From NCBI GenBank assembly GCA_947468275.1, contig CANIKO010000004.1:1-64000 (forward strand): a stretch of 64,000 bases of DNA. The letters run 5' to 3'. The stretch's first letter is position 1, and each line of letters begins with the position of its first letter. The notes under the pieces were generated by a model. That model was not told the DNA's origin and searched no databases. It was given only the letters and a program-made list of their open reading frames with translations. The position numbers and the translations under genes were made by a program. The stretch is from Bacteroidota bacterium. GTDB taxonomy: Bacteria; Bacteroidota; Bacteroidia; NS11-12g; UBA9320. Shown here piece after piece: positions 1 through 64,000 of the stretch.

Positions 1-124
1 GTTTAAGTAAAGTTAAAAGTGCCTTAATACTTATGTTGAAGGTAAGTTGTCTTTAAATAATAAAACTTGTAACCATAAGTTATTTTGATTTTTATCAAGA
101 GCATTATTAAAACTATAAAAATTG

Positions 125-208
125 TACCCGGGACGGGACTTGAACCCGTACAGCCGCAAAGCCACAGGATTTTAAGTCCTGCGTGTCTACCGATTCCACC
201 ACCCGGGT
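125..208 (-). tRNA. tRNA-Leu (anticodon TAA)
   Basis: Read on the minus strand, the 84-nt sequence folds as a class II (long variable arm) tRNA. The acceptor ACCCGGG pairs with CCCGGGT, the anticodon stem-loop is CAGGA-CTTAAAA-TCCTG with anticodon TAA, a long variable arm follows, and the T-arm contains GGTTCAAGTCC. The discriminator base is A. The next bases are CAA, so the 3' CCA is not encoded and must be added by the CCA-adding enzyme, unlike the neighbouring tRNA-Gly. Confidence 0.96.
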
Positions 209-247
209 AACTTAAGATTGGATGTTGTAAGTATTAAGAATCACTTA

Positions 248-277
248 CAAAAAAAGCCACCTTTGAGACGGCTTTTG
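248..277 (-). terminator. Intrinsic terminator between the two tRNA genes
   Basis: On the minus strand, directly after tRNA-Gly, AAAAGCC and GGCTTTT pair (with further G-T and C-G pairs inward) around a short loop, and a run of T follows. This is a classic rho-independent terminator. It implies that tRNA-Gly is transcribed separately from the downstream tRNA-Leu. Confidence 0.75.
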
Positions 278-279
278 TG

Positions 280-355
<76 letters not shown>

Positions 356-372
356 TTATTTTTTTGGTGGTG

Positions 373-403
373 CAAATATAGATTTCGATTTCAATTTTTC
401 AAA
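373..403 (-). promoter_or_regulatory. Bacteroidota-type promoter of tRNA-Gly
   Basis: On the minus strand TTTG (403-400), a 19-nt spacer and TATATTTG (380-373) match the -33 TTTG / -7 TAnnTTTG promoter described for Bacteroidota primary sigma factor. It lies 18-25 bases upstream of the mature tRNA-Gly 5' end, the right distance for transcription to start a few bases before the tRNA. Confidence 0.75.
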
Positions 404-525
404 CCGTTTTTTTAAAAGATTAAAGATATTTGTATTTAAGACTTAATGTGCTAACAAGTAGGGTGTTACGATATTTATTTAATATAATATTACCTGAAAT
501 ATGCCTATTTAATGGGTATATCAAG

Positions 526-3500
526 TTATCGAATAACATTTACCACCCCATGATAGTTGTGTTTCACATTTCCAAAATCTATTAATTCAATATAATAAGG
601 ATATAATCCCATTTGAACTAGTTCGCCTTTATAATAGCCATCCCACGCTTTTTTGCCCCAATCAGGATAGAATATTTTCTCGCCCCATCGATTAAATATT
701 GTAAGTTTAAAATCTTTAATACCTAATCCCGTTGGCTGAAATAATGGGTTAATATCGTCGTTGCCAGGTGAAAAGGCATTTGGAACAAATGTTAATAATA
801 GGAAGTTTACATATACCTTAAGATAGGCCGAATCTATACAACCATACTGGTTTTGTACTATTTGATTTATATAATAACTGCCTGAATCCTTATATGAATA
901 CATAGGATTTTGAAGAATAGATGAGTTACTATCGCTAAATGAATAATACCATTTTGTAGCACCTGAGGATTTGTCGGTAATAGTAATTGTTGGGTATTTA
1001 ACGTCAGGGTATCTAGGGAAATAATCAAAAGCAGCTTTTGGAACTGGGAAAATAGTTACAGATTTAATAGTGTCAAAATTACAGCCTTTATAAGTTGTAA
1101 CTGATAGTTTAACAGTATAATTACCAGTATTTTTATAAGTATGTGTCGCTGGTAAAGTTTTGCTAATATTGCCATCGCCCCAAATTAAATTATAATCCGA
1201 AATTAGGTTGGTGCCTGTGTATCCGGTAAATTTTAAAAAAACTGTATCATTTGGGCAGGCATTATTTAAAGTAAAATTGGTGTAATTTGGATTTTCTGAT
1301 TGAACGGGAATTGTAATTGAGTCTTTGCAACCAAATGTATTTTGAACTTTAAGGGTTATAGGGTGTGAGCCAGGTGCGGGGAATTTCCATATAAAGCTAT
1401 CTGCAGAGCTAAAAAATGCACCATTATTATACCATTGTTTATAGACTAAAGATGTTTTAGTGCCGGGATTAGTATTGTCCTTAAAAAATACAATATCATC
1501 GTTACAGTTGGAATTTTCAATGAAATTAGCTTTTGGTTTTTCATACACCTCGTATGTAGAATCCAAGCTAAATTGACAACCTTCCTGAGTGGATATAGTA
1601 AACTTGTAAGGGAAAATGCCTTTAGAAGTTATTCCAAATATAAATGTACTGTCGATATAAGTATTGGTCCCAACTTTCCATAGGCGTGTAGTTATTCTAG
1701 TTTTCGTTTGTTTTGAAATATCACTAAAATTCATGATTTCATTCTCACAACCCTGAATGAGTGATGACTTAGGGGTAATTGCAGGGTAAATTATAAATGA
1801 TTTTTGTAAACTATCAATACATCCCGAATCAGATAATTCTATTAATCGGATCGTATAATTTCCTTCTTTTAAGGGTGCGATAATGGGTTGTTTTAATTTA
1901 GAGCTGAATACGGCGCTAATGTTCCAATTGTAACTCTTTATTTTTCCGGATAATATTGAACTTGAATTGTTAGGTTTTATAGTATCATAAGGACAATAAT
2001 TAGATATATTGAATACCGCCTTTGGAACAGCATTCACCTTAATGATTTTTTTTATGGAATCAGAGCAACCCTTGATAGTTGTTATTTTATAATGAATAAT
2101 ATAGGTTCCAATGCTATCAAATTTTATAGATATTTTTTTTGAATAAATGCTAGAGTCTTTAATTTTCCAGTAATTATTAATTATTGAATCGGGGGAATTA
2201 AAATTTGATTTATCGATGAATTTGAATGAATCATTCAAACATTTGCCTGAGAATGTAAATCCTATCTTAGGGTTATCAAAAACAATGAGAGAATCGTTAA
2301 TAGAACTGATACATCCTGAATCACTTTTAGCAATTTGTTTGAAATAATATTTCCCTGATTTGCTAAATACTTTAATGGCATTTTTTCCTACTATGGAATC
2401 CGTTGCAAATTTCCAGGTAACACTTTTAATACCCATTCGTGCTACATTTGATTTGTCAATAAATTTAACTGAATCGCCCAAACATTGGTTCAACTTGATG
2501 TTTGAAACATTTGGATTGCCAAAAACCTTGATGTATTTGTAAGTGGAATCGGAACAACCATATAAATTGGTAGCAATTAATCTTACAAAATATTGCCCTA
2601 TGGTATCAAAAACAAAGGTTGGATTGGATTGGCTAACATTGTTAAAGTTGATTCGCCATAAGGTATTTCCTTTTTGCTGACCGAAGTAATTGCTTAGATC
2701 TGTAAACTTTATATCCTTCTTTTCACAAAATCCAGAATATCCGATAATAACAATAGGCAATTTTGCAACATTTATATAAACAGAATCTTTTATTGAACAA
2801 TTGTTTTGGTCTTTTATTGTCAAATAATATTTAATAGAGGATTTAGGGTTGGCAAATACTATCATTTTATTAGCTGCCGAAAGAGATGTAGTAGGTGTCC
2901 AATTAAAAGTTAAAATGCCTTTTCCTCCTTTTGCTGTATCACCTATTTGTGCAAAATTTCCATAACAAATAGAACTTGAATCTTTTAGTTTGGGTAAAGT
3001 TATGAAGGGTTTTGATGTAATAACAACAGTATCATATGACACACAACCTACAACCCTTGTCGTTTTAAGGATATATGTTTTTATTTGGTCGGATGTAGTT
3101 AGGTTAGATTTTTTGTAAATTGTTTTTGATTTTGATGGCGAACTTAAATAAGTAGACGGTAGCCATTCATACTTATACTTTTTAATTGAATCGAGGCCAA
3201 TTGATACTAAATAATTTGAGCAATAACCAGTATCTATTCCGGCATTTTTTAATTGAATATTTAGCAATGGAAGTGTATTTTTTAGGCATTGACAATTATT
3301 GGTATCAGACACAACCATAAGGTGACATATATCTGTATTTTTAACAAAGCCATTAAATGAAAAATTAACTTGTTGTTTATATAGCCAACCATTGGTTTTG
3401 CTGAATTTTTTAATAACAAAGTCAGATTTATCATATTTATTGTTAGAGTTTTTATCAATTACTAAATAAAAAATAGTGCTCATTGAGGAGTCAATAGGTT

Positions 3501-6500
3501 TTTTATTGTTCAGCACACTAAATGCCATATCTAATATCTCGCCACTATCTCCTGCATTTATTGATATAGATTTCAATAATTTCATAATTGGCTCAGCTCT
3601 GTCAATTTTAAAAGCTTTGTAAAAACTGCCTGTAGCTACGTTTATATCGCAACTGTCTTTTGTTTTTACGCAATATGCCTTTTTCTTGGTGACTGATTGC
3701 ATTGAAAATGCTTCAGATCCACATGCAGGCGCTTTATTGTTTATTTTTATTTTAAAATCAAGCATGGATGAATCCCCAGGTAGCAAACCTTTTGGAATGG
3801 CCCATGACCAACGCATTTCTCCGTTTACGTTTGTAACAACCCCTCGTCCTTTTATTCTCACCGTTGATAAAGTAGCTGTATCTGGAATAAAGCCAATAGG
3901 CAAAGCCAATATCAATGAGTCATTAGCTAATGTATTAGTTGGCCCTAAGTATATTATTTTTGACTTAAATGCTACCCAAGGGTTACATAAATTTACACTA
4001 TCTGGGGATAGTTTTATCAAAGTAAAATATGGATTATCAACCCCTTTTATTTTTATTGGTCTGCCAGTATATCCAATTCTTCTAACTGGTTCGCCACACC
4101 CTATTTTGCCCTCTGGCATAATAGATACAAAAGCTCCAGCTGTTATTTGGCAATTAGTTTCTAATAAAAATTGTAATAAAATTCTGCTTTTAGTGGTATC
4201 AGATACTCTTTCTAATCCATTTTTTAAAACACTTAAACTGTCAGATAAGGCCCATTCATAAGTGGTTCCTGTAACTAAAATAGGTTTGGGAAGTTTTGCA
4301 AACTTAGAACCATAAGGAAATGAATAATATATACCTGTATCTACAAAATTGGTTCCAGGCGGTATAGTAACCTTCAATCTTAATTGGTAAATATTGTCTT
4401 CATCTACATTGGCAATTATTGCCTGATATTTTCGGTTGGTGCAAACATCTGTGCGAGCAGTATCTTCAAGCAGGGTGCTAATTATTAATGGGGGGTAAGG
4501 ACTTAATATAAGATTAATATAGGTTAAAAGGTTTTTGCATGAATAGGACTCTAGGCTATCGGGATAGTTGTCGCAATTCCACCCAAGTGCCATTTTAAAA
4601 CTATCTAAATTGCAATTGCTTGTGGTAGCATAAATACGAAAAGAACGAGCAGCGGAAGAAGACAAAACACCTGTTTTGAAAATTCCATTCTTTGATGCCA
4701 AAAATGAACCGGTTGATAAATCCTTAATTGCTATTATCTTAGCTTTTGTCGGTTGAGAGTTTGCTAACCAAACATTAGACACATCACTTCCACTTTTGGT
4801 ATTAGTCACAATTACATCCCATGAAAAAGTATCTTTTTTGGAGATGCTTAATGAATTTATAGCTGTAATTAATACCGATGGATGAGTAAATTGAAGATTA
4901 TCAGGGTAGTTTTCTATGATATCCGTTACCCCCGCATCCGTCCATTTAAAATATGAAGAATATTTTACTGTTTCATAAGTATTCATGGCCGCTTTGCAAC
5001 CAGGTATCAAATTTAAAACTAATGTTCCCTGATATCCTTCGTCGCTGCGTTTAAAAATACCTTTGGTTGGATTAAACAGAGTATCTAGGTTGAAAACAAT
5101 TGAATCTGCATTATTAATTATCGGTTTAAGATTTGCCGAATAATAGGATGTATAATTAGAAGTACCTGCTGAACGGTAATAATAAATAGCCGCACTTGAA
5201 AATGTATAACCGGTGGGAATAGTTACTTTGATTTTATCCAAATAATTAAAATTTCGGTATTCGTAAGGAAACGGATTGCCACCGACATAATTATCGCAAC
5301 AATTGCCCGCACTGAAATAATAACTATTATAAAGTGTTACTGGACTACAAGAGCTCGCCGAGTAATTTTCTGTATACCAATTTGTGAAATAGGAGCCTAA
5401 GAGAATATGCCTACCCGAAAATGTATCGCATTGAAGTTTCTGTGATGAACTTGGGTTGGGTGTTGTACTTAAATAAAATTCAGGATTATCAAAAAATGCT
5501 TCACCAGAATATGGTCCGATATTGGTGGTATAAACGTAATTTACATTTACAACAACACTATCCGAATTCAAAAAGAAATAATTACTCATTGTTCCACAAC
5601 CGGCAGCCTTTGCCGTACTGATATTTAAATCAATTTCACAATAACGAGTAGTTCCTGATAGATAGGTATATACAGCCATTTTATTGCAGGTGTATCTCAC
5701 TTTTCCATTTCGGTAAATAGTAAGAACAGCCGTTAGTGGTTTTAATAAATTACCATTCAAAATAGTAGACTTTATGCGGCCATCAAAGAAAATATTTGTG
5801 GATCCTGCAGACATGACAATACCTGAATAATAGCTAGATAAAGTATCATAAACAAAGGAACGGTTAGTTTTTACTTTTGAAAAATCAATAGTTCCTGAGC
5901 CATCGGGTAAACCATCGTTATTGTTATCGGGTTTACCATAGTTTTTTCGTTTAACATAGAATGACTTAAAGAGCATGCCACCGTTGTTACAGGATTTTGT
6001 GCAGTGCACTTTTATAGTTCCATTGGTACAATACAATTGAAAATAAGAACTGCCGTTACAAGACGAATCGGGAGCATACATGATACTCACTGAATATGTC
6101 TTTAGTCCAGAAGGATTAGAGCTTTTACAGTCGGCTTCAATAACAATATTAAGTTCTGCTTTTGTGAGGCTTATAGTTGGTTGATAGAAATCGGCTAGTA
6201 TATCACCTCCGCTGGTGCTTACTTTATATGGTTTCCAATCATTTCCATTAATATCCGTAAATTTAATATCATTGGGTTGTAAACTATGTTTTATTCCGGC
6301 TTGAAGTGTTAATTTTATTGAGAACTTAGATTTATTTGTCAAAGGAAAAAGTGAAACCGATGACATAGTGTAATTAAGTTTATCAGGTACACCCGACACA
6401 ATATCAGAAGGAATCCAAGGTGTAGCCGTCATATACTGTATTCCTCCTCCGCTTCCCCAATTTTCAGCCACCATATAACTTGAACCACAGGTATCAAAGT

Positions 6501-7785
6501 AGGATGCGGAATATGTCCATCTGTGAGCTGCAATATTTGAATTGCACGAATTGTTCATACATGCTATCGATTTCCAATTAATATATAATGTGTCTTTTAC
6601 ATTTAATGAACCCAAACGTAAACTAAAACCGCCAATAGGGGATGCTCCTAAGCAGGAAAAATATCCGGATGCATTTGAATAGCGAAAATTTGCAAAATTT
6701 CTAGACAGCTTGGCCCCATGTTTACCTTTACTTATTACCATTCCCGTTGTGTCTATTGCTGACATCTCTGAATTATAAAAACCTCCACTATATGATTGAA
6801 GAATATTTACAATTGTGTTGCTGATAGGTTTGTTTGAATTGTTAATAACGATTATTTCATTATACGTTGGTTTATTGATATCAAAACACCAATCAATTAT
6901 TGTTTTAGGTATAATTATTAATCCTTGAATAAACGGATCAAAGTTTACAATTGCATTTTTTGTGGAAATATTACATACTGTGCTTCCACAACCAAATTTT
7001 ACGGTATAAATCGAGGTTAAATTATAGCATTTAATTACGGTTACAGTATCTGATATTTTGACCTCTTCACTCGCATCCAAATAAATATCTTTATTCCCCA
7101 CAAGTTTAAAATCATTTGAATCGAGTTTGGAAATTATCGAATCCGCGGAGTATTTGTCATTCGGTCGTGACGATCTAACTTTTAATCCATTGGCATTTAT
7201 TCTGAAAAAAGTAACATTAGCTGCGCCACCTTTTCCTGTGTTTTTTAAAGTGATATCTCGAACAAATTTATCATTTAAGTATGCATTTTTTATTTGATTG
7301 GTAATGGTATTTAATAAAATATTAGGAATACTAACATTTAAATTACTTGTTGTATAACTCTCATTTCCCCCATTATACACAAATGTTAATTGCGGTATGG
7401 CTGAATTTCCCTTACTAATGAAGGATTGTAAATCGCATGTTGAAGTAATTTTAATTGATAATCGCAAATAACCGGCGAGTGTTAAATCCGATAATTTAAA
7501 AACAGGGGCATTAAGATTGGAAATATTTGATTGGCTAGCACCGCTGGCCTTGAGAGATGAAGATTGGTAATAGCATCCAGCAGGAAGACCTATAGTTAAA
7601 AAAATTGAACTTATAGATGAGGATGAAATATTGCGAATTTCAAAAACTAATGAATCTGCCTTTCCACAAATGGTTAAGCTTGATGGAAAAGTAGTTTGTA
7701 TATTGAATTTTTTTGATTGCGAAAACACCTGCCCAACTGCAACAAGTGATATAAATAAGAGTAAATAAACTTTAATTTTTTTCAT
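526..7785 (-). CDS. Giant secreted PKD-repeat protein with type B T9SS C-terminal domain
   Basis: A 2419-residue cell-surface or secreted protein. Residues 1-22 are a signal peptide (MKKIKVYLLLFISLVAVGQ, then FSQ). The first ~1450 residues are Ser/Thr/Asn/Tyr-rich beta-sandwich-like repeats that resemble DUF11/CARDB-type modules. From about 1550 to 2320 there are at least eight degenerate PKD-like repeats, each ending in the pattern G-x-Y-x-(5-10)-GC-x-D-S. The last ~85 residues (FVPNAFSPGNDD... IFNRWGEKIF... WDGYYKGE) are the gliding motility-associated, type B CTD that routes cargo through T9SS. Asp/Asn-rich loops such as DNNNDGLPDG and DKNSNNKYDKSD look like calcium-binding loops. The C-terminal family is certain; an adhesin or gliding role is inferred from SprB-like proteins. 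It stands alone, with a 159-base gap to the next gene. Confidence 0.93.
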   Translation of the reverse strand: MKKIKVYLLLFISLVAVGQVFSQSKKFNIQTTFPSSLTICGKADSLVFEIRNISSSSISSIFLTIGLPAGCYYQSSSLKASGASQSNISNLNAPVFKLSDLTLAGYLRLSIKITSTCDLQSFISKGNSAIPQLTFVYNGGNESYTTSNLNVSIPNILLNTITNQIKNAYLNDKFVRDITLKNTGKGGAANVTFFRINANGLKVRSSRPNDKYSADSIISKLDSNDFKLVGNKDIYLDASEEVKISDTVTVIKCYNLTSIYTVKFGCGSTVCNISTKNAIVNFDPFIQGLIIIPKTIIDWCFDINKPTYNEIIVINNSNKPISNTIVNILQSYSGGFYNSEMSAIDTTGMVISKGKHGAKLSRNFANFRYSNASGYFSCLGASPIGGFSLRLGSLNVKDTLYINWKSIACMNNSCNSNIAAHRWTYSASYFDTCGSSYMVAENWGSGGGIQYMTATPWIPSDIVSGVPDKLNYTMSSVSLFPLTNKSKFSIKLTLQAGIKHSLQPNDIKFTDINGNDWKPYKVSTSGGDILADFYQPTISLTKAELNIVIEADCKSSNPSGLKTYSVSIMYAPDSSCNGSSYFQLYCTNGTIKVHCTKSCNNGGMLFKSFYVKRKNYGKPDNNNDGLPDGSGTIDFSKVKTNRSFVYDTLSSYYSGIVMSAGSTNIFFDGRIKSTILNGNLLKPLTAVLTIYRNGKVRYTCNKMAVYTYLSGTTRYCEIDLNISTAKAAGCGTMSNYFFLNSDSVVVNVNYVYTTNIGPYSGEAFFDNPEFYLSTTPNPSSSQKLQCDTFSGRHILLGSYFTNWYTENYSASSCSPVTLYNSYYFSAGNCCDNYVGGNPFPYEYRNFNYLDKIKVTIPTGYTFSSAAIYYYRSAGTSNYTSYYSANLKPIINNADSIVFNLDTLFNPTKGIFKRSDEGYQGTLVLNLIPGCKAAMNTYETVKYSSYFKWTDAGVTDIIENYPDNLQFTHPSVLITAINSLSISKKDTFSWDVIVTNTKSGSDVSNVWLANSQPTKAKIIAIKDLSTGSFLASKNGIFKTGVLSSSAARSFRIYATTSNCNLDSFKMALGWNCDNYPDSLESYSCKNLLTYINLILSPYPPLIISTLLEDTARTDVCTNRKYQAIIANVDEDNIYQLRLKVTIPPGTNFVDTGIYYSFPYGSKFAKLPKPILVTGTTYEWALSDSLSVLKNGLERVSDTTKSRILLQFLLETNCQITAGAFVSIMPEGKIGCGEPVRRIGYTGRPIKIKGVDNPYFTLIKLSPDSVNLCNPWVAFKSKIIYLGPTNTLANDSLILALPIGFIPDTATLSTVRIKGRGVVTNVNGEMRWSWAIPKGLLPGDSSMLDFKIKINNKAPACGSEAFSMQSVTKKKAYCVKTKDSCDINVATGSFYKAFKIDRAEPIMKLLKSISINAGDSGEILDMAFSVLNNKKPIDSSMSTIFYLVIDKNSNNKYDKSDFVIKKFSKTNGWLYKQQVNFSFNGFVKNTDICHLMVVSDTNNCQCLKNTLPLLNIQLKNAGIDTGYCSNYLVSIGLDSIKKYKYEWLPSTYLSSPSKSKTIYKKSNLTTSDQIKTYILKTTRVVGCVSYDTVVITSKPFITLPKLKDSSSICYGNFAQIGDTAKGGKGILTFNWTPTTSLSAANKMIVFANPKSSIKYYLTIKDQNNCSIKDSVYINVAKLPIVIIGYSGFCEKKDIKFTDLSNYFGQQKGNTLWRINFNNVSQSNPTFVFDTIGQYFVRLIATNLYGCSDSTYKYIKVFGNPNVSNIKLNQCLGDSVKFIDKSNVARMGIKSVTWKFATDSIVGKNAIKVFSKSGKYYFKQIAKSDSGCISSINDSLIVFDNPKIGFTFSGKCLNDSFKFIDKSNFNSPDSIINNYWKIKDSSIYSKKISIKFDSIGTYIIHYKITTIKGCSDSIKKIIKVNAVPKAVFNISNYCPYDTIKPNNSSSILSGKIKSYNWNISAVFSSKLKQPIIAPLKEGNYTIRLIELSDSGCIDSLQKSFIIYPAITPKSSLIQGCENEIMNFSDISKQTKTRITTRLWKVGTNTYIDSTFIFGITSKGIFPYKFTISTQEGCQFSLDSTYEVYEKPKANFIENSNCNDDIVFFKDNTNPGTKTSLVYKQWYNNGAFFSSADSFIWKFPAPGSHPITLKVQNTFGCKDSITIPVQSENPNYTNFTLNNACPNDTVFLKFTGYTGTNLISDYNLIWGDGNISKTLPATHTYKNTGNYTVKLSVTTYKGCNFDTIKSVTIFPVPKAAFDYFPRYPDVKYPTITITDKSSGATKWYYSFSDSNSSILQNPMYSYKDSGSYYINQIVQNQYGCIDSAYLKVYVNFLLLTFVPNAFSPGNDDINPLFQPTGLGIKDFKLTIFNRWGEKIFYPDWGKKAWDGYYKGELVQMGLYPYYIELIDFGNVKHNYHGVVNVIR

Positions 7786-7944
7786 TTTCCATTAATTGGA
7801 AATACAACCAAATTGCCTGCAATAGCATGCGAATATATATTTTAAAAACTCAATATAACATTAATAGTTTAATATCTTAATTATTCAGATTATTATTGAG
7901 GATTTATCCAACTTAAATTGCAGTTGTAAGTAGCAAAATGAAAA

Positions 7945-8769
7945 CTAAAAGATTTCAATAATTAATTGGCTAGACTCACGTTTTAAACCTAACAATTGGT
8001 TGGCTCTACCCCGGTTTATAGCTATTATCATATAACCATTTTCGTCAAAAAAACAGACTTTCTCGCCTTCAGGCACGTCCGTATAACTTTTATGTATTTT
8101 ATCAACTGATTCTACTCGGCTCAAGCTAAGATTAAACTGTCTTTTTCCTACTGAATCTTCAAAAAAACTCTTGGTAAGATTGGTATACGCATTGCCAAAG
8201 GAGTCGATGTAAATAATATCTAACGAAATGAGGTTTTCTTTTAATACGGGTTTTTGAAGCACTAGTTGTTTAATGTTTTCCTGATGCCCATCCATTTTAT
8301 CTAAGTTATAACCGTTTTCAATTAGCTGTAAAAGGAAGTGTGGAAAACTATTCTTAAATGAAAAATAGTCATTATCTGAAACCTCAATCCTATGGTAAGT
8401 AAAAATTGTTTCAGAAAAAACCAATGGAATAATACCATTATCAGCGGCAATAATAAATTGATTGTTATTTTTTGCAATAATAAGAGCTTTGTGAACAGCC
8501 AAACTTGAATCTACACCAACAGCATGAATTGTATTTTCCGGAAAATGAAAGATGCTATTTTTTAGAATAAAGGCTGTTTCAATTAGTTGGAAAGGCGCTA
8601 TGGAATGTGTTATATCTATAACAGTGGTTTGTGGTAAGATTTTTGCAATCTTTCCTTTTAATTCTGCCACAAAATGAGATTGAGAACCAAAATCGGTTGT
8701 AAGTGTTATTATTGGCAAAATATTTGGTTTGATTATTTTGAGAACAAATGTAGATTTGAAAAAAATCAA
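7945..8769 (-). CDS. SAM hydroxide adenosyltransferase-like protein (DUF62 family)
   Basis: A 274-residue cytoplasmic protein of the S-adenosyl-L-methionine hydrolase (adenosine-forming) / SAM hydroxide adenosyltransferase family, related to fluorinase and chlorinase. Characterised members split SAM into adenosine and methionine using water or hydroxide. Family signatures visible: ITLTTDFG near the N-terminus, HSIAPF, HAVGVDSSL and AADNGIIPLVF, with a C-terminal domain including DSFGNAYTNLT. The first ~17 residues before IITLTTDFG are longer than usual; no ATG lies between them and the motif, so the start at 8769 is the best available. It is divergent from phoH, with 95 bases between the start codons. 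The physiological role of this family in Bacteroidota is not settled. Confidence 0.9.
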   Translation of the reverse strand: MIFFKSTFVLKIIKPNILPIITLTTDFGSQSHFVAELKGKIAKILPQTTVIDITHSIAPFQLIETAFILKNSIFHFPENTIHAVGVDSSLAVHKALIIAKNNNQFIIAADNGIIPLVFSETIFTYHRIEVSDNDYFSFKNSFPHFLLQLIENGYNLDKMDGHQENIKQLVLQKPVLKENLISLDIIYIDSFGNAYTNLTKSFFEDSVGKRQFNLSLSRVESVDKIHKSYTDVPEGEKVCFFDENGYMIIAINRGRANQLLGLKRESSQLIIEIF

Positions 8770-8864
8770 TACTAAAAAACATAATAACAGGGTATCTACT
8801 AAAGTAAACGCCCCTACAAACAGCGAAAAAATATATAATTTATCTTTTCTTAAAAAAAAAACAA

Positions 8865-9839
8865 TTGACCGAAAAAATCTTCCTTATTGAAAAAACGGAT
8901 CCTTCCATTTTCTTTGGATCTAACAACAACTATTTTAACCTTTTAAAAAAGGTATTTCCTTTACTTAAAGTTTCGGCCCGGGGCAATGAAATAAAAATAT
9001 CAGGACCTGAAAATGAAATTGAAGTATTTGAGCAGAAAATAGAATTACTTCAAACTTTGATCAACACACGTTCTACCTTAAACGATGAGGAATTATTTAA
9101 GCTTTTATCGGATGAAAATAATTCCAATGCCATACCTCGGGGCGAGAATGGAAACGAAGCATTGCCCGATAATGTGTTGGTTTTTGGCCCCAATGGGAAA
9201 GTAGTTAGAGCCAGAACACCCAATCAAATAAAATTGGTGCAGGAAGTAGATAAAAATGATATAGTGTTTGCCATTGGGCCGGCCGGTACCGGAAAAACCT
9301 ATACAGCCGTTGCTTTGGCGGTGCGAGCCTTAAAAAGCAAAAGTATAAAACGCATCTTTTTGGCCAGACCTGCTGTAGAAGCCGGTGAAAATTTAGGGTT
9401 TCTACCCGGTGATTTAAAAGAAAAAATTGACCCTTATTTACGTCCGTTATACGATTCGTTGCAGGATATGTTGCCCGATGATAAGTATACCAAATACATC
9501 GAAAACCGAACCATTGAAATAGCGCCCATGGCGTTTATGCGTGGCCGAACATTGGATAATTGCTTCGTTATATTGGATGAAGCTCAAAATGCAACAAATA
9601 CCCAATTGAAAATGTTTTTAACCCGCATGGGGCCTAATGCCAAGGTTATAATTACCGGCGATTTAACCCAAGTAGATTTACCGCCCAAAATGGAATCAGG
9701 TCTGAAAAAAGCCATAAAAATACTGGATGGAATTAAGGGGATTAAAGTTGTTCATTTGGACGTGGAGGATGTGGTAAGGCATCCTTTGGTTAAAGAAATT
9801 ATTAAGGCTTATAGTAAAGTGGATAACCAAGGCCAATAA
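8865..9839 (+). CDS. PhoH-like ATPase
   Basis: A 324-residue cytoplasmic P-loop ATPase of the PhoH/YbeZ family. YbeZ acts with the endoribonuclease YbeY in RNA metabolism. Residues 1-70 form the small N-terminal KH-like domain (including KVSARGNEIKISG). Walker A is GPAGTGKT at 138-145 and Walker B is VILDEAQN at ~235-242, followed by the family motif VIITGDLTQVDLP. Length is normal. The start is a TTG at 8865 preceded by an A-rich stretch; the alignment of MTEKIFLIEKTDPSIFFG with the usual Bacteroidota N-terminus supports it, since no in-frame ATG lies close by. No ybeY gene is adjacent. Confidence 0.93.
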   Translation: MTEKIFLIEKTDPSIFFGSNNNYFNLLKKVFPLLKVSARGNEIKISGPENEIEVFEQKIELLQTLINTRSTLNDEELFKLLSDENNSNAIPRGENGNEALPDNVLVFGPNGKVVRARTPNQIKLVQEVDKNDIVFAIGPAGTGKTYTAVALAVRALKSKSIKRIFLARPAVEAGENLGFLPGDLKEKIDPYLRPLYDSLQDMLPDDKYTKYIENRTIEIAPMAFMRGRTLDNCFVILDEAQNATNTQLKMFLTRMGPNAKVIITGDLTQVDLPPKMESGLKKAIKILDGIKGIKVVHLDVEDVVRHPLVKEIIKAYSKVDNQGQ

Positions 9840-10189
9840 ACCTCAAAAATCTTAAATCGTTAATCCTTGTTCTAAAATTTTATATCCTTCCAAGGAATCC
9901 TGCCATCAACGTCTCACTTGCTATGGGATTTGATAAGGAAAGTGGACTAGGCGGCTAAAGCACCACAATCATTTTTTAAATAATCAATTTAAACTCTTTA
10001 CTTTTGACTTCATGCCTGTAAAAGTTTCTATAATAGAAAGCCGCCAAGTCAGCCCGCCGCCGCACATGCTCAGTGGGGCGAGACGTTTGCTGGGAAGGTG
10101 GATTTTAGGAGAGACTCGGGAAGGAAGAAAATCTCCGAACTGAATTACCAATTGGAGATTTAGTTACAATATATTTTAATATCAAATAG
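9840..10189. repeat. Intergenic region with an imperfect inverted-repeat pair and a terminator
   Basis: This 350-base gap holds no convincing gene. Two diverged copies of a roughly 50-base element lie in opposite orientation. Copy A (about 9907-9956, plus) runs from CAACGTCTC to GACTAGGCGGCT. Copy B (about 10037-10088, minus) runs from CAAACGTCTC to GACTTGGCGGCT. In both, exactly 34 bases separate CGTCTC from GGCGGCT, although the inner sequence differs; copy B is much more GC-rich. The right end holds the terminator of the following minus-strand gene. Confidence 0.55.
10129..10161 (-). terminator. Probable intrinsic terminator of the beta-helix gene
   Basis: On the minus strand, about 30 bases after the stop of the 459-residue protein, AAATCTCC and GGAGATTT form an 8-bp stem around a 17-base loop, followed by T-rich TTCTTCC. 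The loop is long for a terminator, so efficiency is uncertain. Confidence 0.5.
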
Positions 10190-11569
10190 CTATCTATTAA
10201 TTATTAATTTTTGGGTTCCGCTAGTTGCCCCATTATTGTTCGCTTCCAGCATATAGAAACCTGTTTTAAGGCTAGATACATCTATAATTCCATCTTTATT
10301 TTCAAGTTTGCAATTCATTATAAGTTTTCCTTCTAATGTGAAAATTTTGTAAGAATTAACTGCGATATTACTGCTTTCAATTTTTATATAACCATTGGCA
10401 GGATTTGGATAAATACTAAAAGCCGAATTGTTTATTTCTCTAAAAGTTGCCGGACTTCCTGTGCCAACAAAATCTTCCTCTGAGTCATCGGTAATACAAT
10501 CAGTAATCATGGTGGATTGATAATTAGAATAATCTACCAATCCGGCCACAGATATATCATCATTAATATCCCAAATTCCTTTTGTAATTTGACTTGAAGT
10601 GGTTGTACCCCAATAGTTTTTAGTGAAAATCAATGTATCTGCATAACCCGGAGTTGAACCGCCGGTTACATAAACACTGTTTTTATTGTATTGAAGAAAA
10701 TTATTGTTTTTACAAATAAACTTTCCATCAAATTTCCCCATGACATAATAATTCATGTGATAATCAGCACTATCAAAAGTATTGCCGACAATTATTATTT
10801 CTGCTTTTGAATTGTAGGCTGTAAATTCAAGAATTGACGATTTGAATTTACGAAAAGTATTGCATTTTAATGTGGCTCGTTTTAACCCAGTACTTAATTT
10901 TAGCCCTGAAAAATATGGCCAATTATAGAAATAAGAATGAGTTATTGTATTCCAAGTAGTTAAATATAAAGTCATAGATTTTACTATGCATTCATCCATT
11001 TCTAAATTGTAATTATTTCCAGAAATGTCAGCAACGTATCCATTCATTTTACTGCCGTCAAAAAAACTTTTTTCAATTCTCACAGTATTTGTGTCAATTG
11101 CACTTACGGTGCTGTATATGCACCACATACAGTTTGAAAATTTACAATTATTAATTAAAAGAGAAGGTGGATTTTGGATGGTCATTGCACCACCACTGCC
11201 ATTTGCATCAAAAAAGCAATAGCTAAACACTGAACCTTTGTTTGTTTTAAAATCATATTCTACGGCCCCTTTAATAAATTCAAAACTTATAGTATCTAAT
11301 TTGATAATTGAATCTTTTGTACCTCGGGCTTCCAAGCTGCCTTCTACTATTATCCGGTAGCTTCCTGTTCCTCTGATTTTTGTTCCAGGCATCACTTTTA
11401 CAGTGCTTCCAGCTTTAATAAGGATGTTTTGATTTACAATATAAGGGCTACCCGCAGCGTTCCAGGTTTGATTGCTACTAATAACCTGAGGTACGGTTGT
11501 TTGTGCATTTAACTTAATTGTAAGTGATATTAAAAATAAACCTAAAATGAGGGTATACGATGTTTTCAT
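10190..11569 (-). CDS. Secreted right-handed beta-helix protein with type A T9SS sorting domain
   Basis: A 459-residue secreted protein. The signal peptide is MKTSYTLILGLFLISLTIKL with NAQ at the cleavage site. Residues ~45-350 contain the short Asn/Phe-rich repeats (NNCKFSNC, CNTFRKFKSS, IIVGNTFDSA, CKNNNFLQYN, FTKNYWGT) of pectate-lyase-like parallel beta-helices; NYWGT is common in this group. The N-terminal part (ILIKAGSTVKVMPGTKIRG) is typical of secreted beta-helix proteins in this phylum. The last ~75 residues (FSIYPNPANGYIKIES... LKTGFYMLE) are a type A T9SS CTD. The substrate is unknown; binding or cleavage of polysaccharide is only a guess. It is a single gene with its own terminator. 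Confidence 0.88.
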   Translation of the reverse strand: MKTSYTLILGLFLISLTIKLNAQTTVPQVISSNQTWNAAGSPYIVNQNILIKAGSTVKVMPGTKIRGTGSYRIIVEGSLEARGTKDSIIKLDTISFEFIKGAVEYDFKTNKGSVFSYCFFDANGSGGAMTIQNPPSLLINNCKFSNCMWCIYSTVSAIDTNTVRIEKSFFDGSKMNGYVADISGNNYNLEMDECIVKSMTLYLTTWNTITHSYFYNWPYFSGLKLSTGLKRATLKCNTFRKFKSSILEFTAYNSKAEIIIVGNTFDSADYHMNYYVMGKFDGKFICKNNNFLQYNKNSVYVTGGSTPGYADTLIFTKNYWGTTTSSQITKGIWDINDDISVAGLVDYSNYQSTMITDCITDDSEEDFVGTGSPATFREINNSAFSIYPNPANGYIKIESSNIAVNSYKIFTLEGKLIMNCKLENKDGIIDVSSLKTGFYMLEANNNGATSGTQKLIINR

Positions 11570-11700
11570 CCAGTTGATTTATATAGATTTTAAATGACTT
11601 TTATTTTAAATTTATTTTACTACTATTATTTATTATAAACGTAAAATTTTAAAAAAATGATAATCTATAGTAAGATTCAAATCTAAAGTTTTTAATCTAT

Positions 11701-12996
11701 TTATTTTCCACATTTACCAATAGCCGATTCATACATCATTTTAGGTGTATAATTTCGTTCTTTTAGCCGGCGGTGTTTACCTATCCAAAAGCCTTTAGGA
11801 AGATTTTCAACATAAAACTTTTTGTTAATCTCGCGGTTGCTCATTCCTATAATCCAAGGAATATTATAATATTGTTGGAAAAACCGCATCGAGCGGGGTT
11901 CGTCGCCATAATTCATTCCAATTACTTGAATTTTATTGCCAAATTCGTTGTGCAGTTTTCTTAAATAAAAAGTATCTTCTTCCAAACACGACAAGTCATC
12001 ATTGAAAAAGTAAAGGTAAATATGTTTTCTTCTAAATTGCTTTAATGAGTATTTAACACTCATCTCATTTACAAAACTAATTTTAGGAACCTTGCGGCAA
12101 ATTTTTAGCTTTTTATAAGTTTTTTTATTTGCTGCTTCCTGTATGTCAATCCATTTGCCCAATGGGTCAACGGCTGTAATGTAAAACTTCTTTTCATTCC
12201 ATTCAAATGAGGTTTTGTTTTTACCCTTATTAAATTCAATCAAGTCTTCAGAAATAATGACTTGTTTGTAAGGCCCAACGTAAATCATATCCGTCCCATA
12301 GTCATTATACAATGCGTTTACATTCATATCTTTTATTCCTATCGTGAATGAATCGTTGAGTGAACGATAATTAGCCGAACATAAATTATAACGTTGCTCG
12401 CGGAAGCAATTATTTATTTTAGTAAAAACCTTTTTGCCACTGTGTTTTTGATAATGTTCATTCAGCAAATCTTTGTAGGCCAGATTTTTCCCGAATACAA
12501 TCCTACTGAATTTTATTTCATAATCCGAACCGATAATTTTAGAATTTTGAAGGTTTACAATAATGGAGTCTTTTTCAAAAGGCATTAAATAGGGGAGACC
12601 GTCATCCGAAAAATCAAGGTTGTTATTTTTATCAATAAAAAAATGAACCGGGAGGCGGCTCATTCTGTTATAATTTCCAATCATTGCTATTAAATATCCT
12701 GAATTTTCAGCATTATCAGCCCCCGAAAAATAGATGAAAGAATAGGCCGTATCAAAGCAGCCACGCATGTCTGGCAGTTTTTTAAGACCTATCCATTTTG
12801 TGTTTTTAGAGATTTCAGCCCCAAAATTACTATAGGGTTCAATACTCATTTCTGTGTATTTATAAACCGGAATAATGGCCTGAGTTTTCTTTAGTTTATC
12901 ATCTTCAACTTTCGAATTTAGATTTACTCTAAATGGTTGTTGAGCCAAAATTAAGCTACTATAAAAAAAACTTATGGCAACAAATAGTTTTCTCAT
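11701..12996 (-). CDS. Exported protein with C-terminal thioredoxin-like fold lacking a CxxC pair
   Basis: A 431-residue protein with signal peptide MRKLFVAISFFYSSLILAQQ. Residues ~20-290 are a domain I do not recognise; it contains an EF-hand-like loop DKNNNLDFSDDG. Residues ~310-425 resemble a TlpA/redoxin fold: HIYLYFFNDDLSCLEEDTFY (strand, the usual active-site loop, then helix), IQVIGMNYGD, YYNIPWIIGMSNREINKKF, LPKGFWIG. The loop where TlpA proteins carry CxxC holds only one Cys (SCLEED), so classical disulfide exchange is unlikely. It starts 16 bases after the stop of the zinc peptidase gene and probably shares its transcript. Function unknown; periplasmic or outer-membrane lipid-side location is inferred from the signal peptide. 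Confidence 0.75.
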   Translation of the reverse strand: MRKLFVAISFFYSSLILAQQPFRVNLNSKVEDDKLKKTQAIIPVYKYTEMSIEPYSNFGAEISKNTKWIGLKKLPDMRGCFDTAYSFIYFSGADNAENSGYLIAMIGNYNRMSRLPVHFFIDKNNNLDFSDDGLPYLMPFEKDSIIVNLQNSKIIGSDYEIKFSRIVFGKNLAYKDLLNEHYQKHSGKKVFTKINNCFREQRYNLCSANYRSLNDSFTIGIKDMNVNALYNDYGTDMIYVGPYKQVIISEDLIEFNKGKNKTSFEWNEKKFYITAVDPLGKWIDIQEAANKKTYKKLKICRKVPKISFVNEMSVKYSLKQFRRKHIYLYFFNDDLSCLEEDTFYLRKLHNEFGNKIQVIGMNYGDEPRSMRFFQQYYNIPWIIGMSNREINKKFYVENLPKGFWIGKHRRLKERNYTPKMMYESAIGKCGK

Positions 12997-13012
12997 TAAA
13001 TGGTAAATAGAA

Positions 13013-13705
13013 TTATCTATCGCTTCGCGAGCCCGATAAAATCGAAATGTAATAAAGTAAAGTGGCCAGTGAACCTAAAGCAGCCACAACATAAGTTAAT
13101 GCTGCCCATTTCAATGCATCTTTGCTCATATCATATTCGTCAGGAGTTACCATATTTTTATCTTGTATCCATGCCAAAGCTCTGCGGCTAGCATCAAACT
13201 CAACAGGAAGAGTTATAAAACTAAATAAAGTGGTAACTGAAAATAAAGTAATACCAACTATAAGCATTGTTGGATTGTGGGTGGAGCCCATTACCATAAT
13301 GCCAATAAGAATTATCCATTGCATAAAGTTAGAAGCCACATTAACCACTGGCACCAATCGGCTTCTTAAATTTAGCCAAACATAAGCATCGGCGTGTTGC
13401 ACCGCATGACCACATTCGTGTGATGCCACGGCAGCAGCTGCAGCATTTCTTCCGTCATATACATCACGGCTAAGGTTCACTGTTTTGGTTAACGGATTGT
13501 AATGGTCGGTTAACTGGCCTTCTACCGAAACAACCTGAACATCAAAAATTCCATTATCCTTTAACATCTTTTTTGCTATTTCGGCACCTGACAAACCCGA
13601 ATGAAGAGGGGTTTGAGAATATTTCTTAAATTTACTTTTAAGTCTTGAACTAACCGCCAAACTGATAATAAAAAATAAGATACCTATTGCATATACTCCG
13701 AACAT
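13013..13705 (-). CDS. Membrane zinc metallopeptidase (YugP/PF04298-like)
   Basis: A 230-residue integral membrane metallopeptidase. The zinc-binding HExxH variant is HECGH at residues 96-100, preceded by the family's NLSRDVYDGRNAAAAAVASH and followed by AVQHADAY. Hydrophobic segments lie at the N-terminus (VYAIGILFFIISLAV), around 120-165 (two spans) and near the C-terminus. FDASRRALAWI is another conserved stretch of this family and probably contributes the third zinc ligand region. Length is normal. Substrates of YugP-type peptidases are not known. It precedes the thioredoxin-fold gene by 16 bases in the same direction. Confidence 0.9.
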   Translation of the reverse strand: MFGVYAIGILFFIISLAVSSRLKSKFKKYSQTPLHSGLSGAEIAKKMLKDNGIFDVQVVSVEGQLTDHYNPLTKTVNLSRDVYDGRNAAAAAVASHECGHAVQHADAYVWLNLRSRLVPVVNVASNFMQWIILIGIMVMGSTHNPTMLIVGITLFSVTTLFSFITLPVEFDASRRALAWIQDKNMVTPDEYDMSKDALKWAALTYVVAALGSLATLLYYISILSGSRSDR

Positions 13706-13838
13706 ATTATTTATTTTTTTTCCTTACAAAAATGCAACTTTTGTTCCACAGTTGATTTGAAAATTTGAAAATTTGGAAATTGAAGTTTAAGTAAGTATTC
13801 AAAGATTCAAGATATAGAAGAACCTAATAACCAATAAC

Positions 13839-14297
13839 TCAATAACTGTTTAACTCTAAAAAACCGTTCCACCATTCTTTGTCAAACCCCGCATTGTATT
13901 TTTCATAAAATTTTATGGCTGTTTCATTCCAATCTAATACCTGCCAATTTATCCGTTTGCAGTTGTCATGTTTGGCTGTTTTTACTATGGTTTCAAATAA
14001 CTCTTTACCAATTCCGAAATTTCTATAATCTTCTTTCACAAAAAAATCTTCAAGATAAAGGCACTTTCCTTTCCAAGTGGAGTAGCGATAGTAATATAAA
14101 GCAAATCCTAAAATTTTGGAATCACTTTCGGCCACAATACATTTAAATAAAGGGTATTTACCAAACCCGTCAATTTTCATTTGTTCAGCCGTATTTATAA
14201 CTTCTTCCGGGGCTTTTTCAAATAATGCCAGTTCATTTACAAGGTCCATTACATAAACCATATCGTTTTCTAGGGCAGGTCTGATATTTATTTTCAA
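13839..14297 (-). CDS. GNAT family N-acetyltransferase (diamine/spermidine acetyltransferase-like)
   Basis: A 152-residue cytoplasmic acyltransferase that should transfer acetyl from acetyl-CoA to an amine. The whole chain is a single GNAT domain: N-terminal IRPALENDMVYVMDLVNELA, then GFALYYYRYSTWKGKCLYLE, the CoA-binding motif A region VKEDYRNFGIGKELF, and the C-terminal WQVLDWNETAIKFYEKYNAG. The order and the YYRYSTWKGK / LEDFFV motifs resemble spermidine/spermine N1-acetyltransferase (SAT1)-type enzymes, so a polyamine or similar diamine is the most likely substrate, but this is by resemblance only. It stands alone, about 130 bases upstream of the zinc peptidase gene. Confidence 0.88.
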   Translation of the reverse strand: MKINIRPALENDMVYVMDLVNELALFEKAPEEVINTAEQMKIDGFGKYPLFKCIVAESDSKILGFALYYYRYSTWKGKCLYLEDFFVKEDYRNFGIGKELFETIVKTAKHDNCKRINWQVLDWNETAIKFYEKYNAGFDKEWWNGFLELNSY

Positions 14298-14656
14298 AAC
14301 TTAATATTTGGCAGCAAATGTAATCAGCGGCTCTATATAATTTTAATCACTTTTTAAAAAATTAGATAATCACCACAGAAAGTAGAATAAGTATTTTAGC
14401 CTTCAATATGAACGATTTAAAAAGCTCCAAAAATAGTATTAAAGAGTTTGTGAGGCCTTAGAATCCATGTTAACTTAATGTTAAGCTTTTTATTGTCCAC
14501 AATTCAATTCTATGGTATGGTTACTTGTTGTCAAATAGTTAGGATTATGTTGACAAACTAATGAACATGTAGTACACATTTACTTTACCTTAGTGGATAA
14601 CAAAATGCATTAAAAAGCACGGGTTAAATTACACTAAAATTGTATCGAAATAAAAT
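14298..14656. other. Divergent intergenic region upstream of dnaB
   Basis: A 359-base stretch separating the divergent GNAT and dnaB genes. It should contain both promoters, but I see no clear TTTG/TAnnTTTG pair, no small gene and no strong hairpin. TTAACTTAATGTTAAGC near 14470 is a short imperfect palindrome. Confidence 0.5.
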
Positions 14657-16153
14657 ATGGCACTCGACCCAAACACGCGGAATAAACGCCAACAAAAAAA
14701 CTTAGAAGAAATAGTTTACAATGGTAAACTACCACCACAGGCATTAGACTTGGAAGAAGCTGTCTTGGGGGCCATGATGTTGGAAAAAAATGCGCCTGAA
14801 AAAGTCATAGATATTCTAAAGGATGAATCTTTTTATTCGGAATCAAATAAACTAATTTATAAGGCAATTGCCGAATTATTTGTTAAGGCAAAACCGATTG
14901 ATATTTTAACAGTAACAGAAGAACTTAGAAAGAAAGGAGATTTGGAATTAGCAGGCGGCGCTTTTTATGTTACTCAATTAACCAATAGGGTGGCCTCCGC
15001 AGCCAATATTGAATACCATTCACATATTTTAATTCAAAAATATATTCAGAGGCAGATGATAAATATCGCCGGTGAAATTGGTAAAAAAGCGTTTGAAGAT
15101 ACCACGGATGCATTTGAATTATTAGACGATTCGGAACGTAAATTATTTGCTATTAAAAATGACACGATGAAAAAAGGTCACCAATCTTTAGGTGATATTT
15201 TACATAAGGCCATTAAGCATATTGAAACCTTAAAATCGAACGAAAATCAATTTTCGGGTGTTCCTTCCGGTTTGTCAGATCTGGATAGACTTACAGGAGG
15301 TTGGCAAAAATCAGATCTTGTTATAGTTGCTGGTCGTCCGGGTATGGGTAAAACAGCTTTTGTAGTTAGTATAGCTCGAAATGCAGCCATTGATTTTGGA
15401 AAGGCTGTAGCCTTGTTTTCTTTGGAGATGTCATCCATTCAATTAGTAACTCGTCTTATCTCGTCCGAATCTGAAATTGCCTCCGAAAAAATACGAAAAG
15501 GGGATTTAAAAGATTTTGAATGGGAACAATTACGCGTAAAAACGGAACGTTTAGCAGAAGCTCCAATTTTTATTGATGATACACCTTCACTTTCTATATT
15601 TGATTTTAAAGCTAAAGCGCGGCGTTTAAAGTCTCAACATAATATTGAACTTATAATTGTAGATTACCTTCAATTGATGCGGGGAGATGATAAAAGCATA
15701 GGAAATCGTGAACAGGAAATAAGTTATATCTCACGAAGTTTAAAAGCCTTGGCTAAAGAATTGGACATTCCTGTGATTGCATTGGCACAGTTGAGTCGTA
15801 ATGCTGAACGCCGTGAAGGAAACCGTCCTCAATTATCGGATTTAAGAGAGTCGGGTTCTATTGAGCAGGATGCCGATATGGTAGGATTTATTTACCGTAG
15901 TGAATATTATGGGGTAACTGAGGATGATCAGGGAAATTCCACTCAGGGTTTAGGTGAATTTATTATTCAAAAGCATAGAAACGGTCCTACAGAAACTATT
16001 AAAATGCGTTATCAAGGCGAGTTTACAAAATTCTCAAACCTTAATGATTCCTTGATAAACGATAATTTTAGTTTTACAGATAGGGGCGGTGATTCTGGAA
16101 GTATTGTTCTCGGTTCTAAAATGAATGATATGGATAGTCCTGCGCCATTTTAA
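14657..16153 (+). CDS. dnaB: Replicative DNA helicase DnaB
   Basis: A 498-residue hexameric 5'-3' helicase that unwinds the replication fork and recruits primase. The N-terminal helical domain (residues ~25-175) begins PPQALDLEEAVLGAMMLE, the normal DnaB opening. The RecA-like domain carries GVPSGLSDLDRLTGGWQ, Walker A GRPGMGKT at 226-233, FSLEMS, Walker B IIVDYLQLM at ~337-345, and the arginine-finger region AQLSRNAERR with DLRESGSIEQDADM. No intein interrupts it. The C-terminal ~35 residues are a low-complexity acidic tail. It stands alone on the plus strand; the next gene is convergent. Confidence 0.97.
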   Translation: MALDPNTRNKRQQKNLEEIVYNGKLPPQALDLEEAVLGAMMLEKNAPEKVIDILKDESFYSESNKLIYKAIAELFVKAKPIDILTVTEELRKKGDLELAGGAFYVTQLTNRVASAANIEYHSHILIQKYIQRQMINIAGEIGKKAFEDTTDAFELLDDSERKLFAIKNDTMKKGHQSLGDILHKAIKHIETLKSNENQFSGVPSGLSDLDRLTGGWQKSDLVIVAGRPGMGKTAFVVSIARNAAIDFGKAVALFSLEMSSIQLVTRLISSESEIASEKIRKGDLKDFEWEQLRVKTERLAEAPIFIDDTPSLSIFDFKAKARRLKSQHNIELIIVDYLQLMRGDDKSIGNREQEISYISRSLKALAKELDIPVIALAQLSRNAERREGNRPQLSDLRESGSIEQDADMVGFIYRSEYYGVTEDDQGNSTQGLGEFIIQKHRNGPTETIKMRYQGEFTKFSNLNDSLINDNFSFTDRGGDSGSIVLGSKMNDMDSPAPF

Positions 16154-16173
16154 TGGATTCTTTATTTAGTGTT

Positions 16174-16197
16174 GTCATTCCGAGGAACGAGGAATCT
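16174..16197. repeat. Intergenic repeat starting GTCATTCC
   Basis: GTCATTCCGAGGAACGAGGA followed by ATCT contains an imperfect hairpin (ATTCC / GGAAT). I know very similar GTCATTCCGA...GGAATCT strings as dispersed intergenic repeats of many Bacteroidota. Here it separates dnaB from the orphan CTD tail. A related string (GTCATTCCTC, minus strand) begins near 26562. Confidence 0.5.
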
Positions 16198-16340
16198 TAT
16201 TTAGTAACAACCACCTTCTGATTCCAAACCACCCTGCCATTTTTCACCTTTACCCAATAAATTCCATCAGCCACATCCAAATCTAAACTATTCACTTTTT
16301 CAACCTTTTCAACTCTTCCAACTCGTTCACCCAAAAGGTT
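16197..16340 (-). pseudogene. Orphan type A T9SS CTD tail behind the PKD gene
   Basis: The minus strand encodes 47 residues and a stop: NLLGERVGRVEKVEKVNSLD then LDVADGIYWVKVKNGRVVWN and QKVVVTK. This is the second half of a type A sorting domain. It aligns with the end of the neighbouring PKD protein (NLLGKLIKTVEIN... SANGIYWVRVKNGESVWNQK). It sits in the same frame as that gene, one codon after its TAA, and has no start codon or upstream half. It is best read as a remnant of a CTD duplication or replacement. Stop readthrough would append it, but nothing shows that this happens. Confidence 0.7.
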
Positions 16341-16343
16341 TTT

Positions 16344-19300
16344 TTATCGGTTGGTGTCCGCACCAACCGAAACAACCACCTTTTGATTCCAAACACTTTC
16401 CCCATTTTTCACCCTCACCCAATAAATTCCATTGGCTGAGTTTAAATCAATTTCATAAACAGATTTTGAAGAATTTATTTCTACCGTTTTTATAAGCTTT
16501 CCCAAAAGGTTAAAAATTTCAATCGAAATATCCTTCGCCGGATTTTCAATTTCGATGGTAAAGTTTCCTGCGTTGGGGTTGGGATAAATTTTAAAGCTTT
16601 TATTCGTATTAAGATTATTAGTTCCAACATGATTAACTATCAAAAGTTGGCTGGTATCCAAACATTCGCAACCATCCACAGTTTTCATAAATGCCCGTAT
16701 ACGGTATTTTCCATCCGATTGAAACTTGTGCATTGGTGATACTAAATTACTGCTTCCGCCTCCTTCAAAACTCCATTGATAAAAGGGATAAGTTAATATA
16801 TTGGGGGTAAAGATATATTCATATCCGCCCGTTCCGGCCGATTTATAAGTAAAGCCGCAGGAGGGAGCTTCTTTAATATTTATGGGTATAGTAATGGCAT
16901 CTTCACATCCACCCAAATTTTTGGCTACCAAGGTAACATTGTAAGTGGAAGCAATGGATGTAGTGTATTTTTTTACAGGAGAAAAAAGACTACTGCTGTC
17001 ACCGTCGCCAAATTTCCATTTATAATTTATGGTTCCGCCACCGGTTGTTCTGTTAGTAAAAATAACATTGCTGCCGGTGCAAGCATCCAAAGCTTCAAAT
17101 TTTGCAACAGGCTGTTGTAATACGGTCAATTCTTTTTCGAAAGAAGTGCTGCAACCGTTATTAGCCATTGCTATTAAAGTTACTCTGCGTTTTCCTAAAT
17201 CTGTATAATTATGTTGAGGATTTTTTAGGTTTGAGGTATTCCCATCTCCAAAATCCCAGCTATAGTTGGTAATAATAATTAAAGGTTCGTTGGAGGTATT
17301 GTTAAAAAATACAGGTTTAACATTACAAACCGCACCATTGGTAAACGAGGCTTCGGGTGAGGCAAGAATCATTAATATTTTAGTCATTGAATCTTTACAA
17401 CCAAATTGACTTGTTGCCACGTATTTAATAGTTTTTAACCCGGGTTTTTCATAAGCATGGGTTGGGTTTTCTTCATTATTTCCATCTCCATCCCCAAATA
17501 ACCATTGACTTCCAAAATGGTCGTCAAGACCAATAGTGGTGTTATTTTGAAAGCTAATATCGGCTTTAGCACAGTTTCCTGAGATTATAAAATTAGCCAA
17601 CGGTTTTACAAATTGATGGGCTTTTTTACTCAATTGGTTGGTGCATCCGTTGGCGGTGGCAGTTAGGGTTACAATATAACTTCCGGGTGCTGCATACAAA
17701 TATTTTAGACTTGTTTGGTTACTTAATTTACCATCGCCCAAATCCCATTTATAGCTTATTGTGCCTGTACTAATGGAGGTAGTATTAATAAAACTCAAGC
17801 TATCACCAACACATGCATTAATAACTTTAAACTTAATATCCGGTATTTCATAAACGTTTACTTTGATAACAGTGTCTTTTATAATTCCAAAATTACTGGC
17901 GGCTGTAAGTTTAACAGTATAAGTTCCAAAAGTTGAATAATTATAGATTGGGTCGATAAAAAAACTGGTATCTCCATTTCCAAAGTCCCATTTGTAAGTA
18001 ACATAACCACTTTTAATTTTTGAAAGGTTTTTAAATTCTATTGGGGTTCCAAGGCAGGCATTTACAAAACTAAAATTTACCTTTGGGGTGGGAGCAATGT
18101 ATATATTCCGCTCCAATGTGGTATCGCATTTGGTAGTTTGCAAATCGCGAATAGTTGTATAAATTGTAATCGTGCTATCCTCGAGCGATGCACTTGGAAT
18201 AAATTTTAATTTGCCATTGTTCGTCGAATTTGGTAATTTTAAGGAGGTATCACTTTTGGGAACTGATTTGCCACTTGATTTTACCACTCTTAAATCTGTA
18301 ATTACCCAACTTGTTCCAAATCCAGCATTAGTGTAACCTGTGGGTGGCAACAATTCATAATTCAGTTCCTTGCCCACTGCGACAATGTCGGGATTAGTTT
18401 TGGTTCCGGTTGATGTTAGGTTTGGTGAATTAAACGGGTTGACTTTAATAATTGAAGCACCGGTGGGTTTCTTTTTTACAGTTAAAACCATGGAATCGCG
18501 TGGACCTATGCATAAAGGAGTTTTATAATAAAAACGAATATTTCCGGCTCTATTTGTAAAGGTTGTTCCCCAATTTAATGCTACACCTACTCCTGTAGTT
18601 ATTTGCAAAGTTGCATCGGCAGTAACTGTAGGGGATTGATTTCCGTATTGTAAATAAAACGAAGGGGCATTGGTAGTTTGCAAATAAAAACCGTAATTTT
18701 TACCTGTTGGTATGCTTAATTTGGCTGGCAACATTGTCGGTAATCCCGTGCCTTTAGTTTTTACTGCATATTTTCCTAATAATATCCATGCTGATGAATT
18801 GGTTTCAAAACCCGAATAACCACCATCTCTATAGTATACTTCAATATCTGCACTTGTTCCTGCTGCGGCCCCAACATTAACGGCAATACTATCAATTGAA
18901 CCATTTTGAAGTGCTTTTACATCTAGCATAAATCCGGCCTGCTGATTTCCGCCATTAAAATTAGTTTGAAAATAATTACTGACCAACTGACCTGCTGACC
19001 CTACAAAAAATTTATAGTTTCCGGGTGACAAAAAAGGTGTTTTAAAATATCTTCCAACCCCTAGAATATTATTGCTATTAAATGAGTTATACCAAATAAG
19101 AGTATCCTTAGGGTTTGCCGATTTTCCAACCAAGGTGAGAAACCCGCTGCCGCAAATTGAAGTATCTCTGGCATCTGGAATATTTGGGGAGCCGTAATAT
19201 GTAAAAGTGTATTTTAGTGTGTCATTAGTTGAATAATCATCTTTCACACCATTTGGTTTGGAAGTCCATACTTTTATTAGATAGGAGTTATAGGGTGTAA

Positions 19301-20066
19301 AATTTAAACCGGTTTTTAATGTAAGAGTTGTGTCCCTTGTGGACAGAATTTTTTTCTTTAAAAAGTTAGTGGCTTGCGATACCCCATTTAGCGACCAATT
19401 AACCCTCACGCTATCCAAGGTTTTTGACCCTGAATTTTTAATGGTCACCGATAATTTATTAGGGTTACTGCATAAATCCATTGGGACAATATTTGAAACA
19501 CTGGCATCGGTTGGATAAAGTCGATAAGAAAATTCTAAAGTCATACGTTGATTGCCTCCGCCGCAGCCCGCTGTGTTTACTGCTCCCCAATTGGCATTCC
19601 CAATTATTGGCCTAAGTTGATAGGCGTTTGAATTGCATTGGCATGCATTGGGCTGCCCATCGGCAGCTACTCCAACATTATCTGTAGGTGAGGCACAACT
19701 TCCACCTGAAATACATGACCCTAAAGCTGCAATTACCCATGTATAACTGCCACAAGTAATGGTTAGATCACTGCCTGTAATTGGATTTTTTAATCTAGCT
19801 GCTAATTTTCGGGCTATAAATGAATCCGAGCACGTTCGGCCCGATTTATCGTAGGTGCCTTTCATGGTTATACTTAAAATTTTATAATTTGAAGTATCCA
19901 GTTTAGCCCTAAAAGTTCCCCACCCATCGTATTGGCTGCTTCCAGGACAGTAAATAATACTTGTATTAAAAGTATCTGAATATGTAATGTAACCAAATGA
20001 TTGAGCCTTAACATTGGATAAAACCATAGTTAGTAATAAAATGAAGATGGAAAATATCTTTTTCAT
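16344..20066 (-). CDS. Secreted PKD-repeat protein with type A T9SS sorting domain
   Basis: A 1240-residue secreted protein. Signal peptide MKKIFSIFILLLTMVLSNVKAQ. Residues ~25-185 form a cysteine-containing domain I do not recognise; ~190-290 is a CARDB-like module (NPNKLSVTIKNSGSKTLDSV); ~370-540 is a beta-rich domain; ~660-1130 holds six PKD domains with cores such as YKWDFGNGDTS, YKWDLGDGKLS, WLFGDGDGNNEENP, YSWDFGDGNTS and YKWKFGDGDSS. The C-terminal ~80 residues (KIYPNPNAGNFTIEIENP... WNQKVVV) are a type A CTD. The last eight residues (SVGADTNR) are encoded by a perfect palindrome absent from the orphan CTD copy just behind the stop. Probably a surface-attached binding protein; ligand unknown. 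The GH92 gene lies 89 bases upstream in the same direction. Confidence 0.92.
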   Translation of the reverse strand: MKKIFSIFILLLTMVLSNVKAQSFGYITYSDTFNTSIIYCPGSSQYDGWGTFRAKLDTSNYKILSITMKGTYDKSGRTCSDSFIARKLAARLKNPITGSDLTITCGSYTWVIAALGSCISGGSCASPTDNVGVAADGQPNACQCNSNAYQLRPIIGNANWGAVNTAGCGGGNQRMTLEFSYRLYPTDASVSNIVPMDLCSNPNKLSVTIKNSGSKTLDSVRVNWSLNGVSQATNFLKKKILSTRDTTLTLKTGLNFTPYNSYLIKVWTSKPNGVKDDYSTNDTLKYTFTYYGSPNIPDARDTSICGSGFLTLVGKSANPKDTLIWYNSFNSNNILGVGRYFKTPFLSPGNYKFFVGSAGQLVSNYFQTNFNGGNQQAGFMLDVKALQNGSIDSIAVNVGAAAGTSADIEVYYRDGGYSGFETNSSAWILLGKYAVKTKGTGLPTMLPAKLSIPTGKNYGFYLQTTNAPSFYLQYGNQSPTVTADATLQITTGVGVALNWGTTFTNRAGNIRFYYKTPLCIGPRDSMVLTVKKKPTGASIIKVNPFNSPNLTSTGTKTNPDIVAVGKELNYELLPPTGYTNAGFGTSWVITDLRVVKSSGKSVPKSDTSLKLPNSTNNGKLKFIPSASLEDSTITIYTTIRDLQTTKCDTTLERNIYIAPTPKVNFSFVNACLGTPIEFKNLSKIKSGYVTYKWDFGNGDTSFFIDPIYNYSTFGTYTVKLTAASNFGIIKDTVIKVNVYEIPDIKFKVINACVGDSLSFINTTSISTGTISYKWDLGDGKLSNQTSLKYLYAAPGSYIVTLTATANGCTNQLSKKAHQFVKPLANFIISGNCAKADISFQNNTTIGLDDHFGSQWLFGDGDGNNEENPTHAYEKPGLKTIKYVATSQFGCKDSMTKILMILASPEASFTNGAVCNVKPVFFNNTSNEPLIIITNYSWDFGDGNTSNLKNPQHNYTDLGKRRVTLIAMANNGCSTSFEKELTVLQQPVAKFEALDACTGSNVIFTNRTTGGGTINYKWKFGDGDSSSLFSPVKKYTTSIASTYNVTLVAKNLGGCEDAITIPINIKEAPSCGFTYKSAGTGGYEYIFTPNILTYPFYQWSFEGGGSSNLVSPMHKFQSDGKYRIRAFMKTVDGCECLDTSQLLIVNHVGTNNLNTNKSFKIYPNPNAGNFTIEIENPAKDISIEIFNLLGKLIKTVEINSSKSVYEIDLNSANGIYWVRVKNGESVWNQKVVVSVGADTNR
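16348..16370. repeat. Perfect palindrome forming the 3' end of the PKD gene
   Basis: CGGTTGGTG, spacer TCCG, CACCAACCG: a 9-bp perfect inverted repeat lying inside the last codons of the PKD gene (16348-16369). It is at the junction between the gene's own CTD and the in-frame orphan CTD tail. A palindrome with the same core (GTGTCC-CAC) but different arms occurs at 26528-26546. Confidence 0.7.
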
Positions 20067-20155
20067 TTTAGGCTTTTCTACATTACGAAATTAGAAATTA
20101 AAAAGAACAACTGAGTTTTTATAATAAAATAGTAGATATAGCTTACACAAGCACT

Positions 20156-23035
20156 TTAAATTTGAGGATAGATAGTTATTTCATCAATAAAAATAAAAGC
20201 ATCACCACCTGCACCTTGATGCCATTGGGGAAGTTTGCCATAATTTATAGCTTTCACCTTTATATATCTAAATGAGTCTTCAATTTCATTGTATCTAAAA
20301 ACTTCCTTTTGAACTGTGTAATTTGAATCGGCTATTTTATTCTTTACAGCCTGTATTTCTTTATAGTTAATACCATCTATCGAACCATAAAATATAACTT
20401 GAGTAGGCATTAATATCCATGACCGCGTATCCTGTAAAAAACTTGCCGTAATACAATCAACATTTTTAACTTTCTGCAAATCCACAATGGCTTCAAAATC
20501 CTGACTTTGGTAGCCTTGCCATCTTCCTTTGCGCCAATCGGTTTCACCCAATAGCCCGTCAATCAAGCCTTCATCGCCATCGGCAGTGTATTGCTTATTG
20601 TAAGTGCTGTTTATTTTGATAATGTAGTTGTTTGGTTTTTTGTAGAAATTGGCGATTGATATTGGGCTTACTATTCCACTATCCATTATGTAAACTGCTT
20701 TCAGGGTTATATTTTTATCAATTACTATTTTACTAGAATCATTGTATTTATTGGATTGTAAAGTAGGTGTTTCAGAATTTAAAGTGTAATAAATTGCTCC
20801 ATTTGGTTGTTTGGCAGGTGAATAAGAATACAAATTTTTAAGATTGTTTGATTTTAAAGAAATGGTAGCCTTTTCTTTAAAAACTTCAGAACCAGATTCT
20901 ATAATTGGTGAAGACAATTGAATTTTTTCTTCTGACCCGTTTGAAAGGTATTCATGTTCGTAACCGTAATAAAATTCTTCGGTTTCCTTCCAAAATATAA
21001 ATTCATTAGAATGATCATACTCACCAAACCAATTCATTTTTGGCTCTTTATTTTTATAAATTATACTTGAAATATTGCCATTGCCAAACCTTACACTATC
21101 AAATAGCATATTACCAAAAATAAATTTATCGGAAGTGGGATTGGCTGGATAAAATCCCATGGCACTAAAAACATACCATGCACTCATTTGGCCGCAATCT
21201 TCGTTACCACATAAGCCTTCAGGGGTTGGTTTATAGTATGTTTTGCATATTTTTTTAACATATTTACGAGATGAATCAATATTATCAAATAAATATGGAA
21301 TATGGTGACTTGGTTCGTTTCCCTGAGCATATTGGCCAATCATTCCAGTAATATCGGATTGTTCTCTACCAGTAGTTTTGGAATCGGAATTAAAAATTTT
21401 AGAAACTTTTGCCATGTCATGTATTCTCCAATATTCTTGCGGAACAGCAAAAGAATATTGCCAGGCGTTGGCTTCTGTGTAATGGTTGTTTACTTGTTTG
21501 GGGTCAAAAGGTTCAAGCCAATCACCATTTTTTCTTGGCTGCATAAATCCAGTTTCGACATTATAAACGTTTCGCCATGAACCGGAAAGTTTTTTGAAAT
21601 ATTCGCCATCTTCCTTATTGGTAGTTAAAAATGCAATCGTTGATACACAACTCATATCATAACTATACTCCAAAGTTTTGCTAACACTTTCACTTTCATC
21701 TTCAATGGATAAAAAGCCTTTTTCTCTGAATTTATCCAAACCAAAACGGTTACTCATGGCCTCGGCTTTTACAGCAGGGTAAATAGCTTTGAGTTCATCT
21801 TGAGTAATCACCCCTTTGTTATAGGCATCCAATATTACACTCACGCTATGAAACCCAATCATACAATTGGTTTCATTTCCCCATAGTTCCCACATGGGCA
21901 ATCGTCCACTTTGCTCATATTGTGCCTGAAATGTTTTTATAAAATCATGGCTGCGTTTTTTATCAATAATATTTAGCAAAGGATGCAAAGCCCTATAAGT
22001 ATCCCAAAGAGAGAAGACAGTATAATAATTAAAACTATCTGCCTTATGAATTTGCTTGTCACGGCCCATATAACGACCATCGGCATCATTCATAATATTG
22101 GGATGAATCATGCAATGGTAAAGGGCTGAGTAAAAGTTTACTTTTTCATCTTTCGTTCCACCATAAACCTTTATTTTATTCAATTCGGTATTCCAGGCTT
22201 TGTTGGCATCTTGTTTTACCTTATCAAAATTCCAATAGTTCATTTCCTTGTCCATATTGGCTTTGGCTCCCATTTCATCTACACTTGATAAAGCAGTTTT
22301 TACCAAAATTTTATCCCCTGCTTTTACATCAAAACCCAAATTAACCTTGGTTTCACCTTTTTCATTTTTACTTATAAACACATAATCCGCATCCTTGCTT
22401 ACTTCAAAATAATAATAAATCAACTGATTTTCAGCCCAAGCCTTGGAACGCCTTAATCCCGAAAAAGAATGTTTATTTATTTGAGTAATTTTCCCTTCCA
22501 ATAATTCATCCCGGTGCTTTAAATTTAGGGTAATCCAGGCGTAACCATTTTGAGAATAAGTATATTGTTGAAGTCCTACCCGCAATGTAGAAGTTAATTC
22601 AACTTTAATTCCGTTATTTAGTTTTACAGAATAATAGCCTGCCTTTGAAGTTTCGTTTTTATGTGAAAAAGTCTCAGATAAGGTATCAATATCTGAAATG
22701 CTTTCAAGAACTTTGTTTACAAAGGTTGGCATAAACGCAATGTCGCCATAATCGCTGCAACCCGTGCCACTTAGGTGGGTATGACTAAAGCCATAAATAA
22801 TAGTATCACTGTAATGGTAACCGCTACAACCATCCCAACTGCCGTCAATTCGGGTATCAGGACTTAATTGAACCATAGCAAATGGGAGCGTGGCCCCAGG
22901 AAATGTGTGACCATGACCTCCCGTTCCAATCATCGGATTTACAAATGGTGTGTAGTTGTTTTGAGCTTTGACAAGAAAGCCTATAATGAGAAATGTGAGG
23001 GTAAATAATTTTTTCAAGCCTTTAAGGAAAGCCAC
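20156..23035 (-). CDS. Exported GH92 alpha-mannosidase with chitobiase-C-like and F5/8-type C-terminal domains
   Basis: A 959-residue enzyme. GH92 enzymes are calcium-dependent exo-alpha-mannosidases that trim high-mannose glycans. The N-terminus has a hydrophobic signal (LFTLTFLIIGFLVKAQ). The mature part opens with the GH92 hallmark NPMIGTGGHGHTFPGATLPF, then LSPDTR, GCSGYHYSD, YGFSHTHLSGTGCSDYGD. The catalytic (alpha/alpha)6 domain includes FSLWDTYRALHPL, GNEPSHHIPYLFD and CGNEDCGQMSAWYVFSAMGFYP. After ~730 a chitobiase C-terminal-like beta-sandwich follows (IYYTLNSETPTLQSNKY), then a discoidin-like F5/8 type C module (~830-959, NVDCITASFLQDTRSWILMP). No T9SS CTD is present. It starts 22 bases after the FemAB-like gene and may be co-transcribed. 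No SusC/SusD pair is adjacent. Confidence 0.95.
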   Translation of the reverse strand: MAFLKGLKKLFTLTFLIIGFLVKAQNNYTPFVNPMIGTGGHGHTFPGATLPFAMVQLSPDTRIDGSWDGCSGYHYSDTIIYGFSHTHLSGTGCSDYGDIAFMPTFVNKVLESISDIDTLSETFSHKNETSKAGYYSVKLNNGIKVELTSTLRVGLQQYTYSQNGYAWITLNLKHRDELLEGKITQINKHSFSGLRRSKAWAENQLIYYYFEVSKDADYVFISKNEKGETKVNLGFDVKAGDKILVKTALSSVDEMGAKANMDKEMNYWNFDKVKQDANKAWNTELNKIKVYGGTKDEKVNFYSALYHCMIHPNIMNDADGRYMGRDKQIHKADSFNYYTVFSLWDTYRALHPLLNIIDKKRSHDFIKTFQAQYEQSGRLPMWELWGNETNCMIGFHSVSVILDAYNKGVITQDELKAIYPAVKAEAMSNRFGLDKFREKGFLSIEDESESVSKTLEYSYDMSCVSTIAFLTTNKEDGEYFKKLSGSWRNVYNVETGFMQPRKNGDWLEPFDPKQVNNHYTEANAWQYSFAVPQEYWRIHDMAKVSKIFNSDSKTTGREQSDITGMIGQYAQGNEPSHHIPYLFDNIDSSRKYVKKICKTYYKPTPEGLCGNEDCGQMSAWYVFSAMGFYPANPTSDKFIFGNMLFDSVRFGNGNISSIIYKNKEPKMNWFGEYDHSNEFIFWKETEEFYYGYEHEYLSNGSEEKIQLSSPIIESGSEVFKEKATISLKSNNLKNLYSYSPAKQPNGAIYYTLNSETPTLQSNKYNDSSKIVIDKNITLKAVYIMDSGIVSPISIANFYKKPNNYIIKINSTYNKQYTADGDEGLIDGLLGETDWRKGRWQGYQSQDFEAIVDLQKVKNVDCITASFLQDTRSWILMPTQVIFYGSIDGINYKEIQAVKNKIADSNYTVQKEVFRYNEIEDSFRYIKVKAINYGKLPQWHQGAGGDAFIFIDEITIYPQI

Positions 23036-23057
23036 GAAAATAAAGGATTTAAAATTA

Positions 23058-24008
23058 TTATATCTTTATAGCTTTTCGAATAGCGGATACCAATTTAAAA
23101 AAAGGAATAACCTTGTCAATCTGATAATAATATTCCTTTTCTGGCCCAAATTTTTCATAAAAGGATTTTACATTTTTAATATCTGAACCTTCAAAATCAA
23201 AGTAGAAATTTGAATTGGAATAATCCTTAACAATATTGTCAATCAAAAACGCGATAGCTGCATATTTTCTGCCTTCCTGCGATATAGCTGAGAAAGGATA
23301 GTAAAGTCGATTTTTGTATTTTAAAACTATACAAGAAGCCAAAAGAGTATCATTTTTATAAACTCCAAATTTTTTAGCTATCCCCTGTTTTTCTGCAAAA
23401 TCAACCAGTGCTTTAAAGTTTTTATAATCAAGTTCAGGTATCTCATTCAGTGATTGCCAGGCATTTTTATAAAGGGAGATAACCGCTTCTGTTGGAATGT
23501 TTTCTTTAACCAAAAGTTCAGCATTTTCAGCTGTCTTTAGGTTTTTTTTAAGATTCCCGGAATACGATTGGTAAAGACTTTCGTAAGGTTTTCCCAAATT
23601 CAATATCAGGTTTGTCCTTTTCTGAAGTTTATATGGCGGTTTAGTCTCAAAATTATTGGAATGGTTTAAAGGATAATGAAGGTGTTTAAATCGTTTTAAT
23701 AATTCTTCTGTAAAATCATTTAGAACAGTTTTAGGTAAATTACTATCCGCTGAAAAAACTCCCAATTGCTGACAAAAGTTAGGACGATAGGCATACTTAA
23801 TTCCAAGTTTTTTGCGAAAGGGAACCGGCATTATGCATTCATAATCTCCCAATATCAATGCTTCCCAGCTATTTTCCGTTAAAAAATCAAGATACCAGCT
23901 TAAAGCATAAACCTTTCCCCACTCACACTTTTCTATGCAATTATCCCATTTTTGCCTGTCAATGGCAGAATTATTAATCCACTCTATTTTAGATTTTAGA
24001 TTATTCAA
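23058..24008 (-). CDS. FemAB/GNAT-like acyltransferase (Acetyltransf_6 type)
   Basis: A 316-residue soluble protein with a two-lobed GNAT-like fold of the BioF2/FemAB type. The N-terminal lobe has WDNCIEKCEWGKVYALSWYL and PVPFRKKLGIKYAYRPNFCQ. The C-terminal lobe has KRTNLILNLGKPYESLYQSY, LKKNLKTAENAEL, and the acyl-CoA/tRNA-binding GNAT core KFGVYKNDTLLASCIVLKYK, then FEGSDIKNVKSFYEKFGPE, the last typical of this family. Related proteins transfer amino acids or acyl groups in cell-envelope or polysaccharide synthesis; the substrate here cannot be told. It lies between pruA (131 bases upstream) and the GH92 gene (22 bases downstream). Confidence 0.75.
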   Translation of the reverse strand: MNNLKSKIEWINNSAIDRQKWDNCIEKCEWGKVYALSWYLDFLTENSWEALILGDYECIMPVPFRKKLGIKYAYRPNFCQQLGVFSADSNLPKTVLNDFTEELLKRFKHLHYPLNHSNNFETKPPYKLQKRTNLILNLGKPYESLYQSYSGNLKKNLKTAENAELLVKENIPTEAVISLYKNAWQSLNEIPELDYKNFKALVDFAEKQGIAKKFGVYKNDTLLASCIVLKYKNRLYYPFSAISQEGRKYAAIAFLIDNIVKDYSNSNFYFDFEGSDIKNVKSFYEKFGPEKEYYYQIDKVIPFFKLVSAIRKAIKI

Positions 24009-24140
24009 TTTGAAAATTTGAAAATTGGCAATTAATTAATTTTTATATTTTTATAAATGCATTGCCGAATATTCTATTTTGGAGATTTGAAAATGATTTA
24101 CATCACAAATAACCAATTACTTATTAACCAATAAACCAAT
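24008..24140. repeat. Composite AT-rich intergenic repeat
   Basis: Between pruA and the FemAB-like gene: AATTTGAAAATTTGAAAATT near 24010 and, 70 bases on, a run of AACCAAT-like words (ATAACCAATTACTTATTAAC, CAATAAACCAATTACTC) touching the pruA stop. The gap 13740-13838 between the zinc peptidase and GNAT genes has the same two parts in the same order (GAAAATTTGAAAATTTGGAA, then ATAACCAATAACTCAATAAC). A third TTTGAAAATTTGAAAATG run follows the rluA-like stop (26615-26645, minus strand). Confidence 0.5.
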
Positions 24141-25771
24141 TACTCTAAGCCTAAAAAAGGATAGCGATAATCTTTTGCCGGAACAAAGGTTTCTTTAATG
24201 GTTCGCATACTTACCCAACGCAATAAATTCACTTTAGCGCCAGCCTTGTCATTCGTTCCCGAACCACGGCCACCGCCAAAAGGCTGCTGACCAACTACGG
24301 CTCCTGTGGGTTTATCATTGATATAAAAATTTCCTGCAGCATTTACCAAAGCCCGTGTGGCTGTTTCAATGGCATAACGGTCTTGGGCAATAACACAACC
24401 CGTTAAAGCATATTCTGAAGTTGAATCCAAAATGGCTAAGGTTTTTTCGAAGTCATCCTCGGGGTAAACGTAAATAGTCAAAACCGGTCCAAACAACTCT
24501 TCACACATGGTTCTGTATTTTGGATCGCTGGCTACTATTACGGTAGGCTCGATGAAATACCCTTTGGTTTTATCATAATTTCCACCGGCAATTATTTCAA
24601 CAGAAGAATCCTTTTTGGCGGCATCAATATAAGAAGCCAGTTTATCAAACGATTTTTCATCAATCACTGCATTTATAAAATTTGAAAAATCTTCAGTTGG
24701 CCCCATTTTCATAGATTTCAGGTCAGCTATAAGTCCTTCTTTTATTTCAGCCCAAAGATTGGATGGGATATATGCTCTTGAAGCTGCTGAACATTTTTGT
24801 CCCTGGTATTCAAAAGCCCCGCGGCTTAAAGCCGTAATCACGGTTCTGATATCAGCTGTTTTATGAACCATCACAAAATCTTTTCCTCCGGTTTCACCAA
24901 CAATACGGGGATAGCTTTTGTATTTTTCAATGTTGTTTCCTATATCTCTCCATACCTGGCGGAAAACTTCGGTAGAACCTGTAAAATGGATTCCTGCAAA
25001 ATCACGGTGTTTGAAAATGATATCACCGGCAGTCGGGCCACTCACATAAATCAGGTTAATTACACCGGCCGGCAATCCGGCTTCTTCAAATATTTCCATT
25101 AATATATTGGCGGCATAAATCTGGGTATTGGCAGGTTTCCAAACCACAGTATTTCCCATCATAGCTGCGGAAGTTGGTAAATTTCCGCTGATGGCTGTAA
25201 AGTTAAATGGGGTTAAAGCAAATACAAATCCTTCCAAGGGGCGGTATTCCAAACGGTTCCATACGGTTTTCGAATTTTCGGAAGGCTGTTCATTGTATAT
25301 TTCGTGCATATACTGAACATTAAACCTCAAAAAATCAATCATTTCACAAGCAGCGTCAATCTCAGCCTGATACACGCTTTTACTTTGGCAAAGCATGGTG
25401 GCTGCGTTAATCTTGGCGCGATATGGCCCGGCCAATAAATCGGCGGCTTTCAAAAAGATTGCGGCGCGTTGTTCCCAAGCCAATTCGCTCCATTGTTTTT
25501 TAGCGGCCAAAGCGGCATCAATGGCAGCAGTCACGTGGGAAGCATCTCCTCTTGAAAATTCACCCAATTTATGGGCAATATCGTGTGGAGGATTCATACT
25601 TACTTTTGAATCGGTATGAACTATTTTACCGTTGATGTGCATGCCAACACTCATTTGCTGGCTTCGCAATTGGGCAATAGCGGCTTTTAAATTTTCTCTT
25701 TCTTTGCTTCCCGGTGCATAGTCCAGCACAGGTTCGTTAATGGCTTTGGGTACTCTGAATATTCCGTTCAT
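24140..25771 (-). CDS. pruA: L-glutamate gamma-semialdehyde dehydrogenase (1-pyrroline-5-carboxylate dehydrogenase)
   Basis: A 543-residue cytoplasmic NAD-dependent dehydrogenase. It oxidises L-glutamate gamma-semialdehyde (the open form of pyrroline-5-carboxylate) to glutamate, the second step of proline breakdown. The aldehyde dehydrogenase fold is complete: LTPFNFTAISGNLPTSAAMM (cofactor site), FTGSTEVFRQVW, catalytic Glu293 in GETGGKDF, nucleophile Cys327 in YQGQKCSAASR, and the C-terminal PFGGGRGSGTNDKAG. Length matches mono-functional PruA of eukaryotic/Bacteroidota type rather than the PutA fusion. No proline dehydrogenase gene is within the window. Terminal residues RTIKETFVPAKDYRYPFLGLE are typical. 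Confidence 0.96.
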   Translation of the reverse strand: MNGIFRVPKAINEPVLDYAPGSKERENLKAAIAQLRSQQMSVGMHINGKIVHTDSKVSMNPPHDIAHKLGEFSRGDASHVTAAIDAALAAKKQWSELAWEQRAAIFLKAADLLAGPYRAKINAATMLCQSKSVYQAEIDAACEMIDFLRFNVQYMHEIYNEQPSENSKTVWNRLEYRPLEGFVFALTPFNFTAISGNLPTSAAMMGNTVVWKPANTQIYAANILMEIFEEAGLPAGVINLIYVSGPTAGDIIFKHRDFAGIHFTGSTEVFRQVWRDIGNNIEKYKSYPRIVGETGGKDFVMVHKTADIRTVITALSRGAFEYQGQKCSAASRAYIPSNLWAEIKEGLIADLKSMKMGPTEDFSNFINAVIDEKSFDKLASYIDAAKKDSSVEIIAGGNYDKTKGYFIEPTVIVASDPKYRTMCEELFGPVLTIYVYPEDDFEKTLAILDSTSEYALTGCVIAQDRYAIETATRALVNAAGNFYINDKPTGAVVGQQPFGGGRGSGTNDKAGAKVNLLRWVSMRTIKETFVPAKDYRYPFLGLE

Positions 25772-25916
25772 TTATTAAAATTTTTTAAAAAAATTGGAAT
25801 GCAAATTTAGGATGTTATTGATTATAATTTTTTGTGGAATGGAAAAGATTTTAAGTGAATTTGACCTGTTAAAATAAGTAGGGTATTTAGTAAATTTGTA
25901 ATTACTATTTTAACCC

Positions 25917-26132
25917 ATGTCTGAGATTTGCAGATTTTATGGAATCATAATTAAAATGTTTATTGACGACCATGTACCGCCGCACTTTCATGTTGAGTAT
26001 GTTAATTACAAGGCTCAGATAAATATAAGAACAGGTGAAATTATTAACGGTGAGTTTCCTGTTAAGCAACTTAAACTAGTTCAGGCTTGGGTAATTTTGC
26101 ATGAAGAAGAACTAATCACTAACTTTGAGTGA
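25917..26132 (+). CDS. DUF4160 protein, truncated by an in-frame TGA
   Basis: A 71-residue small protein starting with the DUF4160 signature: ICRFYGIIIKMFIDDHVPPH then FHVEYVNYKAQINI. The frame is closed by TGA (26130-26132). Beyond it the same frame continues for 15 more codons to a TAA at 26178-26180, encoding LRAEIKHWNKIKPLN, which looks like the expected family C-terminus (family members usually end with a W-containing helix and I-x-P-L). A TGG-to-TGA change at codon 72 would explain this. DUF4160 commonly pairs with DUF2442, as it does here (ATG 53 bases on), and such pairs are often listed as toxin-antitoxin-like; activity is not established. Confidence 0.85.
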   Translation: MSEICRFYGIIIKMFIDDHVPPHFHVEYVNYKAQINIRTGEIINGEFPVKQLKLVQAWVILHEEELITNFE

Positions 26133-26185
26133 TTAAGAGCTGAAATTAAACATTGGAATAAAATTAAACCACTTAATTAAAAATC

Positions 26186-26452
26186 ATGTTACATTTTATA
26201 AAAAATATCATCGAAGTAAAAGATTACACCGTGTTATGTGAATTTAACACCAGAGAAACCCGCCTTATTGACCTTACTGCTAAGGTTGAAAAATACAGCA
26301 AGACAAATGATGGCTGGATCAGTCGGCTTGCCGATAAAGAGTATTTTAAAACGGTGAAACTTGACTCTTACGGCACATTGGTGTGGGATAACGAAGTGGA
26401 TTTTTGCCCTGATGTGCTTTATGAAATGAGTACGGAAGCGGAATTGATATAG
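26186..26452 (+). CDS. DUF2442 protein
   Basis: An 88-residue cytoplasmic protein of the DUF2442 family (related to the NE0471 N-terminal fold). Recognisable by IIEVKDYTVLCEFNTRETRL near the start, FKTVKLDSYGTLVWDNEVDF and a final DVLYEMST. Its ATG lies 53 bases after the TGA of the DUF4160 gene, and only five bases after the in-frame TAA that the full-length DUF4160 frame would have used, which suggests an originally tight two-gene operon. A regulatory or antitoxin-like role has been proposed for such pairs but the function is unknown. Confidence 0.88.
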   Translation: MLHFIKNIIEVKDYTVLCEFNTRETRLIDLTAKVEKYSKTNDGWISRLADKEYFKTVKLDSYGTLVWDNEVDFCPDVLYEMSTEAELI

Positions 26453-26527
26453 TCTATTGCTGATTTATAGAACTTGAGCTTTTGCGAAAAATTACATTAA
26501 AATTCAGTGAGAACATTTAATCTTTCC

Positions 26528-26546
26528 GATTCGTGGGACACGAATC
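26528..26546. repeat. Perfect palindrome with GTGTCC-CAC core
   Basis: GATTCGTG, GGA, CACGAATC on the plus strand: an 8-bp perfect inverted repeat with a three-base loop in the 189-base gap after DUF2442. On the minus strand it reads GATTCGTGTCCCACGAATC, sharing the central GTGTCC-CAC with the palindrome at 16348-16369. Flanking bases (GTCATTCCTC on the minus strand) recall the repeat at 16174. Confidence 0.55.
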
Positions 26547-26641
26547 AGGGCAGAGGAATGACAGGGGAACACACCCATAATCACTCTCAAGAGGGGAATT
26601 TGCTCTGACCAACATTTTCAAATTTTCAAATTTCCCCATCT

Positions 26642-27331
26642 TCAAATTGAAAAATACCTCCAAGCTCCACTTTCCGGCAAGGGACATTCTAAAATTAAGG
26701 TTTCTTTGGTAACCGGATGTTCAAATTCCAAAGATTTTGCATGCAAATAAATACTGCCATCGGGATTGCTTCTGGCCGAACCGTATTTTAAATCACCACC
26801 AATGGGGCAGCCTATTTTGCTAAGATGAACTCGTATTTGGTGGTGCCGCCCTGTGTGAGGATTGACTTCCAGTAAATGAAAACTATCCGAACTGGCGATT
26901 AATTTATACTCTGTTTTGGAAAGTTTGGCGCCATGAATGGCCTTTGGGTAGGATTTGGTTTTGTTATTTTTAGGGTCTTTGCTTAGATAACTTTCAATCG
27001 TACCGGATAATTCAGGTGGTTTGTTTTTTACCAATGCACAATACGTTTTTTTCATAGCCCTGGTTTTAAATAATTCATTCATTCGAGCTAAGGCTTTGCT
27101 GGTTTTAGCAAAAATCACCAAACCACTAACCGGCCGGTCAATGCGATGAATAACGCCTAAAAACACATTACTGGGTTTTGAATCCCGTTGTTTTATAAAT
27201 TCTTTCAAAACCACTTCCAATGATTCGTCATCCGATTCATTAGGTTGCACCAAAACACCAGATGGTTTATGGAAAGCCAATAAGTGATTGTCTTCGTAAA
27301 GGATTCGGTTTTTTATTTCGTCAAAAGTCAT
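26642..27331 (-). CDS. RluA-family RNA pseudouridine synthase
   Basis: A 229-residue enzyme that should isomerise uridine to pseudouridine in rRNA or tRNA. The catalytic Asp lies in HRIDRPVSGLVIFAKT (residues ~65-80), the RluA motif II, followed by LFKTRAMKKTYCALVK and the C-terminal HTGRHHQIRVHLSKIGCPIG and GDLKYG motifs. No S4 RNA-binding domain precedes it, so it is the short form common in Bacteroidota. Its start overlaps the end of murB by four bases, showing translational coupling. The RNA site modified cannot be assigned from sequence alone. Confidence 0.94.
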   Translation of the reverse strand: MTFDEIKNRILYEDNHLLAFHKPSGVLVQPNESDDESLEVVLKEFIKQRDSKPSNVFLGVIHRIDRPVSGLVIFAKTSKALARMNELFKTRAMKKTYCALVKNKPPELSGTIESYLSKDPKNNKTKSYPKAIHGAKLSKTEYKLIASSDSFHLLEVNPHTGRHHQIRVHLSKIGCPIGGDLKYGSARSNPDGSIYLHAKSLEFEHPVTKETLILECPLPESGAWRYFSI

Positions 27332-28329
27332 ATAATATTTACCTCAGGATTTAAAACTACTCCAAATTTTCCGTTTACGGAATCAATAATTTTATAAGCC
27401 AAATCAATTAACTCCTTGCCTGTTCCACCGCCATAATTTACCAAAACCAAAGCTTGCTTTTCATGCACTCCAATGTTTCCGAAACGTTTTCCTTTCCAGC
27501 CGGCTTGTTCAATAAGCCATGCTGCCGGGATTTTCACCTTGCCATCCGGAGCAGGAAAGGATTTTAAGGCAGGATAATCTTTTTGAAGCTTTTCAAACTG
27601 CAAAATTTCAATGACCGGATTTTTAAAGAAACTGCCTGCATTTCCTAATACGGTAGGATCGGGAAGTTTACTTTGGCGAATGGCAATAACTGCTTTGCTT
27701 ACATCCGCAATCGTTGGTTTGACAATATTCCATTCTTTTAATAACGTTTCAATATCGCCGTAAGAGGTATTTAAAATAGGTTTTTTGTTGAGTTTAAAGG
27801 TAACAGAAGTAATAAAGAATTTTCCTTTAGCATCATGCTTAAAAATACTTTCGCGGTAGCCAAATTTGCATTGTTCGTTATTGAATTTTTCTAGTTCACT
27901 GGTTTGAATATTTAAAGCTTCCAATTCTTCAAAAGTATCTTTAATTTCAACTCCATAAGCTCCAATGTTCTGCATAGGCGCAGCTCCAACAGTTCCTGGG
28001 ATTAAAGACAAATTTTCAATTCCGCCCCATCCTTTATTTACACAATGCATTACCAAATTGTGCCAAACTTCGCCACCGGCAGCTCTTACCCAAATATGGT
28101 TTTCATCTTCCTTGGTTACTTCAATCCCTTTCAAACTATTTTTTAAAACCAAACCTTCATAATCTTTGGTAAACAAAACATTGCTGCCTTCACCTAATAT
28201 CAGAAAGGGTTTTTCTGAAAAAGATTTGTCTTTTATTAAACTTTGAAGCTGAGAAACAGATGAAACCTCCACAAATTGTGAAGCAAATGCTGAAATACCA
28301 AAGGTGTTGTAGGGGAGGAGATTAGTCAA
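27328..28329 (-). CDS. murB: UDP-N-acetylenolpyruvoylglucosamine reductase MurB
   Basis: A 333-residue cytoplasmic FAD enzyme. It reduces UDP-GlcNAc-enolpyruvate to UDP-MurNAc with NADPH in peptidoglycan precursor synthesis. FAD-binding signatures are PFLILGEGSNVLFT, SLIPGTVGAAPMQNIGAYG and VEIKDTF. The type I (E. coli-like) Tyr loop is present: KFGYRESIFK. The proton-donating Ser lies in NAGSFFKNPVI, and the conserved Glu near the end in VVLNPEVNII. Length fits type I. It begins 15 bases after the hicA stop and overlaps the pseudouridine synthase gene by four bases, so hicB-hicA-murB-rluA-like may be one transcript. Confidence 0.96.
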   Translation of the reverse strand: MTNLLPYNTFGISAFASQFVEVSSVSQLQSLIKDKSFSEKPFLILGEGSNVLFTKDYEGLVLKNSLKGIEVTKEDENHIWVRAAGGEVWHNLVMHCVNKGWGGIENLSLIPGTVGAAPMQNIGAYGVEIKDTFEELEALNIQTSELEKFNNEQCKFGYRESIFKHDAKGKFFITSVTFKLNKKPILNTSYGDIETLLKEWNIVKPTIADVSKAVIAIRQSKLPDPTVLGNAGSFFKNPVIEILQFEKLQKDYPALKSFPAPDGKVKIPAAWLIEQAGWKGKRFGNIGVHEKQALVLVNYGGGTGKELIDLAYKIIDSVNGKFGVVLNPEVNII

Positions 28330-28344
28330 TATGAAAAATATTTG

Positions 28345-28569
28345 TTAAATGAGTTTTAAATATTCATCTGTAGTTAAATCAATTTGTTTTAATATTTCAC
28401 GAATCAAAGGTCTTGATAAATCTATACTTCCATGGTGGGGTAAAGTTGTATATCGGCCATCCGGATGTCTGTAAAATGAGTGGCTACCTTTCTGCCTGAC
28501 TTTTTCAAATCCCAATTGAAATAAGATTTTTTCAAAATGTCCGGCATCAATCAATGGCAGTTTACTCAT
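28345..28569 (-). CDS. hicA: HicA-type mRNA interferase toxin
   Basis: A 74-residue HicA (YcfA) toxin with the double-stranded-RNA-binding-like fold. It cuts mRNA independently of ribosomes in characterised systems. Signature KILFQLGFEKVRQKGSHSFY, with the catalytic His in GSHSFYRHPDGR, then TTLPHHG and PLIREILKQI. It overlaps hicB by four bases (ATGA) and follows it, so the antitoxin is made first. The stop is only 15 bases before murB. Confidence 0.92.
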   Translation of the reverse strand: MSKLPLIDAGHFEKILFQLGFEKVRQKGSHSFYRHPDGRYTTLPHHGSIDLSRPLIREILKQIDLTTDEYLKLI

Positions 28570-28793
28570 ATATCCACTGTAACATTTTGCATACCAATGA
28601 ATTCAGGTAAATTGGCCATTTCTTCTTCCGATAATTCTTCAATACACAATTCTATTACTTCTTTTAAATTTACATTTAATTGGTCTAAACTTGCAGCCTG
28701 TGTATGAGCCCCTGGCAAAGAAGGAACAAATCCAATATACAATCCGGTATCTTTGTCTCGTTCTATTTGAGCATTAAATTGCAAATGTTTCAT
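28566..28793 (-). CDS. hicB: HicB-type antitoxin
   Basis: A 75-residue HicB antitoxin made of the partial RNase H-like domain only: FNAQIERDKDTGLYIGFVPS, LPGAHTQAASLDQLNVNLKE, VIELCIEELSEEE. No helix-turn-helix or ribbon-helix-helix DNA-binding domain is attached, so autoregulation through HicB itself is doubtful unless the complex binds DNA in another way. The gene overlaps hicA by four bases. The promoter must lie in 28794-29049, a divergent intergenic region. Confidence 0.9.
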   Translation of the reverse strand: MKHLQFNAQIERDKDTGLYIGFVPSLPGAHTQAASLDQLNVNLKEVIELCIEELSEEEMANLPEFIGMQNVTVDI

Positions 28794-29049
28794 TTTACAA
28801 ATTTAGGAATATTTCAGCTAATAAAAATAGAACGAAAGGCCCGAATTACTAAAGGTTTTATGGGGGAGATTGGTCAAGGTTTTCTGTAATAGCGTTGTTA
28901 GGATTTAAAAATTTTGTAAGATTCAAATTATAAATTAGGAATCTAACCAAATTTAAAAAATTTAAAATCAGAATATGACTAATTAGTTAACTGTTATTCT
29001 TTAATTTTAAAAACCTTTTACGACGATTGGAGTTTAGTAATAAATAGAA

Positions 29050-30690
29050 ATGAAAATAATTAGCATACAAGCACTTAGAGGCCCTAATATTTGGAGTATT
29101 AACCACGGGAATTTGATACAAATGCGGGTTGACCTTGAAAGTAGCGACGATTTAGAGGATGAAGATTTAGAAAAGCTTTATATAAATTTAGGTAATCTTT
29201 TAAGTAGTCCAAATTGGGATGAGTTTGAAGACCTGAAAAAATCAGATTTAACCTTGGCGGATTTGATTGTGAAGTTGGCTGTCACCATTCAATTGAAGGC
29301 AGGTTATAACGTAAGTTTTAGTTTAACCAGTAAAAAGAGAGAACGAGGAATTTGGGTTATGGTTTTTGAATACCAAAATGAGGAAGTTGGGGAATATGTT
29401 GCAGAACTATCGGTCAGAATAATTAAAGAAATATTAGCAGGAAAGTCTTGCGATTTAAAACAAGATTTGCAAAATTTAAAAATTGAAACCCATCAAAAAA
29501 CAGCTGCCAATACTATCCCCATCATTGCAATAACAGGCAGCAATGGAAAAACCACAACCACAAGAATAATTGCTCATATTGTTAATAACCATGGGTTTAA
29601 AGTTGGGTTTACAACGAGTAACGGAATCTACATTAACGATACCCTGATTTCGGAAGGAGATACCACCGGACCAATCAGTGCTAAAACCATTTTAGAAAAT
29701 CCTGACGTGGATTATGCTGTATTGGAAACTGCCCGCGGTGGTATTTTGCGATCTGGATTGGGGTTTAACGAATGCGATATAGCAGTGGTTACCAATATTC
29801 AGGAGGATCATTTAGGGATTTCGGATATTCATACCTTGGATGATTTGGCGCATGTGAAGGCTGTCGTTGTTGGTGCAGTAAAACAGGGGGGTTATGCCGT
29901 GTTGAATGCTGATAATGCGTATACTATAAAAATAGGACAAAATGCTCAATGTAAAGTGGCATACTTCAGTATAGATTCTCAAAATTCTGTTGTAAATGAA
30001 CATTGTGAAAGGGGAGGAGTAGCTGCAATTTTAGAAGAGGGATGGATTACATTGTTAAAGAGGGATTCTAAAATCAAAGTTCAAAAAGTTAGTGAAATTC
30101 CAATAACTTTTGGCGGAAAAATTTCGTTTATGGTTCAAAATGTTTTGGCAGCCACATTAGCCACCTATTTATCTGGATTTGAAATTGAAGAAATTGCAAA
30201 AAGCCTTTTAACATTTTTCCCATCACCGGAACAAACTCCAGGTAGACTTAATATTTATAATTTCAAAAAATTTAAAGTAATGGTCGATTTTGCGCATAAT
30301 TTGGATGCTTTTAAAGGGATAAAGGAGTATTTGGACACTATCAATTCTCCTCAAAAAATTGGAATAATCATTGGTACTGGCGATAGGCGCGATGAGGATA
30401 TCCGTGATTTTGGAAGGATTTCAGCCCAAATGTTTGACCATATCCTTATTAATCAAGACAAATTTTTAAGAGGGAGAAAAGCGGAAGAGATTGTTAATTT
30501 ATTGATAGAAGGAATTAAATCGGCCAATACAAATGCATCATACGAGTATTTATTTAAAGGAATTGAACCTTTAAAACATGCCCTCCAATTAGCAAAGCCA
30601 GGGGCATTTATTGTAGCTTTAAGTGCCGTATTGGAAAATCCGGATCAATTGGTGAAGGGATATCTGGCCGAAGAAAGTTCACATTTATAA
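29050..30690 (+). CDS. Cyanophycin-synthetase-like Mur ligase lacking the ATP-grasp domain
   Basis: A 546-residue cytoplasmic ATP-dependent amide ligase. Residues 1-~135 match the N-terminal domain of cyanophycin synthetase CphA (MKIISIQALRGPNIWSINHG, NLIQMRVDLE). Residues ~155-546 match its C-terminal Mur ligase half: P-loop TGSNGKTTTTR (162-172), SEGDTTGP, the CphA-type VLETARGGILRSGLGF, VVTNIQEDHLG, TPGRLNIY, VMVDFAHN and GTGDRRDEDI. CphA is about 870 residues; the ~310-residue ATP-grasp domain that extends the poly-Asp backbone is missing, with a clean join near residue 150. In CphA the Mur half attaches Arg to Asp side chains, so this protein could decorate an acceptor but not build the backbone. 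No cyanophycinase gene is nearby. It precedes htpG by 83 bases. Confidence 0.88.
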   Translation: MKIISIQALRGPNIWSINHGNLIQMRVDLESSDDLEDEDLEKLYINLGNLLSSPNWDEFEDLKKSDLTLADLIVKLAVTIQLKAGYNVSFSLTSKKRERGIWVMVFEYQNEEVGEYVAELSVRIIKEILAGKSCDLKQDLQNLKIETHQKTAANTIPIIAITGSNGKTTTTRIIAHIVNNHGFKVGFTTSNGIYINDTLISEGDTTGPISAKTILENPDVDYAVLETARGGILRSGLGFNECDIAVVTNIQEDHLGISDIHTLDDLAHVKAVVVGAVKQGGYAVLNADNAYTIKIGQNAQCKVAYFSIDSQNSVVNEHCERGGVAAILEEGWITLLKRDSKIKVQKVSEIPITFGGKISFMVQNVLAATLATYLSGFEIEEIAKSLLTFFPSPEQTPGRLNIYNFKKFKVMVDFAHNLDAFKGIKEYLDTINSPQKIGIIIGTGDRRDEDIRDFGRISAQMFDHILINQDKFLRGRKAEEIVNLLIEGIKSANTNASYEYLFKGIEPLKHALQLAKPGAFIVALSAVLENPDQLVKGYLAEESSHL

Positions 30691-30727
30691 TTCAACTGAC
30701 ATTTTTTCACCCATATCCCAATGGTTT

Positions 30728-30747
30728 AGCATTTGCAAGTAAATGCT
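30728..30747. promoter_or_regulatory. Inverted repeat in the htpG leader
   Basis: AGCATTT, GCAAGT, AAATGCT: a 7-bp perfect inverted repeat ending 26 bases before the htpG start codon. It may be an operator or a 5'-UTR hairpin. It is not a CIRCE element (TTAGCACTC-N9-GAGTGCTAA). Confidence 0.35.
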
Positions 30748-30773
30748 TGTAAAAATAATATTAAACAAAAATC

Positions 30774-32588
30774 ATGCAAAAAGGAAATATATCAGTTCAC
30801 ACCGAAAACCTGTTCCCAATTATTAAGAAGTTTCTTTATTCTGACCACGAAATATTTTTAAGGGAATTAATATCCAATTCAGTAGATGCCACGCAAAAAC
30901 TTAGCGTATTGGCAGCAAGAGGCGAGGTGAAAGGAGATTTAGGAGATTTAAAAATTAAAGTAACAGTTGACGAAAAGGCCAAAACAATTACCATTAGCGA
31001 TAGCGGCATAGGAATGACGGCTGAGGAAATTGAAAAATATATCAATCAAATTGCATTTTCAGGCGCTGAGGAATTTGTAGAAAAATACAAGGATAGCACG
31101 GATACTCAAATCATAGGGCATTTTGGTTTGGGATTTTATTCTGCCTATATGGTAGCCCATACTGTTGAAATTAAAACGTTGAGCTATCAGGAAGGTGCCA
31201 AAGCTGCCCAATGGAAATGCACTGGAAATACCGAATTTGAACTAGGTGCAGGCAAGCGCAAAAATAGAGGTACGGATATTATTCTACACATTGCTGAGGA
31301 TTCATTAGACTTCTTACAAAAATGGAAAGTAAATGAACTACTTACCAAGTACTGTAAATTTTTACCAGTTGAAATTGAATTTGACGAAAAGGTAATTAAC
31401 AATACCAATCCTATTTGGAAGAAGGCTCCTGCTGATTTAAAGGATGAAGATTACGTTGCTTTTTATAATGAATTATTTCCTTTTCAGGAAGCCCCATTGT
31501 TTTGGATTCATATTAATGTGGATTATCCGTTTAATTTAACGGGTGTACTTTATTTTCCAAAGGCTAAACGTGAAATGGAATTGGCCAAAGATCGTATAAA
31601 ATTATACAGTAATCAGGTGTTTGTGACCGATCAGGTGAATGAAATAGTTCCCGACTATTTAATGCTTTTGCAAGGGGTTATTGATTCGCCGGATATTCCT
31701 TTGAATGTTTCAAGAAGTTCTCTGCAATCGGATAGTAACGTTAAAAAAATCACATCCCACATTAGTAAAAAAGTAGCTGATAAATTACACGAATTGTATA
31801 AAAAAGACCAAGCCGATTTTGAAAGCAAATGGGGAGCTATGAGTCTTTTTGTGAAGTACGGTATAATCAGTGATGAAAAATTTGACGAACGTGCCATTTC
31901 GTTTTGTTTGCTTAAAAATATTGAAGGACAATTTAGCACTATTGAAGAATATATTAATAAAATAAGTCTTACCCAAACTGACAAAGACGGAAATAGAGTG
32001 GCCTTGTATACCACAGATAAAGACAAACAGTTTGCATTTATTGGTCCGCTAATAGCCAAGGGATATGATGTTTTAGTTTTTGATGAACCGATTGACAATC
32101 ATTATATCATGCACTTGGAGCAAAAGAATGAAAAATTTCAGGTAAAGCGCGTGGATTCAGCTTCGGTTGATAAAATTATTGATAAAGGTGAATCGTTTGA
32201 ATCCGTTTTAAGCGAGGATGCTAAGAAATTAGTAACTGAAACTATTGAAAACCAGTTTGACAAAGAATCCTTTAAGGTTGAATTACAATCGCTCTCTCCA
32301 GATGATCAATTCATAACCGTAACCCGCAATGAGTTTGACCGCAGGATGCGTGAAATGAACCAGATGGGTGGCGGAGGAATGTATGCCTTTATGGCCAACA
32401 TGCCTGAGAAATTTGATGTGGTAGTGAATAGTAATCACCCCTCAATAAATAAATTGGCCTCTGAGTCGGATGAAACCAAACGGAACCTTTCTGCACGTCA
32501 ATTGGCAGATTTGGCCTTACTGGCGCAAAATATGTTGATTGGTGAAAAATTGAGTGAATTTATAAAACGCAGCGTTGGCGTGGTTTAG
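30774..32588 (+). CDS. htpG: Molecular chaperone HtpG (Hsp90)
   Basis: A 604-residue cytoplasmic ATP-driven dimeric chaperone. The N-terminal GHKL ATPase domain shows FLRELISNSVDATQKL, SDSGIGMTAEEI and GHFGLGFYSAYMV. The middle domain has FWIHINVDYPFNLTGVLYFP, LYSNQVFVTD and PLNVSRSSLQSD. The C-terminal dimerisation domain is present; no MEEVD tail, as expected in bacteria. Length is slightly below the E. coli protein and usual for Bacteroidota. Its stop lies 19 bases from the convergent GH16 gene. A heat-responsive element could not be recognised upstream apart from one inverted repeat. Confidence 0.97.
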   Translation: MQKGNISVHTENLFPIIKKFLYSDHEIFLRELISNSVDATQKLSVLAARGEVKGDLGDLKIKVTVDEKAKTITISDSGIGMTAEEIEKYINQIAFSGAEEFVEKYKDSTDTQIIGHFGLGFYSAYMVAHTVEIKTLSYQEGAKAAQWKCTGNTEFELGAGKRKNRGTDIILHIAEDSLDFLQKWKVNELLTKYCKFLPVEIEFDEKVINNTNPIWKKAPADLKDEDYVAFYNELFPFQEAPLFWIHINVDYPFNLTGVLYFPKAKREMELAKDRIKLYSNQVFVTDQVNEIVPDYLMLLQGVIDSPDIPLNVSRSSLQSDSNVKKITSHISKKVADKLHELYKKDQADFESKWGAMSLFVKYGIISDEKFDERAISFCLLKNIEGQFSTIEEYINKISLTQTDKDGNRVALYTTDKDKQFAFIGPLIAKGYDVLVFDEPIDNHYIMHLEQKNEKFQVKRVDSASVDKIIDKGESFESVLSEDAKKLVTETIENQFDKESFKVELQSLSPDDQFITVTRNEFDRRMREMNQMGGGGMYAFMANMPEKFDVVVNSNHPSINKLASESDETKRNLSARQLADLALLAQNMLIGEKLSEFIKRSVGVV

Positions 32589-32607
32589 AGCAGCAAAAAT
32601 TTTGTTT

Positions 32608-33561
32608 CTATAAGGATTTATAAACCCTTACCCAGTCTACTACAAAGGCATTTCCTTTAAAATCTTTTGGTAGGTATTTTAAATATTTGGCTTCGAAACC
32701 ATTATTTATAATAATTACCATTTCATCGTCCATCCAAAGGCGAAGCCTTTTGTTAACTATTTGTTTTCTTACCAAAACGCCATCCGTATAGAATTTTATA
32801 TCTTTTGGTGTCCATTGGCAGGCATACACATGAAAAGCCGTATCTGTATCTTTTGGGAGCCATATTTTTCTAATTATTGTTCCTCTTGAATTATGTCCGC
32901 TGATTCCATAATGAATTGAAGAAAATTGTTCGTGAATACGTTTGCCTGTAGATTTTCCATACATTTCAAAAATATCTATTTCAGGAGGCCATCGGTGGGC
33001 TCCGGTTAACCAAAAGGCGGGCCATGTGGCTGGACCTTTCGGATTCTTACTGCGAATTTCGAAGTACCCATATTTCTGCTTAAAGGAAATATCAGAATTT
33101 ATTAATCCAATACTGTAAGGGATTATAATGGAACTGTCTTTATGATTGAATTTTTTGGGACTGAATTTACCCAATAAGTAAAGAAAACCATCTTTTGTTA
33201 TAACATTATTTGCTTCATGGTACTGATGCAGAGAGGCATCATGAAAATCACCCCAAGGTTGCCCCAATCTCCATTTTTCTTTATTAATGCTATCAAAATT
33301 ATCTTCAAAAGTTAATTGCCATCCTTTTTTATTTAATGGTGAAGTGTAATTGTTATCGCAATGAAAAAGTTGGGTTCTTATTTTAAAATTTAATGTTGGC
33401 CATACACTCCTAATATGCATGTACCGTTGGAAGAACATTGCTTTTATTGGGTTTTTATTTGGATTTGGAGCGTTCTGCGCTATTCCATTAGCCCATGTAA
33501 CTAGGATTAAGATTAAAAATAGAATACTTTTATTGTTTTTGTACATTTCGTTTTTGACCAT
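32608..33561 (-). CDS. Exported glycoside hydrolase family 16 protein
   Basis: A 317-residue beta-glucanase-type enzyme (GH16: laminarinases, lichenases, agarases and others). A signal peptide follows a short basic start (SILFLILILVTWANGIAQ); translation may begin at Met6 (MYKNNK) rather than Met1. The jelly-roll core includes WQLTFEDNFDSINKEKWRLG, ISFKQKYGYFEIRSKNPKG, WPAFWLTG and the catalytic EIDIFE (residues 194-199, nucleophile and acid/base Glu). The C-terminus DWVRVYK is the usual GH16 end. No carbohydrate-binding module or T9SS CTD is attached. Substrate not assignable, although the GH92 enzyme upstream shows a glycan-degrading lifestyle. Confidence 0.93.
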   Translation of the reverse strand: MVKNEMYKNNKSILFLILILVTWANGIAQNAPNPNKNPIKAMFFQRYMHIRSVWPTLNFKIRTQLFHCDNNYTSPLNKKGWQLTFEDNFDSINKEKWRLGQPWGDFHDASLHQYHEANNVITKDGFLYLLGKFSPKKFNHKDSSIIIPYSIGLINSDISFKQKYGYFEIRSKNPKGPATWPAFWLTGAHRWPPEIDIFEMYGKSTGKRIHEQFSSIHYGISGHNSRGTIIRKIWLPKDTDTAFHVYACQWTPKDIKFYTDGVLVRKQIVNKRLRLWMDDEMVIIINNGFEAKYLKYLPKDFKGNAFVVDWVRVYKSL

Positions 33562-33592
33562 CGCAAATTAGTTGAATCCACGGATTGGTATT

Positions 33593-33634
33593 ATAAAAAA
33601 AGACAGACCGATTGCAACGGACTGTCTTTTTTTA
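33593..33634. terminator. Bidirectional intrinsic terminator
   Basis: AAAAAAAGACAG-A-CCG, loop ATTGCAA, CGG-A-CTGTCTTTTTTT: a long stem flanked by A on one side and T on the other, so it can stop transcription on both strands. It lies 31 bases after the stop of the minus-strand beta-helix/PKD gene and upstream of the GH16 start, making them separate units. Confidence 0.9.
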
Positions 33635-33664
33635 TAATAAATTCGTATTTTCTGTGTTTGGTCC

Positions 33665-36600
33665 TTATTCCTTTGTAATTCTAATAACCTGGCTTTGATT
33701 TCCAAAATTTATTTTAACAAAATATACACCAGAAGGTTGATCTGTAATATTAAATTTAAGTTCATTATCAGGTAAATCAAATGTTTTAATCACTTGTCCC
33801 ATAGTATTTATTACTTCAATTGATTTCATTTTTTTTGTTGAATTGATTGTGAAAATGCCAATACTAGGGTTTGGATAAACCTTCGTCCAATTATTATTTG
33901 AAACGTAATAGATTTTGGTAAATCCAACCTCTTTAGAAATACAATTTTCGCATCCGGCTACCGATTTAACACAAAGAGTAACAAAGGCATTTGATGAACT
34001 AGCATATTTATGTGAAGGATTTTCAATAAGAATTGTATCGCCATCACCAAATTTCCAGTTCCAATCGATAATGGTTCCTGATGAAACTGTTGATGTATTT
34101 TTAAAATCAATTGTATTTCCTGATTTTGCGATAAAAGTAAAATTAGCAACGGGTAATGGGTCTATTGGGAGAAGCCTTGTCATGGTATCATTGCAGCCTA
34201 AGTTGTTCTTTGCAATAAGCCTAACATTGTAGCTAATTGCTTCTGGATAGGTGTGTGCAGGATCTTTTGCAATAGAAGTAGTTCCGTCTCCAAAAGTCCA
34301 GGCATAAGTTTGGGCATTGGTACTAAGATTTATAAAATTACTGATACTTGTAATGCAAGTTCCTGAAATGCTGAAATCAGCTTTTGGATTTTGGTTTATT
34401 GTTACATAAAAGGAAGCTGAATCGCGGCAGCCTGATACATTGGTTTCAATAACTTTTAAAATTCCAGTACCAGTTATATTCCATTTTAAATTGACATTAT
34501 TTGTGTTTTGACCAGAATTAATAATACCTCCAGTAATTTTCCATTTATAATTATTCCCACTATTATTGGCGGTTGAATAATTTAAAACATTTCCATTACA
34601 AAGGTTATCAATTCCCGATATTTTAGGAAGAGGTGTACTCGCTATGGTTACTATAACTGTATCCAAATCATTGCAACCTGAACCTGTCACTGATTTTTCA
34701 AGTATATAGGTAGTGGTTTGGGCGGGCATATCTGTTGGATTGGCAGTAGTAGAGGTAAACCCTATTGGCATACTTGACCAACTATAACTAAATCCAGTTT
34801 GAGAAGTTGCTCCAATTTGAACTGAATTACCAGGGCATATAGTTTTGTCTTTACCAGCATCGGCAGTGGGCCTGGTGGTGGTTCCTATTTCTACTGTATC
34901 TCTTTGAGTGCATCCAAACGTAATATTGGTTACTTCTAAAATATATTTTGTTTTAGAAGTTGGTTTTACTGTAATCTGGGAGTTAGAACTAATAATGCTA
35001 TTGGAAATTGTCATCCACTTGTAGCCTAAACCCGTTCCTGGCCCTGTACCTAAAACTAATGAATCACCTTGGCAAATGTTCATATCGGCACCTGCATTGG
35101 CCCCTGGCAGTGCTCTTAATGCACGGGTCACAATAATAGAATCATTAAATTGAATGGCATCGCTCTGCCCATTTGGCAACGAAGCTTTAACAATAAATCG
35201 TGGATTAAAGGTAGATGAAAAGTCATAACTTCCTATTATGACAGTGTCGGAGGCATTAGTTACTAATTTTTTAGACCAATTATATGGAGTTTGTGAATTT
35301 CCATTTATGCTCCATGTAATTGTTGCGTTTTTTAAAGTGTCTTTACCAAAGTTTTTAATAACAGCAGAAACATCTAGCTTACTGGCACAGGCTCCCGCAA
35401 CAGGTTTTATTACTGCAATTATACCCGCATCGTTTGGAGAGAGTTTAAACTCATCAGCACCAATATCTGGGTTAGTTGAATTTCTTGTTTCTCCATCAAA
35501 ATCGGTTGTAACCCCTGATATAGGCTGACCTTTACCTTTTAAAAGATAATTTTTTATATGTAAAATAGAGGAAATAAAAAGGGGGTCTAGCGACAAAGAT
35601 TTACCATTGGTTCCCGTTGTCGAAACTAAATTAGATAAATTACTAATAGGAGTGCCCCAATAGGCAAACTGGGTACCTTTTGTTATTAAATTATTATTAT
35701 CACTTGCCGCTATTTGTGTTCCAGCGGAAACGTAAAAGACCTGGCCGCCATTCATAAATATGTTGTTATTTTTTAAAACTACATTGGTGGAAGCGGTAGG
35801 GGTGATATTTACAGCAATATTATCGGCAGAAGTACTTGGAAAATATATGCTATTAAAAACTATATTTTGATAGTCTACTCCGTTGAGAGATATTCCTTTC
35901 CCGTAATTTCTAACGATAGAGTTGTTTGCAATAATTCCATAACTAGAAGTTGAAGCATTACAAGCACTAATAAACATGGATGTATCAGTATTGGTCGATT
36001 TAAAGAAATTTCCATTTACTTTTATTCCTTTGTCGCAATCTGATAAATTTAAATCATAATTACCGAGGGTGTGAACATTAACATTTAAAAATGTGTTACC
36101 CTTCACCAAAACACTATCGCTATAACTCAATAGCACAGAATTATTAAAAGCACTTTCAAAAATGTTGCCTTCAATTATATTTCCTATTTCATGTGTAGCT
36201 GTTGTGCCGCCATACTGCATGCAATTGTATCCGAATTTTACATGATTGTTTCTAAATACATTATAATCGTCTTGTCCTTGGTCTGACCATATATTTATTG
36301 CATTTGCATTTGCTGCAGTCATTTGTAATCCAAGCATTCGGCAATTCGAAAATGTGTTATGATTAGAACTATTAAGGACATGTATAACTTGTGCATACGT
36401 ATTCGTTCCTGTTCGCTCAAAAGTTATTCCTTTAAAGGTTACATATTCAGCACCTCTTAATTGCAAGGCCGCATTATTACTACCTGTAGCCGTTGTTGAG
36501 GGAAGGGTTATTTTAACCTTTGTACTATCCTTGGAAATACTTTGAAATAATATGGGACTTGATGAGCCCATGCCGGGCAATTTTACTAAAGTAATTTGTT

Positions 36601-38530
36601 CATTAAAAGTTCCATTATAGGCGTTAAAGGTAATTGCACCGCAAACTCCACGCGAAGTCATTGCTGTAATGGCTTGGTTAAACGACTTATAATTGGAAAT
36701 AGATGTATCCCCTATGGTGTATGTTCCTGCCATTGCAGGTAATCGCGTTATTTTTAAAGTGTCGTTTACATTTTTACCGTCCGATTTTCCGTTTGGTATT
36801 CGGGTCCATATTTTAAAATTATAGCTAGTATTTGTAGAAAAGGTATAATATCCTAATCGAATGGAGGCTGATGATGCCCCAGGAGCTAATTTACCTGTCC
36901 AACTATACGGAGTTTGGGAGGATCCATTAATTTGCCATTGAATCTCAACACTTTTAATGGTATCAAAACCATAATTTTGAAAACTTGCTTTTACCATTTG
37001 TTTTCCCGGACAAAAAAGTAAAGGGCTATCTAAATTGGCAACTCCTGCATCTAAAGTAACAGGGAAAAATTCATCAGCTCCTATATCTGGAATTGCGTTA
37101 TCTCTAGCATCTCCGTCAATATCTAATCTTATACGTGAATCGTATAAGGCTTTTCCATTCAAACTGATATTAGATACATGAAGATTCGAATTACTTAAAT
37201 AACCAGGGTCAACATTCAATCCATTGGCATCTCTACTTGAACCAGACTGATAACTTGAGAAACTTGAATAATTAGTGCCTCCCCAGTTGGTTATATAGTT
37301 TCCGTTTGAATAATAGTTATTATAATTTACCGAATCTAAATCCGCTGTATTGGTGCCGGGAACATTGATGGCATAACCTCCACCTTTGTTAATTAAGTTA
37401 TTGCTTACCAATCGAATATTATTATTAGAATACGTCGCATAATGATAGTAAGCACTTGCATTTGTTAGCGAATTCAATATTAAAATATTATTATAAAGTA
37501 GGTTGAGGTAACTACACCCATATACTGCAAAACCTGTACATTCGGTAGTTCCACCTTGATTAACTACCCAATTGTTATAAACCATAGCAGGTGTAGCAGC
37601 CGTACTTGTAATACTGGCCATCACAATGGCTCTAACTACTTGTCCGTTGGTAGCAGACATAAATATCTTATTGTTGGCGGCCACCAAGGATGGCGAGGTT
37701 TCTATTCTAAAACCATAGGAAGTATAATGCCCTTTTCCAGCACCAAAATCACCCATATTAAAGGTATTACCTAAAATTCTTAGTGAGGTTTGAACCGTCA
37801 TATAAATACCTGAACAACCGCTAGTATCTATTATGTTGCCACTAATAGTATTAGCTGTGCATGCAATGGTATCATAAATGCCATTATATCCATAAATCAA
37901 TCGGTTCTGACTTATTTCAGTGCTGTCGCCGTTGCCTTTAAAATATATAATTGAACCTATGCCGTAAGTAAATCCTCTGCTAGAATTACTTGGCACTTTA
38001 CGACCCTTAAGTAGGCATTTCAATATTTTATTATTGTCGGCATCGTTGGCAATTTGAACAACGGTGCTGTATGTGTTTGTTCCGGTGCGTTCCATTCCAA
38101 TTTCTTGAATTGTAACATAATCAGCGCCGTTAAAAAATAATACATAATCATTAGCACTTGTGGCAGATGATGAAACTCTTAATAAACATTTGGAATAATC
38201 GCCGCTACTCGATTTAAATATAATTTTATTAGTATACGAGGTTCCACTAATGGCTCCAATTTCTACCGAGGTATTGTAAATTGTATCGTATACCGTTACT
38301 GTAACTGGGCCGCTTACACCCGCACCCTGAGGTGTGCCGCCATCGGTTCGGCTACCGCTAACTAGGTCGCCAACTGCTGAAGCCCAGTTTTGGTAGTTAC
38401 TGCTGCTTGCCGATTTGTTAGGATTAATGGTGTAATTTCCTTTAAGTTGAGCAAAGGTTGTGTTCGGAATAATGAATCCTAAAGTGAAGCAAATAATAAA
38501 CAAAGAAATGGAAGAGTCGTTTTTTTTCAT
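33665..38530 (-). CDS. Secreted beta-helix/CARDB/PKD protein with type A T9SS sorting domain
   Basis: A 1621-residue secreted protein. Signal peptide ends near NTTFAQ. It contains two tandem copies of a [parallel beta-helix + CARDB-like] unit. The first helix (~30-490) has VTIQEIGMERTGTNTYSTVV and is followed by a CARDB-like module (~492-600, VKASFQNYGFDTIKSVEIQW); the second helix (~600-1040) has VTFKGITFERTGTNTYAQVI and is followed by VSAVIKNFGKDTLKNATITW. Then come Ig/SprB-like modules (~1150-1400, ICQGDSLVLGTGPGTGLGYK), at least two PKD domains (YAWTFGDGTTS, WNWKFGDGDT) and the type A CTD (KVYPNPSIGIFTINS... GVYFVKIN). Helix NxxF/NxxI rungs suggest a polysaccharide-binding or lyase-like surface, but no catalytic site was recognised. 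Single gene with its own terminator. Confidence 0.92.
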   Translation of the reverse strand: MKKNDSSISLFIICFTLGFIIPNTTFAQLKGNYTINPNKSASSSNYQNWASAVGDLVSGSRTDGGTPQGAGVSGPVTVTVYDTIYNTSVEIGAISGTSYTNKIIFKSSSGDYSKCLLRVSSSATSANDYVLFFNGADYVTIQEIGMERTGTNTYSTVVQIANDADNNKILKCLLKGRKVPSNSSRGFTYGIGSIIYFKGNGDSTEISQNRLIYGYNGIYDTIACTANTISGNIIDTSGCSGIYMTVQTSLRILGNTFNMGDFGAGKGHYTSYGFRIETSPSLVAANNKIFMSATNGQVVRAIVMASITSTAATPAMVYNNWVVNQGGTTECTGFAVYGCSYLNLLYNNILILNSLTNASAYYHYATYSNNNIRLVSNNLINKGGGYAINVPGTNTADLDSVNYNNYYSNGNYITNWGGTNYSSFSSYQSGSSRDANGLNVDPGYLSNSNLHVSNISLNGKALYDSRIRLDIDGDARDNAIPDIGADEFFPVTLDAGVANLDSPLLFCPGKQMVKASFQNYGFDTIKSVEIQWQINGSSQTPYSWTGKLAPGASSASIRLGYYTFSTNTSYNFKIWTRIPNGKSDGKNVNDTLKITRLPAMAGTYTIGDTSISNYKSFNQAITAMTSRGVCGAITFNAYNGTFNEQITLVKLPGMGSSSPILFQSISKDSTKVKITLPSTTATGSNNAALQLRGAEYVTFKGITFERTGTNTYAQVIHVLNSSNHNTFSNCRMLGLQMTAANANAINIWSDQGQDDYNVFRNNHVKFGYNCMQYGGTTATHEIGNIIEGNIFESAFNNSVLLSYSDSVLVKGNTFLNVNVHTLGNYDLNLSDCDKGIKVNGNFFKSTNTDTSMFISACNASTSSYGIIANNSIVRNYGKGISLNGVDYQNIVFNSIYFPSTSADNIAVNITPTASTNVVLKNNNIFMNGGQVFYVSAGTQIAASDNNNLITKGTQFAYWGTPISNLSNLVSTTGTNGKSLSLDPLFISSILHIKNYLLKGKGQPISGVTTDFDGETRNSTNPDIGADEFKLSPNDAGIIAVIKPVAGACASKLDVSAVIKNFGKDTLKNATITWSINGNSQTPYNWSKKLVTNASDTVIIGSYDFSSTFNPRFIVKASLPNGQSDAIQFNDSIIVTRALRALPGANAGADMNICQGDSLVLGTGPGTGLGYKWMTISNSIISSNSQITVKPTSKTKYILEVTNITFGCTQRDTVEIGTTTRPTADAGKDKTICPGNSVQIGATSQTGFSYSWSSMPIGFTSTTANPTDMPAQTTTYILEKSVTGSGCNDLDTVIVTIASTPLPKISGIDNLCNGNVLNYSTANNSGNNYKWKITGGIINSGQNTNNVNLKWNITGTGILKVIETNVSGCRDSASFYVTINQNPKADFSISGTCITSISNFINLSTNAQTYAWTFGDGTTSIAKDPAHTYPEAISYNVRLIAKNNLGCNDTMTRLLPIDPLPVANFTFIAKSGNTIDFKNTSTVSSGTIIDWNWKFGDGDTILIENPSHKYASSSNAFVTLCVKSVAGCENCISKEVGFTKIYYVSNNNWTKVYPNPSIGIFTINSTKKMKSIEVINTMGQVIKTFDLPDNELKFNITDQPSGVYFVKINFGNQSQVIRITKE

Positions 38531-38824
38531 AGCAATTATTAAAAATATCTATACAATATTAATAAAGAAAACAGCATTATTTTATAAAATTTTATATAAC
38601 AACAAGTGGTTTTTTTGCACAAAATTTAAATTTCAGGGTGTTTCATTGACCCTAATGAGTCTTTTTTACATAAAATCAATATTTATTACGTATGAAATAA
38701 TTATTGTCATATTGGTTTTTATTAAATTATATATTGATTTATTTTTGAATAGATAATAATAAAGGTAGCAAATTTTTATCTAATTTTTATTAAATAAAAT
38801 AAGTAACCCAATAATATAAACTGC

Positions 38825-39223
38825 ATGAACCAAAAAATATTAGTAATTGATGATGACCCTATTAATAATATGTTGTGCACCTACCTCATCAAAAAAACAA
38901 TTAAAAACTCAGAGATCTATTGTTTTGAGCAACCCTTAGAAGGATTGGAGCATTTAATTGCCCAGTATTCCGGGGATTATATTCCACCGCCTACTCTTCT
39001 ATTTCTCGATATCAATATGCCTGAGATGGATGGTTGGGAATTCTTAGATGAATTTAAAAAAATGGAAAGTCTTATTCACACTAAGTTTAAAATTTATATT
39101 TTATCCTCTTCTATCAATCCTGCGGATATAGAGAAGGCAAAAACAAATATTTTTGTTAAAGGTTTTTTATCAAAACCACTGAATGAACGCATTTTACTTG
39201 AAATAATGGATAATCAAAAATAA
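38825..39223 (+). CDS. Stand-alone response regulator receiver protein
   Basis: A 132-residue protein consisting of one REC domain. It has the acidic pocket VIDDDPINN, the phospho-acceptor Asp in LLFLDINMPEMDGWEFL (about residue 62), the Ser/Thr switch in ILSSSI and the Lys in FLSKPL. No output domain follows, so it works by protein contact or as a phosphate shuttle/sink. It is divergent from the beta-helix gene (294-base gap) and about 640 bases from the first kinase-receiver pair, whose receivers share the DDDPINNM and ILSSSI motifs, so it may belong to the same signalling group. Confidence 0.93.
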   Translation: MNQKILVIDDDPINNMLCTYLIKKTIKNSEIYCFEQPLEGLEHLIAQYSGDYIPPPTLLFLDINMPEMDGWEFLDEFKKMESLIHTKFKIYILSSSINPADIEKAKTNIFVKGFLSKPLNERILLEIMDNQK

Positions 39224-39283
39224 CTTTATACCTATGTTTTTTATTCCAATGAGAATTCCTTTTCACAAATATGATAAACCAAT

Positions 39284-39715
39284 ATGATAATTTTAGCCAT
39301 TGCAAAATTTGAGTTTGAAGAAATAGGCTTGTTTATTCTAGCCACTCAATTACTTCATTTAGGATTTGTATTGTTTACCAACCGGTTGACAGGTATTAGA
39401 GCTAGAATGGCTAATAAAGAGGATTTTAAGCGCATACACCGTATTTTTTTATCCATTTTTGAGGTAAGTCCTGGAATTGAAATTATTAAACCTGGAAATT
39501 TTAGTTTTGTTAAAAAATTAACGACTTTTCAAATTATGAATGGCTTGAAATTCGTAAAAAAACCTCAACTCTTAGAAAAAAATCCATCTTCATATTATAG
39601 TGTAAAGAACCGAAGGAATGCGCCAGTGGCATCTCATGATATTTCTAATATCTCATTTTATCCAATTACACCAAAATTTAAAACAACTACAAAAAGAGTT
39701 TCACTTAACCTCTGA
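39284..39715 (+). CDS. Hypothetical protein of unknown family
   Basis: A 143-residue open frame starting 60 bases after the receiver gene. I do not recognise it. The first ~30 residues are moderately hydrophobic (IGLFILATQLLHLGFVLF), and the rest is basic (RRNAPVASHD, FKTTTKRVSLNL). Codon use looks like its neighbours and no better frame competes on either strand, which favours a real gene, but no homology can be claimed. It is followed at 39788 by a hairpin that could end it or the convergent receiver gene. Confidence 0.4.
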   Translation: MIILAIAKFEFEEIGLFILATQLLHLGFVLFTNRLTGIRARMANKEDFKRIHRIFLSIFEVSPGIEIIKPGNFSFVKKLTTFQIMNGLKFVKKPQLLEKNPSSYYSVKNRRNAPVASHDISNISFYPITPKFKTTTKRVSLNL

Positions 39716-39787
39716 AAATTAGATTACTATGAATAAATTTAAATAAGGAATAACTATAAAATATTATTTAGAGGTTTAAGTTGGATA

Positions 39788-39811
39788 TAAGGGGGTTTCA
39801 TATCCCCTTTA
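39788..39811. terminator. Hairpin between convergent receiver genes
   Basis: AAGGGGG, TTTCATAT, CCCCTTTAT: a short G/C-rich stem followed by AT-rich sequence on both sides. It lies between the hypothetical plus-strand gene and the stop of the minus-strand receiver, so it may serve either. Confidence 0.5.
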
Positions 39812-39864
39812 TAATTATAAGACGGTGGAGACTATTTGTAAAAACGATGACTATAGATTGATTT

Positions 39865-40281
39865 TTAAACCGCTTCTAATTTTAAATCACGCATAATTCC
39901 ACTAAGCGTTTGATTGTTAAATGGCTTTTCAAGGTATCCTTTTATATAATTATTTTTAGCAGCTGTAGCTTTGTCGATTTCAGAAATGGATGAGGATAAT
40001 ATATATACGATAATAGCATCTTTAGTGGCAAAGCTAAACTCACCGAAATGATCCAAAAACTGCCAACCTGAAATAATTGGCATATTTATATCTAAAAGTA
40101 AAATGGTGGATTCTTTCGTTTTTTCAGATGAATATTCATTTTTAATATAATCTAATGCTTTTTCAGGATGCTCAAAACTCACGACATCTAATGCCTTGTA
40201 GTCGTTTTTTATTACTGCTTTGCAAATCATATTATTAATAGGATCATCATCTACTATTATAATTCTATTTAGTTTTTTCAT
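39865..40281 (-). CDS. Stand-alone response regulator receiver, partner of the 1513-residue kinase
   Basis: A 138-residue REC-only protein. Acidic pocket IIVDDDPINNMIC, phospho-acceptor in ILLLDINMPIISGWQFLDHF (about residue 64), switch ILSSSISE, Lys in GYLEKPF. It starts 38 bases after the stop of the multi-PAS kinase and is surely co-transcribed. It is closely similar over its whole length to the receiver at 45350-45769, showing a duplicated kinase-receiver pair. Lacking an output domain, it resembles Rcp1-type receivers that act on other proteins. Confidence 0.94.
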   Translation of the reverse strand: MKKLNRIIIVDDDPINNMICKAVIKNDYKALDVVSFEHPEKALDYIKNEYSSEKTKESTILLLDINMPIISGWQFLDHFGEFSFATKDAIIVYILSSSISEIDKATAAKNNYIKGYLEKPFNNQTLSGIMRDLKLEAV

Positions 40282-40319
40282 AAAAATATTGTTCTTGATA
40301 TTTAATTTGTTTAGTAAAA

Positions 40320-43300
40320 CTATTCGTCTGTATTCTTCTTATTGTATCTCAGCTCTATTGTGAACTCTACGCCCTTATCAGGTTGGCTTGAAACGCTTAT
40401 TTTTCCTCCCAGGGATTCAATTTGAGTTTTTACCATATACAATCCTACCCCCTTGCCTTCGGCATGCTCACTATGGAAACGCTTATACAAACCAAAAAGA
40501 TTTTGGCCATGCGCAGCTAGGTCAATTCCCATGCCATTGTCTTTGTATAGGATGAGTAATTTATCACCCACAATTCGTGTTGTAATTTCAATGATTGGTG
40601 ATCTTAGGCTTCTATATTTTATGCTATTAGAAATTAGATTAAAAAATATGCTATAAATGAAGGAGCGTATAGATTCTATTTTTTCGGCTTCCTTAAAATT
40701 AAGTTTAAACGTAATATTTTCAGATTTAATCAATGATCCCAGTCCAACAATTATAGAATTAATGATTTCCTCAAAGTTTACAGTCTCAACTTTACTATTC
40801 AGTTGATTTTTAACTTGGAGTATGGTATTTAAATCCTTGATCACATCATCTAATTTTTCAACCGATTTAATAATCTGAAATTGGTAAACTTCTTTGTCGT
40901 TGGCATCTGTATTTTTTAGCTTAAATAGGTTGTTTAAGCCAATGATATTAGCCACCGAAGTACGCAAATTATGAGAAACTATGTAGGCAAATTGTTCCAA
41001 ATTTTTATTGTGCTGAATTAAATCTTCAATAATACTACTTTTTTCTGCTTCGGCTATCTTAAGATTACTGATATCTTCTTTTATCGCCAAATAGTGGGTT
41101 ATGGCTCCCGTATTATTTTTTACCGGTGATATTATTGTCGATTCCCAATAATATTCCCCATTTTTCTTTTTATTTAAAAAAGTTCCATTCCAGATGTCTC
41201 CATTTTTTATAGTATTCCATAGGGTTTTATATTCCGAATGATGGGTATTTCCAGATTTTAATATTCGTGGGTTTTTACCAATTACTTCTTCTGAGGTATA
41301 ACCCGTAATTTCTGTAAATCTAGGATTTACAAAAATAATATTACCTTCTAAGTCTGTGATAATTGTAACTATTGGGCTTTGTTCAATGGCTAGTGAAAGG
41401 GTCCGGATCACTTGATCATCACTCGCTATTTGGTCCAAATATTTTTTTCTTAATACTTCTTTATCAATACTTTCGACAGCAAAGGATAGGTTGCGTGTTA
41501 CGTTTTCAATTAAAGTAATTTCTTCATTATTAAAATAATCGGGCACTGACGCATATAAATTAAAAACGCCAATGGTATCGTTATTTTTAAATATGGGAAA
41601 AGATATACATGAATGGAATTCATGGGCTATGGCGGTGGTTTTCCAAGGTGCCATCATCGGGTCGTTTTCTATATCATTGCATACACTGTAATTTTTGTTT
41701 CGTATCGCATTGCCTGAAGGCCCTCGTCCATTTGCATCCTGCTCATTGGCATTAATATTTATTTTATCAAGGTAGTCGCCATAGTGACCAGAATGCGCTA
41801 CTGGAATTACGTTATTCGTGATTTTATCGACTAACCCAATCCATGCCATTCTAAAATTTCCAAAAGTTACGGCTGCATGGCAAGCATCATTAAAAAGGGT
41901 TGACTCATCTGAGTTGTATAAAATAAGTTCATTTATTTTGCTTGTAAATTTATGGATACGACTTAACTTAACTTCTTTTTCTTCCGCTTTTTTTCGTTCA
42001 CTTATATCCATTGATAAACCAGAAATATTAGTAGGTGTTCCATCTTTATTTCTTTTGTCAATACTTCCAATATCATTCAACCATTTATATTTACCTGATT
42101 TGCATTTTATTCTATATTCCGCCACATATTTGCGCTCAATTCCAGTATAGTGATTTTGCAAGGCACTCATCATTATTTCATAATCATCGGGATGAATTAA
42201 CGCGGTAAAATGAGTAAAATGAGTGAAATGTTTAGGATTAAAGCCGAGTGATTTAATTTTATTTTCATCAAATATTATTTTTCCTGTAATAATATCCATT
42301 GACCACCAAGCCATTTTGGCCAATTGCATAGCCTGCGTCAATCTTATATTGTTGTTTTCTAATTCTACTTCTATACTTTTTCGTTCACTAATATCTTGTA
42401 TTGTTCCGAATATAATATTTGATTCATGATTTAGAGTAGATTTTGAATATATATCTATAATCTTTCCATCACTTTCACGCTTTATTTTATATTCAACATT
42501 GTACGGTTTATTATGAAATAATAAGTCTCTTAAGGCATTATCCAAATAAGAATCATATTCTGGCAGCCGAAAGCGTTTTAACTCCTCAAAAGTCATTATT
42601 TTTTTATCGGTTCCATAAATTTCTCTGGCCCCCTCTGAGGAGTATATGTTTTTCTCAACAAGGTTTAACTCCCAATACCCTATTCTTGCTATTTTTTCAC
42701 CAAGTTGTAAATTTTCTCTAATTTTTTTTCTTTCATTTTCATTGGATTTTTTTTCAATAAATTGACCAATTTGCAGAGCCATGGAATCAATTAACTGTCG
42801 CTCTTCGCTCAAAAATGGTCCTTCGAATGCCTTAGGATATTCTATTAGGTAATAAACATCTATAGATCCAACGACTTTATCTATATTAATAATATGGGAC
42901 GATAGTTTCCATTGGGTTTCTTTGAAATTAGAAGTACTGTATTTTTTTTCTTTTAAGGTAATAATAGCCGCCGTATTTTCAGGAAATTGCCAGCTATGGC
43001 TTATAATATTTACTATTTTATTGAGGGTGTCATCCACATCAAAAGTATGTTTAGAAATTATATCGGCAACGCCAAACAAGCCTTTCAATTCCTTTATTCG
43101 TTCAGCTTTGTCATATTCTTCTTGCTTATGTTGTGAAATATCCTGATGAGTTCCAGACATTTTTAACGGTTGGCCACTGGCATCTCTTTCATATACCCGG
43201 CCACGATCGAGCACCCATACCCAATTGCCATTCTTGTGTTTCATTCTTACCTCACAATCATAGTAATTGAGTTCGCCATTAAAATGATTTTGTAGCAGTA

Positions 43301-44861
43301 GATTGGATATTTCTATATCCTCAGGGTGTTTGAGTTTCATCCAAGTCTCAATGGTTTTAGGTGAAATTTCCTCCAAAGAATATCCCAATAATTCGGCTGA
43401 TCTGTCGTTAAATATGGTTTCTCCAGTTTGTATATTCCACTCCCAGGTACCTATATTGGTGCCCTCTAAAATGGCAGATAATCGTTGTTTTTTATTTTTT
43501 AATTCTTCCGTAACATTTATGAGTGCAGATATATCTTTAAATGTACAAATCACTTCTCTTATACTTCCGTCCTCCCTCAGCTGTGGATCGGCATTTACCA
43601 AAAGCCAAACGCGATCATTGAGGAGGGGTCGAAATACTCCCATTACAACATTAATAACAGGTTGACCTGTAGCAATACTTACTGGCACGGGATGTGTATG
43701 GCCTGGAAATGGGCTTCCATCTTCATGTATCACATTCCAATAGGGGTCAAATGATGATTTACCAGTTAATTGTTCTTCGGTAAGGCCTAATAATTCCAAG
43801 GCCCTTGGATTACTTAAAATCATTTCGGCATTTGGGCCCTGCACTAGCACGCCTACATTAAGATTTGTAACTAAGCTATGATATCGGATTTTGTTTTCTA
43901 ATAATGTGTCTTGTGCTAGCTTATGGGTCGTTATATCTATTGAACTGGTGATGGTGCAAAGTGAATTTTCAAGGTGTATAAGTTCAACGGAGGTAGAAAC
44001 CCAAATTAATTTTCCCGCATTGTTTCGCAATTGAATTTCGAAATCTTTAATGGGTTTATTCTTTTTAATAAGGGAGGTTATTTCATTGAATTTATCGTCT
44101 AATACATTTATATTTAATTGGTTAATATTTTTACCAACTACTTCATCCATGGATGAAAAACCATAAATTTTGAGAAATTTTTCATTGCAATTAATGATTA
44201 ATTCATCCTCGAGACGTGTAATTATTAAAGCATCCGGTGAATTATAAAAAATAGAACTAAATAATAAATTTGATTTTTCAAGTTGCTCTTCGGCTTTATT
44301 AAGGGCAGTGATATCAATAACATTTATTAGGCATGTTGCTGAATTTTCGGATAAAGTTCCTGTAATGGCTACGGCAATGGGTGAGGTTTCATGGGCGAAT
44401 AAAGTAACCTGACATGTTTTAGTGCCCTTGCCTTCAATTAATTTTTCAAAAAATGCATTAAAAATGGGCCGGGTTTTATCAGAAATATAAAGTGCAAACC
44501 GGTTTCTAAGTAAGCGATGCGACGGTTTGCCCAGCATATTAGCTCCGCTAATATTTAATTCTACGATGTCACCCTCTTTGTTTAATGAAAAATAACCGGA
44601 GGGAGCAAAGTCATAAAGTTCAATAAATTTTTTATTGGCTTCTTCAATTCTTTGTTCTTTAAGAAATATTTGCTCATTGGCCTTTAATAGCTCAGAGTTC
44701 TGCATTTCCAATTCAATCTGGTGAACCTCGAGTTCATGAATGAGCTGCTTTTCCTCAGTTTCTGATAAATTATTCTTAGGACTTAAAGAATGGGATTTAT
44801 AAATTTCTTCAGCTTTTTGGCGAAGGTTAGTGCCAGTATCGTTAGTATTTTTTCTTTTCAT
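40320..44861 (-). CDS. Soluble multi-PAS/GAF sensor histidine kinase
   Basis: A 1513-residue kinase with no signal peptide or membrane segment, so it senses inside the cell. After an N-terminal coiled coil (~35-80) the order is PAS1 (~78-188), PAS2 (~198-315), PAS3 (~325-450), PAS4 (~460-580), a GAF-like domain (~585-710), PAS5 (~715-835), PAS6 (~840-960), GAF (~975-1130), PAS7 (~1145-1265), HisKA with phospho-His1297 in FAYIVSHNLRTSV, and HATPase_c with NLISNSIKY, DNGMGID, GKGVGLYMV. No receiver is fused; the separate receiver follows after 38 bases. PAS6 contains a threefold HFT repeat from a 9-base tandem duplication. It is a paralogue of the 1253-residue kinase upstream, with which it shares both ends almost unchanged. 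Confidence 0.94.
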   Translation of the reverse strand: MKRKNTNDTGTNLRQKAEEIYKSHSLSPKNNLSETEEKQLIHELEVHQIELEMQNSELLKANEQIFLKEQRIEEANKKFIELYDFAPSGYFSLNKEGDIVELNISGANMLGKPSHRLLRNRFALYISDKTRPIFNAFFEKLIEGKGTKTCQVTLFAHETSPIAVAITGTLSENSATCLINVIDITALNKAEEQLEKSNLLFSSIFYNSPDALIITRLEDELIINCNEKFLKIYGFSSMDEVVGKNINQLNINVLDDKFNEITSLIKKNKPIKDFEIQLRNNAGKLIWVSTSVELIHLENSLCTITSSIDITTHKLAQDTLLENKIRYHSLVTNLNVGVLVQGPNAEMILSNPRALELLGLTEEQLTGKSSFDPYWNVIHEDGSPFPGHTHPVPVSIATGQPVINVVMGVFRPLLNDRVWLLVNADPQLREDGSIREVICTFKDISALINVTEELKNKKQRLSAILEGTNIGTWEWNIQTGETIFNDRSAELLGYSLEEISPKTIETWMKLKHPEDIEISNLLLQNHFNGELNYYDCEVRMKHKNGNWVWVLDRGRVYERDASGQPLKMSGTHQDISQHKQEEYDKAERIKELKGLFGVADIISKHTFDVDDTLNKIVNIISHSWQFPENTAAIITLKEKKYSTSNFKETQWKLSSHIINIDKVVGSIDVYYLIEYPKAFEGPFLSEERQLIDSMALQIGQFIEKKSNENERKKIRENLQLGEKIARIGYWELNLVEKNIYSSEGAREIYGTDKKIMTFEELKRFRLPEYDSYLDNALRDLLFHNKPYNVEYKIKRESDGKIIDIYSKSTLNHESNIIFGTIQDISERKSIEVELENNNIRLTQAMQLAKMAWWSMDIITGKIIFDENKIKSLGFNPKHFTHFTHFTALIHPDDYEIMMSALQNHYTGIERKYVAEYRIKCKSGKYKWLNDIGSIDKRNKDGTPTNISGLSMDISERKKAEEKEVKLSRIHKFTSKINELILYNSDESTLFNDACHAAVTFGNFRMAWIGLVDKITNNVIPVAHSGHYGDYLDKININANEQDANGRGPSGNAIRNKNYSVCNDIENDPMMAPWKTTAIAHEFHSCISFPIFKNNDTIGVFNLYASVPDYFNNEEITLIENVTRNLSFAVESIDKEVLRKKYLDQIASDDQVIRTLSLAIEQSPIVTIITDLEGNIIFVNPRFTEITGYTSEEVIGKNPRILKSGNTHHSEYKTLWNTIKNGDIWNGTFLNKKKNGEYYWESTIISPVKNNTGAITHYLAIKEDISNLKIAEAEKSSIIEDLIQHNKNLEQFAYIVSHNLRTSVANIIGLNNLFKLKNTDANDKEVYQFQIIKSVEKLDDVIKDLNTILQVKNQLNSKVETVNFEEIINSIIVGLGSLIKSENITFKLNFKEAEKIESIRSFIYSIFFNLISNSIKYRSLRSPIIEITTRIVGDKLLILYKDNGMGIDLAAHGQNLFGLYKRFHSEHAEGKGVGLYMVKTQIESLGGKISVSSQPDKGVEFTIELRYNKKNTDE

Positions 44862-45349
44862 TAGTAGATGCTCTATTTCATTTATAAATTAAAAGATAAG
44901 GCTAGTAAATTATATCTTAACGTTAAATAAGGCATAATTATAGCATAATTTTAGTAAATTAGGTTTATAATATATAAGTTTAACAAAAGCGGGTAAAGAT
45001 AGTTTGGTTCTTATTTCAAACAAATGATTTTGGTCACTAATTCGAGTTAACTTAGATGAGCTTCTTATAACTTGAGGTATTAGAATACTATAAAAAATGA
45101 AGTAGTTATTACTAATATCAACGGTATTAATAGATACAGCGATATAGGATTGAAGTATAAATCTTTAGCTTTTTAAGGACTGGATTATAAACAGCAACTT
45201 ATTTAGCCTTTAAATATCAGCTCCAAATCCTGAAGGGATTCTATAAAGGAATTATTGTCCAACCTATTTTTATGAGGATTAAAGAGGTTATCAAGGGATT
45301 TAAAATCCCTTGATAACCTAGAGAAGTGCTAACTGTGGTTTTTAATTAA
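44862..45349. other. Intergenic region between the duplicated kinase-receiver pairs
   Basis: A 488-base AT-rich gap with no gene I can support. It holds the promoter region of the downstream kinase (44862 side; no clear -33/-7 pair seen) and the terminator of the upstream pair at 45286-45318. GCATAATTA occurs twice near 44930-44950. Confidence 0.5.
45286..45318 (-). terminator. Strong hairpin terminator of the second kinase-receiver pair
   Basis: GGTTATCAAGGGATTT, AA, AATCCCTTGATAACC: an almost uninterrupted 15-bp inverted repeat located 30-60 bases after the stop of the 139-residue receiver on the minus strand. It closes that two-gene transcript and insulates the next pair. Confidence 0.7.
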
Positions 45350-45769
45350 TTATAACACAAGTTGTAATTTATAATTAAGTATCATGCTTTTACAGGTTTG
45401 ACTATTAAAGGGTTTTTCAATATATCCTTTGACATATTTATTTTCAGCCGCTCTAGCCTTGTCGGTTTCAGAAATGGAGGAGGATAAAATGTAAATTATA
45501 AAATTATTTTTAATGGTATCGCTAAACTCGCTGTATTCCTCCAAAAACTGCCAACCCGAAATAATTGGCATATTTAAATCGAGCAGTAAAATGGAGGGTT
45601 CATCCCTATTTACAAAAGAATATTCAGCTTTAATATAATCTAATGCTTCTATTGGATATTCAAAACTTACTACCTCTAATTTCTTAAAGTCATTTTTAAT
45701 TACTTTTTTGCAAATCATATTATTAATAGGATCGTCATCTATTATTATAATTCTACTTAGATTTTTCAT
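45350..45769 (-). CDS. Stand-alone response regulator receiver, partner of the 1253-residue kinase
   Basis: A 139-residue REC-only protein: IIIDDDPINNMICKKVIK, phospho-acceptor in ILLLDLNMPIISGWQFLEEY (about residue 64), ILSSSISETD, and GYIEKPF. It starts 34 bases after the kinase stop. It is a near copy of the receiver at 39865-40281; the differences cluster at the C-terminus and in the helix after the acidic pocket, surfaces often used for partner choice. No output domain. Confidence 0.94.
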   Translation of the reverse strand: MKNLSRIIIIDDDPINNMICKKVIKNDFKKLEVVSFEYPIEALDYIKAEYSFVNRDEPSILLLDLNMPIISGWQFLEEYSEFSDTIKNNFIIYILSSSISETDKARAAENKYVKGYIEKPFNSQTCKSMILNYKLQLVL

Positions 45770-45803
45770 GAAGATAATGTTATTTAATTTATTCGTAAAA
45801 CTA

Positions 45804-48800
45804 TTAGTTAGTAACTATTTTATTATTCTTAAACTCAATTTTGAACTCGATGCCCTTATCAGGGTGACTTGATGCGCTTATTTTTCCTCCAAGTGATTCA
45901 ATTTGTGTTTTTACCATATACAATCCTATTCCCTTGCCTTCGGCATGCCCCTTATGGAAGCGCTGATACAGGCCAAAAAGATTTTGGCCATGCACAACTA
46001 GGTCGATGCCTATGCCATTGTCTTTGTATAGGATGATTAATTTATCACCTTCAATACGCGTTGTAATTTCAATGATTGGTGGGCTTTGGCTTCTATATTT
46101 TATGCTATTAGAAATTAGATTAAAAAATATGCTATGTAGGTATGATTTTATAGTATCTGTTTTTTCAGCGTCCTTAAAATTTAGTTTAAACGTAATATTT
46201 TCAGATTCAATCAATGACTTTAATCCTAAATTAATAGAATTAATGATTTCACTAAAGTGTATGGTCTCTACTTTAGCATTCAGTTGATTTTTAACTTGGA
46301 GTATTGCATTTAAATCCCGTATTACATCGTCTAATTTTTCAACCGATTTTAAAATCTGAGTTTCATATAGTTCTTTTTCAGTATTACTTAAATTTTTAAG
46401 CTTCAATAAGCCTTTTAGTCCAATAATATTAGAAACCGGGGACCGCAAATTATGAGACACAATGTAGGCAAATTGTTCCAAATTTTTATTCTGCCCTATT
46501 AAATCTTTAATAAGATTACTTTTTTCTTCTTCGGCTAAAATAAGATTTGTTATGTCCTCTTTAATGCCCAAAAAGTGGGTTATTTCTCCTGTAATGGTTT
46601 TTACGGGTGAAATGACAGCCGATTCCCAATACGTCTCCCCATTTTTCTTTTTATTTAAAAAAGTTCCATGCCAGCTTTTTCCGTTTTTTATCGTATCCCA
46701 AAGGGTTTTATATTCCAATTGGGGTGTATGATCAGATTTTAATATTCGAGGGTTTTTACCAATTACTTCCTCTGGAGTATATCCTGTAACCTCTGTAAAC
46801 TTTCGATTTACATAAATAATATTTCCTTCTAAATCAGTAATTTCCGACATTATCGGGCTTTGATCAATAGCGGTTGATAGGATACGGATACTTTCTTCAT
46901 CTTTAGCTATTTTTACCAGGTATTGTTTTCGTAATGCTTCTTTCTCAATATTTTCGATAGCAAAGGATAGGTTTTTACTTACCTCTTTAAGCAAAGTGAT
47001 TTCTTCATTATCAAAATAATTGACTGTGGATGAGTATAATACATATACTCCAACTACCTCCTTATTTTTAATTAAAGGCAAAGAAATAATGGAATGGAAT
47101 CCATGGGCCAAAGCGGTGGTTTTCCATAGAGCCATCATCGGGTCATTTTCTATATCATTGCAAACGCTATAATTTTTATTTTTTATGGATGTTCGAGTTG
47201 GACCATTTTCGTTTAATGTATTGTTTTTTGAAATGATTTTGATTTCATCCAGGTAGCCATCATTGCCTCCTGCATGAATTACTGGAATTACTGCACCAGT
47301 ATTTTCATCCAACATCCCTATCCATGCCATTCTAAAATTCCCTAATTTAACTGTTAGTTGGCAGGCCTCATCTAAAAGTGTTGACTCATCGGTGGCGTAT
47401 AAAATAAGTTCATTTATTTTACTTGTTAATTTATTTATACGACTTAATTTTAGTGCATTTTCTTCAGCAATTTTTCTTTGCGTAATGTCGATAATAGAGG
47501 TAAGAAGATATTTCTTTGACGACATTTCAATATCATTACTAAAAATTTCAATATCCTTAATACTGCCATCTGCTAGTTTATGCTTTACCTCTCTATGGAA
47601 ATTGATACCTTGGGCTGTTAATTGAATATTTTTTTTTGTAGTATTTGTTTTATCAATATTTAAATCAAAAACTGTCTTTTTTATTAATTCTTTAAGCGGC
47701 CAACCATAAAATTGGCTTGCCTCTGCATTGGCATGCATAATATGGCCGCCGTTAGGGTTAATAATTAATTTAATAGTGGATTTATCTTCAAATAAAATTT
47801 TATATTCAATTTCATTCTCATTTAATAATTTTTCATTATTTTTTTGTTCGGTAATATCTCTAATAGTTCCAAATATAGTATTTGAAGTAACATCAAATAT
47901 AGCTGTCGCATTAACATCTACAATTCTTCCATCATTTTCGCGCTTTATTTTGTATTCAACATCGTACGGTTTATTTTTAGATATTAAGTCGCTTAATGCA
48001 TCATCCAAATAGGATTTATACTCTGGCTGTCGAAAGCGTTTTAACTCATCAAAAGTTATTATTTTTTTATCGGTTCCATAAATTTCAGCGGCCCCTGTGG
48101 ATGGGTATAATTTTTTTTCTGAAAGTTTGAATTCCCAGTTCCCCATTTTCCCGATTTTTTCATTTGACTTTAAAAAGTTTTCAATTTTTATTTTTTTATT
48201 TTTTAATTCTTCCGTTTTATTTACGATTTCTGTTATTTCTTTAAATGTACAAATCACTTCTCTTATACTTCCGTCCTCCTTCAACTGAGGATCGGCATTT
48301 ACCAAAAGCCAAACCCGATCATTGGTAAGGGGGCGAAATACTCCCATTACAACATTAATGACAGGTTGACCTGTAGCAATACTCATCGGCACCGGATGTG
48401 TATGGCCTGGAAATGGGCTTCCATCTTCATGTATCACATTCCAATAGGGGTCAAATGATGATTTACCGATTAATTGTTCTTCGGTAAGGCCTAGTAATTC
48501 CAAAGCCCTTGGGTTACTTAAAATCATTTCGGCATTGGGACCCTGCACTAATACGCCTACATTAAGATTAGAAACTAAACTGTGATATCGGATTTTACTT
48601 TCTAATAATGCGTCTTGTGCTAACTTTTGGGTTGTTATATTTATTGAACTAGTAATAGTGCAAAGCGAATTGTCAAGAAATAGTGTTTCAATGGAGGTAG
48701 AAACCCAAATTAATTTTCCCTGATTGTTTCGCAATTGAATTTCAAAATCTTTGACGGATTTATTATTCTTAATAAGGGAGGCAATTTTACTAAATTCACC

Positions 48801-49565
48801 CTGTATCGGTTTTACATTTAATTGGTCGGTGTTTTTTCCAACCACTTCATCCATGGATGAAAAACCAAATAGTTTGAGATATTTTTCATTGCAATTAATG
48901 ACAAAATTATCATTTAAACGTATAATTATTAAAGCATCCGGCGAATTATAAAAAATAGAACTAAATAATAAATTTGATTTTTCAAGTTCCTGTTCGGCTT
49001 TATTAAGTGCGGTGATATCAATAACATTTATAAGGCATGTTGCTGAATTTTCGGATAACGTGCCTGTAATAGCCACAGCAATGGGCAAATTTTCATTAGC
49101 AAATAAGGTTACATGACACGTTTGAGTGCCCTTGCCTTCAATTAACGTTTTAAAAAACGTATTAAATATGGGCCGGGTTTTATCAGAAATATAAAGTGCA
49201 AACTGGCTTCGAAGCAAGCGATGCGAAGGTTTGCCTAGCATGTTAGCTCCACTTAGGTTAATTTCAACTATATCCCCCTCTTTGGTTAATGAAAAATAAC
49301 CGGAAGGGGCAAAGTCATAAAGTTCAATAAATTTTTTATTGGCTTCTTCAATTCTTTGTTCTTTAAGCCATATTTGCTCATTGGCCATTACCAGTTCAGA
49401 GTTCATTATTTCCAACTCAATTTGGTGAACTTCAAGTTCATGAATGAATTCTTTTGTTTCAGTTATGGTAAGATTATCCTTAGGATTTATAGAAAGAGAT
49501 TTATGCATTTCTTCGGCTTTTAGGCGAAGGTTAGAGGTATTATGTTTAATATTTTTTATTCTCAT
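45804..49565 (-). CDS. Soluble multi-PAS/GAF sensor histidine kinase (paralogue)
   Basis: A 1253-residue cytoplasmic kinase without membrane segments. Order: coiled coil (~35-80), PAS1 (~78-188), PAS2 (~198-315), PAS3 (~325-450), PAS (~465-580, equivalent to PAS5 of the paralogue), a PAS of a different type (~590-700, HANAEASQFYGWPLKELI), GAF (~720-870), PAS (~885-1005), HisKA with phospho-His1038 in FAYIVSHNLRSPV, and HATPase_c (DNGIGID, GKGIGLYMV). Compared with the 1513-residue paralogue it lacks one PAS plus a GAF-like domain after residue ~455 and has a replaced module before the GAF, while the ends are almost identical. It pairs with the receiver 34 bases downstream. Confidence 0.94.
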   Translation of the reverse strand: MRIKNIKHNTSNLRLKAEEMHKSLSINPKDNLTITETKEFIHELEVHQIELEIMNSELVMANEQIWLKEQRIEEANKKFIELYDFAPSGYFSLTKEGDIVEINLSGANMLGKPSHRLLRSQFALYISDKTRPIFNTFFKTLIEGKGTQTCHVTLFANENLPIAVAITGTLSENSATCLINVIDITALNKAEQELEKSNLLFSSIFYNSPDALIIIRLNDNFVINCNEKYLKLFGFSSMDEVVGKNTDQLNVKPIQGEFSKIASLIKNNKSVKDFEIQLRNNQGKLIWVSTSIETLFLDNSLCTITSSINITTQKLAQDALLESKIRYHSLVSNLNVGVLVQGPNAEMILSNPRALELLGLTEEQLIGKSSFDPYWNVIHEDGSPFPGHTHPVPMSIATGQPVINVVMGVFRPLTNDRVWLLVNADPQLKEDGSIREVICTFKEITEIVNKTEELKNKKIKIENFLKSNEKIGKMGNWEFKLSEKKLYPSTGAAEIYGTDKKIITFDELKRFRQPEYKSYLDDALSDLISKNKPYDVEYKIKRENDGRIVDVNATAIFDVTSNTIFGTIRDITEQKNNEKLLNENEIEYKILFEDKSTIKLIINPNGGHIMHANAEASQFYGWPLKELIKKTVFDLNIDKTNTTKKNIQLTAQGINFHREVKHKLADGSIKDIEIFSNDIEMSSKKYLLTSIIDITQRKIAEENALKLSRINKLTSKINELILYATDESTLLDEACQLTVKLGNFRMAWIGMLDENTGAVIPVIHAGGNDGYLDEIKIISKNNTLNENGPTRTSIKNKNYSVCNDIENDPMMALWKTTALAHGFHSIISLPLIKNKEVVGVYVLYSSTVNYFDNEEITLLKEVSKNLSFAIENIEKEALRKQYLVKIAKDEESIRILSTAIDQSPIMSEITDLEGNIIYVNRKFTEVTGYTPEEVIGKNPRILKSDHTPQLEYKTLWDTIKNGKSWHGTFLNKKKNGETYWESAVISPVKTITGEITHFLGIKEDITNLILAEEEKSNLIKDLIGQNKNLEQFAYIVSHNLRSPVSNIIGLKGLLKLKNLSNTEKELYETQILKSVEKLDDVIRDLNAILQVKNQLNAKVETIHFSEIINSINLGLKSLIESENITFKLNFKDAEKTDTIKSYLHSIFFNLISNSIKYRSQSPPIIEITTRIEGDKLIILYKDNGIGIDLVVHGQNLFGLYQRFHKGHAEGKGIGLYMVKTQIESLGGKISASSHPDKGIEFKIEFKNNKIVTN

Positions 49566-49692
49566 TTATTTTATTTCATCATTTATAATTTATCAAATCA
49601 AAACACTCATTGCGCTTATTTTTTTAAAAAATTATTCCAGTAAAAAAGCTGAAATAGGTAATTAGGTATTTAATCTCTTAACGCTATTTCTC

Positions 49693-49818
49693 ATGTTATA
49701 TTTTTTAATAATCTTGGTCGTTGGCATTTTTTTAATCGTATCGTTTTTTTATTTGATTTGTCCAAATCTAAAAAAATTAAGGCGGCTTAACCTAATATTT
49801 AGCCTAAAATCACTGTAA
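49693..49818 (+). CDS. Possible small single-span membrane protein
   Basis: A 41-codon ATG-started frame: about 22 strongly hydrophobic residues (MLYFLIILVVGIFLIVSFFY) followed by LICPNLKKLRRLNLIFSLKS and L. A single membrane span with a basic tail is typical of small bacterial membrane proteins. It is divergent from the 1253-residue kinase. AT-rich DNA easily yields such frames by chance and no ribosome-binding site is obvious, so this is only a candidate. Confidence 0.25.
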   Translation: MLYFLIILVVGIFLIVSFFYLICPNLKKLRRLNLIFSLKSL

Positions 49819-49829
49819 AAAGGGATAAA

Positions 49830-49858
49830 AATCACTATAAAAAGGAGTTATAGTGATT
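49830..49858 (-). terminator. Hairpin with T tract on the minus strand
   Basis: AATCACTATAA, AAAGGAG, TTATAGTGATT is a perfect 11-bp inverted repeat. On the minus strand it is followed by TTTATCCCTTTTT, so it could terminate minus-strand transcription arriving from the CTD relic. It is far (700 bases) from the nearest minus-strand stop. Confidence 0.45.
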
Positions 49859-49930
49859 AGAAAGAGGGGGGCTTTTAGAAGGTGAAAAAGAGGTTTTGTT
49901 GATTAATTTCTCCACTAGCTGAAATAATAA

Positions 49931-49993
49931 TTGTTTTGATTCCAAACCGACCTGCCATTTTTTACCCTCATACAATAGATCCCATAGGCTGAG
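49931..49993 (-). pseudogene. Decayed type A T9SS CTD fragment
   Basis: Minus-strand translation gives SAYGIYCMRVKNGRSVWNQN, clearly related to SANGIYWVRVKNGESVWNQK at the end of the PKD protein at 16344-20066 and to the orphan tail at 16197-16340. The usual Trp is replaced by Cys (TGG to TGT), the following KVVV strand is lost, and no CTD sequence can be read upstream. It is a short relic in a gene-free gap. Confidence 0.6.
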
Positions 49994-50239
49994 GTGATGC
50001 CGAGTTGATAGTTTAACATTGAATAGAATGGCGAATTTAAGATAATAATACATTATAATCCTTTTTTTAGTTTGAGATTTTATAAGTTTGATGTTATAGT
50101 TATTAGTATCAGGTAAAAATTCTGAATTAAATTATTCTTAATAATATTTATCTTTTTGTTACTTTTTAAAAAGTAAACTAAAAAATTCAAAGAGTTCTTC
50201 AGTATAATTTTAACCAGTAAATTAGGCTTTTACAGCGTA

Positions 50240-50265
50240 AATTAGGCGCTTCACAGCGCCTAATT
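50240..50265. repeat. GGCGC-TTCACA-GCGCC hairpin element, copy 1
   Basis: AATTAGGCGC, TTCACA, GCGCCTAATT: a 10-bp perfect stem, followed by ACTAATTCTACTAACTATAA. The same loop and core stem with a similar tail recurs at 55595-55640. It lies about 300 bases beyond the stop of the large type B CTD gene; no T tract follows, so it is more likely a repeat element than its terminator. Confidence 0.5.
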
Positions 50266-50559
50266 ACTAATTCTACTAACTATAAATATATATAAAGAAC
50301 AATATATTGCAGCAAAATGAGTAAATAAAACTATGGATTAAAAACCAATTTTAAATGTAAAATAACATGAGTAATAAAATACTTTAAATAGACACCGATA
50401 AAGTGAATAAATTTAATTATAAGTTATTTTAGAAGAATTAAAGGAGAAATGGTGCTGGATTTAAATATAAAATAGGGTTTAAAAATATTTTGTTGATTTA
50501 GATAATGGTGGGTTGAATAGTTTGTAAGTTTGAATAAGTATGAGTGTCTTGGATTAAAT

Positions 50560-53500
50560 TTATTCAACAATTGTTATTGTTCCTTTTAATGAATAACTCC
50601 GATTATCTACACCCATAGCTTTTAATTGATACATGTAAACGCCACTTTGAATGAGAGTTCCTTTATACATTCCATCCCATTCGTCATTAATGGATTGGCT
50701 AACATACACTTGTTCGCCCCAGCGATTAAAAATTTCAAGGGTAAAGTTTCTGCCGCTAAAGTTGGTATTGTTTTCTACAAATAATGAATGAACACTTATT
50801 TTATCATTAACCCCATCTCCATTTGGAGAAAAAGCATTAGGAAAAAACAATTTAGAAGGAGAAATAATACAGGATATATTAGATAAACTAGTGTCTTTGG
50901 CATCACCAGATACAGCCATTATACGATAGCAATAAGGGCCATTTATTTTTTCAAGTGTTTGATCATGAATAAAGCTGCTATCCATATTAGAGGAGGTGTA
51001 AATAGTTTTAAATGAACCCTCTTTTTCTAATTGCAATTGATATTCTTTTACACCACTTTTCCAGGTTTTATAAGTGTTCCAATGGGTGTAGCTTTTATAA
51101 TTATTTATGTCAATGTTCAATACAATGTTTTTTCCATCATACTTTGGCTGGCTTTGGTTACCGCATTTATCCGTTTCTGAAATTTGATAAGTGTAATTAT
51201 TAGAAGAAGTATGATTATCCTTATCTATGAAAAGGTTAGTTTCACTATAAAACCGTTCCACTTTTGAAGTTTGCTGATTGGTACGTGTAATGTTATAATT
51301 CTTGAAATATAAATTATTAGATGCTTTCCAATCAATTTTTATGGTATTATTATCAATTACCGAAACATTTTTTACATCACTAAATTTTGGGGGAAATATA
51401 AATTTTGGACTATTAGTAACTGTATTACTTTGAGATTTTAACGTGTTAAGCGTAGCTGTTATGTAATATTTATAAGGAAGGTTACAAAGCCCTGAATCAA
51501 GATACGAAGTCATATCAGAGGATAATGTAGTAAGTAAGCTGTATTGGGATTCACCTTGTTTTTGGCGATAGATAGTATAATTATCAATGGTTGGCCATCC
51601 TATGTAAGCGCTCCAATTCAATTGATTTGTATACGCCTTGTTGCTTGCTACTTTTAAAAACATGGTACAATGTTTTTTTCCTTCTCCACTTTCATATCCA
51701 CAGATATCCAGGGTTCTCAAGTCAAAACAAGTGGCTGAATCTGAAATGCTTTTTTTATAATAATCAAATTCAATTCCCATTTTAGAGTTGGTAGTATGTA
51801 TAGGAACCAAATTATTAGAATTATAAAAATTGCCTAATACAAACCGATTGAAATTAGTGGGGTTAGAAACTACCTGTATAGAACTATCAAAATTTACACT
51901 CACCAATTTTAGATCACCAGCAGGGATATTGGCAGGGTTTGGAATAATTAGATATAAAGTAGTACGATCGGTGCATTTATTGGTATCAGTAACCGTTAAG
52001 CTTATTGAAGCCGGGCCATAATCGTTGAAGACATGTTTTACATTATTTGATTTATAGAGTTTAGAATTTGAACCACTTATTAATTCCCATTTGTAATTAA
52101 CGATTGGAAATACACCCGTTGATTTATTTTGAAAGTTCAAAACTTTAAATTGGCACAGTGAATCCGTTAAATTGAAATTAGCTTTTGGTGTTGGGAAAAC
52201 AACGACATTGTGTTTTATAGTATCAAAACAATCATTCAAATTTTTAACTACTTGAGCTATTTGATACTTGCCTGCATTATAAATTATAGCCTCAGGTTTT
52301 GATAGGAGTAGGGGCTCATTCAGTTTTATTAAATAAAAATCGGAATTTGTTATGGAATCTGCCTTATTAACTAAAGCTATAGATTGTTTTTCGCAAACTA
52401 TTGAATCGCTTAAACTAAACCTAGCCGTAGGATTTTTTTTCACTATAACGTTCACTGGACTTGTAAATACAGCTTTGCAACCCAACGAATCAATGGCATA
52501 CAAGCGAGGGTGAAATTCCTGATGAAATACACCATCGGTAATAATTGAATATTTTTTACTTCTTATTACTGTATCTAAAGGAGAGCCATCATCATAATTC
52601 ATGTAGTGTTTAAAATAATCACGGCTTGTGTTTTTAAATTCTACATTTAATGGTTCGCATCCTTCATTTTTTATAATTTCAAAACTGGGTGATGGGCCTA
52701 ATACTTTTATATAATTGTTTCTATATAAGGTATCGCTGCATCCTTCATTACTTTTAGCAATTAGTCTAGTATTAAAACCTTGTAAAATGCCCGTGTTTGT
52801 TCTGTAAATATGACCCACACGAAAATCTTTAGTTGTTACATTTAATCCATCTCCAAAGTCCCATTTCAACGAATCTGCATTTTTTGAAGTAGAAGTAAAC
52901 TGAGCATAAACTGGAGCACATTTTAATATGGGTTGCAAAGCTGACATCTCAGCAACCACTAGGATAGAATTGATATTGCGGTATACAGTATCATAACAAA
53001 AATCTAACTTATTCGCTATTAAACCAATGGTATGACTTGCATTAGTTTTGTATTTGATTGTTATTTCATTTTGATAATCAGGATTACTGGTTATAGCATC
53101 TTTATCTAATAACCACTTAATTTTATTCGGATTTAGTTTAGATTGGTTGGTTAATATGACATTTTGACCAGCACAAACTATATAGTCATTAATTTTAAAA
53201 TCGGCAATTACACCTACTGAGATAAGTTGTGATGAGATGGTATGAGTGCATCCATCGCTATTTGTTACCTCTAAATTTATTGTGTATTCACCCCTTTTAT
53301 TAAAGTTAAATTTTGGAGAAAAAGTTGAATCATTAATAATTACAACATTTTGAGAAGGGGAGGCCCACCAATGGTATTTTATGGTATTACTTGAATTTAT
53401 AAAGTGGAAATTTTCGGCAATGGTTAATTGAGGCTTTACGGTTAATGGCACACAACCATTAAAGGTGTCCAAACGCATTTGAGCTGTAATTCCATTTATT

Positions 53501-55419
53501 TTTACCAAATTATTATTGATAATACTATCGCGGCATCCTTTATTAATTTCATGAACAAACTTCAGATTGTACTCTCCTGCTTTTGATATTTTTTCTTTGA
53601 AAGTATCACTTTTTATATATGTTTCATTAGCATCACTTTTATTGGTAATAAACCAAAAATATGAAAATTTAGCACGATTGGGTTCTGATTTTCCATATCC
53701 TAGCAAAATTTCATTTTTACAAATTATAGGGTTAGGGATTTTAAAAGCAATTTTAGGGATGACAATATCAATAAATTTCAGTTTGGTTATTGAATCCTTG
53801 CAACCTATTCCATTATCGGCTACCATTTTCACAGTGTATAATCCTGTATCAGGATATGAAAATTTTGGAGAAGTTAAATTAGAATATCCTAAAATTTTGG
53901 AAGTATCTTTATCATAAAATGTCCATTTGAACTTATCAGAAGCCATGTATGAACTTGGAGGTGTAGCTTGATTAAACTCAATAAATTGATTAACACAACC
54001 CACTTTATAAGCAGCATCAAAGGCTGGTAATATTTTATTGTTGCGTATATAGTTCTGACGTTTGAAAGTATCAGAACAACCATTGCTGTGTGTGGTAACA
54101 AGCATTACATCATAATACCCGGATTGTGTAACACTATATATTAAATTCTTTTTAGTCGATACAGTAGATTGTGAATTACCAGTTACACTCCAATTGTATG
54201 TCATATCCCCTGGTTCATATGACTGCGATAAATTTTTAAGATTTACGGTGTGAGGAAACTTACAATGATAGTAATCATCAGAAGTAAAATTGGCTTTCAC
54301 GCCTTTTACCCGAATAATATTTTTTAATAATTTAGAAACACTACAACCGTTATTTTCATAAGTGGCCATCACATCATACTTTCCTAGTGTATCGTATTTG
54401 GCGCGGCAGGTATAAGCATCTGATTTTGTAACGGTAGTAGTTCCAGGTAGGGTCCATTTAAAAACGCCTGGAAGATTATTGTTTGAATTTTCGATTCTAA
54501 TACTATTGCCTTTGCAAACGGCAGTATCTGAAAAAATAATGTCGATATTCTCGATTTTTCCAAACGCCAAATAATTCTGTTTGGTAAACTTGTGAATACA
54601 GCCATTTTCTGCTTTAACTTCTATACTTGGTGAATAAATTCCTGTTTTGTTGAATACAACTGTATCAGGATCTTTCAGAAATTGATTTAACGTTTCGCCT
54701 CCTGGGAATTCCCATTTGTAGGATATTATTTTGTTGCCATTGGTATTTATTATTGGTGTGAATTTTACTTTTTTAACAACGCAACCAGAGGTGTTATCAG
54801 CACTAAAATCGAGTATTACATCTTTGTAAATTATGGCAACGGTATCAAATTCTTTAATATCCGTACAACCATTCTTATCCTCTACAACAAGTGATAATTG
54901 TTTTATTCCAGCCGAAGCATAAGGATGTGTCAGTTTCTTTTGAACATTATTATAATTAGAACCATCAATCACCCAACTTCTTTTTACCGAATTAGGTGTA
55001 ATATCAAAATAAGTTACTGTATCTGCTCCGTCACATAATTTTATTCGAGAAGCATAATAATTGGGAATTGGTTTGGCAAATACTTCAACAAAATTTGGTT
55101 TTGTTAAAATATGAACCGTTTTATCTGGGAATGTAACTTTAACAGAAACAGAAACCTTACCTGCATTTTTAATATAAGCATAAAAAGTATCTCGACCTTG
55201 CTCAAGGCCATTGCCAAAATCCCAAACGTAATTAGAACCAGTTGGGGCATTATTAACTACCCATTGAAACAAGGCTGGCTGGCAAAGGGAAGCATTGTCT
55301 GAACTTAAACTAATTGTTTTGGATTGAGCTGCACTTTTATTAAAAAGAAAAGAAACAAATATCCCGATGATTAAGAGCATCGGCCTATATAAATTTCCAA
55401 ATTTGTTTAGGATTTTCAT
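50560..55419 (-). CDS. Giant secreted PKD/FnIII protein with type B T9SS C-terminal domain
   Basis: A 1619-residue secreted protein. Signal region MLLIIGIFVSFLFNKSAAQ. Residues ~35-1190 are a long array of at least ten degenerate PKD domains (YVWDFGNGLEQGRDTFYAYI, YKWEFPGGETLNQFLKDPDT, FKWTFYDKDTS, LKWDFGDGLNVTT), each ending in an NGC-x-D type motif. Residues ~1240-1510 hold fibronectin type III-like modules (NWSAYIGWPTIDNYTIYRQK, IDWKASNNLYFKNYNITR). The last ~95 residues (LFFPNAFSPNGDGVNDKISV, IFNRWGEQVYVS, WDGMYKGTLIQSGVY) are the gliding motility-associated type B CTD. The 5' leader carries AATTCTACTAACTATAAA just before the ATG, a motif shared with the next surface-protein gene. Likely adhesin-like; ligand unknown. 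Confidence 0.93.
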   Translation of the reverse strand: MKILNKFGNLYRPMLLIIGIFVSFLFNKSAAQSKTISLSSDNASLCQPALFQWVVNNAPTGSNYVWDFGNGLEQGRDTFYAYIKNAGKVSVSVKVTFPDKTVHILTKPNFVEVFAKPIPNYYASRIKLCDGADTVTYFDITPNSVKRSWVIDGSNYNNVQKKLTHPYASAGIKQLSLVVEDKNGCTDIKEFDTVAIIYKDVILDFSADNTSGCVVKKVKFTPIINTNGNKIISYKWEFPGGETLNQFLKDPDTVVFNKTGIYSPSIEVKAENGCIHKFTKQNYLAFGKIENIDIIFSDTAVCKGNSIRIENSNNNLPGVFKWTLPGTTTVTKSDAYTCRAKYDTLGKYDVMATYENNGCSVSKLLKNIIRVKGVKANFTSDDYYHCKFPHTVNLKNLSQSYEPGDMTYNWSVTGNSQSTVSTKKNLIYSVTQSGYYDVMLVTTHSNGCSDTFKRQNYIRNNKILPAFDAAYKVGCVNQFIEFNQATPPSSYMASDKFKWTFYDKDTSKILGYSNLTSPKFSYPDTGLYTVKMVADNGIGCKDSITKLKFIDIVIPKIAFKIPNPIICKNEILLGYGKSEPNRAKFSYFWFITNKSDANETYIKSDTFKEKISKAGEYNLKFVHEINKGCRDSIINNNLVKINGITAQMRLDTFNGCVPLTVKPQLTIAENFHFINSSNTIKYHWWASPSQNVVIINDSTFSPKFNFNKRGEYTINLEVTNSDGCTHTISSQLISVGVIADFKINDYIVCAGQNVILTNQSKLNPNKIKWLLDKDAITSNPDYQNEITIKYKTNASHTIGLIANKLDFCYDTVYRNINSILVVAEMSALQPILKCAPVYAQFTSTSKNADSLKWDFGDGLNVTTKDFRVGHIYRTNTGILQGFNTRLIAKSNEGCSDTLYRNNYIKVLGPSPSFEIIKNEGCEPLNVEFKNTSRDYFKHYMNYDDGSPLDTVIRSKKYSIITDGVFHQEFHPRLYAIDSLGCKAVFTSPVNVIVKKNPTARFSLSDSIVCEKQSIALVNKADSITNSDFYLIKLNEPLLLSKPEAIIYNAGKYQIAQVVKNLNDCFDTIKHNVVVFPTPKANFNLTDSLCQFKVLNFQNKSTGVFPIVNYKWELISGSNSKLYKSNNVKHVFNDYGPASISLTVTDTNKCTDRTTLYLIIPNPANIPAGDLKLVSVNFDSSIQVVSNPTNFNRFVLGNFYNSNNLVPIHTTNSKMGIEFDYYKKSISDSATCFDLRTLDICGYESGEGKKHCTMFLKVASNKAYTNQLNWSAYIGWPTIDNYTIYRQKQGESQYSLLTTLSSDMTSYLDSGLCNLPYKYYITATLNTLKSQSNTVTNSPKFIFPPKFSDVKNVSVIDNNTIKIDWKASNNLYFKNYNITRTNQQTSKVERFYSETNLFIDKDNHTSSNNYTYQISETDKCGNQSQPKYDGKNIVLNIDINNYKSYTHWNTYKTWKSGVKEYQLQLEKEGSFKTIYTSSNMDSSFIHDQTLEKINGPYCYRIMAVSGDAKDTSLSNISCIISPSKLFFPNAFSPNGDGVNDKISVHSLFVENNTNFSGRNFTLEIFNRWGEQVYVSQSINDEWDGMYKGTLIQSGVYMYQLKAMGVDNRSYSLKGTITIVE

Positions 55420-55710
55420 GATAATATATTTATAGTTAGTAGAATTAAGAATAGAGGATTTTTCTACCTCTTATCTTACATCAAAGTTGATGCTAATTCG
55501 TAAATGAAAAAAACCTTTATGTTTTACAATATCTCTTAAGTAAGAAATATTAGAAATTTGTATAATAATTAGTTTTTTTTGAAAAAACATGATAAAGGGC
55601 GCTTCACAGCGCCCTTGACCTAAATTCTACAACTATAAAAAAGACTTACTACTAATAAGACTTGATCTTTAATTAAAGGAGCCATCCTTTTGGGATGGCT
55701 CACTTTAGTG
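55420..55710. repeat. Intergenic region with hairpin element copy 2 and shared leader motif
   Basis: Between two surface-protein genes. AAGGGCGC, TTCACA, GCGCCCTT (55595-55616) has the same loop and GGCGC core as the hairpin at 50240, again followed by AAATTCTACAACTATAAA. On the minus strand AATTCTACTAACTATAAA lies 12 bases before the ATG at 55419. The downstream end carries the terminator at 55679. Confidence 0.5.
55679..55701 (-). terminator. Terminator hairpin of the C25-like protein gene
   Basis: GAGCCATCC, loop, GGATGGCTC: a perfect 9-bp stem 10-32 bases after the stop at 55711 on the minus strand, followed by CTTTAATT. The T tract is weak but position and stem strength fit a terminator. 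Confidence 0.65.
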
Positions 55711-58700
55711 CTAATTTATATTACTATTTATTTTATTAATCCGGGTTGTTTTAATTTTATTAGCATATTCAGTAATAATGAAATACATGCCAGAAGTATA
55801 ATTTGCAAGGTCTAGCGGCATTTCATTAAATCCATTAACGATGGTTTTTTCGGTGGTGAATAAGGTTTCACCGGTAATGTTTGTAATTTTAACTTTAATT
55901 GTTTCTGAGGTGTTTGAAATGATTCTAACCGTTGTATTTCCATTAGTAGGATTAGGATATACAGTCACTTCATTTGCATTACTGTTTACTATGTTTTCAG
56001 CTAGCTCATCATTGATTAAGCTTTCTTTGTTTAAAGTACCGCAAGAACCGAATGTTGTATTCCAATAAAAATCAGAATAATCAGAATAGTGGTTAAGGGC
56101 AATAATTTGACCATTAAAATTAATACGTTCAGATTTGCTACCAAATGTTTCTAATTTATCTTTGGTGTAAACTGACGCGTTAAAAACTGTATGTTTATTT
56201 ATTTGTATGGAGGCAGGAGAATAAAATACTATCGACTTGTTTTCATAATTAATAATATTATTATCCGCAATAATAGTAGGGTTGCAAAGAATTATTTTAG
56301 TGCAGGTACTAAATATAAGAGTAGCTTTACTAGAAGTTGTAATTTTATTAGCATAAATAACTGGATGAGTAAAGGTGACTTTGGCTCCACTTCCAATTAC
56401 AATATTTCCAAATATAGAATCGGTTAGAGTTACTCTGGCATTAGTTTTTACAGTTATATTATTATTACTTGAACAATAAGGGTTATTAATAAACTCAGGT
56501 AAATTAACTTGTGCAGCATTTGTTGTGTATGCTTTTGTTATTTTACCTCCTGTAGTTGCAGTCACATTTATCGCTTTAGCAAAAATATTTGAAGCGGTGA
56601 TTAAGGAGTTGGTATTGACCTCTATTCTACCTGCACTACCTGTAGATCCAACGCTACCTGATTTAACTATTGATGTATTTCTTAAAATAGCTTCACCACT
56701 TACCAAAATTGAATAAGAAGAGGTTAGTGAGGTTGCATCATAATTTACCGTGGTTTTGGCAGTTGCACTGCAACCATTGGCGAATTTAACAATTACTGAA
56801 TATTTTCCAGAGGCATTAACGTTAATTGATTCAGTAGTAGCGGCATTACTCCATCTGTAAGTTGCAGTTTCTGTAACTGAAGTTTTTAACACAATTAATC
56901 CGCCCTGATAAAACTCAGGTTGATTATTTTGAGTAATGGAAATGGATGAAATTGTTCCTGAAATAGTAACGATTGCAGTACCTTCACTTATATTTCCATT
57001 CACATCTGTAACAGTTAAGGTTACTGTATTAATTCCAATATTATTGCAATTGAAAGAAGTAGGACTTACACTCACACTGGTAATACTGCAATTGTCATAA
57101 CTTCCGTTATTAATGTCATCGGCCGTAATTGTGGCCATTCCATTAGTAAGACTTAGGGTTATGTCGTGAGTTATAACAGTTGGACCTATCGCGTCAATAA
57201 CGGTTACAATAGCAACTCCAGTATCTGAATTTTTATTTGCATCGGTAACGGTAAGGATTACTGAATTATCACCAATTGCGGTATAATTAAAGGAAGATTT
57301 ATCCAAATCAAAATTAGAAATACTGCAACATGTGCTGAAGGATCCATTATCAATTTCTGAAGCACTAATACTAGCAACCCCTGTGCTGTCCAAATAGATC
57401 GTAGTATCTTTAGTAATTACAGTAAGGCTTTCCTTAATGGTTATTCCAGAAATATAGACAGGAATTCCTTGACTTAAATTGAAATAGGAACCGCTAGCCG
57501 AGGTAGTTAATTTTAAAGTTTTAACAAAATAGTAATTAGTATCGCTAGCACTCTTATCAATAAAAGAAGTTTCAGTAACGGGTGTTGAATTTATTAAAGT
57601 ATAATTACCATCAGGCTTATTCGAATGGTAAATAGAATAACCTGTAATGCTTGATTCATCCGATGCGGTCCATGATAAGTTAACCTCTGTATTGTTATTC
57701 TGAGCTGAAGCATTTACATTGGTAGGAGGGGCAATAATGTGTAAACGTAAAGTTGGGTCACCCATTAATTCTATAGGTACTGTATTTTTATATAAATTAT
57801 CTTGATAAGTTCCTTTGTTATTTTGAGTAATCTTCGCACAATACCCGATTGATTCACCTAAAGCCATAGCGTGATTTTCCCAATAAGGACGTCCGCTCCA
57901 GGCTACTGTAAGTCCGTTTTGAGCAGAAGCCAAAGGGGCACGAAGTAAATTATTAGCATTATCCCAATCGCCAAAATAACTTCCAAAAAGCATATTGAAA
58001 ATGGCTCCTTTTGCATTTACGAATGAATCGGTGGTGCCAATTCCATCGCAGCTTTGATAGGTTCCACCTCCTGCACCATAGCCAAATAGTATGTTTTCTT
58101 TGCGACATGCAGTAAAGTAATCCTGGTCAGACACATTTTTTGGACCAAACATGACTGAAAAATTTCTCCATCCTGTGCTTCCAAATGAACCAAGGGTATA
58201 TGAAAAATTATCATCCACCACACCTTTCTCAACAGTTTTGGTTATTTTATATCTAAAATCATGGTCTTTTTTAATGTATTGTTTTGTAAGTTCAGCTTCA
58301 GTTTTTGAAAACTTCGACATGTTAGATAAATCGATGCGGCCTGTTTGATATTTAACGGCACCTGGCAATACACTATTATCCCATTTTCCATCGTTTGGCA
58401 AATTTTGGTTTTCGGTACGAGTAATACCTGATACCTTGGTAATGGCATCAGACCATTGGTCATAATCAATGGTATAATAGGCATCAGTAGGCCACACACC
58501 AGAATGATCTCCATGTCCGTCGGGAGCAAAATTACCAGAATAAGGTACAGGAACATGACCCAAAATAATTAATGATTTTAAACCGCCCACCTGAGTATCC
58601 ATTTTTTTAATTCCACGTTTTACTGCTTGAATAGAATCGGTTTTAGATACAGCTATTGAAAAAACGTTCCAACCATCGGCAGCCAAATCTTTTAAATAGC

Positions 58701-59148
58701 TGTTTAGTTCAGTATTGATTGTTTCGGCCAATGTTTTTTCAACCACCACCAATACATTTCCTCTGTTATCAACTGCAGGAACTTCAATTCCACTAAGTAT
58801 ATAAGTATAGCCATTAGATAAATCGGCTTTTATTTTTTCGATATAATATTCGTATTCTGTACCAATAGTAACATCGGTATCTGTCCACATGGTATCGCTG
58901 CCAGCGGCAACGCCTTTAGTGGTAGATCCCCAAGAGGTTTCCGTTTTTAATTTGCGGTATATTTTATAATTTACCACGTCCGTAAGTAATGGCCACTTAA
59001 TGGTAATTGAATGATTCGCTTTATTAACTTCCACTCGGGCCTGAACTGTAAAGTCTTTCGATGTTTGTGCAAAGGCTTCTAATCCGAATGCGCACAAAAG
59101 AATAATGCTAAATAGATTTAAAAGGGAGATTTTACTTGAGATTTTCAT
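55711..59148 (-). CDS. Secreted FnIII/gingipain-fold-like/HYR protein with type A T9SS sorting domain
   Basis: A 1145-residue secreted protein. Signal peptide ends near LEAFAQ. Residues ~28-125: fibronectin type III. Residues ~125-480 resemble the peptidase C25 (gingipain) fold: GNVLVVVEKTLAETINTEL, SLIILGHVPVPYSG, WPTDAYYTIDYDQW, GRIDLSNM, LFGYGAGGGTYQSCDGIGTT, AIFNMLFGSYFGDWD, and the closing ELMGDPTLRLH. Where active C25 peptidases carry GHG and a Cys, this one has GYGAGGG and FNMLFGS, so it is probably not a peptidase. Then a second FnIII (~480-560), two HYR-like repeats (~590-740), an Ig-like module, a beta-helix-like region (~815-1040) and a type A CTD (VYPNPTNGNTTVRIISNTSE). Five tandem repeats lie directly upstream. 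Fold assignment is by motif order only. Confidence 0.85.
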   Translation of the reverse strand: MKISSKISLLNLFSIILLCAFGLEAFAQTSKDFTVQARVEVNKANHSITIKWPLLTDVVNYKIYRKLKTETSWGSTTKGVAAGSDTMWTDTDVTIGTEYEYYIEKIKADLSNGYTYILSGIEVPAVDNRGNVLVVVEKTLAETINTELNSYLKDLAADGWNVFSIAVSKTDSIQAVKRGIKKMDTQVGGLKSLIILGHVPVPYSGNFAPDGHGDHSGVWPTDAYYTIDYDQWSDAITKVSGITRTENQNLPNDGKWDNSVLPGAVKYQTGRIDLSNMSKFSKTEAELTKQYIKKDHDFRYKITKTVEKGVVDDNFSYTLGSFGSTGWRNFSVMFGPKNVSDQDYFTACRKENILFGYGAGGGTYQSCDGIGTTDSFVNAKGAIFNMLFGSYFGDWDNANNLLRAPLASAQNGLTVAWSGRPYWENHAMALGESIGYCAKITQNNKGTYQDNLYKNTVPIELMGDPTLRLHIIAPPTNVNASAQNNNTEVNLSWTASDESSITGYSIYHSNKPDGNYTLINSTPVTETSFIDKSASDTNYYFVKTLKLTTSASGSYFNLSQGIPVYISGITIKESLTVITKDTTIYLDSTGVASISASEIDNGSFSTCCSISNFDLDKSSFNYTAIGDNSVILTVTDANKNSDTGVAIVTVIDAIGPTVITHDITLSLTNGMATITADDINNGSYDNCSITSVSVSPTSFNCNNIGINTVTLTVTDVNGNISEGTAIVTISGTISSISITQNNQPEFYQGGLIVLKTSVTETATYRWSNAATTESINVNASGKYSVIVKFANGCSATAKTTVNYDATSLTSSYSILVSGEAILRNTSIVKSGSVGSTGSAGRIEVNTNSLITASNIFAKAINVTATTGGKITKAYTTNAAQVNLPEFINNPYCSSNNNITVKTNARVTLTDSIFGNIVIGSGAKVTFTHPVIYANKITTSSKATLIFSTCTKIILCNPTIIADNNIINYENKSIVFYSPASIQINKHTVFNASVYTKDKLETFGSKSERINFNGQIIALNHYSDYSDFYWNTTFGSCGTLNKESLINDELAENIVNSNANEVTVYPNPTNGNTTVRIISNTSETIKVKITNITGETLFTTEKTIVNGFNEMPLDLANYTSGMYFIITEYANKIKTTRINKINSNIN

Positions 59149-59150
59149 AT

Positions 59151-59330
59151 TATTTTATAGTTAGTAGTTGTAGTTAGTGTTTATGCTATTTTATAGTTAG
59201 TAGTTGTAGTTAGTAAGCTAGTGGTTATAGTATTTTATAGTTAGTAGTTGAAGTTAGTAAGCTAGTGTTTATAGTATTTTATAGTTAGTAGTTGTAGTTA
59301 AGTTAGTGTTTATGCTATTTTATAGTTAGC
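59151..59330. repeat. Five-copy degenerate tandem repeat upstream of the C25-like gene
   Basis: The string TATTTTATAGTTAG begins at 59151, 59187, 59231, 59275 and 59316, giving periods of 36, 44, 44 and 41 bases. Most copies continue AGTTGTAGTTAGT, some with AAGCTAGTG inserted. On the minus strand each unit reads CTAACTATAAAATA, and the copy nearest the gene touches its start codon. The unit resembles the leader motif before the gene at 50560-55419. Confidence 0.85.
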
Positions 59331-59649
59331 AGACAATAAATTTTAGTAGTTGTAGTAATTTGTTAGTAGTTTGTACTTAATAATTTGGGGTTAAAAGCAC
59401 GATTCAAAGTTGAGAATTATTGAAATGTCAGAAAAACCTAACTTGCTACTAATCTGTTAGAGGTAAGAAAGTTTTGGAAATTGTTTTATTATTCGGCAAT
59501 ACGGGGGTCTAATAATTGAATGATATTCTCTAAGTGCCTAATATTGAGGCGACAAAAAAGTATTCCTTAAATTGGTAATTGAAAATGTGGATTGGAAAAT
59601 ATAACAGACATTTGGGTAAAATTGGTAATATTTAATTTATTTTAAGACA

Positions 59650-59657
59650 TATATTTG
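59650..59657 (+). promoter_or_regulatory. -7-like box of the receiver gene
   Basis: TATATTTG matches the Bacteroidota -7 consensus TAnnTTTG and lies 14 bases before the ATG at 59672, which would give a short leader. No TTTG at the usual 19-21-base spacing was found, so this is half of a promoter at best. Confidence 0.35.
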
Positions 59658-59671
59658 CTCAACACTAAAAT

Positions 59672-60088
59672 ATGAAAGTTAAAAAACCTGCATATAAACA
59701 CAATATAGTAATGCTTATTGATGATAATGAGTTAGATAATTTTGTAAATCAAAAGATTATTGAGGGTAATCATTTTGCTCAAAAGATATATGTTAACTCT
59801 AGCGGCAAAAGTGCAGCAGAATTTTTACAAAATATTTTGGTAATTTCTAATAATGATGTTGATTTAATGCCTGAGGTAATTTTTGTAGATTTAAATATGC
59901 CAATAATGGATGGTTTTCAATTTATAGAGAAATTTGAACTCCTAATTAATAGATCGACTAAAAAATTCAAATTAGTCATTCTAACAACTTCTATTAATGA
60001 AGAAGATAAAAAGAAAGCCTTAAAATTTAATAATAATATTCTTTTTTTGAACAAACCTCTTACTGATGAAGGTTTGGCACTTATATAA
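59672..60088 (+). CDS. Stand-alone response regulator receiver protein
   Basis: A 138-residue REC-only protein of a different branch from the three other receivers. Acidic pocket MLIDDNELDN, phospho-acceptor in VIFVDLNMPIMDGFQFIEKF (about residue 71), Thr switch in VILTTSINEED and Lys in FLNKPL. No output domain. It ends 28 bases from the convergent TPR-like gene, whose own operon starts with a PAS kinase, so this receiver is the natural candidate partner of that kinase although transcribed from the other strand. Confidence 0.93.
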   Translation: MKVKKPAYKHNIVMLIDDNELDNFVNQKIIEGNHFAQKIYVNSSGKSAAEFLQNILVISNNDVDLMPEVIFVDLNMPIMDGFQFIEKFELLINRSTKKFKLVILTTSINEEDKKKALKFNNNILFLNKPLTDEGLALI

Positions 60089-60116
60089 GGTTTAATTGCT
60101 AGGGTTTAAATAATTA

Positions 60117-61544
60117 TTACGAAAAAGATAATTTCAATTTTTCAAAATCTTTTTCTAAAAATCGCATCATTTTTCTTTCCCCTGAATTTTCAAATTCAAA
60201 TAACCTTATTGATTTCAAAATTTTACTTTTAATTTTTTCTGAACCATCATTAGTGATAAGTAAACTCAGAATTTTAGAAAATGCAATTGCATTATCATAA
60301 CTATATTCATTTTGCCCTTTAATTTTTCTATAAAGGCTTCTGATAATACTTTCAGCAAGTTCAAACTCCTTATACTTTATATATACATAGGCCTGGCAAA
60401 GTTTAATTTCAATTTCGGCATTCAGTATATCCTTAAAGCTAGTGGTATTAATAATGTCATTAATTAGCGCTGTACTTTCTTTGTATTTTCCAGCATAAAA
60501 TTTAGAGATGGCAGTGTAAAACTTAAAATTTAGAATCGTAAAAACATTATCTGTATCCAGTAAAAAAGAGATTTCATTATTTTCAATATCTAAGCTCTGT
60601 TCAATATTTCTTTGACAATAATTATTAATCCGAGAAAATAGAAAATGAAACGCTAGGCAAAGGTTATCAAGTAATAACCAATTTTTAAATGTGGAGTTTA
60701 CTTCTTCAAAATATTTTTGTGCCTTATTTTGCTCATTAATTTGAGTGTAATATTCATATCGCAAAAAACTCACTATGTAATGATAATTTTTATATAGATT
60801 ATTGTTTTGATATTTTTGAATAATTTTTTCAGTTTTTTCTAATAAATCGTCTGTAGCTTCTTCATTTTCTTGATGTTGCTTGGTAAAAAGATGCAGATGA
60901 ACAATTATTATATTATGAATAATTTCAATGTGATTAGATCTATTAAGTTGGAAAATATTAACTATTTCCATTTTTATGAAATGTAATAGCTCATAAATAG
61001 AAACGGATTTAGATAGATAATATTCCGAAAGAGCTTTTATAAAACTTCCAAGTAGTTCCTCTGCTTTTTCAAGCGCCATGGTATACGCCAAATGTTTATT
61101 ATAAAGTTGAGAGTATTCATAATATTTAGGGGTGTGTAAATGTATTTTCTTTAAGGCACTATACACTGTAATTAAATCGCCCGACATTCCATTAGATTTT
61201 AAGTCATCTTCTAATTTATGTAAAATGGCTCCAGCGGTCTCTCTAGGGGTTTCGTAGCAGTATTTAGGAATATTTGATAGCTGACTTAAGATGTCAGATC
61301 TATCTCCCATCGAATCATTAATTAGTTGAGCTTGTATTTTGTCGTAAAGCCTTGATTTTAAAGTGTGAAATGAAGTTTTATTGTAATTTAAATGCTTTAT
61401 AATTTCATTATCTGATAAATTATTTTTCTTATATTCTTGTAATAAGAAAAGTAAATTTTCCGCTTTGTTTAGGATAAATAGATTTTCTAGTGATTCAATA
61501 TTTTCTAAATCCAGTTGATTAATAATAGCTCTTAATTTAAGCAT
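60117..61544 (-). CDS. Helical, TPR-like protein of unknown function next to a histidine kinase
   Basis: A 475-residue soluble, almost wholly alpha-helical protein rich in Asn, Lys, Ile and Leu, without signal peptide or membrane span. Residues ~20-75 (NLLFLLQEYKKNNLSDNEII, KHLNYNKTSFHTLKSRLYDK) could form a DNA- or partner-binding head with a helix-turn-helix-like spacing. Residues ~330-440 have TPR-like helix pairs (FYAGKYKESTALINDIINTT, QAYVYIKYKEFELAESIIRS). It begins 11 bases after the stop of the PAS kinase and is surely co-transcribed. I do not recognise a named family. Role as a scaffold or output partner for the kinase and the REC-only protein is inference from context. Confidence 0.8.
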   Translation of the reverse strand: MLKLRAIINQLDLENIESLENLFILNKAENLLFLLQEYKKNNLSDNEIIKHLNYNKTSFHTLKSRLYDKIQAQLINDSMGDRSDILSQLSNIPKYCYETPRETAGAILHKLEDDLKSNGMSGDLITVYSALKKIHLHTPKYYEYSQLYNKHLAYTMALEKAEELLGSFIKALSEYYLSKSVSIYELLHFIKMEIVNIFQLNRSNHIEIIHNIIIVHLHLFTKQHQENEEATDDLLEKTEKIIQKYQNNNLYKNYHYIVSFLRYEYYTQINEQNKAQKYFEEVNSTFKNWLLLDNLCLAFHFLFSRINNYCQRNIEQSLDIENNEISFLLDTDNVFTILNFKFYTAISKFYAGKYKESTALINDIINTTSFKDILNAEIEIKLCQAYVYIKYKEFELAESIIRSLYRKIKGQNEYSYDNAIAFSKILSLLITNDGSEKIKSKILKSIRLFEFENSGERKMMRFLEKDFEKLKLSFS

Positions 61545-61555
61545 ACTTTCGTTTA

Positions 61556-62617
61556 TTATTGGATTATGGGTAAAGTTATATTAAACGTGGTTCCTTGTCC
61601 TAAATTGCTAATTAATTCAATTTTACCGCCGAGTTTTTCAACTGCGTTTTTCACAATGTACAGCCCTAAACCCGATCCCTTAGAGTCTTCATTTCCTCTA
61701 TAAAACATGTCATAAACCTTTGACTTGATATCGTCAGATATTCCGGCACCGTTATCACTTACGTTTATATATAAATTACTGTTTAATTCACTTATTTCAA
61801 TGGAAATACTTGCATTGGTAGATTTATCGTGATAGTTAATTGAATTATGAATTAGATTGAGAAGTATTGAATTCATAAGTTTTTTGTCGCTGTAGTATTC
61901 AATTTTAGAATTATCTTTTACTTCAATGTTTATTCCTTTTCGTTTAGGACTATGTTCAAAGCCACTTAATATTTCATTTATAATTGTTTTGAAATTTATG
62001 AGTTCCTTTGTAATAACAGTGCTTTTTAAAGTGCGAATTACCTCAATTAGGTTAAATAAAATGGAATCAAGTTTTTTGTTGCTTTCTTCAATTTTATTGA
62101 GATAGGTTATTAATGGCTCTTCTTTTACTTCTCTTTTGGCAATGTATACCAATCCGAGTGCCGATGAAATTGGACCTCGAAGATCATGGGTCATTCGGTA
62201 AATATAAAAATTTAGTTCTTTTATTTTATTTTCAAAGTCAAGTTCAATTCTCTTGATTTGAGAAATATTTTTAATTACTCCTTCTAAATGTGTAGGATTG
62301 CCATTAGAATCAAGCAATGGCTTGGTATTGCATCTTACCCATTTTTCATCTCCATTTGAATTAATAATTTGAAATTCGGAAGTGGTAATGTCTTTGGTGG
62401 CTAATAGTAAATTGCCAATATTAAAAGTTTCCTGAAAATCAGGATGAATCAAAAGAGAAAGCAGATTAGAATTATCATAAAAGGCCTTATCTTCATAACC
62501 AAATAGTTTTTTGCATGATTTGGATATAAAAGTTATTTGATCCCCAACAGCGGATATGGAGAAAAAAACTTCATCATCCGATTCAAAAAGTATTTTAAGT
62601 TCTTCTTCTTTATCCAT
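61556..62617 (-). CDS. PAS-domain sensor histidine kinase
   Basis: A 353-residue cytoplasmic kinase. Residues ~5-122 form one PAS/PAC domain (FFSISAVGDQITFISKSCKK, DEKWVRCNTKPLLDSNGNPT). HisKA follows with phospho-His144 in YRMTHDLRGPIS, then HATPase_c: NLIHNSINYHD, DNGAGISDD, GSGLGLYIVKNAVEKLGGKI, GQGTTFNITLP. No membrane segment and no fused receiver. First gene of a two-gene run with the TPR-like protein (11-base spacing). It is not a close relative of the two multi-PAS kinases, whose H-box differs (FAYIVSHNLR). Confidence 0.95.
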   Translation of the reverse strand: MDKEEELKILFESDDEVFFSISAVGDQITFISKSCKKLFGYEDKAFYDNSNLLSLLIHPDFQETFNIGNLLLATKDITTSEFQIINSNGDEKWVRCNTKPLLDSNGNPTHLEGVIKNISQIKRIELDFENKIKELNFYIYRMTHDLRGPISSALGLVYIAKREVKEEPLITYLNKIEESNKKLDSILFNLIEVIRTLKSTVITKELINFKTIINEILSGFEHSPKRKGINIEVKDNSKIEYYSDKKLMNSILLNLIHNSINYHDKSTNASISIEISELNSNLYINVSDNGAGISDDIKSKVYDMFYRGNEDSKGSGLGLYIVKNAVEKLGGKIELISNLGQGTTFNITLPIIQ

Positions 62618-63067
62618 TTATGCGATTTTAATTTCTAAATTTTTATTTGCCGGATTATATTTCACTTATTAAAATGCTTAAAATGGTATAATAATTAACT
62701 TAATTAGTAAATTTTTCGCAATATAGTAATAGTTAGCAAACTATAAATCTATAATTTTAAAACACGTAAATTAGTAGCGAGTAAAATAAATTGGCTTCTA
62801 TAAATATAACACCTAGATTTAAAAAGTCATTCGATTTTAGATTTTATGTCCAATCAACTGACCATGACGCTGCATAAGAAAAGGGAGAATACCAAAACGG
62901 ATAAAATTTACTGGCCTTCGCCAGCTTGATAAAGTTCGGCGAAAAGGGGTAAAATGCTTTAATTTTTGAAGGCTTTTCATTCCTGTTTTTGTGCGATGTT
63001 ATCAAATTGTTAACTCGATATTTTAATTCATTTTATATTTATTTTTGCGCCTTATTTAATTAGCTCA
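62618..63067. other. Divergent intergenic region before the PycTM-like gene
   Basis: A 450-base gap. CCTTCGCCAGCTTGATAAAG with TTCGGCGAAAAGG (62914-62947) is a GC-richer imperfect inverted repeat unlike its surroundings. A 27-codon frame (62846-62929, ending KIYWPSPA) overlaps it and is not convincing. TATTTTTG at 63040-63047 resembles a -7 box for the downstream gene. Confidence 0.4.
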
Positions 63068-63649
63068 ATGCCTAAATTCTCCAATTTTGAAGACCAGGCT
63101 AAGATTCCTTTGAAGGATTTTCATGAAGTTGGTATCACATCCTACTTTCGAATCTTCTCAAATAATCTTAACCAACAGAACTCTTTAGCCGATAATAAGG
63201 CAAATATTATGATATCAATAAACACCGTTGTATTATCACTTATAATAGGTTCGTCAGCTAGAAATATAGAATACTGGGAAAATTTGTTTATCCCGATAAT
63301 GATGTTTATTCTGACTTCGCTTTTAACTACTGTTTTTGCTGTGCTAGCCACCCGCCCAAATTTCATTAAGGGTAATATTTCTCAAGCCGATTTAGACAAC
63401 AAGAAAACGACGTTATTGTTTTTTGGGAATTTTTCTAGTTTATCGCTTCCCGATTTTGAAGATTGCATGTTAACGATTTTGAAAGAAGATGAATATCTTT
63501 ATCGCACTTTGTTAGCAGATTGTTATGGTCAAGGAAAAGTGCTAAGAAAAAAGTATAATCTACTTAGCTATTCATACAATACCTTTTTGGTGGGGATAGT
63601 TTTATCCGTAATCGTTTTTATTTGCTTTCAATATTATATTTTGCATTGA
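63068..63649 (+). CDS. Stand-alone PycTM-like (Pycsar effector family) membrane protein
   Basis: A 193-residue membrane protein matching the PycTM-type domain that occurs alone or fused behind HD phosphohydrolase domains in Bacteroidota. Signatures: SLADNKANIMISINTVVLSL (42-60 region, first helix), FILTSLLTTVFAVLATRP (second helix), LLFFGNFSSLSLPDFEDCML, DEYLYRTLLADCYGQGKVLR and KKYNLLSYSYNTFLVGIVLS (third helix). In Pycsar anti-phage defence the effector is a membrane-disrupting protein triggered by cCMP or cUMP from a nearby cyclase. No cyclase or HD domain is encoded here or upstream; the window ends 350 bases on. A defence role is therefore only possible, not shown. Confidence 0.8.
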   Translation: MPKFSNFEDQAKIPLKDFHEVGITSYFRIFSNNLNQQNSLADNKANIMISINTVVLSLIIGSSARNIEYWENLFIPIMMFILTSLLTTVFAVLATRPNFIKGNISQADLDNKKTTLLFFGNFSSLSLPDFEDCMLTILKEDEYLYRTLLADCYGQGKVLRKKYNLLSYSYNTFLVGIVLSVIVFICFQYYILH

Positions 63650-63656
63650 AAAATTA

Positions 63657-63842
63657 TCACCATCCGCTTTGATAATTACCTTTGTTAATTAGATAAAATG
63701 CATCCGGCAATAACCAAAAGTATTTGCAGACATTATTGAATTGCGGTGAAATTCTTGGATTTTTCACTTGAATTCCCATTTTTATATTTTTTTCATAAAC
63801 TTCTACCAGCCGATTTATTTCTGGCATAGCCTTTTCCATCAC
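63657..63842 (-). CDS. Uncertain ORF, perhaps the end of a degraded gene
   Basis: A 61-codon frame starting at a GTG (ATG one codon later) and ending NNVCKYFWLLPDAFYLINKG then NYQSGW. It reads like protein sequence. The same frame can be followed upstream for about 28 codons (NPTFKKQTKILSFTSLHPTP) to a TGA, so it may be the 3' part of a broken or frameshifted gene. The ending faintly recalls SusD-type C-termini (L-P...N...Q-x-G-W), but this is too weak to name it. It ends 7 bases from the convergent PycTM-like gene. Confidence 0.35.
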   Translation of the reverse strand: MMEKAMPEINRLVEVYEKNIKMGIQVKNPRISPQFNNVCKYFWLLPDAFYLINKGNYQSGW

Positions 63843-63864
63843 ATATGGTGTGGGGTGTAAAGAG

Positions 63865-64000
63865 GTGAATGATAATATTTTAGTTTGTTTTTTAAAAGTT
63901 GGATTTGACCCAAATTTAAGTGGTCAAGAATTTATGGATTTAGCCAATACTTTTAGAGTTTATATATGGGGCGAAAAAGGCATTTGCGATACCCTAAAAA
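63865..64000 (+). CDS. Possible gene start running off the window
   Basis: An open frame from GTG at 63865 to the window end encodes 45 residues: MNDNILVCFLKVGFDPNLSG, then QEFMDLANTFRVYIWGEKGI, CDTLK. AAAGAG lies directly upstream. It competes with minus-strand frames on the same DNA, none of which is fully open here. Unrecognised; the call depends on sequence beyond the window. Confidence 0.3.
   Translation, partial: MNDNILVCFLKVGFDPNLSGQEFMDLANTFRVYIWGEKGICDTLK

Follow-up and report, generated by a model that had tools for sequence, protein, structure and literature searches.

Cyanophycin synthetase (CphA), which makes the storage polymer cyanophycin, combines up to three active sites in one protein. 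Its ATP-grasp domain adds Asp to the backbone, and its Mur half attaches the side chains. In cyanobacterial CphA2, a CphA relative specialised by the loss of one activity, the ATP-grasp half was retained and the Mur site is the one that was lost. In MurE, the incoming amino acid is bound by a DNPR motif. Most CphA1s carry a zinc metallopeptidase site (Cx19HxxEH) in their N domain that generates primers, with the motif found in 83% of CphA1s (PMC9262961). CphA2 polymerises β-Asp-Arg dipeptides, and the zinc motif is absent from its N domain (PMC9262961).

Among the matches listed in a search of titles and abstracts in the open-licence PMC literature, we found no description of a CphA without its ATP-grasp (G) domain. 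Here, we describe such a protein, encoded within a 64,000-nt stretch of Bacteroidota DNA (the window), together with its relatives (hereafter short forms), which are maintained across several families beside a complete CphA. This clade represents an experiment of nature, in which CphA has lost two of its active sites and retains the third.

A CphA paralogue without an ATP-grasp domain

The features of the short gene and its surroundings are collected in Table 1. Pfam searches with the window protein matched PF18921 (residues 67–129, 41.1 bits against a cut-off of 27), PF08245 (161–371, 95.8 bits) and PF02875 (398–525, 38.9 bits), with no hit to any ATP-grasp family at E values up to 1; a family search of five other short forms gave no ATP-grasp match either. 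The PF18921 match reaches the cut-off in one of five further short forms and stays below it in the other four, at 18–24 bits. The cyanophycin synthetase model TIGR02068 (NCBIfam) scores 561.9 bits on the window protein, below its cut-off of 850, and a genome scan matched the gene to model positions 1–153 and 473–858 only, so that 319 model positions (154–472) are skipped. The best solved relatives of the protein are cyanophycin synthetases; in the top one, 7wac_A, chain residues 1–173 align to residues 1–161 of the window protein and chain residues 487–875 to 155–537, skipping chain residues 174–486. A sequence-only reading of this DNA had described an ATP-grasp domain missing between an N domain and a complete Mur half with an intact P-loop, and the present analysis agrees with it on each of these points.

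The AF2 model of the window protein (mean pLDDT 87.8, pTM 0.84) superposes on whole CphA1 chains except for the G domain, with a TMq of 0.89 against 7wae_A and a Z of 39.4 over 536 residues (3.1 Å) against 7lgq_A. The predicted arrangement of the N and Mur domains is thus that of CphA1, and residues 1–150 are the CphA N domain. An ATP-grasp fold hidden in this region, which would have overturned the sequence-only reading, was found neither by Pfam nor in the model or its superposition on 7lgq_A.

Table 1. Positions of the short CphA paralogue, its domains and motifs, and nearby genes in the window.
Feature	Position	Strand	Basis or remark
Short CphA paralogue; N domain and Mur ligase half, ATP-grasp missing	29050-30690	+	intact ORF, ATG start, 546 aa
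N domain, residues 1-146; CphA-type fold, LRGPNxWS loop retained	29050..29487	+	Pfam, PDB alignment, structure comparison
Degenerate HxxEH zinc helix, residues 71-75; H..EH replaced by D..VK	29260..29274	+	alignment
Junction, residues 147-153; site of ATP-grasp in full-length CphA	29488..29508	+	pLDDT < 50
Mur ligase middle domain, residues 161-371	29530..30162	+	Pfam PF08245
P-loop GSNGKTT, residues 163-169	29536..29556	+	alignment; K167 invariant in short forms
D253-H254, equivalent to SuCphA1 D585-H586	29806..29811	+	alignment; invariant in 12/12 short forms
Mur ligase C-terminal domain, residues 398-525	30241..30624	+	Pfam PF02875
Loop NQDKFLRGR, residues 468-476, aligned to MurE TSDNPR	30451..30477	+	alignment; R468 of most full-length CphAs lost
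HicA/HicB-like toxin-antitoxin pair	28345-28569, 28566-28793	-	named from sequence
Delta-1-pyrroline-5-carboxylate dehydrogenase-like gene (arginine/proline breakdown)	24140-25771	-	named by eye
1621-aa repeat-rich secreted protein, type IX secretion-like C-terminus	33665-38530	-	named by eye

With CphA1 (TIGR02068; SuCphA1 7lg5/7lgq, TeCphA1 7wae), the window protein shares the N-domain fold (PF18921), the Mur half, the P-loop lysine, the Asp-His pair and the predicted N–Mur arrangement, but it lacks both the G domain and the Cx19HxxEH zinc site. Furthermore, R468 is replaced in the short forms, as is D/E470 outside the window's clade. Lacking a G domain, the short form by itself would not be expected to make cyanophycin from Asp, Arg and ATP. 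CphA2 is also without the zinc motif, but the short form is its mirror image: it has lost the G domain and retains the Mur half with its catalytic residues, the reverse case that the sequence-only reading had recognised. MurE resembles the window protein in its Mur middle and C-terminal domains, with the DNPR loop aligning to residues 470–474. However, the window protein reads QDKFLRGR instead of DNPR, scores 132.7 bits with TIGR01085 (cut-off 257.3), and has an N domain of the CphA type (PF18921) that did not match any Mur N-terminal domain. The short form is thus a member of neither CphA1, CphA2 nor MurE. This also holds a warning for annotation, as these proteins resemble cyanophycin synthetases but are without the backbone-building domain.

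Distribution and origin of the short form

Proteins of the same architecture occur at least 12 times, in at least four Bacteroidota families, a lower bound given the strict E cut-offs and the fact that, in the large samples, scoring covered only the two or three top-ranking candidates of each genome. Three carriers belong to the window's genus: the window genome (G000), G005 (where the gene runs off the contig end) and G006. The short proteins of the latter two are 82% identical to that of the window; in these congeners the gene has the same short form, and not that of a full-length orthologue. Four carriers (G041, G047, G053 and G055) come from another family of the order, and the others are G325, G230, G209, G828 and a Saprospiraceae metagenome-assembled genome (MAG; L132 = G872). 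The three short-form records that carry a name are MAGs without exception. An even sample of the class contained the short form in at least five of its 395 genomes (G000, G006, G209, G230 and G325), and a phylum sample of 395 genomes contained it only in G000 at the cut-off used. The CphA frames of 485–639 aa in G164, G287, G337, G437, G479 and G054 were rejected as short forms, being contig-edge or masked fragments or the product of a frame break, and a 638-aa frame at a contig edge (L137) was left out of the count.

Nine short forms make up one clade (bootstrap/SH-aLRT 100/100) in a tree built from 93 Mur halves, and this clade sits inside a group of full-length CphAs, designated B-type (98/86). 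A quick search with 12 short forms and 101 full-length proteins, which came with long-branch warnings, again recovered a single short clade (SH-aLRT 99). Short-bearing genomes have full-length CphAs of another, A type (10/12 in the trees; G005 and G055 not included). The named full-length proteins retrieved with the short alignment are mostly from Mucilaginibacter, Pedobacter and Flavobacterium.

The distance from LRGPN to the Mur half is 473–474 residues in full-length CphAs wherever the LRGPN pattern was found, and the N domain plus linker spans 137–214 residues in all 12 short forms. A remnant of the opening segment of the G domain (GYG or GFG) is kept in eight of these and absent from four (the window clade and G230). 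From this pattern we infer that a single excision of the G domain probably took place, followed by more trimming.

A sequencing or assembly deletion, or a pseudogene, was rejected in view of the recurrence of the same architecture in 12 genomes, its single clade and the purifying selection described below. Gene fission with a separate G-domain gene was rejected as well: no orphan CphA-type G-domain gene was found, and the two best TIGR02068 G-region hits besides the full-length CphA, to which this result refers, are ORFs of 300 and 332 aa that read as RimK-like and Ddl-like, respectively.

Purifying selection on the short gene

Within the window's genus, the short gene is under purifying selection, with dN/dS values of 0.147, 0.167 and 0.115 for the three pairs, which contradicts a pseudogene. 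In every pair, the N domain has a higher ratio than the Mur half; between the window and G006, for example, the Mur half has a dN of 0.070 and a dS of 0.767, and the N domain a dN of 0.181 and a dS of 0.530. The full-length CphAs of the same genomes have ratios of 0.035–0.046, and that of the short gene is 2.5 to 5 times as large. Constraint thus acts on the short gene, though more weakly than on its full-length relative.

Loss of the zinc site from the N domain

The Cx19HxxEH motif is present in 79 of 81 full-length CphAs from the genome searches (the exceptions being L117 and L120) and in 76/76 of a named collection, and it is absent from all 12 short forms (0/9, with three further short forms also lacking it). 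Residues H79, E82 and H83 of SuCphA1 are D, V and K in the window protein. The polymer-contacting side chains of the SuCphA1 N domain include R70, E90 and Y110 (PMC9262961), of which the first two correspond to L62 and L82 in the window protein and the third to W102, at a position that is aromatic in 12/12 short forms. Because R70 and E90 are not conserved, cyanophycin binding at the N domain may be weak or gone.

In the alignment of nine short forms, the invariant N-domain residues are Q7, L9–G11, N13, W15, S16, L22–Q24, R26, Q81, Y108, E111 and G114. These include the loop that, around Y14 and I17 of SuCphA1, packs against the M domain (PMC9262961), and we read the N domain of the short forms as a probable scaffold for the Mur half. 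The earlier idea of a retained polymer-binding domain thus holds for the fold and the Mur-docking loop, but fails for the zinc site and the contacts at R70 and E90.

Catalytic residues retained and a presumed amino-acid loop changed in the Mur half

The P-loop lysine K167 and the D253-H254 pair are invariant in 12/12 short forms; mutating the equivalent D585-H586 in SuCphA1 inactivates its M domain (PMC9262961). Among the 89 Mur columns that are at least 98% constant in 101 full-length CphAs, 64 are invariant in all 12 short forms. P-loop residue 164, a threonine in the full-length proteins, is a serine in 11/12 short forms.

The presumed amino-acid loop has changed. When the Mur half is aligned with ten MurE proteins from related genomes, D470 to R474 (residues 470–474) line up with the DNPR motif of MurE. 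R474 is constant across the short forms. Position 468 is R in 94 of 101 full-length CphAs and in none of the 12 short forms, which have N, H, Q or S. Position 470 is D or E in 100/101 full-length proteins versus 3/12 short forms (the window clade), and position 447, R in 101/101 full-length proteins, is K or L in eight of the 12 short forms. The hairpin at 329–343 has diverged in the short forms, and the M-domain contacts S603 and E607 correspond to A271 and G275 in the window protein, at positions that are variable in full-length CphAs too. The changed loop, the loss of R447 and the divergent hairpin fit an altered choice of amino acid, yet a Mur site that has weakened or taken on another task could show them as well. 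Since Lys, Orn and Cit side chains are known in CphA products from engineered hosts (PMC8050183), an altered side-chain specificity would be chemically reasonable.

Link to cyanophycin genes and gene neighbourhood

The window genome has a full-length CphA of its own on another contig (an 888-aa frame, 1250 bits), adjoined by a cyanophycinase gene (above the family cut-off); the window gene is therefore a paralogue and not a broken sole copy. Full-length CphA scores above the family cut-off in all 12 short-bearing genomes (that of G055 runs off the contig end), and cyanophycinase is found in 11 of them, the L132 MAG being without a match. In the class sample, full-length CphA occurs in 156/395 genomes. 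The weakest best E-value listed there is 3.7e-202 and short forms only score from 4e-133 to 2e-151, so none of the 395 genomes is short-only or has the short form as its best match. In the order sample, all seven short-bearing genomes are among the 28 of 108 with cyanophycinase. Hypergeometric p values, which ignore relatedness, are 4e-5 for the order (cyanophycinase), 0.009 for the class (full-length cphA) and 0.029 for the genus. In the genus, the short gene, full-length cphA and the cyanophycinase gene cphB occur together in G000, G005 and G006, and all three are missing from G002, G003, G004 and G007 (the last only 77% complete). Against this link, just five of the 156 class-sample genomes with CphA have a short form, so that cyanophycin metabolism in general can do without it.

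With its own full-length CphA and cyanophycinase in the genome, and no short form found without a full-length CphA, the acceptor is more likely to be cyanophycin or a precursor than an unrelated peptide or protein. Here, the sequence-only reading needs revision: its ATP-grasp loss, Mur residues and CphA2 mirror stand, but its suggested acceptor, an acidic peptide or another molecule, is disfavoured by the presence of the full-length CphA.

The short and full-length genes are on separate contigs in G000, G005 and G006, and more than 40 kb apart in G000; in the neighbourhoods read by eye, no linkage of cphA or cphB to the short gene was seen. By eye, the neighbours in the window and in G006 are a murB-like gene before the short gene and an htpG-like gene after it, and the short contig of G005 has only the murB-like gene of the two. 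In G005 and G006, this gene is the immediate upstream neighbour, in divergent orientation; in the window, the HicAB-like pair separates it from the short gene. Neither neighbour was seen by eye at the short genes of G041, G047, G053, G055, G325 and G230.

Other genes around the window locus are worth recording. The HicAB-like pair is located between the murB-like and short CphA genes; it is absent from G006, where the corresponding gap is only ~165 bases. The delta-1-pyrroline-5-carboxylate dehydrogenase-like gene lies 3 kb upstream of the short gene and is retained nearby in G006. A 1622-aa relative of the repeat-rich secreted protein, judged by its start, occupies the same place in G006.

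What the short form might do

Our best explanation, to which we give a probability of about 0.45, is that the short form may be a dedicated Mur-type amide ligase, a side-chain-only CphA paralogue acting on cyanophycin or its precursors. It would use ATP to activate an aspartate β-carboxylate as an acyl phosphate, most likely that of a bare Asp at the C-terminus of the cyanophycin chain, or of Asp or β-aspartyl starter units, and attach one amino acid to it. This could be arginine or, since the selection loop has changed, another residue. Without a G domain it could not extend the Asp backbone, and without a zinc site it should not cut chains into primers. Its role would lie in finishing, repairing, capping or tailoring side chains on the polymer that the cell's own full-length CphA produces. 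In favour of this explanation are the invariant K167 and D253-H254, the 64 unchanged Mur columns, the predicted CphA1-like placing of the N and Mur domains, purifying selection, a single clade, the co-occurrence with full-length CphA and cyanophycinase, and the loop changes at 468 and 470. If active, such a ligase would separate the side-chain reaction from polymerisation, provide a small enzyme for tailoring poly-aspartate polymers, and might reveal a cyanophycin variant in Bacteroidota. Several observations speak against it: the loss of R70 and E90, the A271 and G275 found in place of two M-domain contacts (at variable positions), the changes at R447 and the hairpin, the absence of clustering with cphA or cphB, the raised dN/dS, the carriage by only 5/156 CphA-bearing genomes, and the L132 MAG without cyanophycinase.

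A bolder proposal, which we hold to be rather doubtful, is a two-enzyme division of labour in Bacteroidota, in which a stand-alone side-chain ligase with an altered choice of amino acid would decorate or cap cyanophycin with a non-arginine residue. If true, the product would be a form of cyanophycin, or a modification of its chain end, that has not been seen before.

Alternatively, the short form could be a regulatory or structural partner that assembles with full-length CphA through its N and Mur surfaces and modulates it, for example in a tetramer with fewer G domains that makes shorter chains, its own chemistry being secondary. CphA1 is a tetramer, in which the primer is contacted by a residue from across the Gcore–Gcore dimer (PMC9427784), so a subunit without a G domain would change the assembly; the company of full-length CphA in 12/12 genomes, the loss of R447 in 8/12 short forms and the divergent hairpin at 329–343 would fit as well. 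However, a subunit with a purely structural role would not need the P-loop lysine, the Asp-His pair and the majority of near-constant Mur columns to persist throughout a divergent clade, and the short clade nests with B-type CphAs while the full-length proteins of its own genomes are A-type (10/12 in the trees). We regard such a partnership as unlikely.

Slightly further down the scale, the short form may be a ligase with a non-cyanophycin acceptor, such as a peptide, a protein isoaspartate or a cell-wall-like precursor carrying an Asp side chain. The unconserved polymer contacts R70 and E90, the altered amino-acid loop, the lack of linkage to cphA or cphB, and the murB-like neighbour (by eye) in the window, G005 and G006 point in this direction. 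Against this, full-length CphA co-occurs strictly with the short form, the presence and absence of cphA and cphB is shared within the genus, and no murB-like gene was noticed by eye near the short gene in the other short-bearing lineages whose neighbourhoods were read.

It seems improbable that the short form is a starter enzyme, making β-Asp-amino acid dipeptides from free Asp that full-length CphA would slowly extend as primers. A Mur half by itself could make such dipeptides (Sharon et al.). However, in the eight of the 12 genomes that were checked, the full-length CphAs all keep Cx19HxxEH and should therefore make their own primers, and β-Asp-Arg alone failed to prime TmCphA1 (PMC9262961).

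Finally, a decaying gene heading for loss, or an assembly artefact, would fit the fast-evolving N domain and a dN/dS above that of the full-length gene, but is already largely refuted and very improbable given one clade across at least four families, dN/dS well under 1, conserved catalytic residues and no internal stop in 12/12 short forms (that of G005 running off the contig end).

Other CphA paralogues in Bacteroidota

Some Bacteroidota have two or three full-length CphA paralogues. Second copies in G137, G450 and G380 (L261, L262 and L263; 1010–1039 bits) are without Cx19HxxEH, and another group of specialised CphAs may exist. L117 and L120, the full-length CphAs of G165 and G465 (family f51) that lack the motif, have a very long branch when placed in the Mur tree. 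In the one-contig genome of G164, a B-type cphA is divided between two frames (L123, 4417–7031; 638 and 242 aa), by either a true frame break or a sequencing error, and an isoaspartyl-peptidase-like gene, named by eye, lies near this split gene.
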